From positions 1 through 53,138 of the forward strand of contig JAHJJU010000056.1 in the NCBI GenBank assembly GCA_018822805.1: a DNA stretch of 53,138 nt. The letters run 5' to 3'. The notes below the pieces were generated by a model. It saw nothing but the letters and a program-made list of their open reading frames with translations, had not been told where the DNA came from and did no database searches. Origin of the DNA: a bacterium (GTDB taxonomy: Bacteria > Campylobacterota > Campylobacteria > Campylobacterales > Sulfurovaceae). Of the stretch, positions 1 through 53,138 are shown in pieces. Each line of letters starts with the position of its first letter. Position 1 is the first letter of the stretch. The position numbers and the translations under genes were made by a program.

Positions 1-145
1 AAAAGTTATTTTAAAATATTATACTTTGTTAATAATTATTATATCATTAGAGAAGGAGGTTTTTTTAAAAATTGAGTATAAAATTTAAATTTTTTTAATG
101 ATTAAAAGGTATCATTCAGGAATTTTTTAAAAAATAGGATTTAAA

Positions 146-655
146 ATGAATTTAGATACTTTAGGAAACTTGGCAGATATTATAGCTTTACCCATTGCAA
201 TATTGGGCGTTGTTTTAATTGTTCATCAATTAAAATTGGTGCGTTTGGAGAGTGAAATTGAACATCAACGACGACAAAACGAGATGACCTTAAATGCATA
301 CAATACTATTAAAGGTGATTTGAGCGAAACAATTTGGCGTGTTCGTGAAAAGTTGAATCTTGAAGATATGTTTGATGAGTTTACCGAAGAGCATTTGGAG
401 CAGATAATGAACGATAAGCTACTTCGAGATGATGTTGCAAGAATGTTGGATTTTTTGAATAAATTTGCCGTAGGTATTAAATATGATGTTTTTAATATTT
501 TACTGGTTAATGATTTGGCAGGAAAACTTTTTATACGAACCCACAAGCAGTTTGAACCTTATATAGAAAGGGTTAGAAAAAACTCAAATACTTTTTATCT
601 TGATTATGAAAATTTGGTTGCAGAATTAAAAGTGATGAGAAACTATAAAGAGTAA
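146..655 (+). CDS. Membrane-anchored hypothetical protein (DUF4760-like)
   Basis: The 169-residue product has one N-terminal hydrophobic segment (about residues 8-27, rich in I, L and V). A charged, probably helical cytoplasmic part follows, with many E, R and K residues. The layout, a membrane helix then a region ending in a helical LNKFAVGIKY-type segment, resembles the DUF4760 group of uncharacterised bacterial proteins, but I recognise this only by general pattern. The start is supported by AGGAT 7 bases upstream of the ATG. The gene stands alone, with an AT-rich leader of at least 145 bases before it and a promoter for the next transcript after it. No enzymatic motif is visible and the function is unknown. 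Confidence 0.7.
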   Translation: MNLDTLGNLADIIALPIAILGVVLIVHQLKLVRLESEIEHQRRQNEMTLNAYNTIKGDLSETIWRVREKLNLEDMFDEFTEEHLEQIMNDKLLRDDVARMLDFLNKFAVGIKYDVFNILLVNDLAGKLFIRTHKQFEPYIERVRKNSNTFYLDYENLVAELKVMRNYKE

Positions 656-681
656 TCTTCACCGATCCCTAAACACAATTT

Positions 682-690
682 TGATATAAT
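682..690 (+). promoter_or_regulatory. Extended -10 promoter for the aminotransferase-hisZ-purA run
   Basis: TGA followed by a perfect TATAAT lies about 60 bases upstream of the start at 750. This is the extended -10 form typical of the main sigma factor in Campylobacterota, with an AT-rich rather than canonical -35 region. It is the only good promoter I see before the gene run that ends with carA. Confidence 0.6.
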
Positions 691-749
691 CCCGAGAATT
701 TTGCAATGATTGAATTGCAGAGTTTGCATTATGATAATCGAGGAAATAT

Positions 750-1859
750 ATGTTACTTTTTACCCCTGGACCTACTCCTGTACCCGAGTCTGTTAGACAA
801 GCAATGGCAACACCGACACTGCATCATAGAACCCCTGAATTTGAAGCAATTTTCAAAGAAGCCAGAGAACGTCTAATGAAGCTGCTTGGTATGGATGAAT
901 GTGTAATGTTGGCAAGTTCCGGAACAGGGGCAATGCAAGCATGTGTTATCAATCTTTGTAAAAGCAAAGCCTTAACGATTAATGCCGGTAAGTTTGGTGA
1001 GCGATTTGGAAAGATTGTTACAGCCATGGGAAAAGAGCTGGTAGAACTAAAGTATGCGTGGAATACTCCTGCGAGTTTGGATGATGTAAAACAAGCGTTG
1101 GCAGAGAATGCTGATATTGATTCACTCTTTATTCAAGTAAGCGAGAGTGCCGGTGGACTTCGCCACCCTGTTGAAGCAATAGCAGCGTACGTAAAATCGG
1201 TGAATCCTTCAATTATGGTGGTAGCTGACGGTATTACTGCTGTGGGTGTTGAAAAGATTAATATTTCGAATATTGATGCACTGGTAACAGGAAGTCAAAA
1301 GGCACTGATGTTGCCTCCCGGTTTGGCGATGATTGGTTTGAGTAATGCAGCTGTTGAGACCATAGGTCAGGGTCAAGACTACTACTTTAATCTTGCAACT
1401 GAGATTAAAAATCAGCAAAAAAATACTACGGCATGGACAGCACCTACTACCTTGATTATTGGGCTTAATGCCATTTTTGATGAGATAGATAAAGAGGGCT
1501 TAGAAGCACTTTATGTAAGTACCCAAGCCAGAGCCAACGCAACACAAGGTGCTTTAGAAGCGATTGGGTTTAAGATGTACCCACAAACACCTGCGATGTC
1601 AATGAGTACCGTTTTTGATGAAGATGCAGAAGCGATTCGTAAGTTACTTAAAACCAAATATGGAGTCAATATGGCAGGGGGTCAAGATCATCTGAAAGGA
1701 AAGATTTTCCGTATTAACCAAATGGGTTTGATTCCTGTTTATGAGTCGACTTGGGTGGTCAATGCGATTGAGATGGCATTAGCAGATTTGGGGCGACGTG
1801 ACTTTGATGGAACGGCGAGTAGAACCTTTAATGAAATCTATTTTAACGAGAGCAAATAA
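750..1859 (+). CDS. Class-V aminotransferase (alanine/serine-glyoxylate type)
   Basis: A 369-residue pyridoxal-phosphate enzyme of the alanine-glyoxylate / serine-pyruvate aminotransferase branch of fold type I. Family signs are the N-terminal PGPTPVPE and H-H-R-T segment, the glycine-rich SSGTGAMQA cofactor loop, the ADGITAVG strand with the cofactor-contacting Asp, and the SQKAL motif whose Lys should form the Schiff base. The substrate cannot be read from sequence; serine, alanine or glyoxylate are usual in the family. GAGGAA sits just before the ATG. The stop overlaps the hisZ start by one base, so the two are translationally coupled. It is the first gene of a run with hisZ and purA. Confidence 0.88.
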   Translation: MLLFTPGPTPVPESVRQAMATPTLHHRTPEFEAIFKEARERLMKLLGMDECVMLASSGTGAMQACVINLCKSKALTINAGKFGERFGKIVTAMGKELVELKYAWNTPASLDDVKQALAENADIDSLFIQVSESAGGLRHPVEAIAAYVKSVNPSIMVVADGITAVGVEKINISNIDALVTGSQKALMLPPGLAMIGLSNAAVETIGQGQDYYFNLATEIKNQQKNTTAWTAPTTLIIGLNAIFDEIDKEGLEALYVSTQARANATQGALEAIGFKMYPQTPAMSMSTVFDEDAEAIRKLLKTKYGVNMAGGQDHLKGKIFRINQMGLIPVYESTWVVNAIEMALADLGRRDFDGTASRTFNEIYFNESK

Positions 1860-2713
1860 TGATATTTGAACACGAAATACCCAGTAAAAGCAAACTCTAT
1901 TTTGGAGAGTGTGCAAAGATAAAACGTCAAATAGAATCGACCTGTGCCAATATATTGGATGCTAATGAATTTGAGGAGATTGTCACGCCACTCTTCTCTT
2001 ATCACCAGCACAGTTCATTTGAAGATGAGAAACAACTGTTACACCTTAATGATGAGCATAACCATACGGTGACCCTAAGAGCTGACAGTACAGCCGATGT
2101 GGTAAGAATCGTGACCAAGAGAATTGGTAGAACAACCGAGTCTAAAAAGTGGTTTTACATTCAACCGGCTGTTTCATTCCCAACACAAGAGCAGTATCAA
2201 GTAGGTGTTGAGATTTTAGATGGTACGTTTGATGAGGTGGTAAACACAGCATCTAATTTGGTTGAAACATTAAATGTTGATGCATTGTTACAGATCTCAA
2301 ATATGCGAATACCATTACTCTTAAGTGAAAAGTATGGTATTGGTTTGGAACTTTTACACGATACAAATATAGAGAGTATTTTAAAATTAGATATTCCTTG
2401 GATAAATAAGTTGGTACGGATTCATCGTTTTGAAGATTTGAATGATTTAGAGGGAATTCCGGAAGAGATTCAAGCTGAGTTAATGTTGATTAAAGAGGCG
2501 ATTGAGAAGATTGATTATAGCTCGGTTATTGTGGCACCACTCTTTTATGCAAAAATGAGATACTATGGTTCATTAACATTTCGAATGTTCCATGAGAATG
2601 AGTTGTTGGTTCGTGGTGGACTTTATAGCATAGACGAGGTTGATGCAGCAGGTTTTGCACTCTATACAGATGCTTGTATAAATCAAAAAATGAAAAAAGG
2701 GTTGGTAAAGTAG
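1859..2713 (+). CDS. hisZ: ATP phosphoribosyltransferase regulatory subunit HisZ
   Basis: A 284-residue paralogue of the histidyl-tRNA synthetase catalytic core. In organisms with a short HisG it forms a hetero-octamer needed for the first step of histidine synthesis and for histidine feedback. A class-II synthetase motif-2-like segment is visible (LRADSTADVVRIV, near residues 77-89), as is the typical PLFYAKMRYYGSLTFRMF region near 225-242. The protein is too short for a true HisRS and lacks its anticodon-binding domain. It overlaps the upstream gene by one base and abuts purA with no gap. HisG is not in the window. Confidence 0.85.
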   Translation: MIFEHEIPSKSKLYFGECAKIKRQIESTCANILDANEFEEIVTPLFSYHQHSSFEDEKQLLHLNDEHNHTVTLRADSTADVVRIVTKRIGRTTESKKWFYIQPAVSFPTQEQYQVGVEILDGTFDEVVNTASNLVETLNVDALLQISNMRIPLLLSEKYGIGLELLHDTNIESILKLDIPWINKLVRIHRFEDLNDLEGIPEEIQAELMLIKEAIEKIDYSSVIVAPLFYAKMRYYGSLTFRMFHENELLVRGGLYSIDEVDAAGFALYTDACINQKMKKGLVK

Positions 2714-3970
<1,257 letters not shown>

Positions 3971-3984
3971 GGAAAGGAGTTTAA

Positions 3985-4536
3985 ATGAGATTAAAAGCAA
4001 AACAAACAGGATATGTGGCTTCAAAAATTGGTATTGATTTAGCAAATGCTTCATTTGTTCGTATGCCAAAAGGTAAAGATGCTGTGGTTGCAGCGTGTAA
4101 AGCCATTATTGATGAAAATCTTGAAAAAGAGAAAAAGCTTGATGCCAAAGTTGAAGAGATGTTGGATGCAAATATTGATGAGATAGAGATTCAACAGGTC
4201 AAAGAGCGTGAACTTTTCTTTATGATTAAAAAACGTTTGGCTCCTGAATATGGGGTGATTATGAATTATGATGACCGTTATAATGATGTATCACATACCA
4301 TTTTAGATGAGCTTTATGAGAATTATCTTTTAGAGTATGAGGTCAATGAGAATCAGGTACGGAATGTTATTTTTAAAGCTTTTAAAGCCTTTGCTGATGC
4401 CTATGATAAGATGGATGATATTGTCTACGATAAGATTAAAAATATGAAAAAAGAGTATGTTCCCGGATCAGTGGAGTATGAGTTGATGTATGAGCGTCTG
4501 TATGAAGAAGAGTTAAGAAAACGAGGAATGTTATAA
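3985..4536 (+). CDS. DUF507 family protein
   Basis: A 183-residue, highly charged and probably all-helical cytoplasmic protein. The opening MRLKAKQTGYVASKIGIDL and the ERELFFMIKKRLA segment match the DUF507 family, which is common in Campylobacterota and Aquificae. Its function is unknown. The conserved place beside carA suggests, but does not prove, a link to carbamoyl phosphate or nucleotide metabolism. GGAAAGGAG lies 6-14 bases upstream of the ATG, and the stop overlaps the carA start by one base. Confidence 0.85.
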   Translation: MRLKAKQTGYVASKIGIDLANASFVRMPKGKDAVVAACKAIIDENLEKEKKLDAKVEEMLDANIDEIEIQQVKERELFFMIKKRLAPEYGVIMNYDDRYNDVSHTILDELYENYLLEYEVNENQVRNVIFKAFKAFADAYDKMDDIVYDKIKNMKKEYVPGSVEYELMYERLYEEELRKRGML

Positions 4537-5654
4537 TGGAAAAAGTCTCACTCTATTTTGAGAATGGTATGCTTTTAGAAGCAAAAAGTTTTGGTGCAAG
4601 TGGTACATCGGTTGGTGAAGTTGTTTTTAACACCTCATTAACAGGCTATCAAGAGATTGTAACCGATCCTTCGTATGCTGGTCAGTTTGTGACGTTTACC
4701 ATGCCGGAGATTGGCAATGTAGGGTGTAATGCACAAGATATGGAGAGTAAAGGAGCATACTGTAAAGGTATTATTGTCCGTTCATACCAAGCACGTCCTT
4801 CTAACTTTAGATGTGAAGAGACATTGGATGTCTTGTTAAAACGACATGGTATTTTAGGTATTACAGAAATTGATACCCGTTTTATAACCAAAATGCTCCG
4901 TGTTGAAGGTTCTATGATGATGGTGGCTTCTACTGAGATTCATGATGCTGATGAGCTTAAAAAAGTGTTAGAATCAAGTCCTAGAATTGAAGATGTCAAC
5001 TACATTGAACAAGTGAGTACCAAAGAGTCATACATTCATAAAGAGGCCCGTTACAATGCTGAGACTTTTAAATATGAAGAGCCAAATACCTCTAAAAAAA
5101 TCATTGCTTTAGACTTTGGTATTAAACGAAATATTCTTAATGAGTTAACCCATGCAGGAATGGAAGTAGAAGTGGTTCCTAACTCTATGAAGGCTTCACT
5201 TATTATTGAAAAGTTCAAAGCCAAAGAGATAGATGGTGTTTTTTTATCCAATGGACCGGGTGATCCACTTATTTTAAAAGAGGAACAAGAAAAAATTAAA
5301 GCATTAATTGCTGCTAAAATCCCTCTTTTTGGTATCTGTTTGGGGCATCAGTTGCTTTCTATTGCTCACGGTTATGATACCTATAAACTAAAGTTCGGTC
5401 ATCACGGTGGAAATCATCCTGTTATGAATAGAGCCAACAATACGGTGGAGATTACAGCTCAAAACCACAACTACAATGTTCCGGACAACATTACAGAAGT
5501 AGCAACAGTAACGCATACGAACCTGTTTGACAATACCATTGAAGGGTTACGTTACAACGACTCTCCAACCATGTCTGTACAACACCACCCGGAAGCCAGC
5601 CCCGGACCACATGAAAGTGCTTATATTTTTGCTGAATTTAAGGGGATGTTGTAA
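4536..5654 (+). CDS. carA: Carbamoyl-phosphate synthase small subunit
   Basis: The 372-residue glutaminase subunit hydrolyses glutamine and channels ammonia to CarB for arginine and pyrimidine synthesis. The N-terminal CarA-specific domain (1-about 150) carries FNTSLTGYQEIVTDPSY. The class-I glutamine amidotransferase domain (about 190-372) has the nucleophile Cys268 in GICLGHQ and His351/Glu353 in QHHPEASPGP. The length is normal. The start is coupled to the DUF507 stop. CarB is not in the window. Confidence 0.96.
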   Translation: MEKVSLYFENGMLLEAKSFGASGTSVGEVVFNTSLTGYQEIVTDPSYAGQFVTFTMPEIGNVGCNAQDMESKGAYCKGIIVRSYQARPSNFRCEETLDVLLKRHGILGITEIDTRFITKMLRVEGSMMMVASTEIHDADELKKVLESSPRIEDVNYIEQVSTKESYIHKEARYNAETFKYEEPNTSKKIIALDFGIKRNILNELTHAGMEVEVVPNSMKASLIIEKFKAKEIDGVFLSNGPGDPLILKEEQEKIKALIAAKIPLFGICLGHQLLSIAHGYDTYKLKFGHHGGNHPVMNRANNTVEITAQNHNYNVPDNITEVATVTHTNLFDNTIEGLRYNDSPTMSVQHHPEASPGPHESAYIFAEFKGML

Positions 5655-5747
5655 TTCCTACATCATCTTATATCTCCTCTGCATTTATTTTGTCATATTG
5701 GGAATAAGTAAAATCTTTTCCCTAACACACAATAAGCCCAAATTAGA

Positions 5748-5753
5748 TAAAAT
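5748..5753 (+). promoter_or_regulatory. Possible -10 box for glnS
   Basis: The sequence TTAGA-TAAAAT lies about 45 bases before the glnS ATG in a 141-base gap after carA. The match is modest and there is no clear -35. An imperfect hairpin (GGGAA 5700-5704 with TTCCC 5718-5722) precedes it and may mark the end of carA transcription, but it has no T-tract. Confidence 0.3.
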
Positions 5754-5795
5754 ACCTACTTTATATAAGTTTCTCAAATAAAAGGTTTAATAATA

Positions 5796-8045
5796 ATGAG
5801 TGAGAGCAAAGATTTTTTACGGACAATAGTTGAAGAAGATTTAAAGTCAGGTAAGTATAACGAGGTGCATACACGATTTCCTCCAGAGCCTAATGGGTTC
5901 CCACACATTGGACATGCTAAATCTATCTGTATCAACTTTGGTATTGCAGAGGACTATCATGGTCACTGTAACCTTAGAATGGACGATACCGACCCGACTA
6001 AAGAAGACACAAAATATGTGGAAGCCCTTAAAGATGCCGTAGAGTGGCTTGGCTTTGATTGGGGTAATCATGTTTATTACACTTCTGACTATTTCCCTCG
6101 ACTCTATGATTATGCTGTTGAACTCATTAAAATGGGTAAGGCTTATGTTGACAGTTTAAATGAAGAAGAGATAAGAGAATATAGAGGTACGGTTACAGAG
6201 CCGGGAAGACGCAGTAAATACGCTGATAGAACGATTGAAGAAAATCTAGACCTTTTTGAAAGAATGAAAAAAGGTGAGTTTAAAGATGGTGAACATGTCC
6301 TTCGAGCCAAGATTGATATGTCTGCTGCTAACATGAAAATGAGAGACCCACTTCTGTATAGAATTCGAAATGTGCATCATTATAGAGCCGGAGATACATG
6401 GCATGTTTACCCAATGTATGACTTTGCTCACTGCTTGTCTGATTATATGGAAGGCATTACACACTCTATTTGTACACTGGAGTTTGAAAATAACCGTGAT
6501 ATTTATGATTGGGTACTCAATACACTTGGGTTAAACTCGACAAGACCTTATCAGCATGAGTTTGCACGACTGGGTATTAACTATACGGTGATGAGTAAAA
6601 GAAAGCTTTTAGAGTTGGTTGAAGGTGGACAGGTTGATGGATGGGATGACCCTAGAATGCCTACCATTGCCGGATATAAACGAAGAGGGTATACACCGGA
6701 ATCTATTTTAAACTTCTGTGATACAATCGGTATAGCAAAAGCCAACTCCATGGTGGATGTCGCACAGCTTGAATTTTGTATAAGAGATGATTTAAATACC
6801 AAAGTACCCCGTGTACTCTGTGTACTTGACCCATTAAAAGTACGCATTGAAAACTATGAGGGTTCTGAAGAGATAGATGCTCCTTACTACCCACATGATG
6901 TACCAAAAGAGGGGTCAAGAAAATTACCTTTCTCAAAAGAGATTTACATTGAACGTGATGACTTTATGGAGAACCCTCCAAAAGATTACTACCGTCTTAC
7001 CCCAGAGCAACCCGTAAGGCTTAGACATGCGTATATCATTACCTGTAAGGAAGTTATTAAAGATGCCAATGGTAATATTGTAGAGATAAAAGCAGAATAT
7101 CATCCCGATTCTAAAAGTGGTTCAGATAGCAGTGGTATCAAAGTAAAAAGTGCCATCCAATGGGTCGATGCCAAAACGGCTAAGAGCATAGAGGTAAGAC
7201 TGTACGATAGACTCTTCTCTTCAGAAGCTCCTGAAGGCTTAGAAGATTTAAACCCAAATTCTCTGCAAGTTATTAACAATGCACTTATTGAACCTGCTGT
7301 GATTACTGAAAAACCTGATGAGCGTTTTCAGTTTGAGAGACAAGGGTATTTTTATGCAGACCCTATTGATTATAGTGATGAACACCCTGTGTTCAATAAG
7401 ATTGTCGGGCTTAAAGACTCATGGAGCAAAAAGGCAAAAGTAATCAAATCTGAACCAAAACCTCAAACTAAAAAAGTACAAGTAGACGGTGAAATAGCCC
7501 CTATGAGTGAAGCTGAAGAAGCACGGTTTAATAAGTACACTATAGAACTTAAACTCAACAGTGAAGTCGCTAATACCTTAGCTCGTGATGAGAAATTGTT
7601 TCACTTTTATGAAGAGGCTCTATTGACATTGAATAGTCCTATAAGTATTGCTAATATTGTGGCAAATGAAGTTGCTAGAGAGTTAAAAGAGAAGCAAATT
7701 GATGAGCTAAAGTTTACTGCCACACAGATAGCCCAACTTGTAAAGATGGTTGATGATGAGACGATTTCAAATAAAATTGCCAAACAAGTTTTTGAAGAGA
7801 TGATTGAATCAGGCGAAAACCCGACACAAATAGTTGAAGCTAAAGGACTGATACAAATAAGTGATCCTGCAATAATTTCACCTATTATTGATGAAGTTAT
7901 TGCAAAAAATCCAGATAACGTTGCTAAGTTTAAAGCAGGGAACAGTAAGCTTTTAGGTTTTTTTGTTGGGCAAGTACTCAAAAGCACTGGGGGAAAAGCA
8001 AATCCACAAGTGGTGAATGAACTTGTAGCCAAGAAGTTAAAATAA
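5796..8045 (+). CDS. glnS: Glutaminyl-tRNA synthetase with C-terminal YqeY/GatB-tail domain
   Basis: A 749-residue class-I synthetase charging tRNA-Gln directly. EPNGFPHIGH carries the HIGH signature at residues 37-40, and VMSKRKL near 265 is the KMSKS loop. The catalytic core and two beta-barrel anticodon domains run to about residue 555, the usual length of GlnRS. The last ~190 residues form a separate helical region (from about 560) that ends in LLGFFVGQVLKSTGGKANP, the signature of the GatB tail/YqeY domain that binds the outer corner of tRNA. Such GlnRS-YqeY fusions are known from Deinococcus and other bacteria. The classical Campylobacter/Helicobacter route uses GatCAB instead. Confidence 0.96.
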   Translation: MSESKDFLRTIVEEDLKSGKYNEVHTRFPPEPNGFPHIGHAKSICINFGIAEDYHGHCNLRMDDTDPTKEDTKYVEALKDAVEWLGFDWGNHVYYTSDYFPRLYDYAVELIKMGKAYVDSLNEEEIREYRGTVTEPGRRSKYADRTIEENLDLFERMKKGEFKDGEHVLRAKIDMSAANMKMRDPLLYRIRNVHHYRAGDTWHVYPMYDFAHCLSDYMEGITHSICTLEFENNRDIYDWVLNTLGLNSTRPYQHEFARLGINYTVMSKRKLLELVEGGQVDGWDDPRMPTIAGYKRRGYTPESILNFCDTIGIAKANSMVDVAQLEFCIRDDLNTKVPRVLCVLDPLKVRIENYEGSEEIDAPYYPHDVPKEGSRKLPFSKEIYIERDDFMENPPKDYYRLTPEQPVRLRHAYIITCKEVIKDANGNIVEIKAEYHPDSKSGSDSSGIKVKSAIQWVDAKTAKSIEVRLYDRLFSSEAPEGLEDLNPNSLQVINNALIEPAVITEKPDERFQFERQGYFYADPIDYSDEHPVFNKIVGLKDSWSKKAKVIKSEPKPQTKKVQVDGEIAPMSEAEEARFNKYTIELKLNSEVANTLARDEKLFHFYEEALLTLNSPISIANIVANEVARELKEKQIDELKFTATQIAQLVKMVDDETISNKIAKQVFEEMIESGENPTQIVEAKGLIQISDPAIISPIIDEVIAKNPDNVAKFKAGNSKLLGFFVGQVLKSTGGKANPQVVNELVAKKLK

Positions 8046-8076
8046 GGGCATTACTAAAGTAATACTTCGGCGAATT

Positions 8077-8098
8077 TGTTATGTTTTATAACATTTTT
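8077..8098 (+). terminator. Probable intrinsic terminator of glnS
   Basis: The stem TGTTAT/ATAACA with a five-base GTTTT loop is followed directly by five T. The stem is short and AT-rich, so efficiency may be modest. A second small inverted repeat (ATTACT/AGTAAT, 8050-8063) lies just upstream. Confidence 0.45.
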
Positions 8099-8155
8099 AA
8101 CTAATTTTCACTATTATTCCACATATACTTCTATTGTAAATTGGGAAAATTGGGA

Positions 8156-8959
8156 ATGAACTTCGTTAAAAACACTCTGTTATTGGTTATTGCTATTCAA
8201 GTTATGGTACTTGTTCAACTGACGGTTATTAAATATGGGCATCAAAAAGATAGTTTTAATGCTATGTTTGATGTATTAACTTTTAATACAGTCTCTGCTT
8301 CTGCACCTTCTGTTCATAGAACGGGTACCTCTGCACCTTTCGATTCTATGCTAACAGAGGAATTAAGCCCTGAAGAGATAGCTTTGGCAATGAGTATTAA
8401 TCAGAGTCTTCAAGAAAAAATAAAAAGCTTTAAATCCTTGTTAACGGTAAAAAAATCTGTAGAATATTCATGTGATGACAATCATCCTCTTACGCAAGAA
8501 GTGGAATCTTACGCTAAAAAATTTTTAGGAACTCGATATGTTTGGGGAGCTACGGGGCCAAATAAATTTGATTGTTCCGGATTTACTCAAAAAGTTTACC
8601 GTTCAGCCGGTATTAAAATTCCTCGTGTGTCATGCGAACAAGCGAAAGTTGGAAGTTACATTAAGTATGAAAATTTAAAGCGTGGTGATATGGTTTTCTT
8701 TGATACCAAACGTAAACAGACAGGTAAGGTAAATCATGTAGGTATCTATCTTGAAGATGGAAAGTTTATTCATGCCAGTTCAGGCAATAAAAAAGTGGTG
8801 ATTACAAATTTTGATAAAAAAAGATTTTACAAAAATCGTTTTCTCTGGGGGCGACGTATTATTGAAAACAGTGTCAATAGAAGTGTAGAGCTACTCTCTT
8901 TCAATGGTTTGAGCGATATTTATTATGATCAAGTACTTAAGATGACTTTAAAACTATAA
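8156..8959 (+). CDS. NlpC/P60 family cell-wall cysteine peptidase
   Basis: A 267-residue exported or membrane-anchored protein whose C-terminal half (about 115-240) is an NlpC/P60 domain. The catalytic Cys140 is in FDCSGFTQKVY, His194 is in NHVGIYLEDG, and a later FIHAS supplies the third polar residue. These enzymes usually cut the peptide stems of peptidoglycan. Residues 5-22 are hydrophobic (LLLVIAIQVMVLVQL), acting as a signal or anchor. A TTG at 8141 would add five residues, but TTGGGAA sits at the right distance for the ATG at 8156, so I prefer that. It converges with the next gene, the two stops overlapping by six bases. Confidence 0.85.
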   Translation: MNFVKNTLLLVIAIQVMVLVQLTVIKYGHQKDSFNAMFDVLTFNTVSASAPSVHRTGTSAPFDSMLTEELSPEEIALAMSINQSLQEKIKSFKSLLTVKKSVEYSCDDNHPLTQEVESYAKKFLGTRYVWGATGPNKFDCSGFTQKVYRSAGIKIPRVSCEQAKVGSYIKYENLKRGDMVFFDTKRKQTGKVNHVGIYLEDGKFIHASSGNKKVVITNFDKKRFYKNRFLWGRRIIENSVNRSVELLSFNGLSDIYYDQVLKMTLKL

Positions 8960-9244
8960 TGGGGTAGCCTTAGACTCTTCAATAGGAGGAGGGTTGATCA
9001 TGGCTTTTATGAACTCTTCTTTGTCAATAATGGCACCAATATAGTCTCCATGTGTCTCTCGCATATGGTTTAAAAAATATGTTTTAAATTGTCCATTATC
9101 TTCAATTCTATCTTTAAAAAACTCTTCCATTAGTTCAATGTTTGGAAAATAGGATAACATTTCATATTTGAGGACTGACTCTTTCCAAATAAGAATCTTT
9201 TTACTTTCAGGCATGTCTTTAAGAATTAAAATTGGATTACCCAC
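8954..9244 (-). CDS. Hypothetical protein, probably longer at the N-terminus
   Basis: With the GTG at 9244 this gives a 96-residue soluble protein (start VGNPILILKDMPESKK, end PPPIEESKATPL) that I cannot assign to a family. The frame stays open for 44 further codons upstream to 9376. That extension encodes a plausible membrane segment (IIQLILFIETILIVFW) and then ordinary protein sequence, and it is preceded by AAGGAAG and a TGGTATAAT promoter. There is no ATG, GTG or TTG near the ribosome-binding site, only ATT and ATA codons. The natural product is therefore probably about 140 residues with a non-standard start, or the original start codon has mutated. Confidence 0.55.
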   Translation of the reverse strand: MGNPILILKDMPESKKILIWKESVLKYEMLSYFPNIELMEEFFKDRIEDNGQFKTYFLNHMRETHGDYIGAIIDKEEFIKAMINPPPIEESKATPL

Positions 9245-9408
9245 AACATCCAGTGCATAGTGGGTGCTGTAGTGGACTTGGATAATTGGTGTGTATGTAT
9301 AATTGGTGGTTTGATATTCAAGATCAATCCAGAAGACAATGAGGATAGTTTCTATAAATAAAATTAACTGTATAATTTAATCTTCCTTTTTAAGTTTAAA
9401 TTAATATA

Positions 9409-9417
9409 ATTATACCA
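9409..9417 (-). promoter_or_regulatory. Extended -10 promoter on the minus strand before the 9.0-9.4 kb gene
   Basis: Read on the minus strand this is TGG-TATAAT, a perfect extended -10. It abuts the mltB stop region and sits about 20 bases before an AAGGAAG ribosome-binding site (9381-9391). It fits expression of the gene ending at 8954 from a start near 9376, not from the GTG at 9244. Confidence 0.5.
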
Positions 9418-9418
9418 T

Positions 9419-10507
9419 TTACCTACTTAATAAAAGTTCTTTTTTACTACTTTTTCTTTGCTTAAATATACTGTTATTTGAAGCATATAAATGCTTAGGC
9501 ATGGTCGGTTGGTATTTAGCAATGTAGGTAGATTTAATTTTTTGTGCCAGTTGATGCACAGCCATGGCATAGTAATCGCTATGATTGTAGCGTGTAATCA
9601 CATAAAAATTATGGGCACCATACCAGAGTTCATCATACTTTTCTCGTTCAAGTTTTATTAACATGACTTTTTCATGGTAGTCAAAGGCATCTTTTGGGTA
9701 AATTTTAGGTAAATGTTTTCGTTCATATTTATGTTTAATTCCTGTTTTTAAACCGTAAAACCGATCACCTTCATAGGAGACACGTGTTCCTACAGGTTCA
9801 TCTTTTTTCCAGCCATTCTCTTTAAAATAGTTGGCGACACTGCCTATGGCATCATCGGGTTGACTGATGCGTATTTTTCCATCGTTATTAAAGTCAACAG
9901 CTAAAGGTTTATAGTTGCTTGGCATAAATTGTGCCATGCCTATGGCTCCTGATTTAGAACCTTTTACAGCACGAGGTTCAACCTGTTCTCGGTAGCACAT
10001 ACGTAAAAACTCTTGCAGCTGATATCGGTAAAATTTTTTGCGTTTATGGTTTCCAAATGCAAGATGTGTGAGTGAATCAAAAACATAAAATTGACCACGG
10101 TTTTTACCGTAATGGCTCTCTATGCCGATAATGGCTGTAATGTATTCAGCAGGAACACCATAAATTTTATGAGCTTTTTCTAATGTTTTAGCATGTTTAT
10201 GCATAAACTCAGCACCCAAATCGGATTGGTTCTTCCCCAAATGCATACGAGAAAATATCTCCCAGCTTCCTTGGGGTCGGTATTCTTCGGAAAGAGGCTT
10301 GACGATACGTTTTTCTACTTTTTTAGAGACTCTTGGATTTTTTCGAACTTGTTTAAAAAGTGTATGGAGATAATTTTTATTGTAGTTGTAGTTGGAGTGC
10401 ATGTTGTTTACAAACTGCCTCACTTCTGCTTTTTTAGTAAAATCAAGAGCAAAAAGTGTCATAGGTGAGAGCAGTATGAACAATAATAACAATTTAACTA
10501 AACGCAA
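9419..10507 (-). CDS. mltB: MltB-type lytic murein transglycosylase
   Basis: A 362-residue periplasmic enzyme that cleaves glycan strands between MurNAc and GlcNAc, forming 1,6-anhydro ends. It has an N-terminal signal peptide (hydrophobic core LLLLFILLSPMTLFA) but no clear lipobox. The SLT_2/MltB domain carries the catalytic Glu130 in IIGIESHYG, with GAIGMAQFMPSNY and DFNNDGKIRISQPDDAIGSVANY following as in the family. The start is TTG at 10507 with AAAGGAG at proper spacing. A TATACT -10 is visible at 10539-10544 on the minus strand. It could be a soluble MltB-like paralogue rather than true MltB. Confidence 0.88.
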   Translation of the reverse strand: MRLVKLLLLFILLSPMTLFALDFTKKAEVRQFVNNMHSNYNYNKNYLHTLFKQVRKNPRVSKKVEKRIVKPLSEEYRPQGSWEIFSRMHLGKNQSDLGAEFMHKHAKTLEKAHKIYGVPAEYITAIIGIESHYGKNRGQFYVFDSLTHLAFGNHKRKKFYRYQLQEFLRMCYREQVEPRAVKGSKSGAIGMAQFMPSNYKPLAVDFNNDGKIRISQPDDAIGSVANYFKENGWKKDEPVGTRVSYEGDRFYGLKTGIKHKYERKHLPKIYPKDAFDYHEKVMLIKLEREKYDELWYGAHNFYVITRYNHSDYYAMAVHQLAQKIKSTYIAKYQPTMPKHLYASNNSIFKQRKSSKKELLLSR

Positions 10508-10627
10508 AAGTCACTCCTTTGAGAGATATTTTACAGTTAGTATAGCCAAGTTATTATTGTTTAAAAATATTTTTATTTATTAGTTAATATTTTTAAGTTT
10601 ATTAGACCTAGGCTTTTTGATTAATCT

Positions 10628-11380
10628 TTAAATGACATTTATTGTAATATTTTGTTCAACTTCCCCGTCATATTCATCAATAACCAAAAAATTAAATTTA
10701 TACGTTCCTTTTTCATTTAAATCAAAATCGATAGAAGTATCCTTTTTTATATCGTATACAAAAAAGTCTTCATTTTTAGAATCCATTGGAATAAATTCAT
10801 TAGAGCCTGTAATGAGCTCTTGATACAATGTAGCTATAAAGAATAAATTAGTACCCGTTGGAGCACCATTAGGTCTTGCTGGATAATCTGATCCATAAAT
10901 ATAAAATTTTAAAGTGCCATTTTCAACAGCATCTTTTTGATCATAGTCAATTGCAACAATAGGTAATTTTTGTTCTACAACGGTCATTGTAATGGTTTCA
11001 GTATCTAAAATGGCATCTTTGTCTTTTACCGTTAGAGTAACATTAATTTCACCTACTTCAGTGGATTTAATACCACCATGTTCTTTGTCTAAAGTTACGG
11101 TATCTCTATCTTGTTCAGAACTAAATGACCATTCATAGGTAAATTCATTTAAGTCACCAATAAAGTTTTCGTTATTCTTAAAAAGAAGAGATTTATCTTC
11201 ATTTGTATATATTTCTTTATTATCAACTATAAAGTATACATCTACACATGTACCATAAGTACTTTTTTCACAAGATGTCCCTCCACTAGAACTACCTCCA
11301 CCACAGGCAGTAAATAATAAGAGAGCGATATGTGATATGATAACAAGTGGTGAAAAACGAAGATATTTAGTTATACTCAT
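10628..11380 (-). CDS. Putative lipoprotein with PKD/cadherin-like domains
   Basis: A 250-residue protein with a lipoprotein signal: hydrophobic stretch at residues 11-24, lipobox LFTAC with Cys26, then a flexible GGGSSSGG linker. The rest is predicted beta-rich. A segment near 90-135 (YEWSFSSEQD...VTLTVKDKDAILDTETITMTV) looks like a PKD-type immunoglobulin fold, and a similar ending (GTYKFNFLVIDEYDGEVEQNITINV) suggests a second. Such domains mediate binding at the cell surface; the partner is unknown. It is monocistronic, with a TATACT -10 at 11408-11413 on the minus strand. Confidence 0.7.
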   Translation of the reverse strand: MSITKYLRFSPLVIISHIALLLFTACGGGSSSGGTSCEKSTYGTCVDVYFIVDNKEIYTNEDKSLLFKNNENFIGDLNEFTYEWSFSSEQDRDTVTLDKEHGGIKSTEVGEINVTLTVKDKDAILDTETITMTVVEQKLPIVAIDYDQKDAVENGTLKFYIYGSDYPARPNGAPTGTNLFFIATLYQELITGSNEFIPMDSKNEDFFVYDIKKDTSIDFDLNEKGTYKFNFLVIDEYDGEVEQNITINVI

Positions 11381-11437
11381 TGTAACCCTTTAAAATAATT
11401 TACAATAAGTATAACTTATTTAGATTAAAAAATATTT

Positions 11438-12604
11438 TTAACTATCACTAATACTTGCAGCAATTTCCAATGCCTTACTTTTCGCCACTTCAACATTATC
11501 ATCCAACACCAAAGAGACAGCCATACGACGACCTACATGCGATTCAGGCTTTCCAAATATTCGTACAAAAGATTTATCGGTAAAGGCAGTGTCTGGAATC
11601 TCTAGTATAGGGTTATGGTTTTCATTTTTTGCTTTGTAGGCACCACAAGCACCTGAACCATAAGTTGTATAGTTTAGAGGAAGACCTAAAACAGCACGTA
11701 CATGAAGGGCAAATTGACTCTGACTCTGTGTCATGAGTGTCACCATACCGGTATCGTGTGGACGTGGGCTTAGTTCTGAAAAATAGACCTCTTCACCTTT
11801 TACAAAGAACTCCACACCAAAGATACCACGACCCCCTAGACCATCGGTTACGGCTTTGGCGATATCTTTTGCTTTTTGAAGGGCAACTTCGCTCATGTTC
11901 ATTGGTTGCCAAGAGAGAATAAAGTCTCCATCTTGTTGCACGTGACCGATGGCATCACAAAAAGTTGTTCCTGTTTCATTACGTACGGTTAATAGTGTAA
12001 TTTCATAATCAAATTTAATAAACTCTTCAACAATCAATTCAGACGCATCTCCACGAGCCTCTTTGGCAATCTCCCATGATGCTTCAATGTCATCTGCTGT
12101 TTTTGCGATGCTTTGCCCATGCCCTGATGAACTCATAACAGGTTTAATCACACAAGGAAAGCCCATCTCTTCTCCAGCTTTTTTTAAACCCTCTAAAGTG
12201 GTTACAAATTTATACTTACTGGTGGTGAGTCCTAAAGTTTCTGAAGCAAAAACACGAATATTTTTACGGTTCATGGTTTTGTTTACAGCTTCTGCATTGG
12301 GAATCACATGAAAGCCTTTAGCTTCGACTTCAAAAAGAGCTTCAATTGAGATCGCTTCGACCTCCGGTAAAATGAACGTTGGTTTCTCTTTTTCGATGAG
12401 GGCAACCACGGCCTCTTTGTCTTGCATGTTTATGGCATAAGAACGGTTGGCCACCAAGTGGGCAGGGGCATTTTCATATTTGTCAACAGCAACAACTTCA
12501 ATACCAAGTCGTTGGGCTTCTATGGCAACCTCTTTTCCAAGCTCACCTGAGCCTAAAAGCATAATTTTAATAGCATCTTGTTGTAGTGGTGCAGTAAATG
12601 TCAT
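11438..12604 (-). CDS. purT: Formate-dependent GAR transformylase
   Basis: A 388-residue ATP-grasp ligase making formyl-GAR from GAR, formate and ATP in purine synthesis, independent of formyl-folate. The N-terminal [19 protein letters not shown] binds nucleotide/GAR. The central ATP-grasp has [16 protein letters not shown], and [13 protein letters not shown] near residue 280 is characteristic of PurT. The length matches the family (about 390). GAGGA precedes the ATG. A TGA-TAAAAT promoter lies at 12635-12643 on the minus strand. The folate-dependent isozyme purN is also present (17.2 kb). Confidence 0.95.
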
Positions 12605-12634
12605 GGGAGAATCCTCAATAATAATATGGTTGTT

Positions 12635-12643
12635 ATTTTATCA
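12635..12643 (-). promoter_or_regulatory. Extended -10 promoter of purT
   Basis: On the minus strand the sequence reads TGA-TAAAAT about 30 bases before the purT ATG. There is no canonical -35, which is normal for this group. Confidence 0.45.
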
Positions 12644-12740
12644 AATAATTATAAATTTACTTCACTTAACTGATTTTAGAAGTCTAATGCAATATCTGTT
12701 CTCGATAATACTTCAATAACACTTCTATTGTAAACTAACT

Positions 12741-12760
12741 GTATCAAAACAATTTGATAC
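12741..12760. promoter_or_regulatory. Perfect inverted repeat upstream of a small gene, possible operator
   Basis: GTATCAAA, a four-base spacer, then TTTGATAC: a perfect 8-bp dyad 26 bases upstream of the ATG at 12786. The spacing fits either a protein-binding operator or a hairpin in the leader. No regulator is encoded immediately beside it. Confidence 0.4.
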
Positions 12761-12785
12761 TAAAAATAACAGCAAGGAGTTGTGT

Positions 12786-12983
12786 ATGTCGGAAATTTTA
12801 AATGTTGAGTTGGAACTACGCCAAAATTATGTTGATAGTGATGTGACAGAAAGTATTGTTCGTTATGTTAATGCACATGGGTTTGATGCTCAAAATGTTG
12901 ATGAGTTACTACTTGGGTTGGGTTACGATGAGATGTTTAAAGAGATGGAGAACATCGAAAATCCTCAAAGTAATGGGAAATAA
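12786..12983 (+). CDS. Small acidic hypothetical protein
   Basis: A 65-residue acidic protein (start MSEILNVELELRQNYV) with no membrane segment or Cys, probably helical. AAGGAG at 12774-12779 lies six bases before the ATG at 12786. The alternative TTG at 12780 directly abuts the ribosome-binding site and is unlikely. The gene is flanked upstream by a perfect dyad and downstream by a 13-bp hairpin, so it looks like a self-contained small transcription unit. I do not recognise the family. Confidence 0.6.
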   Translation: MSEILNVELELRQNYVDSDVTESIVRYVNAHGFDAQNVDELLLGLGYDEMFKEMENIENPQSNGK

Positions 12984-13003
12984 TCTCTTACAAATACCCC
13001 TTT

Positions 13004-13033
13004 ATTTTCAGTTTAATTTTTTAAACTGAAAAT
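13004..13033. terminator. Long AT-rich hairpin after the 65-residue gene
   Basis: A perfect 13-bp inverted repeat (ATTTTCAGTTTAA with its complement) surrounds a TTTT loop, 20 bases after the stop. Only two G-C pairs are present and the downstream sequence (CTCTTTATCC) is only moderately T-rich. It may be a terminator or mRNA-stabilising hairpin. Confidence 0.45.
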
Positions 13034-13221
13034 CTCTTTATCCTCTAAATAATCTCACTTAGTACTAAATATCAAAATTTTCATCTTCTTTACATAAAAA
13101 AATTATATAAAATTAAAATTTTACACGTTTTAAAACAAAATATAACTATAATAGTGATATGGAACACGTTTATTTTAATAGATAACTGTTTTTATAATAA
13201 AGTTAGAAAAAGGATATTATC

Positions 13222-13443
13222 ATGCGACTCAAAATTATTTTACTGATAGGTGTAATGTTGTTTATACCGATGGCATCTATTGCTGAAGAATCGAAATCTG
13301 AAAGTATGAAGATTGAATCTATGAATATTCAAGCGTTGATTGAAAAAGCAAAAGAGGCATCATCTGATGATAGAGTTAAAATTGAAGATCTTATAAAAAA
13401 GAAAATTGCTCAAGCACACAGAGAAAACTCCATTAAAGGATAG
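13222..13443 (+). CDS. Small exported hypothetical protein
   Basis: A 73-residue protein with a clear signal peptide (MRLKIILLIGVMLFIPMASIA, cleavage likely after SIA). About 50 mature residues follow, highly charged and helical (KIEDLIKKKIAQAHREN). AAAAAGGA precedes the ATG, and a TATAAT lies at 13147-13152. It sits just upstream of a two-component system but has its own promoter region. The envelope location is inferred; the function is unknown. Confidence 0.6.
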   Translation: MRLKIILLIGVMLFIPMASIAEESKSESMKIESMNIQALIEKAKEASSDDRVKIEDLIKKKIAQAHRENSIKG

Positions 13444-13497
13444 TTCATTTTTTATGAGAATTAATTGTTATTTTAGGTTTTTTTATATTTTTTATTA

Positions 13498-13506
13498 TGG
13501 TATAAT
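13498..13506 (+). promoter_or_regulatory. Extended -10 promoter of the two-component operon
   Basis: TGG followed by a perfect TATAAT, 38 bases before the response-regulator ATG. This is a full extended -10 match. Confidence 0.6.
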
Positions 13507-13543
13507 GAGGCTTAAGTACAAATAACCTATTAGAGAGCAGTTA

Positions 13544-14173
13544 ATGAAAATATTATTATTGGAAGATGACACTGTTTTGTTAGAAACTCTTTGTGAGCTA
13601 TTGAAGCAACACGGTTTTGATGTAACAGCTGTAGAAAAAGGTCAACATGCTATTGATATGACCTTTGAAAACAGTTATGATATCTATTTATTTGATATTA
13701 ATCTACCTGATATGAATGGTATAGATCTTCTCAAAAGTCTCAAAGAGGCAGATGATCAGACTCCGGCGATTTTTATTTCTGCTAATGAAGATATTCAAAC
13801 GATTGCTAAGGGGTTTGATGTGGGAGCTGAGGATTACATAAAAAAACCCTTTATGCCGGAAGAGTTACTGATTCGACTCAATGCCAAACTCTCAAAAAAG
13901 ATGGTGATTTGCTATCAAAATGTCCGTTACAATACCGTTTCAGGAGATATTTTTATTGATAATAAAAAAGTCTACCTCAGTTATGCTCAATTTAAACTTG
14001 TGGATATGCTCTTTAGAAACATAGACAAAGCTGTGACAAAAGATGAGCTATTGGATGTTACGGAGTATCATAGTGATAATGCTTTGAGGGTTGCCATTAC
14101 CAAACTTAAAACCCTGCTCAATATTGAGATAAAAAATATTCGAGGAGTAGGATACACCATTGAATCGTGTTGA
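13544..14173 (+). CDS. OmpR-family response regulator
   Basis: A 209-residue regulator. The receiver domain (1-about 118) has the acidic pair Asp8/Asp9, the phospho-acceptor Asp51 in YLFDINLPDMNG, and the conserved Lys in DYIKKPF. The C-terminal winged-helix DNA-binding domain (about 128-208) ends in the typical NIRGVGYTIE hairpin. It overlaps the histidine-kinase gene by 14 bases, so the two form one system. The stimulus and target genes cannot be read from the sequence. The perfect dyad at 12.74 kb and the small genes beside it are possible but unproven targets. Confidence 0.92.
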   Translation: MKILLLEDDTVLLETLCELLKQHGFDVTAVEKGQHAIDMTFENSYDIYLFDINLPDMNGIDLLKSLKEADDQTPAIFISANEDIQTIAKGFDVGAEDYIKKPFMPEELLIRLNAKLSKKMVICYQNVRYNTVSGDIFIDNKKVYLSYAQFKLVDMLFRNIDKAVTKDELLDVTEYHSDNALRVAITKLKTLLNIEIKNIRGVGYTIESC

Positions 14174-15245
14174 AGTAAGATCATTTCTTAGAAACTTTAT
14201 ACCCTTTTTTATCACTTTAGAATTTTTAACAGGTATTATATTTTATGAAGAGTATCAAAATGAAGTTAAAAATTTAGAACAGACGATTCATTATAATATG
14301 GATATTTGTAATTTTAATACGGATGATGATCAATATGCTTGTTTAGATTATACCATCGAATTTTTTAATGAAAAGAAACAGACTTATACGCTCAAATTTT
14401 TACAAGAACAGGATGAACAACCTGAGATTAGCTACAAAAAAAATAATCTATTTTATAAATACTATTCTATTCCCAATATAGACGAACTTCACCTTAAAAT
14501 TAGTTATCCTGCTTCATTATATCAAATAAAAATAGCAACATTTAAAAGTCATAGAATCCAAGAGTTTGTTTTGGCTTCATTGGGTGTCTTACTCTTAACC
14601 ATACTATTTTCATTCTACTCCTTAGCCCCCTTACGTCATGCCTTTAAGTTAACACAAGAGTTTATAAAAGACATCTTACATGACTTTAATACTCCTATTA
14701 GCTCTCTACTGCTCAATGTCAAAACTTTGCCAAAGTCAAAAGAGAGTTACGATAAAATTAATCGCATTGAACAATCTCTTAATACAATTCTGTCGCTACA
14801 AGAGAATCTAAAGAGTTATCTTAATCAACACCCAAAACAAAAAGAGCAATTTGAACTCTTTAAACTCGTAGAAGAGCGTGTTAAATCCTTGGAAAATCTT
14901 TACCCAAATCTTACCTTTATCATTCAGGGGGAGCCACTCTGGCTATACAGTAATCAATCATCAATGAGTCGAATCTTAGATAATCTTCTTAACAATGCAG
15001 CCAAATATAATCAAGTAAATGGACAGGTTGAAGTTCAAATCAAAATGCACAGTATTACCCTATCCGATACAGGAAAAGGCATTAAACATGCTGAGAAAAT
15101 TTTTGATAGATTCTATAAAGAACATGAACGAGGATTGGGAATTGGGTTGCATATCGTTAAAAAATTGTGTGATGAATTGGGCATTAAAATAAAAGTATAC
15201 AGTAAGATAGGTCAGGGGACAAGGTTTACGCTTATTTTTCCGTGA
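14160..15245 (+). CDS. Sensor histidine kinase
   Basis: A 361-residue membrane kinase. Transmembrane helix 1 is at about 11-28, a periplasmic sensor region spans about 30-132 with a pair of Cys residues (50 and 61), and transmembrane helix 2 is at about 135-155. The dimerisation box has His174 in ILHDFNTPIS, where most kinases have HELRTP; the HD(L/F)NTP variant is common in Campylobacterota. The ATPase domain has NLLNNAAKYN (N box), LSDTGKGI (G1) and GLGIGL (G2). The TTG start at 14160 inside the regulator gene is the only one that keeps the first membrane helix. Confidence 0.9.
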   Translation: MNRVEVRSFLRNFIPFFITLEFLTGIIFYEEYQNEVKNLEQTIHYNMDICNFNTDDDQYACLDYTIEFFNEKKQTYTLKFLQEQDEQPEISYKKNNLFYKYYSIPNIDELHLKISYPASLYQIKIATFKSHRIQEFVLASLGVLLLTILFSFYSLAPLRHAFKLTQEFIKDILHDFNTPISSLLLNVKTLPKSKESYDKINRIEQSLNTILSLQENLKSYLNQHPKQKEQFELFKLVEERVKSLENLYPNLTFIIQGEPLWLYSNQSSMSRILDNLLNNAAKYNQVNGQVEVQIKMHSITLSDTGKGIKHAEKIFDRFYKEHERGLGIGLHIVKKLCDELGIKIKVYSKIGQGTRFTLIFP

Positions 15246-15300
15246 AAATCTTATTGACTGCTATAGAAGAGTTTTTTGGAGAATTAAGGAGTATAGAGAA

Positions 15301-15323
15301 CCAAGTACAAAAAATGTACTTGG
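15301..15323 (-). terminator. Hairpin after rpsU
   Basis: The stem CCAAGTACA/TGTACTTGG with a five-base loop lies 14 bases past the rpsU stop. On the minus strand the trailing sequence (TTCTCTATACTCC) is only partly T-rich, so strength is uncertain. Confidence 0.4.
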
Positions 15324-15336
15324 GAAGGTTGACCGA

Positions 15337-15549
15337 TTAGAGTCTGGCTTCGTATCTTCTAAGCATATAAAGTTTTTTAAGAATCTTTTTACGAGTAGCA
15401 ATCTTCTCTTTCTTTTTAGCTTCAGTTGGTGTTTCGTAGTGCTGTCGAGCTCTAGCTTCAGTAACGATTAGGTTTCTGTCACACTGTCTTTTAAATTTTC
15501 TGTAAGAGTCATCAAATGAATCTCTAGCTGATAGTTTAATTCCCGGCAT
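15337..15549 (-). CDS. rpsU: Ribosomal protein S21
   Basis: A 70-residue basic small-subunit protein starting [20 protein letters not shown] and rich in Arg/Lys, matching bS21. S21 helps mRNA start-site recognition at the 30S platform. GGAAGGGGG lies nine bases before the ATG at 15549. A TTG six bases further upstream would add two residues but is too close to the ribosome-binding site. A TATAAT -10 is at 15614-15619 on the minus strand, and a hairpin (TCTGTA/TACAGA, 15580-15596) sits in the leader. Confidence 0.95.
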
Positions 15550-15579
15550 AATCAAGCACCCCCTTCCTTATCAGATTTT

Positions 15580-15596
15580 TCTGTATCGTGTACAGA
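15580..15596 (-). promoter_or_regulatory. Leader hairpin of rpsU
   Basis: The inverted repeat TCTGTA-TCGTG-TACAGA lies between the inferred promoter (15614-15619, minus) and the S21 ribosome-binding site. It could fold in the mRNA leader. Whether it regulates S21 is not shown by the sequence. Confidence 0.3.
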
Positions 15597-15649
15597 ATGG
15601 ATAAAAGTTGCGAATTATATCGAAACTAATATTATGGTTTGGTGATTTG

Positions 15650-15658
15650 TGGTAGAAT
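15650..15658 (+). promoter_or_regulatory. Extended -10 promoter of the NAD(P)HX repair gene
   Basis: TGG-TAGAAT lies 24 bases before the ATG at 15682, in a divergent region shared with rpsU. Confidence 0.4.
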
Positions 15659-15681
15659 TTTTATTATAGATGGAGTAGAGA

Positions 15682-17103
15682 ATGCAAAAATTATTCAAGT
15701 CATGTTATGAGATGGACAGTAGATGTTACGATGTGTACAACCTAACCGAAGACATTTTAATGGAACACGCAGCCAATGGTATGGCAAACTACATCAAAGC
15801 CAATTTTAAAGAGAAAAGTATGGTACTTATTGTCTGTGGAGTGGGAAATAATGGTGCTGATGGTATTGTTTTGGCAAGGCTACTACAAGGGTTTTACAAG
15901 GTTAAACTCTACCTTCCTTTTGGTGTACGTTCGGTGATGGCAGAGGTGCAATTAGAGAGGGTACAAACCTTAGATATAGAGTTTGTTGATGAGGTTCAAG
16001 AGGCAGATGTCATTGTCGATGCAATTTTTGGAGCAGGGCTTTCTCGTGAACTTGATGAAAAGACGCGTAAACTAATCGTTAAACTGGAAGCCCTGAATGG
16101 TTTTAAAATTGCTTGTGATGTTCCAACAGGTATTGATGTCGATGGTAACCCTTTTCCTATGGCTCTTTTTGTAGATGTGACGATGACCATGGGTGCTTTA
16201 AAAGAGTGTCTGTACTCTGATATGGCAAAAGATCATGTGGGTGAGATTGTCTGTGTGGATTTAGGGCTACATTATGATAAATACATTGAAGGGTTTGAGA
16301 GTGATTTACAGCTTTTAGAAGAGAGTGACATGAAACTTCCAACGCGTAACTGGTCAAAAACAACACATAAGGGCTCGTTTGGACATTTGGCTGTAATTTC
16401 CGGTGAAAAAGAGGGTGCAGGGATTATGTCGGCTTTGGCAGCATTGCGTTTTGGGGCTGGATTGGTAACCATGGTGGGGGAGATAGCAACGCCATTACCT
16501 TTAGTAGTGATGCAAGATAGACAACTACCCAACAATACTACGGCGATAGCTTTTGGTATGGGGTTTGGAATGAACTTTGAGGAAGAAATTGTTGAAGATA
16601 TTTTAGAGAGTGAAGTTCCTTTGGTTCTCGATGCAGATATTTTTCACTCCGAGATAATTTTAGAGCTTTTAGAACAGCGTGACAGAGAGATGGTTTTAAC
16701 ACCTCACCCAAAAGAGTTTGTCGCTTTATGGAACATGACCATTGATACTCCTTTGAATATGGCTGTGCTACAAGCCAATAGGTTTGAAAAAGTGCGAGAG
16801 TTTTGCTCCGTCTATCCACAGGTGACACTGCTGCTAAAAGGAGCCAATATGATTGTGGGGCAAGATCAGCAACTCTTTGTGAACCCTTATGGCAGTGCAA
16901 AACTGAGTAAAGGAGGTTCGGGTGATGTTCTCTGTGGACTCATCGGGGCACTGTTGGCTCAAGGTTGGGACTCTTTAGATGCTGCAATTCATGGTTCTTT
17001 GGCGTTGACAGCAGGGGCAAAAAATTATACAGGAAGCTCTTATGCGATGTTGTCAACGGATATCCTAGAAGAGATTGGAAAGTTGGAAAAATTTATTTTT
17101 TGA
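15682..17103 (+). CDS. nnrD: Bifunctional NAD(P)HX epimerase/dehydratase
   Basis: A 473-residue fusion that repairs hydrated NADH and NADPH. The N-terminal YjeF_N epimerase domain (1-about 205) shows GVGNNGADGIVLARLL, VDAIFGAGLSR and CDVPTGIDVDG. The C-terminal ADP-dependent dehydratase, related to ribokinases (about 215-470), shows THKGSFGHLAVISG, LTPHPKEF and the KLSKGGSGDVLCGLIGALLAQG phosphate/ADP motif. The length is slightly under the usual ~490-500. A GTAG-headed palindrome begins 13 bases after its stop and precedes purN. Confidence 0.93.
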   Translation: MQKLFKSCYEMDSRCYDVYNLTEDILMEHAANGMANYIKANFKEKSMVLIVCGVGNNGADGIVLARLLQGFYKVKLYLPFGVRSVMAEVQLERVQTLDIEFVDEVQEADVIVDAIFGAGLSRELDEKTRKLIVKLEALNGFKIACDVPTGIDVDGNPFPMALFVDVTMTMGALKECLYSDMAKDHVGEIVCVDLGLHYDKYIEGFESDLQLLEESDMKLPTRNWSKTTHKGSFGHLAVISGEKEGAGIMSALAALRFGAGLVTMVGEIATPLPLVVMQDRQLPNNTTAIAFGMGFGMNFEEEIVEDILESEVPLVLDADIFHSEIILELLEQRDREMVLTPHPKEFVALWNMTIDTPLNMAVLQANRFEKVREFCSVYPQVTLLLKGANMIVGQDQQLFVNPYGSAKLSKGGSGDVLCGLIGALLAQGWDSLDAAIHGSLALTAGAKNYTGSSYAMLSTDILEEIGKLEKFIF

Positions 17104-17116
17104 TATGTTGTGATTT

Positions 17117-17137
17117 GTAGGGTCGATTTTATCGACC
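17117..17137 (+). repeat. REP-like unit A (GTAG + hairpin)
   Basis: GTAG is followed by GGTCGAT-TTT-ATCGACC, a perfect 7-bp stem. It lies between nnrD and purN and is one of the dispersed GTAG-headed palindromes in this window. Its core sequence differs from the others. Confidence 0.6.
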
Positions 17138-17154
17138 ATTTGCTACAATTCTTT

Positions 17155-17706
17155 ATGAAAAAAATAGCCGTATTATTCAGTGGAACAGGAAGCAACTTAG
17201 CGTATATATTGGAGCATTTACATGGTAAAAGTGTAGAGGTTATAGTTGCTTTAACCAATAACCCAAGTGCAGGGGGAATTGCCTTTGCCAAGGCGTATGA
17301 TATCCCTTTAGAGATTATTGACTCAAAAAGCTTTAAGAGTCGAGAAGCTTTTGATGCCGAAGTGGTACATGCTTTGAGTTATTATAAACCGGATTTAACC
17401 GTTTTAGCCGGTTTTATGCGTATCTTAACCCCTCATTTTACCGAATCTATCAAATCGATTAATTTGCATCCATCTTTATTGCCTTTACATAAAGGGATGT
17501 ATGCGATTGAACGAAGTTATGAAGATGAAAATGAAGTGGGTGGTGTCTCGGTGCATTGGGTTACTTCGGAGCTTGATGGTGGAGAGGTGATTTTACAAAA
17601 AGAGGTTGCAAAAGATGATAAAGATTTTAAGACCTATGCGTGTGAAATTAAAGTCATTGAAAAAGTGGCACTGGCAGAGGGCATTCAAAAAGCATTAAAG
17701 GAATAG
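17155..17706 (+). CDS. purN: Folate-dependent GAR transformylase
   Basis: A 183-residue enzyme transferring the formyl group of 10-formyl-THF to GAR, the third step of purine synthesis. It begins MKKIAVLFSGTGSNLAYIL, the PurN phosphate-binding start. LAGFMRIL and INLHPSLLPLHKG carry the catalytic His region, and VHWVTSELDGGEVI follows. The open frame extends to 17110, but the extra residues include the upstream palindrome and no family sequence, so the ATG at 17155 is preferred. Confidence 0.94.
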   Translation: MKKIAVLFSGTGSNLAYILEHLHGKSVEVIVALTNNPSAGGIAFAKAYDIPLEIIDSKSFKSREAFDAEVVHALSYYKPDLTVLAGFMRILTPHFTESIKSINLHPSLLPLHKGMYAIERSYEDENEVGGVSVHWVTSELDGGEVILQKEVAKDDKDFKTYACEIKVIEKVALAEGIQKALKE

Positions 17707-17714
17707 GGAAGATT

Positions 17715-18143
17715 ATGAAAAAAACATTAAAATTTATGGGCATTGTCATTGTGACAACACTCTTTTCGGCATGTGTACCACAGCCACAACTAGGAACAAG
17801 CATTGGAGGTACTAATGGTGGTGGAGCATCCTCTATAGAATATGGAGCACGACCTTCTAATTACGTTACCTCCATACAAAGTTATTTCTCTACAAAACTA
17901 CCACGAGCCCAAAATGCAAAGTATAAGTTCTCTCAACCTAAACGAGCTTACAAACGAAAAGGTCTAGCCTATGGTGGAGAAGTTGACTGGAAAGGGTGGT
18001 TGGTTGAAACTTCGATTGCAACGCCGAGTCGTACGGGTAAACTTTTAACTCCAAAACCATATATGGTACTTTTTACAGGTAATCAGATTGTTGAACATAT
18101 TTTAGGAAATAGCCATAAACTTTTGACCAAAGTAGACCGTTAA
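17715..18143 (+). CDS. Hypothetical lipoprotein
   Basis: A 142-residue protein with a lipoprotein signal (basic MKKTLK, hydrophobic core, lipobox LFSAC with Cys20), then a Gly/Ser-rich linker and a basic soluble domain containing KPYMVLFTGNQIVEHILG near the end. GGGAAG lies before the ATG, and the gene is nine bases after purN and one base before the next gene, so it is probably co-transcribed. I do not recognise the family. Confidence 0.65.
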   Translation: MKKTLKFMGIVIVTTLFSACVPQPQLGTSIGGTNGGGASSIEYGARPSNYVTSIQSYFSTKLPRAQNAKYKFSQPKRAYKRKGLAYGGEVDWKGWLVETSIATPSRTGKLLTPKPYMVLFTGNQIVEHILGNSHKLLTKVDR

Positions 18144-18144
18144 G

Positions 18145-18870
18145 ATGGCAAATTTTAACACACACTTCACCGTAGCAGCAACAGCATCAGCTGTGATTTC
18201 CGGTACACTTTTGTCAATGGAGGTTGTAACTCCTGAACAGGCTGTTATTGCTTTTGTTTTAGGAACGTTGGGTGGTCTGCTCCCCGATGTTGACTCGGCA
18301 CACTCTACCTCTATAAAAGTAGGGTTTAATGTGCTTTCATTATTGATGACCATTATGTTGATATTTGTGAAGTCTTCAACCTATTCGATTGTTGAGATGC
18401 TCATTATGTCGGTATTGGTCTTTGCAGGAATTCGTTATGGTTTTTTGGAGTTGTTTCGTAAAATATCCAAACACCGTGGTATGTTTCACTCGGTACCTGT
18501 AGCGTTGATTTGGGGAATTGTGGTGGCAATTTTAATGCACTTCTTCTTTGGTCTCAATTCCCTTGTTTCATGGGTCTATGGTTTTATGATAACGGCTGGA
18601 TATTTGGTACATTTAATCTTGGATGAAACCTACAGTGTGGACTTAGGAAACCGACGGGTAAAGAAGTCTTTGGGTACGGCACTTAAATTTTACAGCATTA
18701 AAACAATGGAAGATAAGATACATACAGCTTTGGTTTATGCTGCGTTGGTCGTACTTTTTTTTGTTGCACCTGATACCTCAATGATAGAGATAGCACTTTT
18801 TAGTCAAGAGGCATGGGAAATTTTTAAAGATGTTGTGATTCCTTATGATGGTCAGTGGTTTTTTCATTAG
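18145..18870 (+). CDS. YdjM/DUF457-type membrane-bound metal-dependent hydrolase
   Basis: A 241-residue membrane protein with about five hydrophobic segments. It begins with an N-terminal THFTVAATASAVISG motif and then GGLLPDVDSAHSTS, KHRGMFHSVPVAL and YLVHLILDETYSVD. The scattered His and Asp residues facing the cytoplasm match the LexA-binding, membrane-bound, metal-dependent hydrolase (YdjM/DUF457) group. Its substrate is unknown. It starts one base after the lipoprotein stop. Confidence 0.75.
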   Translation: MANFNTHFTVAATASAVISGTLLSMEVVTPEQAVIAFVLGTLGGLLPDVDSAHSTSIKVGFNVLSLLMTIMLIFVKSSTYSIVEMLIMSVLVFAGIRYGFLELFRKISKHRGMFHSVPVALIWGIVVAILMHFFFGLNSLVSWVYGFMITAGYLVHLILDETYSVDLGNRRVKKSLGTALKFYSIKTMEDKIHTALVYAALVVLFFVAPDTSMIEIALFSQEAWEIFKDVVIPYDGQWFFH

Positions 18871-18897
18871 ATATGCCATTTATTATGGTCAGGTACT

Positions 18898-18903
18898 TAT
18901 AAT
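18898..18903 (+). promoter_or_regulatory. -10 box before selO
   Basis: A perfect TATAAT (CTTATAATAAA context) 35 bases before the selO ATG; no extended TG and no clear -35. Confidence 0.4.
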
Positions 18904-18937
18904 AAATCAGATAAAATAACTCCTAATAAGGAAACCT

Positions 18938-20185
18938 ATGAAAACAACTATAGTAGAAACGCTTAATGACCTTGCACCATTGGCAGATTATTCACTTATA
19001 AATACACTTAACATTGATCCTGATGCTACGGAAGATGGCATAGACCATCATCCACGACAAGTTTTCAGTGGGCATTTTGTTCCTGTGAATCCTACACCTA
19101 TAGAAAACCCTAAATACATTGCACACAGTAAGAGGTTTTTCAGTGAACTGGGCTTTAGTAATAGCTTGGCAACCTCTGAACCGTTTATGAAAATGTTTAG
19201 TGGAGACACTTCAACACTTCCAGAACCGATGAAAAAACAGGGTTGGGCTACTGGGTATGCTCTTTCTATCTATGGAACAGAATACTACGAACAGTGTCCA
19301 TTTCGTACGGGTAATGGATATGGTGATGGTCGTGCCGTTTCAATTTTTGAGGGCGTACTAAAGGGAAAACGCTTAGAGATGCAACTTAAAGGTGGGGGTA
19401 GAACTCCTTATTGTCGTGGTGCTGATGGTCGTGCTGTGTTACGTTCTAGTGTGCGTGAGTTTTTGGCACAGGAACATATGCACGCTTTGGGTGTACCAAC
19501 CTCACGTTCTTTGATGCTTTATACCTCTGAGACTGAAACTGTTCAGCGTCCTTGGTTTAACAATGGTTCTTACTCTCGAGACCCTGAAGTGATGATTGAT
19601 GAAGCTGTTGCGATTACCACACGTGTTGCCCCTTCTTTTTTGCGTGTGGGTCAACTTGAACTTTTTGGTCGTCGTGCAAGAAAAAAGGAACACCCAAATG
19701 CATTAAAAGAGCTTGAACAGATTGTCTTGCATGTGATAGAGCGTGAATACAATGCAGAAATTGACCAAAGTTTGGCACTAGAAGAAAAGGTCTTACTACT
19801 TGCACAAGAGTTTAGAAAAAGGTTGACGGCACTGGTGGCAAATTGGATTAGGGTAGGGTACTGTCAAGGAAACTTCAACAGCGATAACACGGCTGTTGGT
19901 GGTTTCACTTTAGATTATGGTCCTTTTGGATTCATAGATGTGTTTGATCCACGCTATCAGCCATGGACAGGTGGGGGTGTACACTTTTCATTCCTCAATC
20001 AACCCAAAGCTGCCGAACGTAACTTTGGCATGTTTTGCTTGGCACTTAAGCCACTGTTGGCATCAAATGAAGAGGCACAAAACATCTTAGAGAAAATAAA
20101 AAGAGAGTTTCCACGAGTGATGCAAGCACAAATGATACTCATGTGGGCTTCAAAACTTTTGATACCACACTTTTTAATGACATGA
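18938..20185 (+). CDS. selO: Protein adenylyltransferase SelO, N-terminal 3/4 (frameshifted gene)
   Basis: SelO is a pseudokinase-fold enzyme that transfers AMP from ATP to protein Ser/Thr/Tyr residues. This 415-residue frame carries [18 protein letters not shown] near residue 150, [23 protein letters not shown], and [26 protein letters not shown] near 320 with the metal-binding Asp. AAGGAA precedes the ATG. The frame runs out at LLIPHFLMT, unlike the family. The missing C-terminus continues in the frame one base back (20143-20619). Adding one T to the T4 run at 20157-20160 restores a continuous protein of about 560 residues reading [10 protein letters not shown]. Confidence 0.88.
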
Positions 20186-20619
20186 TGAAGTTGATGATAG
20201 ATACCTCAGTGGACCATAGCATCTTCTTCCGTGAACTCTCTTCAATCCCAGAGGATATCACACCACTAACTAAAAGCTTTTACGGTGAGAGCATTCATGA
20301 TGATGCACTTATGCAACGGTGGATGCAGTGGCTTGAACAGTGGCACTCATTGGTAGATGTCTCGACACCCCAATTACGTGAAGCAGTTTCAAAACAGATG
20401 AAAGCTGTTAACCCAAAATACACTTTACGAGAGTGGTTACTTGTTCCTGCTTATCAAAAAGCAACCCACGGAGACTATGGTCTGATTCATGAGCTACAAG
20501 AGGTCATGAACAACCCTTATGATGAACAGTCCAAAGAGATAGAAGAAAAGTACTACAAAAAGAAGCCTGCTGAACTCTTTGACATTGCAGGTGTTTCTCA
20601 TGTGAGCTGTTCATCATGA
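20143..20619 (+). pseudogene. selO: SelO C-terminal part, out of frame
   Basis: This frame encodes the SelO C-terminus: [28 protein letters not shown], the YTLREWLLVPAYQKA region, MNNPYDEQ, and a final VSCSS. In selenoprotein O of animals the third residue from the end is selenocysteine; here Cys occupies that place, which supports the C-terminus being intact and under selection until recently. The GTG at 20143 has no ribosome-binding site and is only the edge of the open frame. The break is a net one-base loss in AAAACTTTTG: a real mutation, slippage in a short homopolymer, or a sequencing error. Confidence 0.8.
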
Positions 20620-20623
20620 TTTT

Positions 20624-21313
20624 TTAGTTGAAAGTAGAGTTATTCTCTATGAGTTTAAACTCTCCCTCTGCTAGTCCATCAAGCGTAAGGTTTGAAAATT
20701 TGCTTCGGTGGAGTTCTACAACATGATTTCCGGTTGCTGCAAACATTCTTTTAACTTGATGATACTTTCCCTCTTTTAACTCAACTTGTGCATGATAAGG
20801 GTCGATAATGGTCAGTTTTGCACTGATACAAGGTTTTTCTTCACCGTTAAGCATGAGTTCACCCGAGGCAAAGGTAGCTACTTCACTTCCATTGAGGGGT
20901 GAGGCTAAGGTGACTTCATAGATTTTGCTTATCTCCTTTTTAGGAGAAGTTAGGGTATGGTTTAGACTCCCATCATCGGTGAGTAAAATAATACCTGTGG
21001 TATCTTTGTCAAGTCTTCCAACGGTTGAAATTTTAGGATTTCGTCTTTGGTATCGCTCGGGTAAAAGAGAATAGATAAGTAGACCGGCATCGTTATGTGA
21101 ACAGATAATATTTTTAGGTTTATGCATAACAATAATAAGTTTTTCAGGGTCTAATGGCTCTCCATCTATGGTAACTGTAGCGTGTTTGGCTTTTTGTGAA
21201 GGATTGCGTACACAAAGCCCTTCAACCTTTACTCTTCCTCGTTTTATGATCTGTTGAACCTCTTTTCTACTTCCATAACCTAACTTGGTCAGCAGTCTAT
21301 CGATGCGTTCCAT
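20624..21313 (-). CDS. rsuA: RsuA-family rRNA pseudouridine synthase
   Basis: A 229-residue enzyme with an N-terminal S4 RNA-binding domain (MERIDRLLTKLGYGSRKEVQ, 1-about 55) and a catalytic domain with Asp102 in TVGRLDKDTTGIILLTDDG. LTSPKKEISKIYEV and EGKYHQVKRMFAATGNHV follow as in RsuA, which makes pseudouridine 516 of 16S rRNA in E. coli. The true start is the ATG at 21313 with GAAGGA. The frame runs further upstream but that stretch contains the promoter. The stop lies four bases from the convergent selO stop. Confidence 0.88.
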   Translation of the reverse strand: MERIDRLLTKLGYGSRKEVQQIIKRGRVKVEGLCVRNPSQKAKHATVTIDGEPLDPEKLIIVMHKPKNIICSHNDAGLLIYSLLPERYQRRNPKISTVGRLDKDTTGIILLTDDGSLNHTLTSPKKEISKIYEVTLASPLNGSEVATFASGELMLNGEEKPCISAKLTIIDPYHAQVELKEGKYHQVKRMFAATGNHVVELHRSKFSNLTLDGLAEGEFKLIENNSTFN

Positions 21314-21365
21314 TTTTTTCCTTCTTTTTGATTGTCTTCCTTTCGTATTTACTGGACATGGCACC

Positions 21366-21400
21366 AGTTTAACACAATGTAATGACAATGTCAATATAAT
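21366..21400. promoter_or_regulatory. Overlapping divergent promoters with a central dyad
   Basis: On the minus strand TTGACA (21389-21394), a 17-base spacer and TAAACT (21366-21371) form a good promoter for rsuA. On the plus strand TATAAT at 21395-21400 serves the ArsC/Spx-like gene. The palindrome TGACA-A-TGTCA (21383-21393) sits across both, so binding of one factor or RNA polymerase at one promoter could exclude the other. Confidence 0.5.
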
Positions 21401-21429
21401 GTAAAAAAACTTCAAATAGGTAAAATGAT

Positions 21430-21771
21430 ATGACAATATACGGCATTAAAACCTGCTCAACGGTAGGTAAAGCAAGAAAATTTATGAAAGAGAATGGCAT
21501 AGCGTTTGATTTTGTAGATTATAAAGTGGAATCAGTTGATGAAGCAAAAATTCGTAAGTGGTTAAAACAGATAGATATGAAAGTGCTGTTTAATACCCGT
21601 GGCACCAAATACAGAGACTTAAAACTCAAAGAGCTTGACCTTGATGATGAAGGTAAAATAGCATGGATGGAAAAAGAGAACTACCTTATAAAACGACCGG
21701 TTATCGAGTACGATGATGGCAAGGTTCTTGTAGCGTATGATGAAGAGGTTTATAAAGAGACGTTTTTATAG
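21430..21771 (+). CDS. ArsC/Spx-family thioredoxin-fold protein (YffB-like)
   Basis: A 113-residue protein beginning MTIYGIKTCSTVGKARKFM. One Cys sits at the redox position with an Arg six residues on, as in the ArsC/Spx/YffB branch of the thioredoxin fold. RGTKYRDL and the ending LIKRPVIEYDDGKVLVAYDE fit the family. There is no CxxC pair, so classical arsenate reductase or Spx redox-switch activity is not assured; YffB-type proteins have been linked to glutathione. It starts divergently from rsuA and is 12 bases before sbcD. Confidence 0.85.
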   Translation: MTIYGIKTCSTVGKARKFMKENGIAFDFVDYKVESVDEAKIRKWLKQIDMKVLFNTRGTKYRDLKLKELDLDDEGKIAWMEKENYLIKRPVIEYDDGKVLVAYDEEVYKETFL

Positions 21772-21783
21772 GAAAAGCAGATT

Positions 21784-22974
21784 ATGAAACTACTCCACAC
21801 ATCTGACTGGCACCTCGGTCAAAACTTTATGGGCAAAAGCCGAGAAGAGGAGCATCAGGCTTTTCTCTCTTGGCTTGTCGAAATGATAGAAACCAAAAAG
21901 ATAGAGGTACTTTTAGTATCGGGCGATATTTTTGATACCGGCACACCCCCAAACTATGCACTGGAACTCTACTATAACTTTTTAAAAGAACTATCAACGC
22001 TACAGCGTTTAAAAACGACGATTATAACAGCCGGAAACCATGATTCCATCTCAACACTTAAAGCACCCCAACAACTTCTTGACGTACTCAATGTAAAAAT
22101 CATAACAACGGGTGATGAAGATGAAACCATCATCATACCTATCAAAAAGGACGATAGAACCCAAGCCATTGTTTGTGCTGTTCCATTTTTAAGAGACAGT
22201 ATCATCAGAGAAGCAATCTGTGGTCAAACCATTAATGAAAAAGAGAAAGTAGCCAACCGTGGCATAAAAGCCTACTACGAAAATGCCTATAAAAAAGCAT
22301 GTGAACAAAAAGAGAATGAGAACACACCCATTATCGCTATGGGACATCTTACTACGGTAGGAAGTAGAACGAGCCAGAGTGAACGAGATATTTACATAGG
22401 TGGTACATTGGATATCGGTGGAGATTATTTAGCCGGTATGTTTGACTATGTAGCTTTAGGTCACTTACACATAAATCAAACCGTTGGCTCAAATCATGTA
22501 CGCTATTCAGGCTCTCCCATACCTCTAAGTTTTTCTGAGTCTAAAAACACTCAAAAGGTAAATATTGTCTCAATAGAAGATTCAACTGTAGAAGTAGAAG
22601 AGGTAGAAGTACCACTAAAAAGAAAACTTCATGTTATCAAAGGTGATTGTGAATCCGTAAAAAAAGAGCTAAAAAAAATAGAAGATAAGCAGACATGGAT
22701 CGCCGTACTGATTGACGATGATAATGCGATGTATGCCAATCAAGAGGTACGCAACGTGGCTGGGGAACTTGGGTTGACACTGCTTGCTGTTAAAATAGAG
22801 AAGAGCGAAAAAGAGCTGGAAGCCAAAGCGATGAAAGCGATAAGTTTGGATGAGTTGTCCGTTGAGCAGGTTTTTGAAAAGAGATTATCCGATGAGCAGA
22901 TTGAAGATAAAGCGTTAGAGGCACAACTGCTCAAGAGCTTTAAAGAGGTGTATGAAAAGGTGCAGAACGCATGA
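21784..22974 (+). CDS. sbcD: SbcD nuclease subunit
   Basis: The 396-residue calcineurin-like phosphoesterase subunit of the SbcCD (Mre11-Rad50) complex, which opens hairpins and trims protein-blocked DNA ends. Metal-binding motifs are in order: HTSDWHLGQ (residues 5-13), VSGDIFDTG, TAGNHDS, AMGHLTT and ALGHLHINQ. The C-terminal capping and SbcC-binding region is acidic. The start follows a weak GGAAAAG. The stop overlaps the sbcC start by four bases (ATGA), giving tight coupling. Confidence 0.96.
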   Translation: MKLLHTSDWHLGQNFMGKSREEEHQAFLSWLVEMIETKKIEVLLVSGDIFDTGTPPNYALELYYNFLKELSTLQRLKTTIITAGNHDSISTLKAPQQLLDVLNVKIITTGDEDETIIIPIKKDDRTQAIVCAVPFLRDSIIREAICGQTINEKEKVANRGIKAYYENAYKKACEQKENENTPIIAMGHLTTVGSRTSQSERDIYIGGTLDIGGDYLAGMFDYVALGHLHINQTVGSNHVRYSGSPIPLSFSESKNTQKVNIVSIEDSTVEVEEVEVPLKRKLHVIKGDCESVKKELKKIEDKQTWIAVLIDDDNAMYANQEVRNVAGELGLTLLAVKIEKSEKELEAKAMKAISLDELSVEQVFEKRLSDEQIEDKALEAQLLKSFKEVYEKVQNA

Positions 22975-25900
22975 AGATAGTCAATGTTAAATCACTCAAT
23001 ATCAACTCACTTAAAGGTAGATTTGAAATCGATTTTGAAGCATTTTTAAAAGATGAATCCCTCTTTGCCATTACCGGACCCACAGGGTCGGGAAAGAGTA
23101 CGATACTGGACATTATTACCTGTGCCTTGTATGGAAAGACACCCAGACTCACCAACCCAAATGAACTGATGTCACGCCATACAGGGGAGTCACTTTGTGA
23201 GGTGGAATTTGAGATCAAAGGTAAACGCTACAGAAGTTCATGGAGTCAAAAAAGGGCTAGAAAAAAAGCTGATGGAAATTTCCAAACAGCCAAGATGGAG
23301 GTAGCTGAGGTAGCGAGTGGAAAAATTCTTGAATCCAAATTGCGTGAGGTTCCCAAATATATCGAGGAGCTATCGGGGCTTGATTTTGACAGGTTTGTGC
23401 AGTCGATGATGTTGGCTCAAGGGAGTTTTGATGCTTTTCTCAAAGCCAAAGAGAATGAACGAAGCAACTTGTTGGAGAAGATTACGGGAACCTATATCTA
23501 TAAACAAATCTCAAAAGAGATCTATGACACTTATTCACAAAAAAATAAAAAGATAGAAAACGATACCATAGCAATAGGAAGTATAGAACTACTTGAAAAA
23601 GAAGTCTTAGAAGAAAAGATAAAAAAATTAAAAGCGTTTAAAACAGAAAAGCTAGAGTGTGATAAAAAAGAAAAAGAGCTAAAAATCCTATCTTCATGGC
23701 TTGAAAACTTACAAAAACTAGAAGTTGACACTATAAAGTATACACAAGAGTACGAGCAAATCTCAAAAGAAAAAGAGGATAAAAAAGAGCAATTTATTAC
23801 ACTAGAACGTGCAGACAAAGCTTTACGAGTAAAACCAATCCATCAAGAAAAAACACTATTAGATAAAACAATACACAATGAAAAAGAAAAGTTAAAAACG
23901 CTTCAAAAAGAGTCAACTGAACTAAAAAAACTCTATGAAGAAAAATCAAAAGAGTTCAGCATTACAAAAGAGTCTTTTGAAAAAGAGCAAATAGCTTACG
24001 AACAAAACACAGCTAAACTAAAAGAGCTTAGAGTTTTACAAACTAAAATAGAAAACAACCAAACACACAACACTCAAATAGATAAAAAAATAGAACTGCA
24101 AACAGAAGAATTAGCAAAACTATTTCAAATAGATTTTATTACGTTACAAAGTGATGAACACCTTATATTAAAGAACTTTCAAGCTTTTAGCAAAAAGATA
24201 GCCAAGCTAAAAAAAGAGTTTGATGAGGTAGTAAAAAACTACAAAGAAGTAGATAAAAACACTCAAAAACTAAACAGTAGTGAAACAGACACAAGAACCA
24301 AATTAAAAGAGATAGAGGAGCTTTTAAAAGCATACAGCGACTATAAAGTTTTGGTTCAAAACATCTCTAAAGAGACAGAAGAACAAACAAACTATAAAAA
24401 CCAAATGGTGCTAAAAAACACGCTAAACAGTGAAAAATCAAAACTCATCAGACAAATAAACACAACACTAGAAGTTTTAAAACAGACAAGAGAAAAAGAA
24501 CTTCTCATCAAAAACTATGAAGAAGACAGAGTCAAACTAAAACAGGGTGATGAGTGCTTTTTATGTGGCTCAAAAGAACATCCGTATCTTACCCATAAGA
24601 TACGGATTGATATCGATAAAACAGAACAAAAGATACGTGAGCAAGAAGCACTTTTACAAAGAGAGACAAATGAACAAAACGATATACAAATCACTCTAGC
24701 AAAACTAAACTCAAAATGTGAGTCCGGTTCACTTGAAATAGGTAAACTCCAAGCATTCAAAACAAATATCGAAGAGCTCTTTAATAAAAGTAAATTTAGC
24801 CTTGAAGCAGACTCAAAAATCATCTTAGAAGAGCAAAAAGTAAAGCATGAGCAAAGTTTACAAGAACTGATAAATTTAAGAGAACAACGAGATGGTCTAG
24901 GTAGACAAAAAGAGTTTTTACAATCAAAGCATACAAAAAAAGAGAGGGATGAACTAAAGGTAAAAACCTTTATAAGCTCGATTACTGATTTAAAAGATGA
25001 ACAAAAAACGATAGCTGAAAAAATAAAACAACTACAAGACCAAAGCAAAAGCATCTTAGATATAGAAGATATAAATGCATTTGAAAAAACCGGCATAAAA
25101 GCTTATGAGACCATAACGCATAGATACAACACTTTACAAAACGAACTCTCCGGTCTAAAATCAAAAGATGCGTCATTAAACACTCAACTATCACAACTAC
25201 AAGCCAAACAAACAATGGATAAATCAAATTTAGAACTGCTCAATCAAAACTTTAAAAAAGCATTAGAAGAGTATCATTTTAATTCACAAGAAGATTACGA
25301 AAAGTCAAATCTAGAATCTAAAGAGTTTGAAGCTTTATCTGCACAATGTAAACGTATAGAAGAAAAATACACACAAATAAAAACACTAAAAACAGATACT
25401 ACAAACAAAGTAAAAGAGCAAAAAGAACTCAACTTAAGCGCTAGAAAAGTTCAAGAGGTCAATGAAGAGTTAAACAGCTTGCAAACTTCAATAGATGAAC
25501 TTCAAAAAACAATTGGAAGTATAGAAAAAGAGCTTGAGATACATACACAAAATAGAAAAAAACACGAAACCAAAATCAAAGAGTTAGAGAAACAAAAAGA
25601 GGCATTCCAAGTCTGGGTTAAACTCAATGAGATGATAGGTTCATCTGGTGGTGACAAATTCGCCAAATTCGCCCAAGGCATCACCCTAGATCAGCTCATT
25701 TACTTAGCCAACCAACACCTAAAGATACTCAGTCCAAGATATGAACTCCAACGAAGTCTAGACACGGGAAAACTCCTAGAGATAGAGGTAATAGATGGCT
25801 TCCAAGGCGATGTGGTACGACCTGTAAGTACCCTATCGGGAGGTGAGAGCTTTATCGTCAGTCTTTCTTTGGCTCTGGGGCTTTCGGCACTTGCCAGTCA

Positions 25901-26114
25901 AAAGATAGCGATTGATTCGCTCTTTTTGGATGAAGGGTTTGGAACGCTTGATAACGATAGCTTGGAGATGGCTCTAAATGCTCTGAATACCTTGCAGAGT
26001 TCCGGAAAAATGGTCGGGGTGATTTCGCATGTGGAAGCTTTGAAGGAGAGGATTGGGTTGCAGATTAAAGTGGTGCCTAGGGGGGATGGGACGAGTTTGG
26101 TGGAGGTGGTGTAG
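22971..26114 (+). CDS. sbcC: SbcC ATPase subunit
   Basis: The 1047-residue SMC-like ATPase partner of SbcD. Walker A is GPTGSGKST at residues 36-44. Two long coiled coils rich in E, K, L and Q flank the zinc-hook CFLCG (about residue 529), which dimerises two molecules. The ABC signature LSGGESF lies near 955 and Walker B LFLDEGFGTLD near 985. Codon use becomes strongly A-rich through the coiled coil. The TAG stop is part of the GTAG head of the palindromic element that begins at 26111. Confidence 0.96.
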   Translation: MKIVNVKSLNINSLKGRFEIDFEAFLKDESLFAITGPTGSGKSTILDIITCALYGKTPRLTNPNELMSRHTGESLCEVEFEIKGKRYRSSWSQKRARKKADGNFQTAKMEVAEVASGKILESKLREVPKYIEELSGLDFDRFVQSMMLAQGSFDAFLKAKENERSNLLEKITGTYIYKQISKEIYDTYSQKNKKIENDTIAIGSIELLEKEVLEEKIKKLKAFKTEKLECDKKEKELKILSSWLENLQKLEVDTIKYTQEYEQISKEKEDKKEQFITLERADKALRVKPIHQEKTLLDKTIHNEKEKLKTLQKESTELKKLYEEKSKEFSITKESFEKEQIAYEQNTAKLKELRVLQTKIENNQTHNTQIDKKIELQTEELAKLFQIDFITLQSDEHLILKNFQAFSKKIAKLKKEFDEVVKNYKEVDKNTQKLNSSETDTRTKLKEIEELLKAYSDYKVLVQNISKETEEQTNYKNQMVLKNTLNSEKSKLIRQINTTLEVLKQTREKELLIKNYEEDRVKLKQGDECFLCGSKEHPYLTHKIRIDIDKTEQKIREQEALLQRETNEQNDIQITLAKLNSKCESGSLEIGKLQAFKTNIEELFNKSKFSLEADSKIILEEQKVKHEQSLQELINLREQRDGLGRQKEFLQSKHTKKERDELKVKTFISSITDLKDEQKTIAEKIKQLQDQSKSILDIEDINAFEKTGIKAYETITHRYNTLQNELSGLKSKDASLNTQLSQLQAKQTMDKSNLELLNQNFKKALEEYHFNSQEDYEKSNLESKEFEALSAQCKRIEEKYTQIKTLKTDTTNKVKEQKELNLSARKVQEVNEELNSLQTSIDELQKTIGSIEKELEIHTQNRKKHETKIKELEKQKEAFQVWVKLNEMIGSSGGDKFAKFAQGITLDQLIYLANQHLKILSPRYELQRSLDTGKLLEIEVIDGFQGDVVRPVSTLSGGESFIVSLSLALGLSALASQKIAIDSLFLDEGFGTLDNDSLEMALNALNTLQSSGKMVGVISHVEALKERIGLQIKVVPRGDGTSLVEVV

Positions 26115-26134
26115 GGTAAATCAATGCACCCTAA
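26111..26134 (+). repeat. REP-like unit B, overlapping the sbcC stop
   Basis: GTAGGGT...ACCCTA with an imperfect inner palindrome (AAATCAATGC). The right half (AATGCACCC) matches the unit C core, so B looks like a decayed member of that subfamily. The TAG of its GTAG head is the sbcC stop codon. Confidence 0.5.
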
Positions 26135-26135
26135 A

Positions 26136-26189
26136 GCATTCAAATATTCAAAAATATTGAGAAAATATACTTGAATGCACTTGTTTTTT
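26136..26189 (+). terminator. Possible sbcC terminator
   Basis: GCATTCAA (26136-26143) pairs with TTGAATGC (26171-26178) around an AT-rich loop that can itself partly pair. The structure is followed within five bases by TTTTTT. The large loop makes this a weak call. The convergent gene ends at 26211. Confidence 0.35.
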
Positions 26190-26210
26190 GAATAGGCATA
26201 ATTTAACTGC

Positions 26211-26567
26211 TTAAACCTGAAAAATATTCTCCTTCATCACAGGTTCAAATGTTGCTCCATAAGCAATACGTTGCTGTATGCCACCACGAGCTGTTAAATC
26301 AACGATAACACCTAAATTATTTGTTGAAATAGTATTATTAATTTTTTCATATAGGGTATAAGCACTATCCTCAGCATTTAAACTAACGTTTCTCAGTGAG
26401 GTGAGGTACTTTTTAAAGTCAAGTAGGTTAAAGGTTTCACCTTGACTTGTGAAGTTGATGTAAATTGAACCACGGTAGGGTTGTCCACTTTGGGCTAGGA
26501 AGAGTAACTCTTTTGAACTGTATTCAATACGGCTTCCTTGTTGAATGGTGATTTTTCTTAAAGTCAT
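26211..26567 (-). CDS. QueF-like tunnelling-fold protein without catalytic residues
   Basis: A 118-residue protein three bases downstream of queF on the same strand. Its last two thirds can be laid over QueF: ETFNLLDFKKYLTSLRN sits where QueF has ESKSLKLYLFSFLNN, and NNLGVIVDLTARGGIQ resembles the QueF ending (LEVVGLFYPRGNVS here, RYTRRGG-like elsewhere). The catalytic Cys and Asp and the E-S-K-S-L-K substrate motif are absent. I infer a T-fold paralogue, perhaps a structural partner of QueF, by eye alignment only. The alternative is an unrelated small protein. Confidence 0.6.
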   Translation of the reverse strand: MTLRKITIQQGSRIEYSSKELLFLAQSGQPYRGSIYINFTSQGETFNLLDFKKYLTSLRNVSLNAEDSAYTLYEKINNTISTNNLGVIVDLTARGGIQQRIAYGATFEPVMKENIFQV

Positions 26568-26570
26568 GAT

Positions 26571-27056
26571 TTATCCTATGCGTTGTGGGTTGATGTTTCG
26601 GTTGTTAAAACGATGTTTCTCAAGCTTTTTGTATTTTTTCTTACCATTGTTATAGGAGAAAGTAGGGTGAATGCTAACATTACCTCGTGGGTAAAAAAGT
26701 CCAACGACTTCAAGGTATCTTGGCTCCATCAGTGCCACCAAATCTTTACCGATTTTGTTCACCACATCTTCATGAAATTCACCATTGTTTAAAAAACTAA
26801 AAAGGTAGAGTTTGAGTGATTTACTTTCGACCATTTTGATATGGGGGATGTAGTTGATAATTAGCGTTCCAAAATCGGGCTGCTTGGTAATGGGGCAAAG
26901 CGAGCTAAACTCATCGGCATTGAGTGTTACCCAGTAGTCATTCTCTCGGTGAGCATTTTCAAAAGTCTCTAGGAGTTCAGGGCTATAGTTGTATGTATAT
27001 TCAGTCTCTCCTGAACCGAGTTTACTTAACTCTTTTTCTCTATTGGTTTCATTCAT
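26571..27056 (-). CDS. queF: PreQ0 reductase (7-cyano-7-deazaguanine reductase), type I
   Basis: A 161-residue unimodular QueF reducing preQ0 to preQ1 with NADPH in queuosine synthesis. The thioimide-forming Cys54 and Asp61 are in SSLCPITKQPDFGTL, and the signature E-S-K-S-L-K-L-Y begins at Glu77. FNNG-type FLNNGEFHED follows. AGGAG lies seven bases before the ATG at 27056. The open frame reaches 27092 but the extra residues contain the ribosome-binding site. The small QueF-like gene follows directly. Confidence 0.93.
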   Translation of the reverse strand: MNETNREKELSKLGSGETEYTYNYSPELLETFENAHRENDYWVTLNADEFSSLCPITKQPDFGTLIINYIPHIKMVESKSLKLYLFSFLNNGEFHEDVVNKIGKDLVALMEPRYLEVVGLFYPRGNVSIHPTFSYNNGKKKYKKLEKHRFNNRNINPQRIG

Positions 27057-27135
27057 GGGGATGCTCCTTTTTAAAAAAGTGTATTTTATCATAGCCAGAT
27101 GAATATTTGACCAAAGACAACCTTATAAAAAATCA

Positions 27136-27143
27136 TGTATAAT
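27136..27143 (+). promoter_or_regulatory. -10 box of the dapB-purF operon
   Basis: TG followed directly by a perfect TATAAT, 29 bases before the dapB ATG. It lies in the divergent gap with queF. Confidence 0.55.
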
Positions 27144-27172
27144 CCGAAATAATTTAACGAGGATGTGATAAT

Positions 27173-27940
27173 ATGGCACAAGTAGGAATTTTAGGAAGTA
27201 CAGGTCGAATGGGTGAACACCTTATTAAAAATGTACAAGAGACAGAAGGTTTAGAATTAAGTGTATTGCATGTTTTTGACGAGTTAAAAACAGCTGTTCC
27301 GGATAGCGTTTTAATTACAAACAGTATGCAAGTTTTTTTAGAAAATTGTGATGTTGTTATTGATTTTTCTGCACCAATTGCAACACAAGATTTACTTGAA
27401 ACTGCTCTTAAAAATCCTACTCCTTTGGTCATTGCTACAACAGGATTTAATCCTCATCAGCAAAATCTTTTAACAGAAGCTTCTAAAGAGATGCCTATTT
27501 TATATGCTTCAAATATGTCAGCAGGTATTGCGTTATTGAAACAATTGGTTGAACAAGTTTCTGCAACGTTGAGAGATTTTGACATAGAGATTGTAGAGCA
27601 ACACCATCGACACAAAGTAGATGCTCCATCAGGGACAGCATTAACCTTAGGTGAGTTTGCAGCCAAAGGTCGAGGTCAGAATCTTGATGATGTACGTATC
27701 TCCGGACGCGATGGTCAAATTGGTGCTAGAACCAAAGATGAAATCTCGGTTATGGCACTTAGAGGTGGAGACATTGTAGGAAGACATACGGTTGGTTTCT
27801 ATAATGACGGTGAGTTTTTAGAGTTAAATCATACAGCAACCAGTCGAGAGACGTTCTCGAAAGGTGCCATTAGAGCTGCTTCATGGTTGGTTAATCAGAA
27901 GAGTGGTTTATACTCGATTAACGATTGTTTAGGAATATAA
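27173..27940 (+). CDS. dapB: 4-hydroxy-tetrahydrodipicolinate reductase
   Basis: A 255-residue NAD(P)H-dependent enzyme in the lysine/diaminopimelate pathway, feeding peptidoglycan. The N-terminal Rossmann loop is GSTGRMGEHL. The catalytic region EQHHRHKVDAPSGTAL holds the conserved His pair and Lys, and VGRHTVGFYNDGEFLELNHTATSRETF is the substrate/tetramer region. GAGGATG precedes the ATG. It is one base before purF; a dapB-purF pair also occurs in Campylobacter. Confidence 0.95.
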   Translation: MAQVGILGSTGRMGEHLIKNVQETEGLELSVLHVFDELKTAVPDSVLITNSMQVFLENCDVVIDFSAPIATQDLLETALKNPTPLVIATTGFNPHQQNLLTEASKEMPILYASNMSAGIALLKQLVEQVSATLRDFDIEIVEQHHRHKVDAPSGTALTLGEFAAKGRGQNLDDVRISGRDGQIGARTKDEISVMALRGGDIVGRHTVGFYNDGEFLELNHTATSRETFSKGAIRAASWLVNQKSGLYSINDCLGI

Positions 27941-27941
27941 T

Positions 27942-29312
27942 ATGTGTGCCATTGTAGGAGTATACGGTTCAGAAGATGCAGCAAAGATTGCTTATTATGC
28001 ATTGTTTGCTATGCAACATCGTGGTCAAGAATCAACAGGATTATCGTCAGCTGACGGTGATAGGATTCACTTAATTAAAAAAAGAGGTTTGGTGACCGAT
28101 GTTTTTGATGAAGAAGCATTGTCTCTGTTAACAGGTTCGTGTGCTATTGGACACAATCGCTACTCTACAGCCGGAAAAGACTCCGTTTTAGATGCCCAAC
28201 CGGTATTTGCTAAATATAAATTGGGTGAGATTTCTGTTGCACATAATGGAAACTTGGTCAACAAATATGAAGTACGAAATGAACTGATTGACAAAGGTGC
28301 TATTTTTCAAACAGGAATGGATACGGAAAATATTGTTCATTTGATTGCTAAGAGTCAAGAAGATAAACTTATAGACCGTATTAAGGATATGCTTACTAAA
28401 ATAGAGGGTGCGTACTGTTTAGCGATTCAGAGTCGGAGTAAAATGTTTGTGGTTCGTGACCGTTTTGGTATTCGTCCTTTAAGTCTTGGAAAGTTGAAAA
28501 ATGGTGGTTGGATGGTTGCCTCTGAAACTTGTGCTTTCGATTTGGTTGGTGCAGAGTTTGTACGCGATGTTGAACCGGGAGAAATGTTGATTTTTGAGGA
28601 GGGTCAAGAGCCAAAATCGGAAAAAATCTTTGAAGCTGATTATCACCCTTGTGCTTTTGAATACATCTATTTTGCACGACCGGACTCAATTATTGATGGT
28701 AAGACAGTTTATAACATGCGTTTAGAGATGGGAAAACAGTTGGCAAAAGAGACACCGACAGAGATTGATTTGGTCTTACCTGTTCCTGACTCCGGTGTGG
28801 CTGCTGCAAAAGGCTATGCTGATGGTTTGTGTGTTCCATTTGAGATGGGAATTGTGCGTAATCACTATGTAGGTCGTACTTTTATTGAACCAACACAAGA
28901 GATTCGTGACTTAAAAGTCAAGTTGAAACTCTCACCGATTAAAGACATGATCAAAGGTAAACGCGTAGCCATTGTGGATGACTCATTGGTTCGTGGTACA
29001 ACTTCTAAACAAATTGTTCGAATGCTTAAAGATTTAGGGGCAACCGAGGTGCATATGCGTATTGCTTCACCTGAGATTAAATTTCCTTGTCGTTATGGAA
29101 TTGATACAGCCACTTCTCAAGAGCTTATCTCTTATTCTCAGACACCAGAAGAGATCGCTGCATACATTGGTGCAGACTCACTTGGCTTTCTCTCTATAGA
29201 AGGTTTAAAAGAATCACTTGGTAATGATAGAAAATATTCATTGGTAAGTTTTGATGGAAACTATTTTGCCGGTGGAAATGCAGACAGTCCTAGCTGTAGT
29301 AATTGTGATTAA
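27942..29312 (+). CDS. purF: Amidophosphoribosyltransferase
   Basis: A 456-residue enzyme making phosphoribosylamine from PRPP and glutamine, the first step of purine synthesis. Cys2 (MCAIVGVYG) becomes the N-terminal nucleophile after Met removal. The glutaminase domain has HRGQES and GHNRYST, and the phosphoribosyltransferase domain has the PRPP loop VAIVDDSLVRGTTS. The C-terminus CSNCD and other Cys residues may bind an Fe-S cluster as in the Bacillus type, but there is no long propeptide. Expression is probably from the dapB promoter. Confidence 0.96.
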   Translation: MCAIVGVYGSEDAAKIAYYALFAMQHRGQESTGLSSADGDRIHLIKKRGLVTDVFDEEALSLLTGSCAIGHNRYSTAGKDSVLDAQPVFAKYKLGEISVAHNGNLVNKYEVRNELIDKGAIFQTGMDTENIVHLIAKSQEDKLIDRIKDMLTKIEGAYCLAIQSRSKMFVVRDRFGIRPLSLGKLKNGGWMVASETCAFDLVGAEFVRDVEPGEMLIFEEGQEPKSEKIFEADYHPCAFEYIYFARPDSIIDGKTVYNMRLEMGKQLAKETPTEIDLVLPVPDSGVAAAKGYADGLCVPFEMGIVRNHYVGRTFIEPTQEIRDLKVKLKLSPIKDMIKGKRVAIVDDSLVRGTTSKQIVRMLKDLGATEVHMRIASPEIKFPCRYGIDTATSQELISYSQTPEEIAAYIGADSLGFLSIEGLKESLGNDRKYSLVSFDGNYFAGGNADSPSCSNCD

Positions 29313-29314
29313 TT

Positions 29315-29342
29315 TTTTTCTTCCCCATTAGGGGAAGAAAAA
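29315..29342. terminator. Strong bidirectional terminator
   Basis: The stem TTTTTCTTCCCC/GGGGAAGAAAAA with an ATTA loop has an A-tract on one side and a T-tract on the other, so it works for purF (plus) and for the convergent peptidase gene (minus). Confidence 0.8.
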
Positions 29343-29347
29343 TTCTT

Positions 29348-30679
29348 CTAAAAATTAACAATTCCTGTTAATGTATTAATAAGCATACTTCTTTTCCGAA
29401 CATCAGGACGTTCAGCACCGGGTTTAGTGGTAGTGATAATCGCTCTTCCCATAACACGTTTACTTCCATCATTAAGGCGTACACCCCAATAGTTGTGTAA
29501 AATAATCGGCTCACCTTTTTTCTCACCTAAGTAGAGGGTAATGTGACCCGGTACAAACAACATGGATCTAAAAGGTTTTGCATTGTTTAAAATGGTTTGC
29601 TGTTTACTAGAGGCATCTAAGCCTTTCAGTGAAATAAACTCATTTCCATCACGGGCTTGTTGTCTGGAATTTCTTCGTAAATAGACACCAAACGGTGCAA
29701 AAAAATCACGGGTCAAAGCAGAACAGTCTCTGGCTTCAAGTTTTCCTCCCCATCCATAGGGTTCCCCTACCAGTTGTTTACTAATGTACGCAATATTATA
29801 AGGGTTAAACTTAATTGGTTTATGTGCAATAATATCAACATCGTTAACAGTAACTTTATTTAAATAGGCAAAACCTTTTTCATCTTTTTTAGCAATAAGG
29901 TATTTTTTTGTTGCAGGGTCAATAGGGAAGATACTCCCCATTTTAACCAAAGAGATATACCCATGGTCATCTAAAAGTTGTAAGTTATCTTTGACCGTGA
30001 TGGCATAGTCATCATTTTGAAACTTATTTTGAAAGGTTGGAGTTACAAGTGCGACATCCTTATTTTGAATCCATCCTGCTGCGAAAGAGGTTTGTGCATA
30101 GACCCACTTTCTATCCAATGAATAGTGTGAAAGCATTACCGGTGTATTGATGTGTACAGAACTGTTTTGACTGTAATCAAAAGGAAATCCCTCACCTGTT
30201 CTCTTTGGATCATAATAGATGCCTCGGTTACTTGGGTAGAGTCTTAGGTTGGTATGGCGTAAAGTAATACCTGCATGGGATAAGCTATTGGACATAGAAA
30301 AGTTCGAGTTTTGAATTTGCTGCTCGTACCAACTTTTTGGAATACTGCTTCCATCTCTTCTGTATGTTTTCTCTTTGGCATATTTAAATTGCCATGTTTT
30401 TTCACCTTCGCTTAATGTTACAGCATTCATCGTCCAAGGTTCAAAAAACCTCTCATTGTATTGGCGATCATATTCAAGTTGTTCCTCATTACTCATGGTG
30501 GTAATTTGTTGTGTAAAGGGAGTAGGGTCTTGTTTGATATGCGTGGTATCTTGAACTTGATGTGCAGGCATATTATCAATTTCTGAAATGCTTCGTTGAC
30601 CTAAAGTCAAGACGGTATCAGGATAGAGTGAAGTAGGCAGGGTTAAAAGCAAACTGACGGACATGATTAAATATTTCAT
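29348..30679 (-). CDS. SH3-domain NlpC/P60 peptidoglycan peptidase
   Basis: A 443-residue exported protein: N-terminal signal (YLIMSVSLLLTLPTSLY), a linker, two bacterial SH3-type modules (about 125-215 and 220-285, with TNLRLYPSNRG and WIQNKDVALV), then an NlpC/P60 domain with Cys319 in RDCSALTRDFF and the His in PGHITLYLG. It resembles the SH3b1/SH3b2/NlpC cell-wall peptidases that cut gamma-D-Glu-DAP bonds. A TATAAT lies at 30716-30721 on the minus strand. It is not next to the other NlpC gene at 8.2 kb and differs in architecture. Confidence 0.87.
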   Translation of the reverse strand: MKYLIMSVSLLLTLPTSLYPDTVLTLGQRSISEIDNMPAHQVQDTTHIKQDPTPFTQQITTMSNEEQLEYDRQYNERFFEPWTMNAVTLSEGEKTWQFKYAKEKTYRRDGSSIPKSWYEQQIQNSNFSMSNSLSHAGITLRHTNLRLYPSNRGIYYDPKRTGEGFPFDYSQNSSVHINTPVMLSHYSLDRKWVYAQTSFAAGWIQNKDVALVTPTFQNKFQNDDYAITVKDNLQLLDDHGYISLVKMGSIFPIDPATKKYLIAKKDEKGFAYLNKVTVNDVDIIAHKPIKFNPYNIAYISKQLVGEPYGWGGKLEARDCSALTRDFFAPFGVYLRRNSRQQARDGNEFISLKGLDASSKQQTILNNAKPFRSMLFVPGHITLYLGEKKGEPIILHNYWGVRLNDGSKRVMGRAIITTTKPGAERPDVRKRSMLINTLTGIVNF

Positions 30680-30911
30680 AATATACCTCCTTGAATTTAG
30701 TAGTGGTTATAGTTAATTATAATCAAAATGGAGCGTAAAATCTAGATTTGAAGAGGGATATATTTGAATTTATATTGATTTTATAGATTTAAAAAAATAT
30801 TCTAAACATAGAAGGTTTTGTTTTGTTTATATAGAAACAAAAAGTGTTTCTATTCGAAATATGAACAATTGTTCTTTTCTTAATAAAAGAGGAATGATTA
30901 AGAGGAGAAGT
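30680..30911. other. Non-coding gap with a 9-bp hairpin and a 12-bp palindrome
   Basis: No credible gene. It holds the peptidase promoter (-10 at 30716-30721, minus), a perfect hairpin ATAGAAACA-AAAAG-TGTTTCTAT (30831-30853), and the palindrome GAACAATTGTTC (30863-30874). The hairpin follows hisIE and could end its transcript, although it lacks a T-tract on the minus strand. Confidence 0.4.
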
Positions 30912-31577
30912 CTACTTTTTTCGACGCTCTTTTTCTTCAATTCCAGAGAGTCCAAAACGACGAGCCAACTCCTGTTTTACCCTATCTGGGGAGATATCAC
31001 GGTAGCCAAGACCCACAAGTGTATGGTAGAGTAAATCGGCTGATTCATAGATGACTTGTTCGTCACTCTCTTCATTAATGGCAACGCACACTTCATCAGC
31101 TTCTTCACGAATTTTAGAGAGCATAAGTTCTTTGTCATTTAGGAGTTTTTTTGTCCATGATTTTTTACTATCGGTAGCATTTTTACGTTCTAGAACCGTA
31201 TGGTAGAGGGTATCTACCACACCATACATGGCATCGGTATTAATCTCTTGTTCGAGTACTCTTTTGTTTTGCATGACAGAGGTAAAGAAACAGCTTTTTG
31301 TCCCTGTATGGCAGGCTACACCATTTTGTTTTATTTTTAAGACTAAAGTATCAGCATCACAATCAAGCAACATATCTTTAACTTCTTGGGTATGATTAGA
31401 ACTTTCACCCTTTTTCCAGATACGCTGTTTTGAACGGCTAAAGTAGTGGGCGTAACCTGTACTTAGTGTTAGGTTATATGCTTCTTCATTCATGTACGCC
31501 AACATGAGTACTTCATTGTTTTCAAAGTCTTGAGCGATTGCCGGGATAAGGGGGGTTTTTTGCCAGTTGATTTGCAT
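30912..31577 (-). CDS. hisI: Bifunctional phosphoribosyl-AMP cyclohydrolase / phosphoribosyl-ATP pyrophosphatase
   Basis: A 221-residue HisIE fusion catalysing steps two and three of histidine synthesis. HisI is N-terminal (1-about 110), with the metal-binding D-x-D-x-D in LLDCDADTLVLKI, the zinc Cys residues in GVACHTGTKSCFF, and SRSKQRIWKKGESSNH. HisE is C-terminal (about 118-215), with SWTKKLLNDKELMLSKIREEADEV, the helical MazG-like nucleotide pyrophosphatase motif, and ESADLLYH. The organism also has hisZ and a PHP histidinol phosphatase in this window, though not in one operon. Confidence 0.94.
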   Translation of the reverse strand: MQINWQKTPLIPAIAQDFENNEVLMLAYMNEEAYNLTLSTGYAHYFSRSKQRIWKKGESSNHTQEVKDMLLDCDADTLVLKIKQNGVACHTGTKSCFFTSVMQNKRVLEQEINTDAMYGVVDTLYHTVLERKNATDSKKSWTKKLLNDKELMLSKIREEADEVCVAINEESDEQVIYESADLLYHTLVGLGYRDISPDRVKQELARRFGLSGIEEKERRKK

Positions 31578-31618
31578 AAGGGGGATTCTCTTTGTATTGG
31601 AATGGTTCTATTTGTGAT

Positions 31619-31680
31619 GGTGCAATGAATTGCACCCTACAATTTTTTTATTAAATTGTAGGGTGTCATTTTAATGCACC
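31619..31680. repeat. REP-like pair C (two units, heads facing inward)
   Basis: The left unit (31619-31640) reads, on the minus strand, GTAG then GGTGCAAT-TC-ATTGCACC. The right unit (31658-31680) is GTAG then GGTGTCATT-TT-AATGCACC with a one-base bulge. The AT-rich spacer between them completes a third hairpin (CCTACAATTT/AAATTGTAGG). The pair fills the gap between the HflK-like gene and hisIE. Confidence 0.65.
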
Positions 31681-31684
31681 GTTA

Positions 31685-32815
31685 TTATTGTTGTGCTGAA
31701 ACAGCTCTTTGTTCTTTACCTTTGGCATCGACCCAAATATTAGGTACAGCTCCACCAGGGGTTAAGAAGATTTGAGCATCTTTGTTCACCTTTAATGCTT
31801 CATTGAAAAGGGCTTGTGTTTTGATCTGCTCCAATTCAATTAATCTTGGTGTTAATGATGCTGAAATTAGAGAGTTGGCTTTGGCTTGTTCTTCAGCTTC
31901 AATTCTAATTTTATCGGCCTCACCTTGGGCTACAATTCTGTTTCTTTCAGCTTCACCACGTGCAATTTCAGCATTTTTTTGTGCCTGTTGTTTTGCTTTT
32001 TCTTTTTGTTGTTCAGCGATAGTAACATCTTGTTTTGCAGCTTGAACTTCTTCAATTTTATCTTTAATTTTTGATGGAAGAATGATACTTCTTAATTCAA
32101 CAGAAGAGAGTAGAACAGGTTGATTTTCTAAAGTGTCAATTCTCTCTTTGACTTTCATTTGGATAGCTGAAGCAATTTCATTTCTCATTTCCGGAAGTTT
32201 CTCTGCTGTGTATTGTCCAACAACATCACGAACCACTTCTCTTACTTTAGAGTTAATAATTTTCTCTTCCCAACTTGCTCCCCATTTCTCAATGGTACTC
32301 GGTGCAGATTCAGCTTTTAAACTGTATTGTACGGCAATGTCAATATTAACGGTTAATCCTCTTTTATCCAATACTTGAATAGCAGGGTTTCTCTTGAGTC
32401 CACCTTCAAAGCCACCGGTGCCACCGGATAGTTTTGAGTCATAATCGTCTCCAATGCTACTGGTTTCAGTATTGCTGTAGGTAATTAATCTAATTCGTGT
32501 GTTCACGGGAATAATTCTTTCAATCATAGGGATAAAGAAGTGTAAACCGGCCTTTAAAGGAGTTTCATCAAATTTACCTGTTCGTACTTTAATTCCTACC
32601 TCACCGGAGTTAATAATGGTAAATGGTTTTAGGAAAACAAGTGCTGCTACAATGGCTAAAGCAATAAATATCCATGATGGTGCTGATCTTCCACCACCAT
32701 TTCCTCCATTGTCATCTTTTGGTACTCTGTTTCTAGGGGGTTGGTTATTTCCTCCACTGTTGTTAGAGTTACTGGGTTGTTTCTTTTTAAAATAGTCGTT
32801 CATATCTGCTGGCAT
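31685..32815 (-). CDS. SPFH/prohibitin-like membrane protein (HflK/HflC family)
   Basis: A 376-residue protein with an Asn/Gly/Pro-rich cytoplasmic head (DYFKKKQPSNSNNSGG), one membrane helix (SWIFIALAIVAALVFLKPF, about 45-63), and an SPFH (band 7) domain from about 70 to 250 (VGIKVRTGKFDETPLKAGLHFFIP). A long Ala/Glu/Lys/Gln coiled coil follows at 250-310. Such proteins form large membrane rings that control FtsH protease or membrane domains. The ATG at 32815 has AAGGA five bases upstream; the open frame up to 32896 lacks that. No HflC partner is adjacent. Confidence 0.85.
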   Translation of the reverse strand: MPADMNDYFKKKQPSNSNNSGGNNQPPRNRVPKDDNGGNGGGRSAPSWIFIALAIVAALVFLKPFTIINSGEVGIKVRTGKFDETPLKAGLHFFIPMIERIIPVNTRIRLITYSNTETSSIGDDYDSKLSGGTGGFEGGLKRNPAIQVLDKRGLTVNIDIAVQYSLKAESAPSTIEKWGASWEEKIINSKVREVVRDVVGQYTAEKLPEMRNEIASAIQMKVKERIDTLENQPVLLSSVELRSIILPSKIKDKIEEVQAAKQDVTIAEQQKEKAKQQAQKNAEIARGEAERNRIVAQGEADKIRIEAEEQAKANSLISASLTPRLIELEQIKTQALFNEALKVNKDAQIFLTPGGAVPNIWVDAKGKEQRAVSAQQ

Positions 32816-32920
32816 AGCGTTCCTTTTTATTGTGATGGGGTTGCATGAGCTTTCTGCTGAAGAAAACCATGCATTAGCATAGAGTTGTTTGAGCAAAGCC
32901 CAAACAAGATTCTTATATAT

Positions 32921-33838
32921 CTATATATAGGTTAAGTAATGTTTATATTTTTCATTTCGACCAAAAACAATATCAAAATAAGTACTTTGAATCTGTTCTG
33001 TAATTGGACCACGAGAACCTTCACCGATGATACGTGCATCAATGTTTCGTACAGGAGTAATCTCTGCTGCTGTTCCTGTTAAAAAGGCTTCATCTGCAAT
33101 GTACACCTCTTCACGAGAAATTCTACGATGTATGACTTCATAACCCATATCTTGAGCAATTTCAATAACTGTTTTTTGTGTAATCGATACCAAAGAGTTA
33201 TCATTTGGTGGGGTAATAATGACACCATCTTTTACCATAAAAAAACTGGCACCTGATGCTTCTGCGACATAACCTTGGTCATCTAAAAGCAGGGCTTCAT
33301 CATAGCCACAATCAATCGCTTCATATTTTGCCATTTGGGAGTTTAAGTAGTTTGCCGTTGCTTTTGCTTTTCCCATGTTTGAGGTATTAGCAGGTCTGGT
33401 CATGGAAGCAATCTTAAGTTTGATTCCTGATTTTAGACCCTCTTCACCAAGGTATGCTCCCCATTCCCATGCTGCCATTACGGTTTCTACAGGGGCATCT
33501 TTATGATAAACACCCATAACACCGTAACCTAAAAAGGCAAAAGGTCTTAGATAAACGTTGTCTCCTGTAAACTCATTTCTTTTAATAAGCTCAATTTGTG
33601 CCTCATTCATCTCTTCAACAGTGTAAGGAATGTTAATTAGGGTCATTTTTGCTGACTCTTTAAGTCTCTTTGTGTGATCATTTAGTCTAAAAATAGCATA
33701 ACCATCAGCTGTTTTATATGCTTTGGTTCCTTCAATTACACCATTTCCATAATGTATAGTGTGTGATAAAACGTGAGTTTGTGCCTCATTCCACGCCTTA
33801 AACTCACCGTTCATCCATATATATTTTGCTGCATCCAT
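32921..33838 (-). CDS. ilvE: Branched-chain amino acid aminotransferase
   Basis: A 305-residue fold-type-IV pyridoxal-phosphate enzyme for the last step of Ile, Leu and Val synthesis. HTIHYGNGVIEGTKAY, MGKAKATANYLNSQMAKYEA (with the cofactor Lys nearby), DEALLLDDQGYVAEASGASFF and FLTGTAAEITPV are all characteristic. The length is typical (about 305). The nearest neighbours downstream are the SPFH protein and hisIE on the same strand, with gaps over 100 bases, so co-transcription is uncertain. Confidence 0.94.
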   Translation of the reverse strand: MDAAKYIWMNGEFKAWNEAQTHVLSHTIHYGNGVIEGTKAYKTADGYAIFRLNDHTKRLKESAKMTLINIPYTVEEMNEAQIELIKRNEFTGDNVYLRPFAFLGYGVMGVYHKDAPVETVMAAWEWGAYLGEEGLKSGIKLKIASMTRPANTSNMGKAKATANYLNSQMAKYEAIDCGYDEALLLDDQGYVAEASGASFFMVKDGVIITPPNDNSLVSITQKTVIEIAQDMGYEVIHRRISREEVYIADEAFLTGTAAEITPVRNIDARIIGEGSRGPITEQIQSTYFDIVFGRNEKYKHYLTYI

Positions 33839-33936
33839 ATTGTGCTTGCTCCGTTATTTTTAGTATTAAAGGGTTTTCGAAATCCCCTAAAATTAATGGG
33901 ACATTTTAGCTAAAGTCGTGTTAAATTCTCTTTTTA

Positions 33937-33945
33937 TGATAAAAT
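33937..33945 (+). promoter_or_regulatory. Extended -10 promoter before the AsmA-like gene
   Basis: TGA-TAAAAT, 26 bases before the ATG at 33972, in the divergent gap with ilvE. Confidence 0.4.
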
Positions 33946-33971
33946 AAGAAAAAAAGCATGGGGGCAGATTT

Positions 33972-35492
33972 ATGAGGATTCTCTTAAAGTATTTTTTGTG
34001 GTTGTTGAGCTTTGGTACATTGGTAATTTTTTATTTTTTAAACACAAATTTAGGAGAGCAAAGTTTAGGATTTTTTTTAGAAGACTATCTCTCTAAAACC
34101 ACTAAAAATGAAATCAAAGTACTCCATTTAGCCATTCATCAATATCCTCATTTAAGTATGAAATTAAAGGTCAATAATGGAGCCAATGTTCTGCTCGAAG
34201 GTGAAGTAAATCAAACCTCAGTTGATATGAACTATCATCTTGTAGGAGAGACTTTTAGACTTAATGGCTTTTATTTAGAAGATAGGGTGGATGTTAGGGG
34301 GCGTTTATTGGGTCCTTTTTCAAACTTACGTATAGACGGTCAGGGAGAACTGTTTGAGGGAAATGGTCGTTACAGTTTTATAAAAGTTCCGAACAGTTTT
34401 CAAGATATGAATTTTACTTTAAATAAAGCAAAGAGTCAGAACGTATTGAAATTTTTAAAACAGAAACCTCTCATTGAGGGTTTGGTGGATATAGATGCTC
34501 AGTTTAAACGTTTCTCAACATATGAAAAACAAGGAAGAACGGTTGTTCATATGAAGAAAGCACTTATGCCAACTGTGGCACCTGCTGCTTTATTTACGTT
34601 GTCTTCAACCATAGATTTTAATGACATACAGTACAAATATATTGCCGACATGCACTCAGATATAGGGACTTTAAAGATAAAAAATGGAAAGTATCATCAA
34701 ACTAAAAAGAGTGCAGAAGCTGAGTATGAACTCCATTTGAATGATTTGGCATATTTTGAAAAATTTTTAAAATATAAATATAGAGGAGCCTTAGATACAA
34801 TAGGAAAAGTGACCTATACCAATCAGTTGGTGATTCAAGGGCATACAAAAAAGTTTGGTGGAGATTTGGAGTATCTGTATCAAGATAAGAAGATTGATTT
34901 AAATTTAAAAGCTGTCTCTTTGGAAAGTTTATTAAGTCAATTTTCTTATCCGGCACTCTTTTCTTCTAAAGTGTATGGAAGCATCAATTACGATATGAAT
35001 GATAAAATTGTTTTAATCAATACCGATTTAAAAGAGACCCGTTTTAAGCAGACGCAGATGATCAATATGATCTATAATGCTTCGGGAATAGATATGCTTG
35101 CAGAACAGTATGATCAGAGTTCTTTTCAAGGTGGGTATCAAAATGAGTTGCTCTCTTCAACACTTAAAATAGATAACGGTGTGAGTCATCTCTATTTAAC
35201 CGATATGAAACTCAATGCACAGAACAATAATGTGAATTCAAACTTTGAAATTAAGATGCAAGGTCAGGAGATTTTTGGAGAGATTTACGGTACATTAAAA
35301 AATCCTCAGGTCTCTGTAGATATGAGAAAACTCCTAAAATATCAGATGAGTAAACAACTTAGTGGATGGCTTGGAACAGAGAGTAGCGATGCGATAGAAA
35401 ATGTACAGAAAGATGTTCGTGATAATCTCAAAAAGATTGATGTTGAGGATGTAAAAGAGAAAGCGAAGTCATTAATTGAGAGTTTTTTTTAA
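33972..35492 (+). CDS. AsmA/TamB-like envelope protein
   Basis: A 506-residue protein with an N-terminal membrane anchor (LLKYFLWLLSFGTLVIFYFL) and a long periplasmic region of repeating beta strands, with patterns such as LKVNNGANVLLEGEVNQ, GRLLGPFSNLRIDGQGEL and GEIYGTLKNPQVSVDMRKLL. The final 'GTLKNPxVSxD' style and the amphipathic tail are typical of the AsmA-like superfamily, whose members form hydrophobic grooves for phospholipid movement between membranes. Assignment is by overall style rather than a strict motif. GGGGGCAG is a poor ribosome-binding site for the ATG. Confidence 0.6.
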   Translation: MRILLKYFLWLLSFGTLVIFYFLNTNLGEQSLGFFLEDYLSKTTKNEIKVLHLAIHQYPHLSMKLKVNNGANVLLEGEVNQTSVDMNYHLVGETFRLNGFYLEDRVDVRGRLLGPFSNLRIDGQGELFEGNGRYSFIKVPNSFQDMNFTLNKAKSQNVLKFLKQKPLIEGLVDIDAQFKRFSTYEKQGRTVVHMKKALMPTVAPAALFTLSSTIDFNDIQYKYIADMHSDIGTLKIKNGKYHQTKKSAEAEYELHLNDLAYFEKFLKYKYRGALDTIGKVTYTNQLVIQGHTKKFGGDLEYLYQDKKIDLNLKAVSLESLLSQFSYPALFSSKVYGSINYDMNDKIVLINTDLKETRFKQTQMINMIYNASGIDMLAEQYDQSSFQGGYQNELLSSTLKIDNGVSHLYLTDMKLNAQNNNVNSNFEIKMQGQEIFGEIYGTLKNPQVSVDMRKLLKYQMSKQLSGWLGTESSDAIENVQKDVRDNLKKIDVEDVKEKAKSLIESFF

Positions 35493-35640
35493 TTTTTTAT
35501 TGGGTTCTTACGTGACACAGTTGGGAATTTTTGTTTAAATTGGTATGAAAATTAAAGAAAAAAGGGAAAAGTTCACAATTTTCACACAAATACTATCTAA
35601 AATAATAATGCTTAACAACAAAACAAAATAAAGGAAAACA

Positions 35641-35922
35641 ATGAGTAAAATGATTAAAGTAGCAGCAGCAGCTTCATTATTAACAACAGTAGCATTTGCA
35701 AATACAGCAGTATGTAAAGGATGTCATGGAGCAGATTTTGAGAAAAAAGCAATGAACGTATCTAAAGTAGTTAAAGAGATGAGCAAAGAAGATATCGTTA
35801 AATCACTTAAAGGATACAAAGATGGCTCTTACGGTGGAGCAATGAAAGCTGTTATGGCTGGTCAAGTTGCTAAACTTGATGATGCCGGTATTGAAGCTAT
35901 GGCTGCAGAAATCAAAAAGTAA
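35641..35922 (+). CDS. Small periplasmic c-type cytochrome
   Basis: A 93-residue protein with a signal peptide (cut after AFA) and a single heme site CKGCH (Cys25, Cys28, His29). A later Met in GGAMKAVMAGQV is the likely sixth ligand. The size and layout match the cytochrome c553/c8 type that shuttles electrons between the bc1 complex and oxidases or sulfur-oxidising enzymes in Campylobacterota. A good AAAGGAAA lies before the ATG, and a strong terminator follows. It is a single-gene unit, probably well expressed. Confidence 0.9.
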   Translation: MSKMIKVAAAASLLTTVAFANTAVCKGCHGADFEKKAMNVSKVVKEMSKEDIVKSLKGYKDGSYGGAMKAVMAGQVAKLDDAGIEAMAAEIKK

Positions 35923-35951
35923 TTTTTTTTAACCTTCTTTTTCCCTTCCCC

Positions 35952-35999
35952 AAGAAGTCCCTAAAATTTTGGGACTTCTTTCTACTTCTTAATTTTTTT
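35952..35999 (+). terminator. Terminator of the cytochrome gene
   Basis: The stem AAGAAGTCCC/GGGACTTCTT (35952-35961 with 35971-35980) with a nine-base loop is followed by a T-rich tract ending in seven T. Confidence 0.7.
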
Positions 36000-36042
36000 A
36001 TGGATTCATTTAAAGTTTAAATAGACTTAACTCCTATTGCGT

Positions 36043-36048
36043 TATAAT
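36043..36048 (+). promoter_or_regulatory. -10 box of the aldehyde dehydrogenase operon
   Basis: A perfect TATAAT in the context TTGCGTTATAAT, 50 bases before the ATG at 36098. Confidence 0.5.
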
Positions 36049-36097
36049 TTATTCAAATTACAGATTTCTAATACGAGATCTAATTGAGGAAATAATT

Positions 36098-37546
36098 ATG
36101 TTTAGTATATTTAAAAATAAGAGTATAGGTGAAGCCAAAGTATTTATGGGGAGCAGTGAAGAGAGACGAGAGGCATTGTCTGAACGTAAAAGTCCTTATG
36201 ATAATCGAGTGGTTAGTTTGGCTCCGGTTTGTACAGCAGAAGATACCCAAAGAGCATTAAAAATAGCCGAAGCAGCAGCCAAAGAAACAGCAAAATCACC
36301 TCTGCATCAGCGTGTAGCATGGCTTGAAGATGTGGCAGATAAGTTACGTGAGTATCGAGAAGATATGGCACTTACTTTGGTCAATGAGGTGGCAAAACCG
36401 TTAGCTTTTGCCCGTGTAGAGGTGGATCGATGTATTGAAACCATTGAAATTACAGCCAAAGAGTTGGTAGCTTTACATGGTGAGACCATTCCTACGGATA
36501 TTGCTCCTAGTGGTAAAAAAGCTATTGCTTATTTTTCTCGTGTGCCGGTGGGTGTTGTGGCTTGTATTACACCTTTTAATTTTCCATTAAACTTGGTAGC
36601 ACATAAAATTGCTCCTGCTTTGGGAGCCGGAAATGCTGTTGTTTTAAAACCAACACCTGAAGCACCCCTCACAGCGTATAAATTAGCCAAACTCTTCAAT
36701 AGCTCTGAATATGCCATTAAAGACGCACTTTCAGTGGTGTATGGTGATGTAGAAGTGGGAAGTACTTTGGTTAAAAGTATGATTCCACGGGTACTCTCTT
36801 TTACAGGTTCAGTTCCCGTTGGAAACATTATTACGCAGCAAGCCGGTATTAAAAAAGTGAGTTTAGAGTTGGGTGGTAATGCAGCAACCTATATTGATAC
36901 ATCAGCTGATCTCAACTATGCTGCTTCGCGTTGTGCCTTTGGTGCCTTTGTGAATTCGGGACAAGTTTGTATTTCGTTACAACGTGTTTATATTCACGCT
37001 GATGTCTATGATGCGTTTGCAGCTGAAATAGCAGCTGAGACCAAAACACTAAAAGTGGGTTCACCCTATGAAGAAGATACCTTTATGGGACCTCTTATTG
37101 ATGAAGAGTCGCTTCATAGAGCAAAATCATGGGTGGCTTCAGCACAAAATGAAGGAGCAACACTTTTGACCGGTGGAGAGGTTATTGACGGCAGTTTTAC
37201 TCCAACGGTGATGGCAAATGTTACAGATGATATGAAGATCGTTTGTGAAGAGGTATTTGCCCCTATTGTGAGTTTGGTTAAAGTAGATTCGTATGAAGAG
37301 GCTATAGCAAAGATGAATGACTCTCCTTATGGACTACAGTTCTCTATTTTTACTAATGATTTAAAACTGACCCAGAGATTTATAGATGATGCTGAGTGTG
37401 GAGGAGTGGTTATTAATGATATTCCAACCTTACGTTTTGATGTTCAACCTTATGGAGGCTCTAAGCTTTCAGGAGTAGGGCGTGAGGGACCAAAATGGGC
37501 ACTAGAAGAGTTTACTGAAATTAAATCTGTGGTTATTTGTAATTAA
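36098..37546 (+). CDS. NAD(P)-dependent aldehyde dehydrogenase
   Basis: A 482-residue member of the ALDH superfamily oxidising an aldehyde to the acid. The cofactor loop is TPFNFPLNLVAHKIAPALGAGN and the general base is Glu257 in LELGGNAA. The nucleophile is Cys291 in FVNSGQVCISLQRVYIH, and EEVFAPIVSLVKV is the structural motif. It resembles the lactaldehyde / non-phosphorylating GAPDH branch, but the substrate cannot be fixed. AGGAAA precedes the ATG. The DUF523 gene starts one base after its stop. Confidence 0.9.
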   Translation: MFSIFKNKSIGEAKVFMGSSEERREALSERKSPYDNRVVSLAPVCTAEDTQRALKIAEAAAKETAKSPLHQRVAWLEDVADKLREYREDMALTLVNEVAKPLAFARVEVDRCIETIEITAKELVALHGETIPTDIAPSGKKAIAYFSRVPVGVVACITPFNFPLNLVAHKIAPALGAGNAVVLKPTPEAPLTAYKLAKLFNSSEYAIKDALSVVYGDVEVGSTLVKSMIPRVLSFTGSVPVGNIITQQAGIKKVSLELGGNAATYIDTSADLNYAASRCAFGAFVNSGQVCISLQRVYIHADVYDAFAAEIAAETKTLKVGSPYEEDTFMGPLIDEESLHRAKSWVASAQNEGATLLTGGEVIDGSFTPTVMANVTDDMKIVCEEVFAPIVSLVKVDSYEEAIAKMNDSPYGLQFSIFTNDLKLTQRFIDDAECGGVVINDIPTLRFDVQPYGGSKLSGVGREGPKWALEEFTEIKSVVICN

Positions 37547-37547
37547 T

Positions 37548-37991
37548 ATGGACAAACCAAAAGTAGCCCTCTCAGCTTGCCTTATGGGCTGTGCTTGTCG
37601 TTATGATGCAAGGGATAATTTGAATGAATCACTATTAAAGCAATTGGATTCATTTGAGATTGTCCCTTTTTGCCCCGAGGATGACTGCTTTGGTTCTCCT
37701 CGTCCGACCATGGATTTAATTGATAATGGAGAAGGTATAAATGCTATCTCTAACGAGAATGGGCAAAACCTCTCTGTACCTATTCTTGACTATGCTCACA
37801 ATTTTTTTGAACAACATCCCGATATAAAACTGTTTATTGGTAAAGATAGAAGCCCAAGTTGTGCCGTACAAAGTGGAAAAGTTTACAGTAATCAAAAAGA
37901 GCTTCTTCATACACAAGGAACAGGCTTAATGACTAAAATAGCTTTAGATTTAGGCATCAAATGTTGGGATAGCGAAGCGTATACAACGTAG
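37548..37991 (+). CDS. DUF523 family protein
   Basis: A 147-residue protein with an N-terminal LSACLMGCACRYDARDN Cys cluster and later FCPEDDCFGSPRPTMDL and GKDRSPSCAVQSGKVY, matching DUF523 (conserved Cys residues, possible metal or Fe-S site; function unknown). It is coupled to the aldehyde dehydrogenase by one-base spacing. Its TAG stop (37989-37991) is contributed by the GTAG head of repeat D, so its C-terminus may have been reset by insertion of the element. Confidence 0.85.
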   Translation: MDKPKVALSACLMGCACRYDARDNLNESLLKQLDSFEIVPFCPEDDCFGSPRPTMDLIDNGEGINAISNENGQNLSVPILDYAHNFFEQHPDIKLFIGKDRSPSCAVQSGKVYSNQKELLHTQGTGLMTKIALDLGIKCWDSEAYTT

Positions 37992-38100
37992 GGACAACGC
38001 CCCCGTGCTTGTCCGATACCCAATATGCAAAACAAATTCAAATTGTCTGTGTCCGAAAATCAAAATGAACATCGGACAACCACAGGGGGATTGTCCCTAC
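37988..38100. repeat. REP-like inverted pair D (113 bp, 30-bp arms)
   Basis: The left arm 37988-38017 and the right arm 38071-38100 match at 26 of 30 positions when one is inverted. Each arm starts GTAG GGACAA and contains TTGTCC, so each is a hairpin unit of the same type as H. The central 53 bases are AT-rich and non-coding. Both outer GTAG heads contribute the stop codon of the flanking convergent gene (37989-37991 plus; 38097-38099 minus). Confidence 0.75.
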
Positions 38101-38297
38101 GAATATTGTTTAAATTGTTCTAGCCAATCAATATCTTCTTGGCTTAATTTGCCTATTTTATTAAGAAGACCTCTTTTAATGGACTCTAAATCTTCAAGTT
38201 CTAAATATTCCAAATAGTTGGGATTTATCTCTAATTTATCTTCGGGTTTATAGGAGAGTAGGGCTTCTATCTCTTTTAATAATTTTTCTTTGTTCAT
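38097..38297 (-). CDS. Small hypothetical protein
   Basis: A 66-residue acidic, helical protein (MNKEKLLKEIEALLSYKPED..., ending DWLEQFKQYS) of unknown function. The alternative ATG at 38315 has no ribosome-binding site; for 38297 the A/G-rich AAAAAGAAAAGAC is weak but acceptable. Its stop codon comes from the right-hand GTAG of repeat D. The leader overlaps the promoter region of the divergent bcp gene. Confidence 0.55.
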   Translation of the reverse strand: MNKEKLLKEIEALLSYKPEDKLEINPNYLEYLELEDLESIKRGLLNKIGKLSQEDIDWLEQFKQYS

Positions 38298-38317
38298 TGT
38301 CTTTTCTTTTTGCATTT

Positions 38318-38326
38318 TGATATACT
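38318..38326 (+). promoter_or_regulatory. Extended -10 promoter of bcp
   Basis: TGA-TATACT, 25 bases before the bcp ATG, with TAAGGA as ribosome-binding site downstream. Confidence 0.5.
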
Positions 38327-38350
38327 ACCAAAAAATTATAAGGATTTACC

Positions 38351-38818
38351 ATGTTAGAAATTGGCGATGCTATACCGGAATTTTGTCTACCCAACCAAGA
38401 CGAAGAAGAGATATGTTTTAGAGACATTAAAGGGAGATGGGCAGTTATCTATTTTTATCCAAAAGACAATACCCCCGGGTGTACCACAGAAGCTTGTGAC
38501 TTTACAGCTGCATTACCTGACTTTACAGGGTTGAAAGCCATTATTTTAGGAGTAAGTCCTGATAGTCCTAAAAAACATAGAAATTTTATAGAGAAAAAAG
38601 AGTTAAAAATTACACTGCTTGCTGATGAAGAGAAAGAGTTGTGTAAAAGCTTTGGAATGTGGCAACTGAAAAAGTTTATGGGTAGAGAGTATATGGGGGT
38701 GGTTAGAAGTACATTTTTAATAGCTCCGGATGGAACATTGGCTTATAAATGGGAAAAGGTTAAAGTAAAAAATCATGTGGCAGAAGTAAAAGAAAAATTG
38801 ATAGAGTTACAAGGTTAA
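38351..38818 (+). CDS. bcp: Bcp-type thiol peroxidase (peroxiredoxin Q)
   Basis: A 155-residue peroxiredoxin reducing hydrogen and organic peroxides with thioredoxin. The peroxidatic Cys44 is in YPKDNTPGCTTEACDF, with resolving Cys49 five residues later as in the two-Cys Bcp type. VSPDSPKKHRNFIEK and VVRSTFLIAPDGTLAYKW are family features. It has its own promoter, is monocistronic, and is followed by a palindromic element. Confidence 0.95.
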   Translation: MLEIGDAIPEFCLPNQDEEEICFRDIKGRWAVIYFYPKDNTPGCTTEACDFTAALPDFTGLKAIILGVSPDSPKKHRNFIEKKELKITLLADEEKELCKSFGMWQLKKFMGREYMGVVRSTFLIAPDGTLAYKWEKVKVKNHVAEVKEKLIELQG

Positions 38819-38826
38819 TGTCTTGT

Positions 38827-38870
38827 GTAGGGGTAGGGGTGGAGCCATGTCTCCACCCTTGTTTCTACCC
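38827..38870 (+). repeat. REP-like unit F (GTAG + nested hairpin)
   Basis: GTAG (38827-38830), then GGGTAG, an inner stem GGGTGGAG/CTCCACCC, a TTGTTT bulge and CTACCC, eight bases after the bcp stop. It fills the convergent gap with the pbp1A gene and could stop transcripts from both sides. Confidence 0.55.
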
Positions 38871-38884
38871 TTAGATAATATATT

Positions 38885-40840
38885 TTAAAAGAGATCAAAA
38901 TCATTATCCGGATTGGTTGCTGACTCAGTTCGTGTAGGTAATGGTGATGTATCGGTATAGAGTTCGGTTATGACACCATCTTTTGCATTGTAAACACCTT
39001 CTGGACGGGTAAATTTACGTGGCATATTGGGGTAGAGTGCATGAAGTTTTTTCAAAAAGTATGAGAAGGCAGGGGCTGCTGTTCCTCCACCTGTCCCTCC
39101 TTTACCTATAGGCTTGTTGTTGTCTCTTCCAAACCAAACAATCACTTCAGTACTTGGAGAGTATCCACAGAACCAAGCATCAACATTTTTATTGGTTGTT
39201 CCTGTTTTACCTGCCACCTCAACTCCATCTACACGTGCGTTACGTCCTGTACCTCGTATAACAATATCCCTTAGAATATCGGTCATAAGGTAAGCTTGCT
39301 CCGGTGTAGTAAAATCCGTAATCTCTTGAGTTTGACTCTCATAAATTAAGGTACCATTACGTGAAAGTACTTTAGAGATTAATCGTGGTTCAATCATGTG
39401 TCCACCATTGGCAAATGCAGAGTAAATTTGTGCCATTTTTGCAGGGCTTAATCCAAGGTTTCCTAGAGCAATGGACATGTCTTGTGGAATATGAGGAATG
39501 TTCAGCTGTTGAAGCTTTTCAAAAATACGATGTACGCCAACTTCTGTTACCAAGTTAATGGTGGCTAAGTTTCTTGAGTGCACCAAAGCTTCACGCAGTT
39601 TAATAAATCCTACAAAGTTACTTTCATAATTTTTAGGTCGCCAGATTTTACGTTTACCCTTACTGTAGTATTGGAAGGTTCTAGCAACATCGGTCAGTTC
39701 TGTTGCCGGATTGTACCCCATATCTAGAGCAACTTGATAAATAAATGGTTTAAATGCAGAACCGGGTTGACGGGTCATCATGGTGGCACGATTGTAGGCT
39801 GATTTTTCATAGTCAACGCCTCCAACCATTGCTTTAATATCTCCTGTTTTATTCTCTACAGCCAGTAAAGCACCATTAAGCGAAGTTGTATTTGGATTTT
39901 CATTTTGTTTTTTAGCAATTTTTTTATGAGCATACTTCAGTGCTTCACGGGCAATTTTTTGTTGCTCCATATCAATTGTAGTGTAGATGGTGTATCCACC
40001 GGTTCGAATATCTTTAAATTCTTTACTCAGTCGTCTCACGACTTCATCGGTAATGTATGGAGCAATGTTTTGAGTAAGGGTGTCTTTATATACGGTTGGT
40101 ATCTCTTTGACGGCATCTAGGTACTCATCCTGAGTAATCCAGCCGAGTTTGTTCATTCTTGCTAAAATGGTACCGGCACGGGTTAATGATTTTTCATAAT
40201 TTCGTGTTGGATCATAGGTGGTTGGAGCTTTCATAAGTCCAGCTAAAATAGCAGACTCTTTTAATGTCAGTTGATCCAATTCTTTACGAAAAAAACCTTT
40301 TGCTGCAGTTTTAACCCCATAATATCCATGCCCAAAAAACATTTCATTTAAGTAGCGTTCTAAAATCTCTTCTTTTGTTAACTCATTTTCAATTTTCATT
40401 GATAAAATGGCTTCTTTGATTTTTCTACTGTAGCTTCGTTCATTGGTAAGAAGTTTGTTTTTAATAAGCTGTTGGGTTAGAGTACTTCCCCCTTCAATAT
40501 TTTGTCCGGCTTTAAAATTTTTTAGTGCAGCACGAATAATCGCATCAGGATTAACCCCACTGTGTTCAAAAAATCGTGTATCTTCTATGGCAACCAAAGC
40601 TTCAATAAGATACCCCGGTATTTCATCATAGGTAGCATAGAGACGGTGTTGTCCGGCAAAGACATAAGCAATTTTTTCACCTTTGACATCTAAAATAACC
40701 GAAGATGTTGGTGGATTATAATTAATCAGTTTATCAGCATCAAGCTTAATTTCATTGTAAGCATAGATAAATGCAGCAAAAAGTGCAATGGCAAAAATCA
40801 TTACTAATGCTATAGAACCTTTAATAAGTTGATTTACCAT
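38885..40840 (-). CDS. mrcA: Class-A penicillin-binding protein (PBP1A)
   Basis: A 651-residue bifunctional peptidoglycan synthase. A membrane helix (about 9-28) precedes the glycosyltransferase domain, with Glu86 in VAIEDTRFFEHSGV and NIEGGSTLTQQLIKN. The transpeptidase domain has RQPGSAFKPF (Ser-x-x-Lys, around residue 360), HSRN and VAGKTGTTN (around 545). The length is typical of the Campylobacterota type. It lies 50 bases after the BioF-like gene, at the end of the alaS-maf-bioF cluster; in Campylobacter alaS, maf and pbpA are likewise neighbours. Confidence 0.94.
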   Translation of the reverse strand: MVNQLIKGSIALVMIFAIALFAAFIYAYNEIKLDADKLINYNPPTSSVILDVKGEKIAYVFAGQHRLYATYDEIPGYLIEALVAIEDTRFFEHSGVNPDAIIRAALKNFKAGQNIEGGSTLTQQLIKNKLLTNERSYSRKIKEAILSMKIENELTKEEILERYLNEMFFGHGYYGVKTAAKGFFRKELDQLTLKESAILAGLMKAPTTYDPTRNYEKSLTRAGTILARMNKLGWITQDEYLDAVKEIPTVYKDTLTQNIAPYITDEVVRRLSKEFKDIRTGGYTIYTTIDMEQQKIAREALKYAHKKIAKKQNENPNTTSLNGALLAVENKTGDIKAMVGGVDYEKSAYNRATMMTRQPGSAFKPFIYQVALDMGYNPATELTDVARTFQYYSKGKRKIWRPKNYESNFVGFIKLREALVHSRNLATINLVTEVGVHRIFEKLQQLNIPHIPQDMSIALGNLGLSPAKMAQIYSAFANGGHMIEPRLISKVLSRNGTLIYESQTQEITDFTTPEQAYLMTDILRDIVIRGTGRNARVDGVEVAGKTGTTNKNVDAWFCGYSPSTEVIVWFGRDNNKPIGKGGTGGGTAAPAFSYFLKKLHALYPNMPRKFTRPEGVYNAKDGVITELYTDTSPLPTRTESATNPDNDFDLF

Positions 40841-40890
40841 ATATCAATTCCTTTTATTAATTAAGAGATGATTATATCTTAATTATTGTA

Positions 40891-41970
40891 TTAATAGACT
40901 TGAAGAATCATGGATTCTAGTGATTTTTTAGAGCTTCCAATACGGGGTATAATACGTAATATAGGTTCTTTTACTGTAGGTTTTCGAATGGCACCAACCA
41001 AATATCCACTCTGTATAAGTTCTTTCTGTAAGCCCAGAGCCATGGCGTTATCAAGTACGGGTAGGGCTAATATAAGTGATTGAAAATTAATGCCAATTAT
41101 CTTTTTGACAATGGCTTGACGTGCTTGAATTTTTGCATAATACTTTTCACTTTTTTGAGCAACATGCTCTATGTTAACCAAGGCTAAGGCTGTATCAATT
41201 ACCGATGGAGCCGTTGAATAAATAATTGGTTTCCCACGGTTTTCTAAAAAACTAATAATCTCTGAATTGGCTAAAATATACGCCCCATAACTTCCATAGG
41301 CTTTACCAAGGGTTCCCATTTTAATGTGATTGTCTTTGGGTTCGATGTCATAATATTCAAAAATACCTAAAAGATTTTGACCCAGTACACCCGAGCTATG
41401 TGCTTCATCTACTATGAGCAGTGCATCATGGCTATCTGCAAGCTCAAATATGGCTCTATCACAAAGATTTCCACTCATCGAGTAGATACCTTCAACAGCA
41501 ATAATCTTACGTCCTGTTGTGTGTATTTTGAGTTTCTCTTCTAAGTCATGGGGATCATTGTGTTTAAATGTTACCACTCTATCACCCAAAAGCCCCGTTG
41601 CCATCATACCTGAAGCGTGATAATCTTCATCAATAAAGAGCCTGTCTTTTTTACGAACCAAAGCTTCTATTAGTGCCATATTTGCCAAAAATCCAGAGCC
41701 CACAATCATTCCCTCTTCGAAACCATTGAGCTTTGCTAACGTGGTCTCAAAACGTTCATGAATCTCATGATACCCATTGACCAACATACTCGCTTTAGGG
41801 GCATGGGTATCGTATTCATTAACAAGTTTCAGAGCTTTTTTGAGTTGCTTTTTATTATTGGCAAGACCCAAGTAGTCATTAGAAGCAAAGTCAATTAAGT
41901 TGTGATCCCATATTTTTCGTTGGCGAAAGCGTCCTGCTTTTTTTAGGGCGTTGAGTTCGTTTTCATACAT
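40891..41970 (-). CDS. bioF: 8-amino-7-oxononanoate synthase-like PLP enzyme
   Basis: A 359-residue alpha-oxoamine synthase of fold type I. The start (FRQRKIWDHNLIDFASNDYLGLANN), GSGFLANMALIEAL, VDEAHSSGVLGQNLLG and MGTLGKAYGSYGAYILAN (with the cofactor Lys) match the BioF/KBL group. The size favours BioF (pimeloyl-ACP plus alanine to KAPA, biotin synthesis). Other alpha-oxoamine synthases cannot be excluded since no other bio gene is nearby. It directly follows maf (adjacent bases). Confidence 0.83.
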   Translation of the reverse strand: MYENELNALKKAGRFRQRKIWDHNLIDFASNDYLGLANNKKQLKKALKLVNEYDTHAPKASMLVNGYHEIHERFETTLAKLNGFEEGMIVGSGFLANMALIEALVRKKDRLFIDEDYHASGMMATGLLGDRVVTFKHNDPHDLEEKLKIHTTGRKIIAVEGIYSMSGNLCDRAIFELADSHDALLIVDEAHSSGVLGQNLLGIFEYYDIEPKDNHIKMGTLGKAYGSYGAYILANSEIISFLENRGKPIIYSTAPSVIDTALALVNIEHVAQKSEKYYAKIQARQAIVKKIIGINFQSLILALPVLDNAMALGLQKELIQSGYLVGAIRKPTVKEPILRIIPRIGSSKKSLESMILQVY

Positions 41971-42522
41971 TTAGTTCACCAACCACGGCAACAATTTCTC
42001 AATACTGAGTCCCATGGCCGTACTCTCATAGCCATGTACGGATTTTATATATTTTTTACAAAATCCTTCAACCATACAGCCACCGGCTTTTCCTTGCCAT
42101 AAGCCATTTTCTAAATAGGTCTCTAAGTCTTCTTTTTCAAACTCTAAAAAGTTGTAGTAGGTGGCTGAAACATCAGACATATAAAAGGTTTTGGTTTTGT
42201 AGTGCATGGCAGATATAATTGCCATCGATGAACCACTTTGTAGTTCTAAAATACGCTTGGCATCGTCAATATTTTGGGGTTTTCGTAACAGTTCACCGTC
42301 GGCTGAAAGTATGACCGAATCGGCTGTGAGCAGGGGAGCCTCTAATCCAAACTCTTTAATGGCAGCTTCGAGTTTTCCTTTGCTTGCTATGTAGGCGAAA
42401 TCTTTGGCTGTTTTGGTTTCGATTTGCTCTTCATCATATTCGGGAGCTTTTTGAATGAAATCTATATTAAATCTGTTGAGGAGTAAGGCTCGTGATTGGG
42501 AGTTTGAGGCGAGGTGTATCAT
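41971..42522 (-). CDS. maf: Maf-family nucleotide pyrophosphatase
   Basis: A 183-residue protein with the Maf start LASNSQSRALLLNRFNIDF, the EYDEEQ segment, LTADSVILSADGELLRKPQ and a YEST-like ending. Maf proteins hydrolyse non-canonical or standard nucleoside triphosphates and were first tied to septum inhibition. The position between alaS and pbp1A is conserved in relatives. A 132-bp inverted repeat pair (E) separates it from alaS. Confidence 0.92.
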   Translation of the reverse strand: MIHLASNSQSRALLLNRFNIDFIQKAPEYDEEQIETKTAKDFAYIASKGKLEAAIKEFGLEAPLLTADSVILSADGELLRKPQNIDDAKRILELQSGSSMAIISAMHYKTKTFYMSDVSATYYNFLEFEKEDLETYLENGLWQGKAGGCMVEGFCKKYIKSVHGYESTAMGLSIEKLLPWLVN

Positions 42523-42536
42523 AATGTTTATCCATT

Positions 42537-42668
42537 GTAGGTCGGGTTGCCCTCATCCCGACACGTATTTAAATAGTTGAGATGCTTTTTATTTTATTCA
42601 AATTCATATAAATAGTTTGAATTTTGTTTTATGCAGATTTATGTCGGGATGAGGGCACCCCGACCTAC
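42537..42668. repeat. REP-like inverted pair E (132 bp, 27-bp arms)
   Basis: Arms 42537-42563 and 42642-42668 match at 26 of 27 positions when inverted. Each begins GTAG GTCGGG and carries CCCGAC, so each can fold alone. The 78-base centre is AT-rich and holds a further small palindrome (ATTCAAA/TTTGAAT). The right head lies three bases after the alaS stop on the same strand. Confidence 0.78.
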
Positions 42669-42671
42669 GCA

Positions 42672-45233
42672 TTAAAGATTCTCTTGCAAATAAGCCAATG
42701 CTTTCTCTTTAGCTTCAGCTATTTTAGAAGCATCTTTTCCACCAGCTTGGGCAAAGTCCGGGCGACCTCCACCACCACCACCAAGAATCGGAGCTATGGC
42801 TTTTATCCAGTTTCCAGCTTTGATATTGGTTTCTTTTGAACCACAAGCGATCATGACTTTGTCTCCTTTTTTCTGGAACAACATAATGGCAAGGTTAGGG
42901 TATTTATTTTTTGCTTCATCAATCAGCTCTTTAATGTCACCGACTTCTACAACATCTACAATAATGTTTTTACCGTTAATCTCATTACTACTTAGCTCTT
43001 TTTTTATTGAAGAGAGAGCCGTTTTTAGTTCCCCTTTGAGGGTTTTAATTTGTTCTTTAAGGTTGTTGATTCCAGCCAGTGCATTTTGGTTTTTCAGTTC
43101 GGTTTTAATTTCATTTAGTTCATTACGTACATTGTTGACTGTTTCGATTGCAGCATTTCCACAAATCGCTTCGATTCTTCTTACCCCTGCTGATACTCCA
43201 GACTCTTTGGTAATCATAAAGAGACCAATTTCTGAAGCATTGCTTACATGGGTTCCACCACAGAGCTCTATGGAGTCTTGTGCAAAAGAGACCACGCGTA
43301 CTTCGTCACCGTATTTTTCACCAAAAAGTGCCATAGCACCTGAGTTTTTTGCTTCATCTACCGACATTACTTCTGTTTTAGCTGTAATGTTACGGCTGAT
43401 TTTATCGTTAACCCACGCTTCTACTTGAACGATCTCTTCAGAACTCATTGCTTGAGGATGAGAGAAGTCAAAACGTAATCGTTTGTCATCATTAAGTGAA
43501 CCTGCTTGGGCGATGTGGTTTCCTAATATGGCTCGTAGTCCGGCGTGGAGTAGGTGGGTTGCTGAGTGGTGTTTTTCTATTTCGGCACGTGAGTTGTCAA
43601 CCATGGCTTCAACTTGGTCACATGCTTTTAGGCTACCTTCTACTTCAGAGAGGTTCATCTCTAAAAATTTTTGTGTGTCCAAAATATTAATTATTCGTTT
43701 TTCATTATTCGTTATTAATTGACCTCTGTCTCCTGTTTGTCCACCCGATTTAGCATAGAAAGGGGTATTGCTAAGGTAAACCCAACCTTTACCGTTAATC
43801 TCTTCGACACGTTGAAAGTTCTCATCTAAAAGAGCTAAAACGGTTGCCGTGCTAGCAGTTTTACTGTACCCTACAAACTCATTGAGTCCAAAGGACTCTT
43901 TTAACGCTTTAAAATCACCGGTTGTGGCAGCATCACCTGTTCCTTTCCAGCCTGCTTTTGATTGTGCTTTTTGGGCATCCATTTTTCGGTCAAAGGCTTC
44001 AATATCAAGGGCGATGTTTTTTTCTCGTAACATATCTTCGGTTAAGTCAAGAGGGAAACCGTAGGTGTCATAAAGTTTAAAGGCTACTTCACCGTTAAAT
44101 ATATCTTTGGTGTTCTCCAGTTCCTCATTAAAGAGTTTAATTCCGGCTTCAATGGTATCAAAGAATCGCTCTTCTTCCATTTTCATGGCTGTTTGAATCG
44201 CTTCAGCTTTGCTGTTAAGGTACTCATACTGTTCACCCATCACCTCAACCAAGGTATCAACCAGTTTGTACATAAATGGTTCTCTTAGTCCCAATAGGTA
44301 TCCATGACGAATGGCACGACGCATGATTCTTCGTAGAACATACCCACGCCCCTCTTTGTCAAAGTTGACCCCTTGAGCCAAAAGGAATGAACATGAACGT
44401 AAATGGTCAGCAATAACACGGTAACTTGCAGAGTTATCAGCACGGTAATCATATTTGCTTCCAATCAATTCACCAATTTTATCTAGGAATGGCATGAAAA
44501 GGCTAGAGTGGTAGTTGTTTAAAACGCCCTCTTTAATGGCAACCACTCTTTCAAGTCCCATACCTGTGTCGATACTTGGTTTCGGTAGAGGGGTGAGTGT
44601 GCCTGTCTCATCACGGTAGTATTGCATAAAGACCAAGTTCCAAATTTCTAAGAAACGGTCACCTTCACCACCCATTTTGTCCTCTTCAGAGTTAAAATGC
44701 TCTGCACCTTGATCATAAAAGATTTCACTACATGGTCCACATGGCCCTGTGTCACCCATTTGCCAGAAGTTATCAGCATCACCAAAACGGATAATTCTAT
44801 CGGCTGCTATGTGTTTTTTCCATAGCTCTTCAGCTTCATCATCACTCTCATGTACGGTGACCCATAGTTTCTCAATTGGTAAGTTTAAGTATTCTTCAGA
44901 AGTAATAAACTCCCAAGCATAAGCTATGGCTTCCTCTTTAAAGTAGTCAGCAAAAGAGAAGTTCCCCAACATCTCAAAGAGGGTATGGTGTCGTGCTGTA
45001 TAGCCCACATTGTCAAGGTCATTGTGTTTCCCCCCGGCTCTTAAACAGGTTTGGCTTGATGTGGCACGAGGTGTGGCAGGTATAGGTGCTTCTCCTGTAA
45101 ATATATTTTTAAACTGAACCATTCCGGCATTGGTAAACATTAATGTTGCGTCATCCGGAACAAGAGGAGAGCTCTCAATAAGTTCATGTCCTTTGCTCTG
45201 AAAATAGTTTAGAAACTCTTGTCTGATATCCAT
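42672..45233 (-). CDS. alaS: Alanyl-tRNA synthetase
   Basis: An 853-residue class-II synthetase. The N-terminal catalytic domain has [16 protein letters not shown] and [18 protein letters not shown]. The editing domain has the metal ligands [13 protein letters not shown] (about residue 555) and CGGTH (about 655). The C-terminal C-Ala domain follows a coiled coil and ends with the Gly-rich [17 protein letters not shown]. The length matches bacterial enzymes. The start [11 protein letters not shown] is the family start. Confidence 0.97.
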
Positions 45234-45280
45234 AATAAAATCCCGTGTTTTTAATTGTGGATATTCTATCCAAAATGTGG

Positions 45281-46108
45281 TTATTTTGAGATAAAGGGTT
45301 GCATCTCTTTGGTTATATTGGCATAGAGTTCTTTAAGCCACGGGTGATTGTCATTTTTTATTTTTACTTTTGTGGTTCTAAAATCAACAGGGGAAAGAAT
45401 GACTTTTATATTTTTAATACCTACTTTTTGGGCTAAAAAATACAACTCTTCAATGGCATCATCTCCAATAGGAACACAGCCAATGGTTTTGTCACTTCCA
45501 TGGATCATGATGTCACTTCCTAAATTGGTGCGTTTTTCCAAACGAGCCATTTTCTTATCAAAATCATTGGGATAATTGACACGCATGGAGAGATGGAATT
45601 TACTGTTGGGATTGAGATAAGATATACCATAAATGCCTTCAGGTATTTGTCGGTCACCCTCTTTAAATTTAGGACCTAATTGACCTGAAAATGCTGTAAA
45701 TTGGTAAGATTCTATGTGTGCTTGTTTCCCGTTTAATTCACCCCAAACCTCTAAAATTTGTTCATTTTTAAGACCAATAAGGGTTAATTGTTTAGGATAA
45801 ATAATAAAGTCACTATCAGCAAGAAGATGTTTAAGTCGTCGATCAGATGAAATTTTTGGAGCTTGAAAAGTTTGGAAAAGGGTAATGTTTGGTGCTTCAG
45901 TACAGTTTTTCTCCATTACAATTGTACCGGTAGCTGAATCAATATGTGTACGGTTACACTCTGTTGGTATACAAGGTTCAATCTCTTTTTCAATAAAACA
46001 TTTTTTATAATAGGGATACCAGAAATTTTTTCCTAAAAAATAAAAAGAAAGTAAGACAACAAAGAGAAGTATTAAAAAAAATATAAAATGAATGAGCAAA
46101 TTTTTCAT
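45281..46108 (-). CDS. YafK-like L,D-transpeptidase-fold protein
   Basis: A 275-residue membrane-anchored protein (helix at about 6-26) with a YkuD-type catalytic motif: His203 and Cys211 in [15 protein letters not shown]. The GCxxI form and [23 protein letters not shown] resemble the YafK/DpaA subgroup (COG3034), which in E. coli cleaves the lipoprotein-peptidoglycan bond, rather than cross-linking transpeptidases. The ATG at 46108 has AAAAGG eight bases upstream; a GTG three codons earlier overlaps that site. Four extra Cys residues in the stalk (about 40-75) may form disulfides. Confidence 0.82.
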
Positions 46109-46182
46109 GAAAAGCACCTTTTAAATAGGTGATATTTTATCATAAAAAGTAAAAAATGAAGAAAAATAAAAAGAGTTTAGGA

Positions 46183-46207
46183 GTAGGGACAAGGCAATGC
46201 CTTGTCC
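46183..46207 (+). repeat. REP-like unit H (GTAG + hairpin)
   Basis: GTAG then GGACAAGGCA-A-TGCCTTGTCC, a perfect 10-bp stem in the gap between glnA and the YafK-like gene. The GGACAA/TTGTCC ends are shared with both arms of pair D. It may double as a terminator for glnA, whose stop is seven bases away. Confidence 0.65.
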
Positions 46208-46213
46208 ACGGGA

Positions 46214-47644
46214 TTAACACGAGTATGTGGTGTAAAATTCAAATCCTGTAGGTCTGGCTTCATCAGGGTGAACTTGAGTTGCAAACATGTATTGTCTGTA
46301 TGTTGTAATAAATTCATCGGTCATAACCGGTCTAAGGAAATCAAAGTCGCCACGAAGACCTTCAAGTGCTTCTCTTAGTGTTCTAGGCATTTGAGGAATG
46401 TTTTTCTCTTTAATCTCATCAAGCGTTAATTCGAAAAGGTCAATGTCCATAGGTCCAACAGGTATATCTTTATTTTTAATACCATCAATACCTGCCAACA
46501 TTAATGCAGAGAAACAAAGGTAAGGACATGAAGTTGAATCCGGGAATCTTGTTTCAATTCTTGTTGCCATTTCACCGGCACCATAAGGAATTCTACAAGC
46601 AGCTGAACGGTTTTGGCTAGAGTAGGTTAAGATACTTGGTGCTTCAAATCCTGGAACCAATCTTTTGTATGAGTTGGTACTTGGGTTGGTAAATGCTGAA
46701 ACTGCACCGGAGTGTTTAAAGATACCACCTAAATAGTTAAGTGCCATGTCAGAAAGATTTGCATATTCACCCTCTTTGTAGAACAAGTTTTTACCATCTT
46801 TCCAGATAGATTGGTGTACGTGCATACCGTTACCATTGTCACCAAATAGTGGTTTTGGCATAAATGTTGCTGATTTCCCATTAAGGTGTGCTACCATTTT
46901 AACAACATATTTGTACTTTTGAACATTATCAGCAGCTTCAATAAGTGTACCAAATTTGATACCGATTTCACCTTGAGCTTGTGCAACTTCGTGGTGACCC
47001 AACATTACGGTAAGACCAACATCTTCCATAACTTGCATCATTTCTGCACGTAAGTCAACCATGGTATCTGTTGGCATTACCGGAAAGTAACCACCTTTGG
47101 TTCCCGGTCGGTGACCCATGTTTCCTACTTCACCATAGGAAGTTGAATAGTTCCATTCACCTTCTTCTGAATCAACTCGGTATCCTGATTGGTTAATCCC
47201 TGACCAAATTTGAACATTTTCAAAAATAAAGAATTCATTTTCAGGACCAAAGAACGCTGTATCACCAATACCTTCTGATTCCATATAAGCAAGTGTTTTT
47301 TTAGCAATACTTCTAGGACATCTCTCATAAAGGTCATTTTTATAAATATCATAAACATCACAAATAACAATAACTGTTGAATCAGCAGTAAAAGGGTCAA
47401 GGAATGCTGTTGGAACATCAGGCTTAAGTAGCATATCTGATTTTTGAATTGGTTGCCAGTTCTCGATTGAAGAACCATCAAATGGAAGACCGGCTTCTAA
47501 CATGCTTGCTTCAACAGCACTCATTCTATATGAGATATGATGCCATGTTCCTTTAATGTCTGTAAATCTAAAATCTACAAATTCTACTTCGTTATCTTCA
47601 CAGAATTTAAAAAATTCATCTACATTGTTTACAAATTTACCCAT
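46214..47644 (-). CDS. glnA: Glutamine synthetase type I
   Basis: A 476-residue dodecameric enzyme making glutamine from glutamate, ammonia and [20 protein letters not shown] is the active-site loop, [11 protein letters not shown] carries metal ligands, and [19 protein letters not shown] and [32 protein letters not shown] bind nucleotide and metal. At the adenylylation site (E. coli Tyr397, context NLYDLP) this protein has Phe404 in DLFELT, so it should not be controlled by GlnE. Helicobacter pylori GlnA is reported to share this trait. It is monocistronic with GGAGAGAC before the ATG. Confidence 0.96.
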
Positions 47645-47714
47645 TTGTCTCTCCTAAAGTTTTAAGTTCCGTACATTCTATCGCAACTTTTTTAAAATGT
47701 ATAGATACTTTTGA

Positions 47715-48494
47715 TTAAAATTTAATCAATTGTTTTTCACGCTGCTCAAAAGTTACAGCTTGTGTATAACCAATGCTTTTAGCCAATTGTATAACTTCAT
47801 CATACTTAAAGCCTATTTGTTCAATATCATGTGCATCTGAAGAAAAAGTAATGGGAATATCAAGTTCATAGGCCATCTCTAAAAGTTCAGGAGAGGGATA
47901 AATTTCTTGTATGGGTTTACGAAGACCGGCAGCATTAAGTTCTAATACCATTCCTGATTTTTTTATTGCTTTTAGAGCATTGTTAGCGATAAGGCGTATA
48001 TCTTTTGTAGGCATAAATTTAAAGACCTTGATTAAATCTAGGTGTCCAACAATATCAAAATACCTTGTTTTTGCCATGGCTTCTATGGCATCAAAATAAC
48101 TTTGCCATATTTCATCAATATTTCGCTCTTCATAGCCACCTATAAATTCAGGATTGTCAAATCCCCATTTATCAATAAAGTGAACTGAACCAATCATGTA
48201 ATCAACATCTGCATTGATAACACGTTCATCCATGTACCCTTTTAGATAGTCTACTTCATATCCAAGAAGAATTTTAATATCTTTTTTATATTTTTCTTTG
48301 GCTTGAAGCACATCTTGGACATAGTTGTGCATCTCTTCAAAACTAAGACGGTAGTGCTTGTCGAAATTCATAGGAGCATGTTCAGAAAATCCATAAATAT
48401 CTATATCCAATTCTATGGCACGTTGGATATATTCATCCATTGTACCAACAGCATGGTTACATCGTGTGGTGTGGTTGTGTAAATCTATTCTCAT
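47715..48494 (-). CDS. hisK: PHP-domain histidinol-phosphatase
   Basis: A 259-residue PHP-family phosphoesterase, probably the penultimate step of histidine synthesis. Metal ligands are in IDLHNHTTRCNHA, GFSEHAP, LLGYEVDYL, GSVHF, IVGHLDLIK and the ending TFSSDAHD. I choose the ATG at 48494 (MRIDLHNH, the family start) over 48503. A TGC-TAAAAT promoter sits at 48502-48510 on the minus strand, so the transcript may begin at or next to this ATG (leaderless). Confidence 0.88.
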   Translation of the reverse strand: MRIDLHNHTTRCNHAVGTMDEYIQRAIELDIDIYGFSEHAPMNFDKHYRLSFEEMHNYVQDVLQAKEKYKKDIKILLGYEVDYLKGYMDERVINADVDYMIGSVHFIDKWGFDNPEFIGGYEERNIDEIWQSYFDAIEAMAKTRYFDIVGHLDLIKVFKFMPTKDIRLIANNALKAIKKSGMVLELNAAGLRKPIQEIYPSPELLEMAYELDIPITFSSDAHDIEQIGFKYDEVIQLAKSIGYTQAVTFEQREKQLIKF

Positions 48495-48548
48495 ACTTAA
48501 CATTTTAGCATAAAAGCCATATTTTATTTAGAGTCAATGATTTTCTTA

Positions 48549-48557
48549 TGTTATAAT
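48549..48557 (+). promoter_or_regulatory. Extended -10 promoter of the coiled-coil gene
   Basis: TGT followed by a perfect TATAAT, 32 bases before the ATG at 48589. Confidence 0.55.
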
Positions 48558-48588
48558 CTTTCTAATTCAAACATGAAAAGGAAATAAC

Positions 48589-49074
48589 ATGAGCATCGAA
48601 TTTAATGCACAAACTATTTTATTGATTATTATTGGTGTCGCCATCGGTTGGGTACTAAGTTACATCAAGTCAATGTTAACCATTAGAAAACATAAAAAAG
48701 AATTAAAAAATTATCAAGAGCATTTAGAGCGACAAATGAAGATTACTGATGTTGGTAATAAAACATTGATGTCAGATATAGAAACATTAAAAAAAGAGAA
48801 TGAAAATTTACGTATCTCTGTTAAAACATTGGGACAAAAGCCAGGGCGTGCTGAACTTAGACAGTTTAATATTTATGATAATGCATTAAGAAAAATGATG
48901 CTTCAAGCTCCGGGGTTCTCTTCGGCGTGGGAGAGTGCTTTACAAGATTCGGAACGTGAGTATGAAAAAAGTGAGGCTGGTTTTAAAAATATTATAGGAA
49001 AAGTATTTGGTTCATCAAGTAGTGGTGTAAACTCAGATGATTCAACAACACATCAGATTGAGCATAAAAATTAG
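48589..49074 (+). CDS. Membrane-anchored coiled-coil protein
   Basis: A 161-residue protein: one membrane helix (TILLIIIGVAIGWVLSYI, about 9-26), then a long charged helix likely to form a coiled coil (about 35-85, KHKKELKNYQEHLERQ...), and a C-terminal domain with ALRKMMLQAPGFSSAWESALQDSE followed by a disordered Ser-rich tail. The APGFxxxWExAL segment suggests a conserved interaction motif, but I do not recognise the family. AAAAGGAAA precedes the ATG. It is monocistronic. Confidence 0.65.
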   Translation: MSIEFNAQTILLIIIGVAIGWVLSYIKSMLTIRKHKKELKNYQEHLERQMKITDVGNKTLMSDIETLKKENENLRISVKTLGQKPGRAELRQFNIYDNALRKMMLQAPGFSSAWESALQDSEREYEKSEAGFKNIIGKVFGSSSSGVNSDDSTTHQIEHKN

Positions 49075-49098
49075 GGATTGATTAAAATCAACCCCTAA
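49071..49098 (-). terminator. Terminator of the Bax-like gene
   Basis: TTAGGG-x-TTGATT pairs with AATCAA-x-CCCTAA. On the minus strand it is followed by TTTTT, so it ends the gene at 49111. It overlaps the stop codon of the convergent plus-strand gene. Confidence 0.55.
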
Positions 49099-49110
49099 AA
49101 AGCATATAAA

Positions 49111-50037
49111 TTAAATAATATACTGCTCAGAAATTTCAAACTCATCAAATTTTCTAAGTTTATTCTGTACGATAAACTTTTTTAGTTTGTTGGTATATTG
49201 TTCTCTTAGCTCACAGTAGTTTACCAAGTATTGAACCAATTGAAGAGGATCATCGGTAATTTTTCTCTGTTTTCTAAAGTTTTTATAAGCACCTCTACCA
49301 ATTACTACAAAGTAATCATCAATGGCATCACTTAATGTAGCATACTTCTTAACATAAATGGATTTACCGTTTCTGTTGCCGTTTGCTTTGATTCTTGGTT
49401 CATTTTTATTGTAGGACCACATACCAAAAATGTTATTACCTTTTTTAAAAAATCTTGATTCACCCCATGCAGATTCAATAGCTGCTTGAGCTAAAATGAT
49501 ACTTACCGGGTGTGTTCTTAAACGGCTAGCAAGTTGTTTGTTGTCTGTCGTTTTATAGGTTTCATAAAGATTCTCTAAAAATTCTTTATCTTCTTGAGGT
49601 AACTCTTCGGCCGGAGTAGACATTAAAGAGAGAACTCTTTCACGTTTTAATCGCAGATTCTCTTTAGAAATTAAAATAGCAGGAAGAATCATATGAAAAA
49701 ATTTCTGTTTCTTCTCAGATACTTGTAGTTTGTTAAGGGAGATGGTATTGGTGTAGTTGATAGGTTCGATTTTTGTGGTTTTAAAGATTTTAATGTCGTT
49801 TGCAGTTCGGAGTTTCTTGTTAACAACCGTAAGTTTTTCATTACTTATTGTTTCTGAAGTAGTTAAATTACTCTTGGGACTCTTTTGTGTCCTGGGTTCT
49901 TCATGTTTAGAAGTTGTAGACGCTTCTGTTTTAACATTGTAATTTTTCACACCTTGTGAAACTGTATTGAGGTATGCATTGTCAAATGCTAATACAGTTA
50001 ATGTTAAGAGTAAAAGTGCTGTAAAATGTTTTATCAT
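49111..50037 (-). CDS. Bax-like glucosaminidase
   Basis: A 308-residue exported protein with a signal peptide (MIKHFTALLLLTLTVLAFD), a low-complexity Thr/Ser/Lys-rich linker (about 30-110) and a C-terminal glucosaminidase domain (about 165-300). The domain shows ILAQAAIESAWGESRFFKKGNNIFGMWSYN with the catalytic Glu, then SIYVKKYATLSDAIDDYF. It matches the Bax/FlgJ-type family that cleaves the glycan backbone. It is the fourth cell-wall hydrolase in this window. Confidence 0.85.
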   Translation of the reverse strand: MIKHFTALLLLTLTVLAFDNAYLNTVSQGVKNYNVKTEASTTSKHEEPRTQKSPKSNLTTSETISNEKLTVVNKKLRTANDIKIFKTTKIEPINYTNTISLNKLQVSEKKQKFFHMILPAILISKENLRLKRERVLSLMSTPAEELPQEDKEFLENLYETYKTTDNKQLASRLRTHPVSIILAQAAIESAWGESRFFKKGNNIFGMWSYNKNEPRIKANGNRNGKSIYVKKYATLSDAIDDYFVVIGRGAYKNFRKQRKITDDPLQLVQYLVNYCELREQYTNKLKKFIVQNKLRKFDEFEISEQYII

Positions 50038-50527
50038 GTTCGTTGTTTCCTTCTTGAAAAAAAGTTGGGAATTGTAGCTTAATAGACTTAATATAAAATT
50101 AAAATTAAAGTTATATTAAAATATTGTTCTTTAGAGATGCCCATTATATAGCCATTAGGTAACAGTTGAAAAATTTTGTAAAATTTTTTGTAAAAATTGT
50201 AATTTATTTCATTTTAGATATTTTTAAAGGTAAAAATAGATCTAAAATCGTTCAGAAAATTTTTGAAAAAATTTCAATCTTTATAATATAAATACTTACA
50301 TTATATATAAGGGTAATTTCCACAATTAATTCACGATTATAAAGTGAAAGTAGCGTAAATTATTTCTATGAAATAATTTTTGTGAAAAAAAAAACATTTT
50401 TAAAAAAAATAGTGTTGAAAAATTGCTGTTTTTAATAATAAAAAGATGAAAGTGGAGGAAGTGAGAAGTATATTTATATTTTTTTGCTATACTTATGAGC
50501 ATAAATTTAAACAATTAGGAGAGTGTC
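50038..50527. other. 490-base AT-rich non-coding region
   Basis: No gene is visible. It is extremely AT-rich, with repeated A- and T-tracts (TTTTGTAAAA occurs twice near 50180) that could bend DNA. It has one perfect 10-bp hairpin (AAATTATTTC-TAT-GAAATAATTT, 50357-50379) and the acpP promoter at its right end. It lacks clustered DnaA-box-like sequences, so I do not call an origin. Confidence 0.45.
50485..50493 (+). promoter_or_regulatory. Extended -10 promoter of acpP
   Basis: TGC-TATACT, 35 bases before the acpP ATG, preceded by a run of T that is typical of strong promoters in this phylum. Confidence 0.55.
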
Positions 50528-50761
50528 ATGGCACTATTTGATGATGTAAAAGAAGTTGTTGTTGAGCAACTAAACGTAAACCCGGATGAGGTTAAAGAAG
50601 AGTCTAAGTTTGTAGAAGATCTTGGTGCTGATAGCCTTGATGTTGTTGAACTCGTAATGGCACTTGAAGAGAAATTTGATATTGAAATTCCTGATGAAGA
50701 TGCTGAAAAAATTGCAAATGTTTCAGATGCAATTAAATTCATTGAGAATATTCAAGCATAA
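50528..50761 (+). CDS. acpP: Acyl carrier protein
   Basis: A 77-residue acidic carrier for fatty-acid synthesis. Ser36 in [17 protein letters not shown] is the phosphopantetheine attachment site. [14 protein letters not shown]-type helix 3 follows. AGGAGAG precedes the ATG. It is followed by fabF and accA in the same direction, an order also found in Campylobacter. A GTAG hairpin starts two bases after its stop and may reduce read-through, favouring high acpP relative to fabF. Confidence 0.97.
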
Positions 50762-50763
50762 TC

Positions 50764-50789
50764 GTAGGGGTAGACCGATGTGTCTACCC
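50764..50789 (+). repeat. REP-like unit G (GTAG + hairpin)
   Basis: GTAG then GGGTAGAC, a six-base loop and GTCTACCC, between acpP and fabF. Its GGGTAG/CTACCC ends resemble the outer stem of unit F. Confidence 0.6.
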
Positions 50790-50865
50790 TAAATTTTTAT
50801 AAAATATATTTGAATCCATTTTTTAATGGTTTGATATATATCTTAAAAAGAGCATAGGAGATAGA

Positions 50866-52083
50866 GTGAAAAGAGTAGTAATTACTGGCTTAGGAATGAT
50901 TAACAGTGTAGGGCATGATAAAGAGAGTTCATTTTCTGCTATTTTAAATGGTGAGTGTGGAATAAAAGAGATTGAACTTTTCGATGCTGAAAAATTTTCT
51001 GTAAGAATTGCAGGTGAAGTTGTTGGTTTTGATGCAAGTACAGTAATGGATGCTAAAGAGGTGAAAAAAGCAGATAGATTTATTCATCTGGGTATAAAAG
51101 CTACATTAGAAGCTATGGAAGATGCAAATTTTGACGATGACATTGATAAAGAGCGTTTTGGTATCTCTTCAGCATCAGGAATCGGTGGCTTACCGAATAT
51201 TGAAAAAAATTCAATTATTTGTGAGAACAAAGGACCTAAAAGAATCTCTCCTTTCTTTATCCCTTCATCATTGGTGAATATGTTGGGTGGATTTATCTCT
51301 ATTGAACATGGACTTAAAGGACCAAATTTATCATGTGTAACAGCTTGTGCAGCAGGTACACATGCCATTGCTGAAGCAACAAAAACAATTATGCTTGATG
51401 GTGCAGATAGAATGTTGGTTGTTGGTGCAGAGTCGGCAATATGTGGTGCAGGTATTGGTGGTTTCGCTTCAATGAAAGCATTGAGTACCAATAATGAAAA
51501 TCCAAAAGAGGCATCAAGACCATTTGATGCAGATAGAAATGGATTTGTTATGGGTGAAGGTGCAGCTGCATTAATTCTTGAAGAGTATGATATGGCTGTT
51601 GCTCGTGGTGCTAAGATTTATGGTGAAGTTATCGGATTTGGAGAGAGTGGTGATGCAAATCATATTACAACACCGGTTGTTGATGGTCCACTACGTGCTA
51701 TGAAAGCTGCCATGAGAATGGCCGGTAATATCAAAGTAGATTATGTAAATGCACACGGTACCTCAACACCGGCAAATGATAAAAATGAAACAGCAGCTGT
51801 AAAAGAGCTATTTGGAGGGGCTGAAAATTGTCCACCAATGAGTTCAATCAAGGGACAAATAGGTCACTGCCTTGGGGCTGCCGGGGCTATTGAAGCTGTT
51901 GTTTCGCTGATGGCAATGCGTGATGGAAAATTACCACCAACAATTAACTACACAACTCCGGATGAAAATTGTGATTTAGACTATGTTCCAAATGAGGCAA
52001 GAGATGCAGAGATTAATGTAGTTATGAGTAATTCGTTTGGTTTTGGTGGAACTAACGGAGTTGTTATCTTTAAAAAAATATAA
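50866..52083 (+). CDS. fabF: Beta-ketoacyl-ACP synthase II
   Basis: A 405-residue condensing enzyme that elongates acyl-ACP with malonyl-ACP. The catalytic Cys is in SCVTACAAGTHAI (about residue 162). The two His residues are in NAHGTSTPANDKNE and IKGQIGHCLGAAGAIE. The protein starts with GTG at 50866, six bases after AGGAG, giving MKRVVITGLGMI as in the family. It lies 104 bases after acpP and nine bases before accA. Confidence 0.96.
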   Translation: MKRVVITGLGMINSVGHDKESSFSAILNGECGIKEIELFDAEKFSVRIAGEVVGFDASTVMDAKEVKKADRFIHLGIKATLEAMEDANFDDDIDKERFGISSASGIGGLPNIEKNSIICENKGPKRISPFFIPSSLVNMLGGFISIEHGLKGPNLSCVTACAAGTHAIAEATKTIMLDGADRMLVVGAESAICGAGIGGFASMKALSTNNENPKEASRPFDADRNGFVMGEGAAALILEEYDMAVARGAKIYGEVIGFGESGDANHITTPVVDGPLRAMKAAMRMAGNIKVDYVNAHGTSTPANDKNETAAVKELFGGAENCPPMSSIKGQIGHCLGAAGAIEAVVSLMAMRDGKLPPTINYTTPDENCDLDYVPNEARDAEINVVMSNSFGFGGTNGVVIFKKI

Positions 52084-52092
52084 GGATGTTGC

Positions 52093-53031
52093 ATGGCAAC
52101 TTATTTAGAATTTGAAAAGAAAATAGAGCAGATTCAGCAAGATATTGATTCTGCTCGTGCAAAAAGTGATGAATATGCTTTGGAGTCTTTTGAAAAAGAT
52201 TTGGAAAAAGAAGTTACAAAAACAATGAAATCACTTAGTGATTATCAAAAGCTTCAGTTAGCAAGACATCCCGATCGTCCTTACGCTTTAGATTATATTC
52301 GTTTGATAATGGATGATGCTTATGAGATTCATGGTGATAGAGCATTCCGTGATGATCCGGCTATCTTGTGTTATATGGGGTACATTGATGGTCAAAAGAC
52401 CATGGTGATTGGTGAACAAAAAGGTCGTGGAACCAAGCATAAACTTAAAAGAAATTTTGGTATGCCAAACCCGGAAGGATATCGAAAAGCATTAAGGGCT
52501 GTAAAGTTGGCTGAAAAGTTCAATATTCCTGTTTTAATGCTTATAGACACTCCAGGTGCCTACCCGGGTTTGGGTGCTGAAGAACGTGGGCAGAGTGAAG
52601 CGATTGCGAAAAACCTTTTTGAATTTACCAATGTTAAAGTACCAATGATCTCCATAGTTATTGGTGAAGGTGGTTCAGGAGGCGCACTAGCAATTGGTGT
52701 TGCTGACAAGTTAGCAATGATGCGTTATTCTGTATTTGCTGTTATTTCACCTGAGGGTTGTGCTGCTATTTTATGGAATGATCCGTCAAAAGTAGAACAA
52801 GCTGCAAAAGCATTAAAAATCACTCCTGACGATTTACATGCACATGGTTTGGTTGATGATATTTTAGATGAACCATTAATTGGTGCACACCGAGATAAAC
52901 AAGTAGCAGCAGGGGTAGTTAAAGCATACTTTTTAGAAAATATACGCTCTCTAAAAGAGCTAACAACCGAAGAGATGCTTCAAAAACGTTATGAACGTTT
53001 AACTTCAGTAGGTGCTTTTACAGAAGAGTAA
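52093..53031 (+). CDS. accA: Acetyl-CoA carboxylase carboxyltransferase subunit alpha
   Basis: The 312-residue subunit that with AccD moves the carboxyl group from biotin to acetyl-CoA, making malonyl-CoA. The N-terminal helical part (1-about 60) leads to [14 protein letters not shown] and the crotonase-fold core with [36 protein letters not shown] and [10 protein letters not shown]. The length is typical (about 312-320). AAGGATG precedes the ATG. It ends 107 bases before the window edge; that last stretch is AT-rich and holds no visible gene. Confidence 0.96.
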
Positions 53032-53138
53032 ACACTCTTCTGTAGCAACCATCTTTTTTCTTTTTCCTCTTTTTTAAATCTACACGTTTCAATAAATTTA
53101 TTTTAATATATAGAGTACTTTTATTTATATTAATTTTA

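Follow-up and report, generated by a model that had tools for sequence, protein, structure and literature searches.

The window, by which we mean the whole stretch of 53,138 nucleotides that was analysed, is a contig (C48) of a 2.79-Mb Campylobacterota genome (G000), for which the nearest named relative found is a Campylobacteraceae MAG with 70% protein identity, at the one close locus in the scan. It contains two genes lying tail to tail, a DUF523/TudS-like gene, whose Pfam family now bears the name 2-thiouracil desulfurase, and a small conserved gene for which a Pfam search gave no match, and both of them end on the same palindromic element (Table 1). The initial annotation had described this element as a 113-bp inverted pair with 30-bp arms identical at 26 of 30 positions, and the arms found here (37987-38017 and 38071-38101; 31 nt, 87% complementary) are the same ones with the outer C/G counted. 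We also found the GTAG reported at both ends on the outward strand, as GTAG on the left and CTAC on the right. The gene ends agree with that description as well, since the left head supplies the TAG that closes the open reading frame at 37548-37991 (+) and the right head the one that closes 38097-38315 (-), the latter frame being, when read from its second ATG, the 66-residue gene of the initial annotation.

Table 1. Coordinates of the features of the window considered in the text
Feature	Position	Strand	Remarks
DUF523/TudS-like gene	37548-37991	+	Pfam PF04463; 147 aa (150 aa without the element)
Family-A REPIN (inverted REP doublet)	37988-38100	.	GTAG...CTAC, 113 bp; repeat and fold analysis
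Left REP	37988-38014	+	GTAG head and GGACAA/TTGTCC hairpin
TAG in left head	37989-37991	+	Current stop of the DUF523/TudS-like gene
Spacer between the two REPs	38015-38073	.	
Right REP	38074-38100	-	GTAG head and GGACAA/TTGTCC hairpin
TAG in right head	38097-38099	-	Current stop of the small convergent gene
Small conserved gene	38097-38315	-	66-72 aa, depending on the choice of start
Fossil TAA	38111-38113	+	DUF523 stop in the reconstructed empty site; same place in L026, L027 and L029
Degenerate REP-like GTAG hairpin	26111-26134	+	Its TAG is the stop of sbcC (22971-26114)
Second REPIN of the window, family D (GTAGGTCGGG...)	42537-42668	.	RAYT gene at another place in the genome (L019)

The element is a REPIN, a mobile palindrome of a known bacterial class, REPINs having been described as mobile doublets by Bertels and Rainey in 2011 (PMC3116915). 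A GTAG precedes an imperfect hairpin at both ends, and the two REPs are inverted around a defined spacer. Both arms belong to a repeat family that we called family A (GTAGGGACAA...TTGTCC), which is present in multiple dispersed copies in the genome, including six further full doublets of 98-113 bp, and which is restricted to a few species of the genus. As single-stranded DNA or as RNA, the whole element is predicted to fold into one long hairpin (z = -5.6 to -5.7 relative to shuffled sequences). Family A is one of several REP families in this genome, in which near-identical 27-mers occur at unrelated loci.

The genome also encodes REP-associated tyrosine transposases (RAYTs). Among its seven Y1_Tnp genes, three were scanned with the model NF047646 REP_Tyr_transpos, and two of them scored 147.7 and 160.5 bits, above the cut-off of 80, with the third below it at 63.8. 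Several RAYTs are flanked by REPs of family B, C or D, as in the case of L019 (family D) and L021 (family B), and none was seen next to a family-A REP, either in G000 or in those relatives in which family A occurs. In genome G031 a Y1_Tnp gene adjoins a family-A REPIN (C301); since it matches the general IS200 model strongly and lies near what appears to be the end hairpin of the insertion sequence itself, we read it as an ordinary IS200 neighbour and not as the cognate family-A RAYT.

The history of the locus can be read from relatives in which the site is uninterrupted. When exactly GTAG...CTAC (37988-38100) is excised, the joined flanks (TATACAAC-GAATATTGTTTAAA) align across the junction without gaps to three relatives (L026, L027 and L029), with no target duplication, and in these three the two convergent genes overlap and there is no GTAG at the locus. 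Other relatives show indels of 3-4 nt near the junction, and L040 differs more. In the joined sequence DUF523 runs three codons beyond its present stop to a TAA, which is still readable to the right of the element. In the left flank, the former stop of the small gene can no longer be seen, which is what drift of this flank after the insertion would produce. The gapless empty site and the fossil TAA thus indicate that the element brought its TAG with it, shortened DUF523 by three residues and parted two overlapping genes, and together they give a clean before-and-after view of one REPIN insertion.

Stops were likewise replaced in the small gene and, at other loci, in the genes for NadA, IspE, MurE, a heptosyltransferase and others, the proteins changing in length by 0-4 residues. 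At four elements (C48:37988, C59:16581, C68:5312 and C77:2991), both convergent genes take their stop from the REPIN. Removing the element at C68 restores the IspE stop (TGA) and the NadA stop (TAA, one codon further), the joined sequence having one extra codon (3 nt) compared with three relatives and the stops lying near the orthologous positions. At C77 (MurE) the joined sequence is off by 6 nt, and the site at C59:16581 can no longer be reconstructed, so that a strictly gapless junction is seen at one locus only, 37988-38100. In other species, trpA of G020 and one gene of G024 also end on REP heads.

Comparison of C-termini with orthologues, a check that the initial annotation had suggested, gave mostly TAA stops, often at a slightly shifted codon, so that the outcome named there as contrary evidence, orthologues ending at the same codon with the same TAG, did not occur. 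For the genes stopped by family A, the orthologue in sister species ends with TAA in 30 of 41 comparisons. The median C-terminal length difference is mostly 0-2 residues, with the G000 protein usually the shorter one, and genes that have a REP 1-15 bases past their stop nearly all end at the orthologous residue. Because only 11 control genes have orthologues, and some of these also vary in length, the length comparison taken by itself is only suggestive.

In order to count the heads that coincide with stops, we used 408 kb of stretches from the 2.79-Mb genome, picked to hold nearly all family-A copies, which leaves the genome-wide rate of the other families less certain; genes were called as ORFs with a codon model, a non-standard gene finder, and the REP families were set by hand-written patterns after inspection of the hairpins. 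Family A has 26 exact-pattern heads in this sample, 12 of which provide an in-frame TAG stop for a gene on the same strand, and a further five start within 15 bases past a stop. Under a null in which insertions fall with equal probability anywhere in intergenic DNA or in the final five codons of a gene, the expected share of in-frame stops is about 1.5%. Considering only the frames that run into a family-A head, 12 hit the TAG and two read past it (C17:32951 and C46:13277), against a by-frame expectation of one third. Further stop cases come from family C (four) and family E (one), and none from family B (0/12) or family D (0/2). In two of the four family-C cases the head has mutated to GTAA, so that the stop is TAA (C1:41022-41046, L057; C59:19309-19330, L064). 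Family-B heads, such as those at 38833 and 50764 in the window, also begin with GTAG, yet none overlaps a stop, and therefore the effect is not general to GTAG heads. The excess of GTAG-stop overlap over chance, a count proposed in the initial annotation, is thus large in the 408 kb but confined to families A, C and E. The same limit applies to its proposal that a palindrome bringing its own stop may trim or replace C-termini, a mechanism that was largely right, as judged from the loss of three residues by DUF523 relative to the empty site and to the TAA-ending orthologues, and from the other replaced stops. Either selection or a preference for gene ends must lie behind the excess, and the two are inseparable here.

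In our view, the probable course of events is that a REPIN with its own GTAG was inserted between the two tail-to-tail genes and supplied both stops, that a RAYT moved it as single-stranded DNA, and that insertions falling off frame were lost by selection. The REPIN, two inverted GTAG-headed REP hairpins, would be carried by the RAYT in single-stranded form, with the GTAG belonging to the element and not to the target, and would insert cleanly where the coding ends overlap. With GTAG facing outwards at both ends of the palindrome, each incoming frame would meet a TAG within a base of the junction, and both genes would gain a new stop with small changes. Since, with GTAG at both ends, one frame in three meets a stop whichever way the element is read, some insertions at gene ends would be nearly harmless and be kept, and those with the TAG out of frame, or deeper in a gene, would mostly be lost, leaving the excess of in-frame TAG. 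A clean junction without duplication is what a single-strand reaction like that of IS200/IS605 would leave. The known cleavage sites of TnpAREP are CT or CA, and no clear dinucleotide is seen at the insertion sites here, which counts against this explanation, as do the single strictly gapless junction, the family-B heads and the lack of a RAYT next to family A. TnpAREP binds GTAG and the hairpin as single-stranded DNA, and GTAG helps to choose the cleavage site (PMC8266576).

Instead of random insertion followed by selection, insertion may possibly be targeted to convergent gene ends, for example to single-stranded DNA or structures arising from convergent transcription or terminators, a reading that we hold only tentatively. 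The enrichment far exceeds the uniform benign-insertion null, and in other species the orthologous ends of several genes (SDR gene, GalU, HisH and ABC-F) are occupied by REPs from different families, both as targeting would predict; however, no shared target sequence is apparent by eye in the joined sites, family B lacks the pattern, and much of this distribution would also be expected from selection against other sites.

It is improbable that GTAG is instead a pre-existing target, with the REPIN inserting 3' of a genomic GTAG, so that ends of the type xxG-TAG are safe and the stop is unchanged. IS608 does insert next to a pre-existing target, TTAC. In the case of C74:26275-26577, orthologues have a GTAG stop with no clear REP (L116 and L109), and a family-C REP of G003 (L111) and a family-A REPIN of G000 (C74:26162-26170, L069) share their starting point, TAATATTT^GTAG, as this model would have it. 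Against it, GTAG is absent from the three relatives at 37988, and the four extra bases that the model needs are missing from the alignment of the joined flanks; on this gapless empty site we reject it for the locus. Furthermore, it explains the stop at one end only, whereas four elements supply both, orthologue stops are mostly TAA, and GTAG stops make up 39 of 299 benign GTAG sites, those with REPs included.

Native, non-mobile hairpins that arose in place as GTAG-tailed terminators or mRNA-stability elements would account for the position after stops, the strong RNA hairpin and the family-C hairpins at the same stops (HisH, GalU and ABC-F) in several species, but this origin is very unlikely and we reject it, given the lack of an Rfam match for the element and of a T tract directly 3' of it in the sequence, the dispersed near-identical 27-mers, some of them read through inside genes, and the uninterrupted empty site in relatives.

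Returning to a REPIN that inserts with its own GTAG, the closest known systems are the REPIN/GTAG REPs with a RAYT (TnpAREP), namely the GI-GIII REPINs of Pseudomonas, SMAG of Stenotrophomonas and the BIMEs of E. coli. The elements described here share with them the GTAG head, the hairpin, an inverted doublet of about 70-130 bp, dispersal, a position near gene 3' ends and the presence of RAYT genes, and differ in the Campylobacterota host, the low copy number (tens) and the absence of a cognate RAYT of family A among those found. With IS200/IS605 (IS608) they have in common the single-stranded hairpin ends, the lack of target duplication and a Y1 transposase; in contrast, they contain no internal transposase, and their GTAG is part of the element, not a tetranucleotide already present in the target. 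GTAG REP termini were reported to give TAG stops often to flanking ORFs (Di Nocera et al. 2013, PMC3733652), and since stop donation by GTAG REPs was thereby published, our finding is a new example of a known property. Relative to the part of that paper considered here, we add the empty-site reconstruction, the frame test with the bias it revealed, the comparison of orthologue C-termini and the two-sided cases. The finding bears on the survival of REPINs in gene-dense genomes, in that GTAG, the published recognition motif of the transposase, also carries a well-placed stop codon, and it calls for caution, as mobile DNA and not protein evolution is the source of some TAG stops, and of some of the short differences in C-termini seen between sister species.

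At the end of the SDR gene, the REPs of G031 and G000 are of a different family from those of G021, G030 and G032. This site and the TAATATTT^GTAG point in G000 and G003 suggest that REP families turn over at fixed sites. A more doubtful extension is that REPINs of family A settle specifically in convergent gene ends that overlap, where a palindrome with a TAG facing outwards on each side would serve as a two-way stop cassette, uncouple the genes and repeatedly reset stops from TAA to TAG in a genus. Palindromes of 30-31 bp with the form GTAG...CTAC (C77:2991-3020, C57:8297-8327 and C77:18398-18427) resemble REPINs collapsed to one hairpin with GTAG at each end.

In the window as a whole, 11 GTAG heads were counted, seven of them reported as overlapping, or lying within 13 bases downstream of, a stop on the same strand. 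This is right to within one base: three overlap a stop on the same strand (26111, 37988 and 38100), those at 17117, 42668 and 50764 start at most 13 bases past one, and that at 38833 starts 14 bases past. The sbcC stop (26112-26114) does lie within a GTAG, as had been noted, but the hairpin there is weak, with a degenerate 6-bp stem. The sbcC orthologues are 1-2 residues longer and, at 53-56% identity, too diverged to judge a change of stop.

Some REPs lie within coding frames. In HisH of G000 (C59:18683-19312, L064), a family-B REP forms part of the protein sequence (PVGAEPSLCPLF), and the gene also has its stop in a family-C head (GTAA); the internal insert is decayed in G021 and absent from G032 and G003. 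The frame of a 214-residue protein (C17:32735-33379, L060) runs through a family-A REP (VGTTPPCLSDA), and another (C46:12782-13315, L061) has a REP-encoded C-terminal tail, VGTTPLCLSDAQ, that makes it about seven residues longer than its orthologues.

Follow-up and report, generated by a model that had tools for sequence, protein, structure and literature searches.

The inverted pair of repeats that parts alaS from maf in the window (the whole 53,138-nt stretch analysed here, which is contig C48; the draft genome, G000, spans 2.79 Mb over 121 contigs) is best explained, at a probability of about 0.87 for the joint account, as a REPIN of the GTAG superfamily whose enzyme is likely a RAYT transposase encoded on contig C25. 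The REPIN stands between genes that overlap or abut in some relatives and likely affects their expression. Within this account the anatomy of the element, its family of copies, the position of the RAYT between REPINs of the same kind and the joint divergence of RAYTs and REPs are observed directly.

The two arms (42537-42563 and 42642-42668) are each 27 nt long, have 78 nt between them and are complementary at 26 of 27 positions (96%), exactly as the original prediction had described, and the whole element takes up 132 of the 149 nt of the alaS-maf gap. On both strands the unit starts with an unpaired GTAG head followed by the palindrome GTCGGG...CCCGAC; each arm is thus a REP of the GTAG type, and together they make a head-out doublet, a REPIN of 132 bp at 42537-42668. 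The plus-strand REP (42537-42562) is the exact family consensus GTAGGTCGGGTTGCCCTCATCCCGAC with 0 mismatches, and its minus-strand partner (42643-42668) carries 1 mismatch, a T to G change within the hairpin. They enclose an A+T-rich spacer of 80 nt (42563-42642), to which the closest copy in the same genome is that of the C42 REPIN, with 57 of 80 aligned positions in common. Both neighboring genes are on the minus strand: the stop codon of the upstream gene alaS (42672-45233) ends, at 42672, 3 nt from the REPIN, and the downstream gene maf (41971-42522) starts, at 42522, 14 nt past it. The 14-nt leader of maf (42523-42536, minus strand), CTACAATGGA(T/C)AAACA(T/C)T, is also found in the relative G031, there beside a REP of another family. 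The predicted ability of the arms to fold singly and of the pair to fold as a whole is borne out by folding energies, with a single arm reaching -7.1 kcal/mol as DNA (z = -4.50) and the gap folding as RNA into one long hairpin of -58.8 kcal/mol (z = -9.57), each being matched by 0 of 200 shuffled sequences. The gene order alaS-maf-pbp, which the original prediction had taken to be otherwise kept in the phylum, holds in part: alaS and maf are adjacent here, but maf is separated from the gene for the penicillin-binding protein by that for a PLP enzyme (Aminotran_1_2, 40891-41970). Even within the genus the order is not uniform, because many relatives have a gene without a Pfam match, gene X, between alaS and maf, and elsewhere another gene precedes maf.

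Searching with GTAGGTCGGGTTGCCCTCATCCCGAC at up to 3 mismatches recovers 18 REPs in the genome of the window (10 forward, 8 reverse), and the arms of the alaS-maf element recur at about ten further places in that genome, in keeping with the small mobile-type repeat that had been proposed. Of 60 genomes searched, 20 contain the family, and these all belong to one genus; the reversed pattern, used as a control, gave 0 matches in each of the 60. Examination of 12 places in the genome of the window revealed eight doublets (C48, two on C25, C42, C101, C2, C76 and C21) and four singles (C25, C64, C86 and C87). As expected of a REP, the 18 units are repeated and mostly lie between genes: 11 of the 12 places are intergenic or at a gene end, three of these overlapping the gene end by 4 to 20 nt, and the sole exception is a partial copy within an open reading frame on C86. 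Over its whole length the element in the window is closest to the copy on C42 (78%). The single on C64 (L147:1333-1362) is a 30-nt unit, GTAGGTCGGGTTGCCCTCATCCCGACCTAC, with GTAG at the ends of both strands, and resembles a collapsed REPIN. Of 73 REPs in the fetched loci, 65 have a purine (A or G) immediately outside the GTAG head (the base that follows CTAC), possibly reflecting a preference at insertion.

The inverted REPs behave as a single unit, as seen both from the whole-length paralogue on C42 and from the concordance of arms across 30 REPINs, where arms within one element are more alike than those of different elements, with 28 loop mismatches where shuffling gave a mean of 66. The near identity of the arms had been read as a sign of recent arrival or of active homogenization. 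The first of these does not follow, since the C101 REPIN, which is common to this genome and that of G010, keeps arms agreeing at 51 of 52 positions despite a diverged spacer (73/97) and diverged flanks (405/501 and 375/522). The second remains plausible, and these comparisons are consistent with upkeep or homogenization of the arms in some form.

Other REP-like sequences occur in the window. A second REPIN-like pair, of another family (GTAGGGACAA...), lies at 37988-38100 with 4 mismatches between its 22-nt ends, and single GTAG hairpins belonging to further REP-like sequences are found at 17117-17137, 31619-31640, 38833-38858, 46183-46207 and 50764-50789. Counting these pairs and singles, REPs are more closely packed in the window than in the control stretches.

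The original prediction had called the pair MITE-like. A MITE of the DDE-transposon type, with terminal inverted repeats and a target duplication, would share with the alaS-maf element its short length, its lack of coding capacity, its inverted ends and its several copies, but the features that define such an element in the usual sense point elsewhere, and we regard this origin as very improbable. The eight doublets of this genome display no target-site duplication, any abutting direct repeat being 0-1 nt long, each arm forms a hairpin of its own, preceded by an unpaired GTAG, and the same units are found on both sides of a RAYT gene. All this fits a REPIN with a RAYT of the Y1/HUH type.

Seven matches to Y1_Tnp above cut-off were found in the genome. 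One of these, the C25 RAYT (22069-22572, minus strand), lies between REPINs of the alaS-maf family at 21909-22055 and 22596-22742, at 13 and 23 nt from the open reading frame. It scores 147.7 bits against the NCBIfam model for REP-associated tyrosine transposases (NF047646, cut-off 80) and aligns with chain 4er8, the TnpA-REP of E. coli, at E = 1e-20. Across all 16 aligned RAYTs, two of them from this genome, the pair of HUH histidines and the tyrosine corresponding in the alignment to E. coli Y115 are invariant; Y115F is the catalytic mutant employed in PMC8266576, according to its available part. The C25 locus thus has the composition of a REPtron, a gene for a RAYT with HUH and tyrosine residues and the same REPs on both sides, and the family REP, which begins GTAGGTCGGG..., is the proposed cognate of this enzyme. 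The C25 RAYT would act as a single-strand HUH/Tyr transposase; such enzymes elsewhere recognize a folded REP with a 5' GTAG, and this one may have moved or copied the element between alaS and maf. A second RAYT gene, with no GTAG hairpin detected within 450 nt, lies some 0.9 kb from the partial REP on C86 (L020:2423-2448), which is set in a 300-aa open reading frame.

The association of RAYTs with GTAG hairpins extends well beyond this genome. We compared 82 loci, made up of 80 kept from the 161 confirmed in a scan of named genomes and the two of the present genome; the kept loci are mostly labelled Sulfurovum, Campylobacteraceae or Epsilonproteobacteria, with a few from Marinicella and Melainabacteria/Gastranaerophilales. 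A GTAG hairpin lies within 450 nt of the RAYT in 75 of the 82 loci, as against 12, 8, 3 and 6 of 82 for four decoy heads. One RAYT frame, at L097 in G002, is in pieces, yet adjoins REPINs of one family. RAYT identity correlates with REP stem identity (r = 0.26, a value reached in 0 of 2000 permutations; 69 of the 82 loci could be used). Over eight stem bases the REPs of the 15 RAYT pairs above 80% identity agree at a mean of 0.97 and those of the 35 pairs at 70-80% at 0.87, falling to 0.66 at 60-70% and 0.51 at 40-60%; the relationship is not monotonic, the value below 40% RAYT identity being 0.56. RAYTs and their REPs, as judged from these sequence comparisons, diverge jointly. In an alignment of 18 RAYT-side REPs of 26 nt, picked by eye, changes affect both partners in 7 of 9 stem pairs, and pairing holds in 94.4% of cells, a rate that is partly built in because the REP detector demands a stem; a shifted structure over the same alignment gave no signal. 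In four genomes (G012, G020, G022 and G024) REPs of the alaS-maf family occur without a match in the RAYT search, and G003, rich in such REPs, yields no more than distant RAYT matches plus a fragment of 26 residues (77%) where a contig ends. Gene loss or the draft state of the assemblies could account for these REPs without a RAYT.

The gap before maf varies between relatives, as the comparison of sister genomes reveals. Including that of the window, 29 of 34 genomes of the genus contain maf. In some the gene follows alaS or gene X directly, with a 4-nt overlap in G020, G016 and G018, a 1-nt overlap in G027, and a gap of 0 nt in G006, G009, G013, G015 and G017. In others the gap holds a REP of another family: doublets of GGTGTTTTC in G007, G019, G023 and G025, a GGTGTAG REP in G033 (doublet) and G021 (one arm), and single REPs of GGTGTGAC in G012 and GGTTTGG in G008. 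In G031, whose contig breaks off short of the next gene, maf is preceded by a GATTCCGTC REP with an imperfect stem, which recurs in the G031 genome, and by the same 14-nt leader as in the window but for two transitions. Exactly 9 nt separate the REP from the start of maf in G012, G019, G023, G007, G025, G033 and G021, whose REPs represent three families, as against 14 nt in G000 and G031. A tree of the maf proteins is weak, 4 of its 21 inner branches being well supported.

The element thus occupies a place where some relatives without a REP have overlapping or abutting genes, and an effect on expression would be expected. In its presence maf would lose stop/start coupling to the preceding gene and would depend on its own ribosome-binding site, while the stable hairpin 3 nt past the alaS stop may protect the end of the mRNA or lower translation, by analogy with the REPs of E. 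coli. Attenuation of the downstream operon, raised in the original prediction, is a further possibility. Transcription attenuation by BIMEs is reportedly the subject of one paper, to go by its title in the references of PMC3733652. The available part of PMC12306157 describes reduced translation where E. coli REPs lie less than 16 nt from a stop codon.

A rival reading makes the hairpin a conserved cis-regulatory structure of the alaS-maf operon, an attenuator or a maf leader, rather than a mobile repeat. The gap RNA does fold very stably, and a GTAG hairpin lies within 120 nt upstream of maf in 8 of 25 relatives, in addition to the imperfect stem of G031; among control gene starts (window included), 5 of 401 have one within 40 nt. 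Against this, the family of the hairpin varies between species, the same arms stand at about ten other places in the genome, three other REPIN sites have a like pattern, and the gapless arrangements of G020, G016, G018, G027, G006, G009, G013, G015 and G017 leave no room for such a structure. A scan of 41900-42800 gave no terminator-like site (a stem followed by a T run) overlapping 42537-42668, a promoter scan gave no promoter-like site over the same interval, and an Rfam search to E = 1 returned 12 matches, all below the gathering score, with the hits to small-RNA and microRNA models set aside for that reason. A dedicated regulatory hairpin is accordingly given only a small chance, and we retain the REPIN as the identity of the element.

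The recurrence of REPs before maf is part of a broader pattern. Four REPINs of this genome (maf, C101, C2 and C42) were compared with the orthologous gaps of those relatives whose locus was available. The maf count covers loci with a readable maf start, with L032 (the genome of the window), L047 (contig edge) and L054 and L058 (other genera) left out beforehand; at the other sites 19 of 19 (C101), 10 of 11 (C2) and 11 of 11 (C42) fetched loci were used, these being only the top-scoring loci among up to 33 relatives. A GTAG hairpin is found in the orthologous gap in 8 of 25 relatives at maf, 6 of 19 at C101, 2 of 10 at C2 and 5 of 11 at C42, or 21 of 65 in total, with G031 counted as unoccupied because of its imperfect stem. 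Decoy heads occur in 0, 1, 2 and 2 of the 65 gaps, and the hairpin in 0 of 134 other gaps of the same loci. In twenty 18-20 kb stretches from the genus, three of them from the genome of the window, 5 of 199 gaps of 20-500 nt hold a GTAG hairpin, and the difference from 21 of 65 has a Fisher p of 2.5e-10, a value that is too small as it takes related genomes as independent. The genome of the window is itself denser, with such a hairpin in 10 of 69 gaps (the window and three stretches). In 19 of the 21 occupied gaps the REP belongs to another family, the alaS-maf family being found in G010 and G029 only, in both cases at C101.

At two of the four sites, maf and C42, the edges agree to the base across families. 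Seven REP-bearing species end the C42 gene at one and the same codon: GTAG provides a TAG stop in G000 (GTCGGG family), G019 (GTTCGAT), G022 and G003 (GGTGCGAT) and G012 (GGTGGGTGCG), and the head reads GTAA in G023 (GTTCGAT) and ATAG in G007 (GGTGCGTT). The G011 gene reads into its REP; among relatives without a REP, G009 has TAA at the same codon and G032, G033 and G021 stop one codon later. Constant GTAG edges with differing bodies, where they are seen, suggest docks of REP-family turnover. In its full form, such a proposal would have REP sites as long-lived docks in which the GTAG, sometimes serving as the stop codon of the host gene, stays fixed while the body of the REP is rewritten or exchanged as RAYT specificity shifts, the alaS-maf REPIN being the present occupant. 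We put this forward tentatively, at somewhat less than an even chance, as base-exact edges are found at only two of four sites and the G009 stop codon is in place without a REP.

About as likely is the possibility that few intergenic spots tolerate REPs and that these are hit repeatedly, with no exchange in place. REPs are known to lie near gene 3' ends (the available part of PMC3733652), the single REP of relatives at C2 has no edge in common with the REPIN there, and at C101 the GGTGTAG doublets of G032 and G033 have edges a few nt away. The G009 gene also means that the C42 stop position need not derive from a REP. Repeated hits sit less easily with base-exact edges shared by different families, both at maf (9 nt in seven species with REPs of three families) and at C42 (seven REP-bearing species). 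The same holds for the maf REPIN spacers, which are more alike among themselves than others (mean 0.73 vs 0.51, p = 0.0006, a mean equalled by about 3 of 5000 random sets), a comparison confounded by element length and family and in which single other spacers attain 0.77. REPINs of hybrid make-up, whose two arms come from different families, were found at G032:C24 (L279), G033:C2 (L273), G007:C27 (L268) and G021:C22 (L274).

The alaS-maf locus is in itself ordinary, a mobile-type repeat that parts genes joined or overlapping in some relatives, and it is the turnover of REP families at fixed sites that is worth following. A genus with many RAYT-linked REP families, differing between species at common sites, would allow replacement in place by the current RAYT to be tested directly, together with the way in which a transposase and its dispersed targets shift jointly in specificity. 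Our literature search, mostly outside subscription journals, did not find class turnover at ordinary REP sites, apart from a remark in the available part of PMC3733652 that two Xanthomonas recB genes carry different REPs at about the same site. Hybrid REP dimers are known from S. maltophilia (same source), and REPINs are said, in the available part of PMC8049555, to last millions of years.

Much of what is described here has counterparts in known systems: GTAG REPs in epsilon-proteobacteria, their dimers, TAG stops and differing classes beside orthologous RAYTs are already known. The available part of PMC3733652 describes 24 families of GTAG REPs, with GTAG repeats in epsilon-proteobacteria and in a Sulfurovum strain, and our REP is likened to these at the level of the superfamily, sharing the GTAG head, the head-out dimers, the location near gene 3' ends and the TAG stop supplied by the REP. 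The C25 RAYT resembles E. coli TnpA-REP (PDB 4er8), with the HUH and tyrosine positions kept, while the REPs of the two organisms differ in stem and loop sequence. The REPINs and RAYTs of P. fluorescens SBW25, as portrayed in the available part of PMC3116915, likewise have inverted REPs around a spacer, intergenic dispersal and a RAYT beside REPINs of the same kind, but SBW25 has more than a thousand REPs where the present genome has 18, and the spacers here are A+T-rich, of 28-97 nt, in a host of the Campylobacterota type. A further counterpart is provided by the RAYT/REP orthogroups of pseudomonads and stenotrophomonads, in which orthologous RAYTs of related strains have different REP classes; the available part of PMC3686654 concerns RAYT-side REPs and copy numbers, whereas in the present genus the class differs also at ordinary sites away from the RAYT.
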